Below are positions 1 through 5,052 of a stretch of DNA of 5,052 nucleotides, piece after piece; position 1 is the first letter of the stretch; every line of letters starts with the position of its first letter. The DNA lies in NCBI GenBank assembly GCA_013298595.1, contig JAAFIG010000064.1, positions 1-5,052 on the forward strand, given 5' to 3'. The notes beneath the pieces were generated by a model that saw nothing but the letters and a program-made list of their open reading frames with translations, was not told the origin of the DNA and ran no database searches. The position numbers were made by a program, and so were the translations under genes. Source of the DNA: Deinococcales bacterium (GTDB taxonomy: Bacteria > Deinococcota > Deinococci > Deinococcales > JAAFIG01).

Positions 1-147
1 GCCTGCTTCTCCTCGAGTCAGACAAAGCACATGGATTTTAATACCTTGGCTTGCCAGCAATGCCAGTGTACCACCACAACAAAAACTTTCATCATCTGGG
101 TGTGCAAAAACCGCGAGCAGCGTAGGCGTGGGTAGTGTAGGCAGCAT
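1..147 (-). CDS. PIG-L / LmbE-family zinc deacetylase, N-terminal part (truncated by window edge)
   Basis: The minus strand from the ATG at 147 reads open for 49 codons to the window edge. Residues 11-20 read [10 protein letters not shown], the AHPDDE signature of the PIG-L/LmbE family, followed by a GGT at 25-27 and the TRGEAG stretch at 44-49 that closes the second strand of the Rossmann-like fold. In characterised members such as MshB the His and second Asp of this motif (here H16, D19) bind zinc and the first Asp (D18) is the general base. The family removes acetyl groups from N-acetylglucosamine-type substrates, including bacillithiol and mycothiol precursors; the substrate here cannot be told from 49 residues. 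No Shine-Dalgarno sequence precedes the start; a TAGACT hexamer ends 8 nt before the ATG, so a leaderless mRNA is possible. It is divergent from the sugar-binding protein gene. The remaining roughly 180 residues lie outside the window. Confidence 0.88.
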
Positions 148-175
148 AGAGTTTCAGTCTAACGCAAGTTATAAT
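147..175 (+). promoter_or_regulatory. Candidate sigma-70-type promoter of the sugar-binding protein gene
   Basis: A perfect TATAAT lies at 170-175. Seventeen bases upstream, TAGAGT at 147-152 is a weak -35 (3 of 6 matches to TTGACA). Transcription would begin near 181-184, giving a leader of about 50 nt that contains the 188-203 palindrome and the ribosome binding site. The -35 overlaps the start codon of the divergent PIG-L gene, so the two transcription units share one short control region. The -10 is convincing; the -35 is not. Confidence 0.55.
156..161 (-). promoter_or_regulatory. Candidate -10 element of a leaderless promoter for the PIG-L gene
   Basis: On the minus strand this reads TAGACT, matching TANNNT, and ends 8 nt before the ATG at 147. 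That would place transcription start at or next to the start codon, and no Shine-Dalgarno sequence is present. The hexamer 17 nt further upstream (GTACCA, plus-strand 179-184) matches TTGACA at only three positions, so the -35 is weak. Confidence 0.35.
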
Positions 176-187
176 GACTGGTACGAG

Positions 188-203
188 CGATTCTCGAGAA
201 TCG
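188..203. promoter_or_regulatory. 16-bp perfect palindrome, candidate operator
   Basis: CGATTCTCGAGAATCG is identical to its own reverse complement. It sits just downstream of the predicted transcription start and 28 bp before the start codon, where a repressor would block transcription. An even-length 16-bp palindrome with a central CG is the form of LacI/GalR-family operators, which often control sugar importers. The core is also one copy of the CTCGAG word that is abundant throughout the window, so only the outer five base pairs on each side are independent evidence. A hairpin terminator is unlikely because no T-tract follows on either strand. Confidence 0.5.
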
Positions 204-220
204 AGAAAAGCAGGCTCGCT

Positions 221-225
221 GGAGG
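221..225 (+). promoter_or_regulatory. Ribosome binding site of the sugar-binding protein gene
   Basis: GGAGG is followed by a 6-nt spacer and the ATG at 232. It is the strongest Shine-Dalgarno sequence in the window and fixes this start, which also yields a complete signal peptide. Confidence 0.85.
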
Positions 226-231
226 AATATT

Positions 232-1503
232 ATGCAAAAACGATACGCCGTTGGACTCGTGGCACTCAGCGCAGCTTTGGCTATAGGTGTCAGTGCTCAG
301 AGTAGTAAAACACCTGTTTTGTACTGGCAATATCAGTTTGATAGCAAAGTCAATTTGGTTAACGAATTAATGGCTGAGTTTAACGCAGCCAACCCTGATA
401 TCGAAGTCAAACAAGAAACTTTTCCGTATGATAATTACATCGCTAAAGTCAAAAGTGCGGTTGGTGCTGGGCAAGGTCCAGATGTAGTAAATTTATTTTA
501 TGGTTGGATTCCCGATTGGGTGGCTGGTGGTTTCTTAGAACCCATTTCCAAAGCTGGTTTTGATGCTAAAACCCTCGAGGCAAATGTTGGTCCGCTGATA
601 CAGGCTGGTAAGGTCAATGGTAAGTATTGGGCAGTACCAACAGCCGTTCGTAGCCTAGCCATTTTTTATAACAAGGATTTATTCAAAGCTGCTGGTATTA
701 GCAAAATCCCGAAGACATGGGCAGAATTTGAAGCAGCTGGTAAAAAGATTCAGAAAGTCGAAAATGGCAAAACAGTCATTGCTGGTATTGCCGTGCAACC
801 AGAAGGACAAGATCATCATTTGTTCCGCGAAGTGCTAAGCCGTCAATGGGGCGGTAAACCTTACACTGGCGATTTTAAACAAATTTCCTATAACAGTGCC
901 GCTGGTCTCGAGGCTTTTAAGTGGTACACAGGTTTGATTGAACGAGGCGCAGCTACCCAAGGTAAGGAGATGCTACCTGGTTCAGGAAATGCTTACCGCG
1001 ATACCTTTATTGCTGGTAAAGCTGGCATGATTGTGGATGGTTCTTTTGCCATTGGTGGTATTCGCAATGGTGCTAAGTTCGATTGGGGTGTTTTTGAATT
1101 ACCAATCAAAGATGCAGGTGGTTTACGTGCCAATTTCGGTTCGTACTGGGTGCATGGTTTAACCCCAAATGCTAAAGGTGCCAAACTCGAGGCAAGTGCC
1201 AAATGGTTAAAATTCCTCACTTCTGAACCTGTGCAACGCCGTTGGTTACAAAAAGTTGGTGAAATTCCAGCCAATGCAGGGTTAGCTGCTGATCCTGCTT
1301 TACGTAAAGACCCTGTATTTGGTCCATTTGTGTCAAGTTTGCCTTTTGCTCGAGCAACTTTCTTTGTGGATGAAGCTGGGCAAAGAAAGGCTTTGTCAGA
1401 TGCAATGTACAGCACTTGGTTAACCAAAACCAGTCCTGTTGATGCTTTAAAAACAGCTGCCAGCGGCGAGCAAAAATTGCTGAATTTGTTCTTTAAGAAA
1501 TAA
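232..1503 (+). CDS. ABC sugar transporter, extracellular family 1 solute-binding protein
   Basis: This 423-residue secreted protein should capture a sugar or sugar-like solute and deliver it to the permease pair encoded at 2471-4230. Residues 1-23 form a Sec signal peptide: QKR, a hydrophobic core from about 6 to 20, and a VSA-Q cleavage site near 22/23. No lipobox cysteine is present, so it is probably soluble in the periplasm rather than lipid-anchored. Family 1 features follow in order: YWQY near 31-34, EFNAANPDIEV at 49-59, GQGPDVV at 80-86, GKYWAVP at 130-136, YNKDLF at 146-151, TWAEF at 162-166, and the C-lobe GKAGMIVDGSF at 262-272. Length is normal for CUT1 binding proteins of the MalE/UgpB type. 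Ligand cannot be predicted; a di- or oligosaccharide or glycerol phosphate ester is plausible. It is transcribed alone, ended by a terminator, and separated from the permeases by an antisense gene, so partnership with them is inferred from proximity. Confidence 0.93.
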   Translation: MQKRYAVGLVALSAALAIGVSAQSSKTPVLYWQYQFDSKVNLVNELMAEFNAANPDIEVKQETFPYDNYIAKVKSAVGAGQGPDVVNLFYGWIPDWVAGGFLEPISKAGFDAKTLEANVGPLIQAGKVNGKYWAVPTAVRSLAIFYNKDLFKAAGISKIPKTWAEFEAAGKKIQKVENGKTVIAGIAVQPEGQDHHLFREVLSRQWGGKPYTGDFKQISYNSAAGLEAFKWYTGLIERGAATQGKEMLPGSGNAYRDTFIAGKAGMIVDGSFAIGGIRNGAKFDWGVFELPIKDAGGLRANFGSYWVHGLTPNAKGAKLEASAKWLKFLTSEPVQRRWLQKVGEIPANAGLAADPALRKDPVFGPFVSSLPFARATFFVDEAGQRKALSDAMYSTWLTKTSPVDALKTAASGEQKLLNLFFKK

Positions 1504-1514
1504 GAAACCCTTCT

Positions 1515-1550
1515 AAAACGGCAGGCGTTAGGCTTGCCGTTTTTTGTTTT
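1515..1550 (+). terminator. Intrinsic terminator of the sugar-binding protein gene
   Basis: A 9-bp stem (1518-1526 with 1532-1540, one G-T pair) closes a 5-nt loop GTTAG and is followed by a T-rich run, 1540-1550. Flanking A residues at 1515-1517 can pair with the first Ts and lengthen the stem. It begins 11 bp after the TAA at 1501-1503. Read from the minus strand the stem is followed by only four Ts, so it might also weakly stop the convergent ATP-grasp transcript, whose stop codon lies in the loop. Confidence 0.85.
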
Positions 1551-2382
1551 GCTCGAGTTGCACAATATTTTGCCATAGCAAAAATGGTGAAATCGCAGCG
1601 TAACCACTTTCCCCAGCATCGTTGCATTCGATCACAATCCAGTTACCTTGTATGGTTTGGGCAACATCTATAACCACAAAGGGCACGTTTAAACGTAAAG
1701 CTGCTTCCCGAGCGATGGCAAGTGCAGCGGCTTCCTCGGCTTCCGACCAAGCATAGGTTGTAGACCAATACGGTGCTGCACCTACACATTGCCCGTACCA
1801 CCAAAAAGAGCGAAATTCAAATGAGGCAGGGATTTTATCAGTTAGCTCGGCAGGAACAGGACGCAAAGCAATAAATTCTCGAGCCACAAAAGCTTGCCAC
1901 TGCAAAATGGGATCGGTACGAAAAGCCTCAGCTGCAAGGTTGTACTCGGCTTCTGAACGAATAATCGAAAATGCTGCCCGATGCCGACTGGTTTGCCGTG
2001 CGCCTTTTAAAAACCAAGGTAATGGCAACATCGCCTCGAGATGGGCAAATTCAGGTGGTTCATTAAACCAAAAACTGCGAGGTGTTAAACCCTCGAGTAA
2101 ACCATACCAGCGTGGTAATTCGGAAATTAGAGCGTGTTGTTCTGGTGTATGAATTAAGAAAATATTTTCTTCGGCTAGTTGGCTGTATAACTGATTATAA
2201 TTGCTTGCTACCCCAAAACGGGCTATGGCTGTGATTGGTTCAGTTCGTTGCCACGGACGGCGACAAACAAAGAAATCTTGTAAGGGAAAATCGTAACTTG
2301 GCAAATCCACGTTGCCACTCAGCACCCAAACACTCTCCTCGAGCAGTATCAAATCTAAATTATTTGTTTCAACTCGAGCCAC
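1528..2382 (-). CDS. ATP-grasp domain protein, R2K-clade type (formerly DUF4343-like)
   Basis: The 284-residue protein has the pattern of a small stand-alone ATP-grasp enzyme. ATP-grasp enzymes activate a carboxylate as acyl-phosphate and join it to an amine or other nucleophile. Visible landmarks are FLKGARQTSRH at 124-134 with nucleotide-contacting K126, AREF at 167-170, FEFRSFWW at 188-195, FVVIDVAQT at 235-243, and IECNDAGESGY at 251-261. D239, E252 and N254 are placed as the usual magnesium ligands. The pattern of WFLKG-TS-H, ARE-F, VIDVA and IE-NDA-ESGY resembles the R2K family; substrate is unknown, and no membrane segment or signal peptide is seen. The start is GTG at 2382: the first in-frame start after an upstream stop, with no Shine-Dalgarno sequence but a TACAGT hexamer 6 nt before it. 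The gene lies antisense between the binding protein and its permeases. Its last five codons and TAA lie in the neighbour's terminator. Confidence 0.82.
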   Translation of the reverse strand: MARVETNNLDLILLEESVWVLSGNVDLPSYDFPLQDFFVCRRPWQRTEPITAIARFGVASNYNQLYSQLAEENIFLIHTPEQHALISELPRWYGLLEGLTPRSFWFNEPPEFAHLEAMLPLPWFLKGARQTSRHRAAFSIIRSEAEYNLAAEAFRTDPILQWQAFVAREFIALRPVPAELTDKIPASFEFRSFWWYGQCVGAAPYWSTTYAWSEAEEAAALAIAREAALRLNVPFVVIDVAQTIQGNWIVIECNDAGESGYAAISPFLLWQNIVQLEQNKKRQA

Positions 2383-2388
2383 ACATTC

Positions 2389-2417
2389 ACTGTAAAGACA
2401 TTGGATTACTTACACAA
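2389..2417 (-). promoter_or_regulatory. Candidate leaderless promoter of the ATP-grasp gene
   Basis: On the minus strand TTGTGT (2412-2417) and TACAGT (2389-2394) are separated by exactly 17 bp. The -10 ends 6 nt before the GTG at 2382, and no Shine-Dalgarno sequence lies between, so transcription would begin at or beside the start codon. Matches to consensus are 3 of 6 and 4 of 6, so this is suggestive only. Confidence 0.42.
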
Positions 2418-2437
2418 TACGCAGTTTGTCGTATGCT
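2409..2437 (+). promoter_or_regulatory. Candidate promoter of the permease-lyase operon
   Basis: CTTACA (2409-2414) and TATGCT (2432-2437) are 17 bp apart, each matching consensus at four positions or fewer. An alternative -10, TATTCT at 2444-2449, has no matching -35. The site overlaps the opposing promoter of the ATP-grasp gene, so the two could interfere. The 88-bp gap 2383-2470 holds nothing else recognisable apart from the permease ribosome binding site. Confidence 0.33.
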
Positions 2438-2460
2438 CTCCTCTATTCTAGTTTCTCTGC

Positions 2461-2464
2461 GAGG
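2461..2464 (+). promoter_or_regulatory. Ribosome binding site that sets the first permease start
   Basis: GAGG is followed by a 6-nt spacer and the ATG at 2471. The earlier in-frame ATG at 2426 has no such site and would add 15 residues atypical for the family, so 2471 is preferred. Confidence 0.7.
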
Positions 2465-2470
2465 TATTTT

Positions 2471-3376
2471 ATGACAAAACCTAAGAAACCCTTTAGCCTC
2501 GCGCAACGTCAAGCTATTTGGGCATATATATTTTTACTGGTACCATTAACGTTTTTTTTAGTAATACGGTTATACCCTGCTTTTGATGCGTTGCGTTTAT
2601 CGTTGCTGGATTTTCGTTCGCCACTAAAACCTGCACCATTTATTGGTTTAGATAATTTTAAGGAATTACTCGAGGATAGTGTTTTCCATAAAGCCTTGTG
2701 GAACACATTGCTTTATACCTTAATTGGTGTGCCTGCTCAGCTTGCTTTGGGTTTAGGTATTGCAATGCTGCTCTCGAGTATCAATAGGGCTAAAGGTTTT
2801 TTACGAGCCGTGTATTTTGCGCCTTACATCACTCCAATTGTGGCGAGTGCTTGGGTGTGGCAATGGTTACTCAATAAAAACTTTGGTCCTGTCAACGCCA
2901 TCATGATTGGGTTGGGTTTGCCAGCTCAACCTTTTTTACAATCACCTGACCAAGCCTTATTTGCCGCAACAGCTTTGGTAGTCTGGCAACAACTGGGTTT
3001 TCAAATTGTGATTTTTATTGCAGGACTCGAGGGTGTACCGCGCATCTATTACGAAGCAGCTGCGCTCGATGGTGCAAATCCTTGGCAACGCTTTCGTTTT
3101 ATTACTTTGCCATTGCTGAATGCCACGATTGTGTTTAGTATAGTCGTAGCAACCAATGGGTTTTTACAATTGTTCACGCAAATTGCGAATCTCAACCCCA
3201 CCGATAAAGGCGGACCGCTGGATAGTACTTTAACAGTGGCGTTGTACATCTATCGCCAAGGATTTGATAGCTCGAGATTTGGTTATGCTTCTGCAATCAC
3301 TGTGGTGTTATTTATCATTATTTTGTTGTTTACAATTTTGCAATTAACGGTTTTACGAAAGCGAGTGGATTACTAA
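2471..3376 (+). CDS. ABC sugar transporter permease, MalF/UgpA type
   Basis: A 301-residue inner-membrane subunit that forms half of the translocation channel of a CUT1-type importer. Six hydrophobic segments are visible at about 16-36, 80-102, 112-134, 162-184, 213-238 and 272-294, with a charged loop between the first two, as usual for UgpA-like proteins. The EAA loop that docks on the ATPase is at about 195-214 (YEAAALDGANPWQRF then ITLPLL), with the conserved Gly at 201. N-terminal KPKK and C-terminal LRKRVDY are consistent with cytoplasmic ends. Length is that of short UgpA-like permeases and lacks the extra N-terminal helices of enterobacterial MalF. It overlaps the next permease by one base. 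The sugar is not predictable from the sequence. Confidence 0.93.
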   Translation: MTKPKKPFSLAQRQAIWAYIFLLVPLTFFLVIRLYPAFDALRLSLLDFRSPLKPAPFIGLDNFKELLEDSVFHKALWNTLLYTLIGVPAQLALGLGIAMLLSSINRAKGFLRAVYFAPYITPIVASAWVWQWLLNKNFGPVNAIMIGLGLPAQPFLQSPDQALFAATALVVWQQLGFQIVIFIAGLEGVPRIYYEAAALDGANPWQRFRFITLPLLNATIVFSIVVATNGFLQLFTQIANLNPTDKGGPLDSTLTVALYIYRQGFDSSRFGYASAITVVLFIIILLFTILQLTVLRKRVDY

Positions 3377-4230
3377 TGACCAGTACCCAAATCGCACCTC
3401 GAGCTACTACAAAACGTCGTCCTCGGCAGGCGGCATGGTGGTTGTATGTTGTACTGATTCTGGGTGGTGTGATTACAGCTTTTCCATTTTTATGGATGTT
3501 TCTAACCAGCTTAAAAACCTATCAGGATGTATTTCTACCAAATATTATTCCGACTCAGCCAACGTTTGATAATTATTCTGAGGTACTTGGTAAAACTGGA
3601 TTTCTGCGTTGGTTCCTGAATTCAGTTGGGGTGGCAGTTGCCACAACCATTTCGGTACTGATTTTTGATTCAATGGTGGCGTACACACTGGCTAAGTTGC
3701 GTTTTCCTGGTAAAGAAATTATTTTTGTTTTAATTCTGTCTACCATCATGATTCCCACCGAAATGCTGGTCATTCCGTGGTATCTAGGGGCTTTAAAATT
3801 GGGCATTGCCGATAGCTACTTTGCCATTGCTTTACCGGGCATGATTACTGCTTTTGGCATTTTTTTGTTACGTGGTTTTTTTGAAAGCATTCCCGATGAA
3901 CTCTTTGATGCTGGGCGCTTAGATGGCTTATCCGAATTTGGTTTGTACTGGCGCATTGGTTTACCACTTGTTACACCTGCTTTAGCCGCCCTTGCTATTT
4001 TTAATTTCCTTGGTAATTACAACGCCTACCTCTGGCCCTTAATTATTATTCAGAGCCAAGAAATGCGAACCTTACCCGTTGGCATTGCCCTTTTTAGTAG
4101 CGAAGCTGGAACGCAATGGCATCTGATTATGACTGCCTCGAGCTTAGCTGTGATACCTGTTTTAATTGTTTTTGCCATTTTTCAAAAACAAATTATCGAA
4201 GGCGTTGTTTTAACAGGTACAAAGGGTTAG
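3376..4230 (+). CDS. ABC sugar transporter permease, MalG/UgpE type
   Basis: A 284-residue inner-membrane protein, the second channel subunit. Hydrophobic segments lie at about 21-44, 78-102, 112-136, 146-167, 198-222 and 250-271. The EAA loop is at about 174-197 (DELFDAGRLDG, then IGLPLV), with Gly184 in the conserved position. The C-terminus (KQIIEGVVLTGTKG) is the usual end of MalG/UgpE proteins. The ATG overlaps the upstream TAA as TAATG at 3374-3378, and only a weak GAGTGG lies upstream, so translation is probably coupled by ribosome reinitiation to keep the two subunits in equal amounts. The gene carries only two CTCGAG words, both near its ends, leaving a 733-bp stretch without one, the longest in the window. 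Confidence 0.93.
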   Translation: MTSTQIAPRATTKRRPRQAAWWLYVVLILGGVITAFPFLWMFLTSLKTYQDVFLPNIIPTQPTFDNYSEVLGKTGFLRWFLNSVGVAVATTISVLIFDSMVAYTLAKLRFPGKEIIFVLILSTIMIPTEMLVIPWYLGALKLGIADSYFAIALPGMITAFGIFLLRGFFESIPDELFDAGRLDGLSEFGLYWRIGLPLVTPALAALAIFNFLGNYNAYLWPLIIIQSQEMRTLPVGIALFSSEAGTQWHLIMTASSLAVIPVLIVFAIFQKQIIEGVVLTGTKG

Positions 4231-4243
4231 TCAGCCTTATATT

Positions 4244-5052
4244 ATGCCAAAAAACTGGAATCCACACTATATCAAACATGTACTCGAGCCGCATTTTGTG
4301 CAAGCAGAACAACATTTCTTGCAACCATTACTCGAGATCAGTCAGGCACACGCGGTGATGCTTTTTCGTTGTGGTTTACTCGAGAAAGGTTTTGCACAAC
4401 GTATTTTAGAAGCCCTTCGTGCCATTCAAGATGAATCTTTTACGTATTCCACTGCTTTTGAAGATTTATTCTTTACCATAGAAGCTCGAGTGATGGCAGC
4501 CGCTGGGGCAGAGGCGGCTGGGAATTTACAAATCGCTCGTAGTCGCAACGATGTGGATGCTGCCCTGATTCGTATGGTATTGCGTGACCAAGTGCTTGGC
4601 TTGCTGGGTTCGCTCGAGGAAACATGTGCGGTATTACTGGCTCGAGGTTTTGATGGTTTAACGTGGTTAATGCCTGGCTATACCCACCATCAACCCGCCC
4701 AACCCACCACCCTTGGGCATTACCTTTCGGGCATATTGAATGTCCTCGAACGTGATACTGGTCGTATCAAAGCTGCTTACTCGAGCATCAATTACTCACC
4801 GCTGGGCGCAGTTGCTATGACTGGTACTGCTTTTGCAATCAATCGTGATTGGATGCAACGATGGCTAGGCTTTGATGCAATACTCGAGAATGGTATAGAT
4901 GCTGTTAGTGCAGTGGATCACAGTCTTGAATTACTAAATGCAATCAGGATTTTATGCACCAATCTTTCGAGGTTGACCCATGATCTGATTTTCTGGGCTT
5001 CACAAGAAATCGGTTTTTTTCGGGTTGCCGATGAATTTGTGCAAATCAGTAG
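4244..5052 (+). CDS. Argininosuccinate lyase-superfamily protein, divergent (ArgH-like), truncated by window edge
   Basis: An open frame of 269 codons runs from the ATG at 4244 to the window end. Superfamily motifs appear in order: EDLFFTIE at 73-80, ARSRND at 98-103 (canonical GRSRND), PGYTHHQPAQPTTLGHYLSG at 144-163 with catalytic-type T147-H148, SPLGAVAMTGTAF at 185-197, and SQEIGFFRVADEF at 253-265. The sequence stops at the serine pair that opens the SSxMPxKxN catalytic loop. Argininosuccinate lyase splits argininosuccinate into arginine and fumarate. Departures: the usual N-terminal WGGRF motif is absent, and the His of the ED-H---E motif is Phe76. It starts 13 bp after the permease stop, without a clear Shine-Dalgarno sequence, so it is probably in the permease operon. 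It may be true ArgH or a paralogue acting on a related substrate; the symbol is therefore left blank. Confidence 0.85.
   Translation, partial: MPKNWNPHYIKHVLEPHFVQAEQHFLQPLLEISQAHAVMLFRCGLLEKGFAQRILEALRAIQDESFTYSTAFEDLFFTIEARVMAAAGAEAAGNLQIARSRNDVDAALIRMVLRDQVLGLLGSLEETCAVLLARGFDGLTWLMPGYTHHQPAQPTTLGHYLSGILNVLERDTGRIKAAYSSINYSPLGAVAMTGTAFAINRDWMQRWLGFDAILENGIDAVSAVDHSLELLNAIRILCTNLSRLTHDLIFWASQEIGFFRVADEFVQIS

Follow-up and report, generated by a model that had tools for sequence, protein, structure and literature searches.

CTCGAG sites at the locus

The window, i.e., the whole stretch of 5,052 nucleotides that was analysed, contains genes for a solute-binding protein, an ATP-grasp protein and two permeases, all named from Pfam, as well as segments whose labels, PIG-L and lyase, are those of a first-pass annotation. 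Distributed over it are 26 copies of the palindrome CTCGAG, all of them exact and spanning positions 12-4888:

232-1503, solute-binding protein gene, 4 sites
1528-2382, minus strand, ATP-grasp gene, 6 sites
2426-3376, permease 1 gene, 4 sites
3376-4230, permease 2 gene, 2 sites
12-17, CTCGAG site
193-198, CTCGAG site upstream of the solute-binding protein gene
574-579, CTCGAG site in the solute-binding protein gene, in frame (Leu-Glu)
907-912, CTCGAG site in the solute-binding protein gene, in frame (Leu-Glu)
1186-1191, CTCGAG site in the solute-binding protein gene, in frame (Leu-Glu)
1349-1354, CTCGAG site in the solute-binding protein gene, out of frame
1552-1557, CTCGAG site in the ATP-grasp gene (minus)
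1878-1883, CTCGAG site in the ATP-grasp gene (minus)
2035-2040, CTCGAG site in the ATP-grasp gene (minus)
2092-2097, CTCGAG site in the ATP-grasp gene (minus)
2338-2343, CTCGAG site in the ATP-grasp gene (minus)
2373-2378, CTCGAG site in the ATP-grasp gene (minus)
2669-2674, CTCGAG site in the permease 1 gene, in frame; no site in the relative L080
2773-2778, CTCGAG site in the permease 1 gene
3026-3031, CTCGAG site in the permease 1 gene, in frame; no site in L080
3271-3276, CTCGAG site in the permease 1 gene
3398-3403, CTCGAG site in the permease 2 gene; no site in L080
4137-4142, CTCGAG site in the permease 2 gene
4283-4288, CTCGAG site
4331-4336, CTCGAG site
4379-4384, CTCGAG site
4485-4490, CTCGAG site
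4613-4618, CTCGAG site
4641-4646, CTCGAG site
4780-4785, CTCGAG site
4883-4888, CTCGAG site

Our recount agrees with the first-pass annotation in the number of copies and in their split over seven segments (1 + 1 + 4 + 6 + 4 + 2 + 8), and likewise bears out that the sites occur in genes of both orientations and in all three codon phases, and that their flanks share nothing past the six bases. However, the enrichment of about 20-fold above chance that had been given was too low: base composition predicts 0.91 copies and dinucleotide shuffling 0.41 (maximum 2 in 200 shuffles), i.e., the word is enriched 29 to 63 fold under these two chance models.

A genome-wide force on the exact word

The genome of the window (G000) is a 4.58 Mb MAG from a Deinococcales-related, uncultured relative of Thermus. 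It carries 27,159 copies of CTCGAG, one per 169 bp, versus 15 copies of the control palindrome GAGCTC, and among all 64 hexamer palindromes (400 kb) CTCGAG is the only one that is strongly enriched. In 400 kb of G000, the ratio of observed to expected copies (O/E) is 60 under a first-order Markov model and 71 under a second-order model with sites masked; taken together, the excess over chance is roughly 30 to 70 fold. The count is thus far above Markov expectation, and the sites are spread evenly across the genome (variance/mean 1.27 in 2-kb windows), so that neither of the two outcomes which the first-pass annotation had named as refuting was observed. A local artefact or the oddity of one genome is ruled out by the genome count and by the enrichment in relatives (see below). 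The proposal of a HIP1-like palindrome that is not confined to this locus is upheld by the genome count, the 64 palindromes, the Markov models and the relatives alike: as in HIP-type words (Elhai, 2015), a short palindrome lies far above both composition and Markov expectation throughout the genome, in coding and noncoding DNA and in more than one frame. Several other palindromes are purged to zero in G000.

Enrichment is restricted to the exact word. For 0, 1 and 2 mismatches, masked second-order O/E is 71, 1.33 and 0.95 in G000, and 68, 1.22 and 0.95 in its relative G001. About 6 sites per kb across family members at GC contents of 45-59% suggested a fixed target density, an idea that was dropped because within G000 and G001 density merely follows local composition, with a constant ratio of about 30 in G000. 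A force acts on the exact 6-bp word genome-wide, whether the DNA is coding or not, by a near-constant multiplying factor; if this factor reflects a balance of mutation bias or selection, its scaled strength would be about ln 71 = 4.3 per site.

Thermus and its relatives are naturally competent, and preferential uptake or recombination of CTCGAG-containing DNA by competent cells could raise the copy number through transformation, as for the DUS of Neisseria and the USS of Haemophilus. These known uptake words likewise build up genome-wide inside genes and drop sharply at one mismatch, but their one-mismatch forms are still clearly over-represented, 3 to 6 fold (PMC1939737), compared to 1.3 fold for CTCGAG, whose enrichment is not graded with mismatch load. 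They are also longer, non-palindromic and, at the reported 1,500-2,000 copies per genome, several times less dense, and uptake would leave the sparing of CTCGAG from the TCGA purge in Thermus (see below) unexplained. We consider an uptake word unlikely.

Another conceivable source of the word would be an ordinary preference for the codons CTC and GAG and the dipeptide Leu-Glu. Indeed, phase 0 is the commonest among the 3,930 coding sites (2,227 / 959 / 744 by phase), but 1,703 sites lie in the other frames, and outside CTCGAG sites only 8.8% of Leu codons are CTC and 19% of Glu codons are GAG. A preference for codons or dipeptides is ruled out as the cause because noncoding DNA is as dense in CTCGAG as coding DNA (5.8 versus 5.7 per kb), and we give it practically no credence. 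The earlier statement that the sites are not accounted for by protein sequence is correct as to cause, but incomplete: the Leu-Glu frame is preferred, and the proteome itself is bent, with an O/E of 2.34 for Leu-Glu versus 0.97 for Glu-Leu. In genomes without CTCGAG enrichment, the value for Leu-Glu drops to about 1.0.

CTCGAG among relatives and in Thermus

Among the 111 genomes surveyed, the density of CTCGAG is about 6 per kb in the family of the window and in part of its sister family, and 2-3.5 per kb in Meiothermus-like, Marinithermus-like and some Trueperaceae genomes (second-order O/E of about 5-10 in the Meiothermus-like ones), while no enrichment was found in G004, G107 and one Deinococcus plasmid. 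Viral contigs with three clustered sites were set aside as mostly GC-rich chance matches and a minisatellite (L253). Comparison with close relatives, which the first-pass annotation had proposed as a check, shows that orthologous sites are retained three times more often than other hexamers: in ortholog pairs of G000 and G001, 57% of CTCGAG sites are identical versus 19%, and one-mismatch partners account for 11% versus 33%. Even among the non-identical pairs, the one-mismatch share is 25% versus 41% (P = 2e-5). Site decay between these two genomes shows no excess of C-to-T over T-to-C (14, 12 and 10 cases for three transition types), and hence no sign of 5-methylcytosine hypermutation.

In Thermus, for which named plasmids and phages were used, TCGA has been removed from almost every context except CTCGAG: in-frame NTCGAN words other than CTCGAG occur 7 times versus 425 expected from codon pairs, while in-frame CTCGAG occurs 140 times versus 257 expected. 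CTCGAG is thus spared, but not above codon expectation, and 20 kb sampled from each of the phages P23-45 and phiYS40 contained none. Such an exemption is exactly what would be needed if enrichment were a by-product of TCGA-specific restriction that pushes mutations into the one exempt word, and the palindromes at zero in G000 fit restriction as well. However, the enriched genomes keep their other TCGA words, and in Thermus the purge is strongest and yet goes without enrichment. Exemption alone is insufficient for a 70 fold rise, so that this explanation is largely refuted for the enriched genomes and appears highly improbable. Restriction avoidance alone, which had been said to predict depletion, is excluded by an enrichment of 30-70 fold. 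The same holds for the comparison with the XhoI and PaeR7I restriction-modification systems, which share the word and the all-or-none specificity, but for which avoidance would be expected.

Candidate readers of the word and known counterparts

The word CTCGAG is methylated in Halorubrum and probably in Micrococcus (PMC8112702, PMC6346199), and candidate methyltransferases occur in all cyanobacterial genomes that possess an iterated palindrome (PMC4390886). DNA methyltransferases of some kind are present in all enriched genomes of good completeness, but the families PF00145, PF01555, PF07669, PF02384 and PF02086 yielded no orthologous group that covers the enriched genomes, a search that could overlook non-orthologous enzymes sharing one specificity, which is not readable from sequence. 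In G006, the search turned up only two candidates, one Eco57I-type and one HsdM-type protein. A C5 methyltransferase (L023) that is solitary in G000 and G001 (74% identical), and whose relative in G012 adjoins an HNH nuclease gene, was rejected as the cause, as neither G002 nor G003 nor most of the other enriched genomes possess it. Canonical very short patch repair was rejected as well: the Vsr endonuclease gene (PF03852) is absent from G000-G003, the family of the window, and present only in G008 and G010. The causes listed in the first-pass annotation are thereby narrowed only in part: a solitary methyltransferase stays plausible, although no orthologous enzyme of the five families is common to the enriched genomes.

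Alternatively, an abundant nucleoid or repair protein might bind CTCGAG in the absence of methylation, with weak genome-wide selection favoring such binding; sites within one footprint would be redundant and therefore rare. In G000, pairs less than 20 bp apart indeed occur at 0.1-0.5 of expectation and those at 20-40 bp at 0.74-0.83, an exclusion that is absent from other palindromes and from inverted hexamer pairs, which rules out general hairpin avoidance in this genome. The equal density in coding and noncoding DNA is in agreement with protein binding, too. However, the exclusion is weaker in G001 and missing from G008 and G006. Moreover, mismatches are usually tolerated by architectural proteins, whereas CTCGAG with one mismatch is hardly enriched. 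Protein binding without methylation is thus a rather doubtful explanation, if a better one than DNA uptake.

The explanation that we favor, tentatively and at somewhat less than even chances, is a HIP-type palindrome of Thermus relatives that is read by a CTCGAG-specific enzyme, which biases repair or survival. Our best guess is an order-wide DNA-modifying or binding enzyme, presumably dimeric and with the all-or-none specificity of type II enzymes, most likely a CTCGAG methyltransferase in conjunction with a repair or protection step that chooses between strands. DNA with the exact word would be retained more often than one-mismatch alternatives, whether through biased repair (drive) or because a self-mark is selected for, and the same putative mark would account for the escape of CTCGAG alone from the TCGA purge in Thermus. 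In its fullest form, which we regard as speculative and rather unlikely as a whole, CTCGAG might be an undescribed order-wide self-mark: the word would be tagged or bound, the DNA protected and repair biased, filling genomes with sites and distorting the proteome. In Thermus, CTCGAG alone would survive, by virtue of this tag, a TCGA restriction that clears TCGA from the remaining genome and from the phages.

The evidence supports CTCGAG as an independent counterpart, in another phylum, of the cyanobacterial HIP1 (GCGATCGC), with which it shares a short exact palindrome, genome-wide occurrence in coding and noncoding DNA, extreme over-representation and patchy loss among lineages. It is a different word, neither GCGATCGC nor a GATC-centred derivative, with 6 instead of 8 bp, and HIP1 goes with two orphan methyltransferases, whereas CTCGAG is tied to none in the searched families. 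With 5,900-6,500 copies per Mb in the family of the window versus 300-2,700 for HIP1 (PMC4390886), CTCGAG is the densest iterated DNA word that we could find described. GGCGCC, the alternate HIP of Calothrix PCC 7103, is a 6-bp palindrome as well and by far the most over-represented hexamer in 97 cyanobacterial genomes, but its composition-based O/E is just above 15.5 (the Calothrix D253 value) versus 20-31 for CTCGAG in the family of the window, and alternate HIPs are sporadic in single strains, while CTCGAG is shared across an order. A literature search on CTCGAG over-representation or Meiothermus returned nothing relevant.

To our knowledge, no mechanism has been agreed upon for HIP1 since its description in the 1990s. 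The genomes studied here form a natural series in which CTCGAG enrichment is absent, 5-10 fold or about 70 fold, and which apparently includes Thermus and Meiothermus. As both are culturable, and Thermus at least is transformable, the gain, loss and cause of CTCGAG should be testable. A DNA-level force that is strong enough to more than double one dipeptide proteome-wide is, moreover, relevant to codon, alignment and selection analyses of these lineages.

CTCGAG across the window's genome

The window holds 26 exact copies of CTCGAG (12 to 4888), where base composition predicts 0.91 and dinucleotide-preserving shuffles give a mean of 0.41 and a maximum of 2; a recount of their per-gene spread agreed with the first-pass annotation. 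Pfam matches in the window comprise a solute-binding protein, an R2K ATP-grasp and two ABC permeases, one of which is 85% identical to L080, a MAG record named "Deinococcales bacterium". The annotation had also proposed genome-wide enrichment, which is borne out in G000, the window's own genome (draft, 4.58 Mb, 68 contigs, completeness 94%): it carries 27,159 copies, one per 169 bp, compared to 15 of the control GAGCTC, the same letters reversed. The first-order Markov observed/expected ratio (O/E) is 59.7 in a 400-kb sample, in which the runner-up palindrome reaches 1.7; the second-order O/E, with sites masked, is 71 (800 kb).

The sites are evenly spread (variance/mean 1.27 across 2-kb bins), and of 423 ORFs (250 aa or longer) only six were flagged as site-poor (over 1.2 kb in length, below 1.2 CTCGAG per kb). 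Density is 5.8 per kb in noncoding and 5.7 in coding DNA, though noncoding G+C is lower; because the ratio to the local-composition expectation stays near 30 throughout G000, the force is uniform across the genome. One 20-kb stretch (L014:1-20000, G000 C12) has an evenly halved density, with 58 sites, and aligns in parts to G001, a member of the same family. Site pairs less than 20 bp apart occur at 0.1-0.5 of expectation in G000, with a mild deficit extending to 40 bp, while other palindromes and inverted hexamer pairs in G000 show no such gap. The gap is weaker in G001 and absent in the relatives G008 and G006; short-range exclusion is thus a trait of some of these genomes and no general rule.

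The proteome yields to CTCGAG pressure. Leu-Glu O/E is 2.2-2.3 in the window's family, 1.8 in G008, 1.4-1.6 in Meiothermus-like genomes and G006, and 1.0 in site-poor G004 and Thermus; Glu-Leu stays at 0.6-1.2 across the compared genomes. CTCGAG spells two thirds of Leu-Glu pairs in G000, where CTC is otherwise rare (8.8% of Leu codons), and G004 has Leu-Glu at just 11 of 22 in-frame sites in RNA polymerase genes.

Seven palindromes have zero copies in a 400-kb G000 sample (L003-L022), with 55 to 127 expected: TTCGAA, GGGCCC, GAGCTC, CTTAAG, CGGCCG, CCGCGG and AGGCCT. This purge suggests that restriction pressure is heavy and exceeds what the few restriction-modification genes seen would exert.

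Site turnover and distribution in the order

The force acting on CTCGAG sees the exact word alone: O/E falls from 71 to 1.33 and 0.95 with zero, one and two mismatches. In a 41-kb alignment of G000 and G001 (mean identity 73%), 57% of CTCGAG sites are common to both, against 19% of other hexamers; one-mismatch partners make up 11% against 33%, a deficit that holds among non-identical pairs (P = 2e-5). Single changes at the word are mostly transitions, equal over all three positions, and therefore show no signature of 5-methylcytosine decay. In rpoB and rpoC, G000 sites recur in G001 at 20 of 32 places and in G004 at 0 of 33; across RNA polymerase genes, some sites are also present in G008 and Meiothermus-like genomes and many are private to one genome, so both gain and loss are frequent. 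If mutation and bias are balanced, the O/E of 71 would translate, by the equilibrium formula, into a per-site scaled strength of roughly 4.3.

We surveyed 111 genomes of the order, and a phylum-level search gave the identical set. The window's family and G012 carry about 5,900-6,500 CTCGAG per Mb, and G008 follows with 3,600. Meiothermus-like and Marinithermus-like genomes and some of the Trueperaceae have 2,300-3,400, Thermus about 900 and G004 300 (Meiothermus and Marinithermus labels are inferred from kinship, size and composition). First-order O/E on sampled sequence is 15-60 in the window's family, 45 in G012, 15 in G099, 7.3 in G008, 6-12 in Meiothermus-like genomes, 5.8 in G006, 2.4 in Thermus-like G007 (assigned by its RpoB, with a score of 2,384 bits against that of Thermus), 0.8 in G107 and 0.6 in G004. 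On plasmids, second-order O/E is 3.9 for Allomeiothermus silvanus and 0.6 for Deinococcus radiodurans. Two IS transposase genes on the A. silvanus plasmid (L410:36589-40202) lack CTCGAG entirely, as expected of recently arrived DNA. The distribution pattern suggests that enrichment may be ancestral to the order, followed by losses, several of them in small genomes.

Candidate methyltransferases and known systems

A methyltransferase target was among the causes first listed. A profile search of 20-21 genomes, covering Vsr and five Pfam families of DNA methyltransferases, found in G000 one C5 enzyme, two Eco57I-type proteins, one weak D12 match, a partial N4/N6 match (L002) and an N4/N6 enzyme adjoining a NotI-like nuclease gene:

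L001:1399-3245, N4/N6 DNA methyltransferase, then NotI-family nuclease gene (PF12183)
L023:1444-2574, solitary C5 methyltransferase (also L025, L024)

G000 and G001 carry the C5 enzyme in one shared gene neighbourhood (74% identity), and its G012 relative adjoins an HNH nuclease gene. No group of similar enzymes in these five families covers all enriched genomes: C5 genes were not found in enriched G015 and G006, N4/N6 genes in G006 and G008, or D12 genes in G008, G006 and G099. Methyltransferases of the same specificity often lack sequence kinship, so the missing common group only weakens the methyltransferase hypothesis. The Pfam search found no Vsr in the window's family.

As an exact short palindrome, genome-wide and patchily lost, CTCGAG resembles highly iterated palindromes (PMC4390886), and the HIP-like reading stands. 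It differs from the cyanobacterial HIP1 in word, phylum, density and a cognate methyltransferase, so far not found; its mismatch profile is unlike that of uptake words. A search of the open-access literature, which leaves out most subscription journals, found no account of CTCGAG in this role. The observation itself is very solid, unlike the mechanism.

Sparing of CTCGAG in Thermus

TCGA tetramers lie inside CTCGAG in 77 of 79 cases in 79 kb of G007 (L172, L209-L211), and in pTT27 stretches of T. thermophilus (L413, L414) in 45 of 49 (HB8) and 55 of 59 (HB27). Among the words tested in Thermus, in-frame NTCGAN other than CTCGAG were observed 7 times versus 425 expected from codon pairs (pooled), and CTCGAG 140 times versus 257, which relative to expectation is 33-fold above the others. 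The word is handled as special in Thermus, though not strongly enriched. The Thermus phages P23-45 and phiYS40 avoid TCGA, and 20 kb sampled per phage contained no CTCGAG. TaqI-type TCGA restriction (PMC5587805) is the obvious purger of TCGA in Thermus, and a CTCGAG-specific modification would spare CTCGAG from this purge. The sparing of CTCGAG connects Thermus with the enriched genomes and offers the best lead on mechanism.
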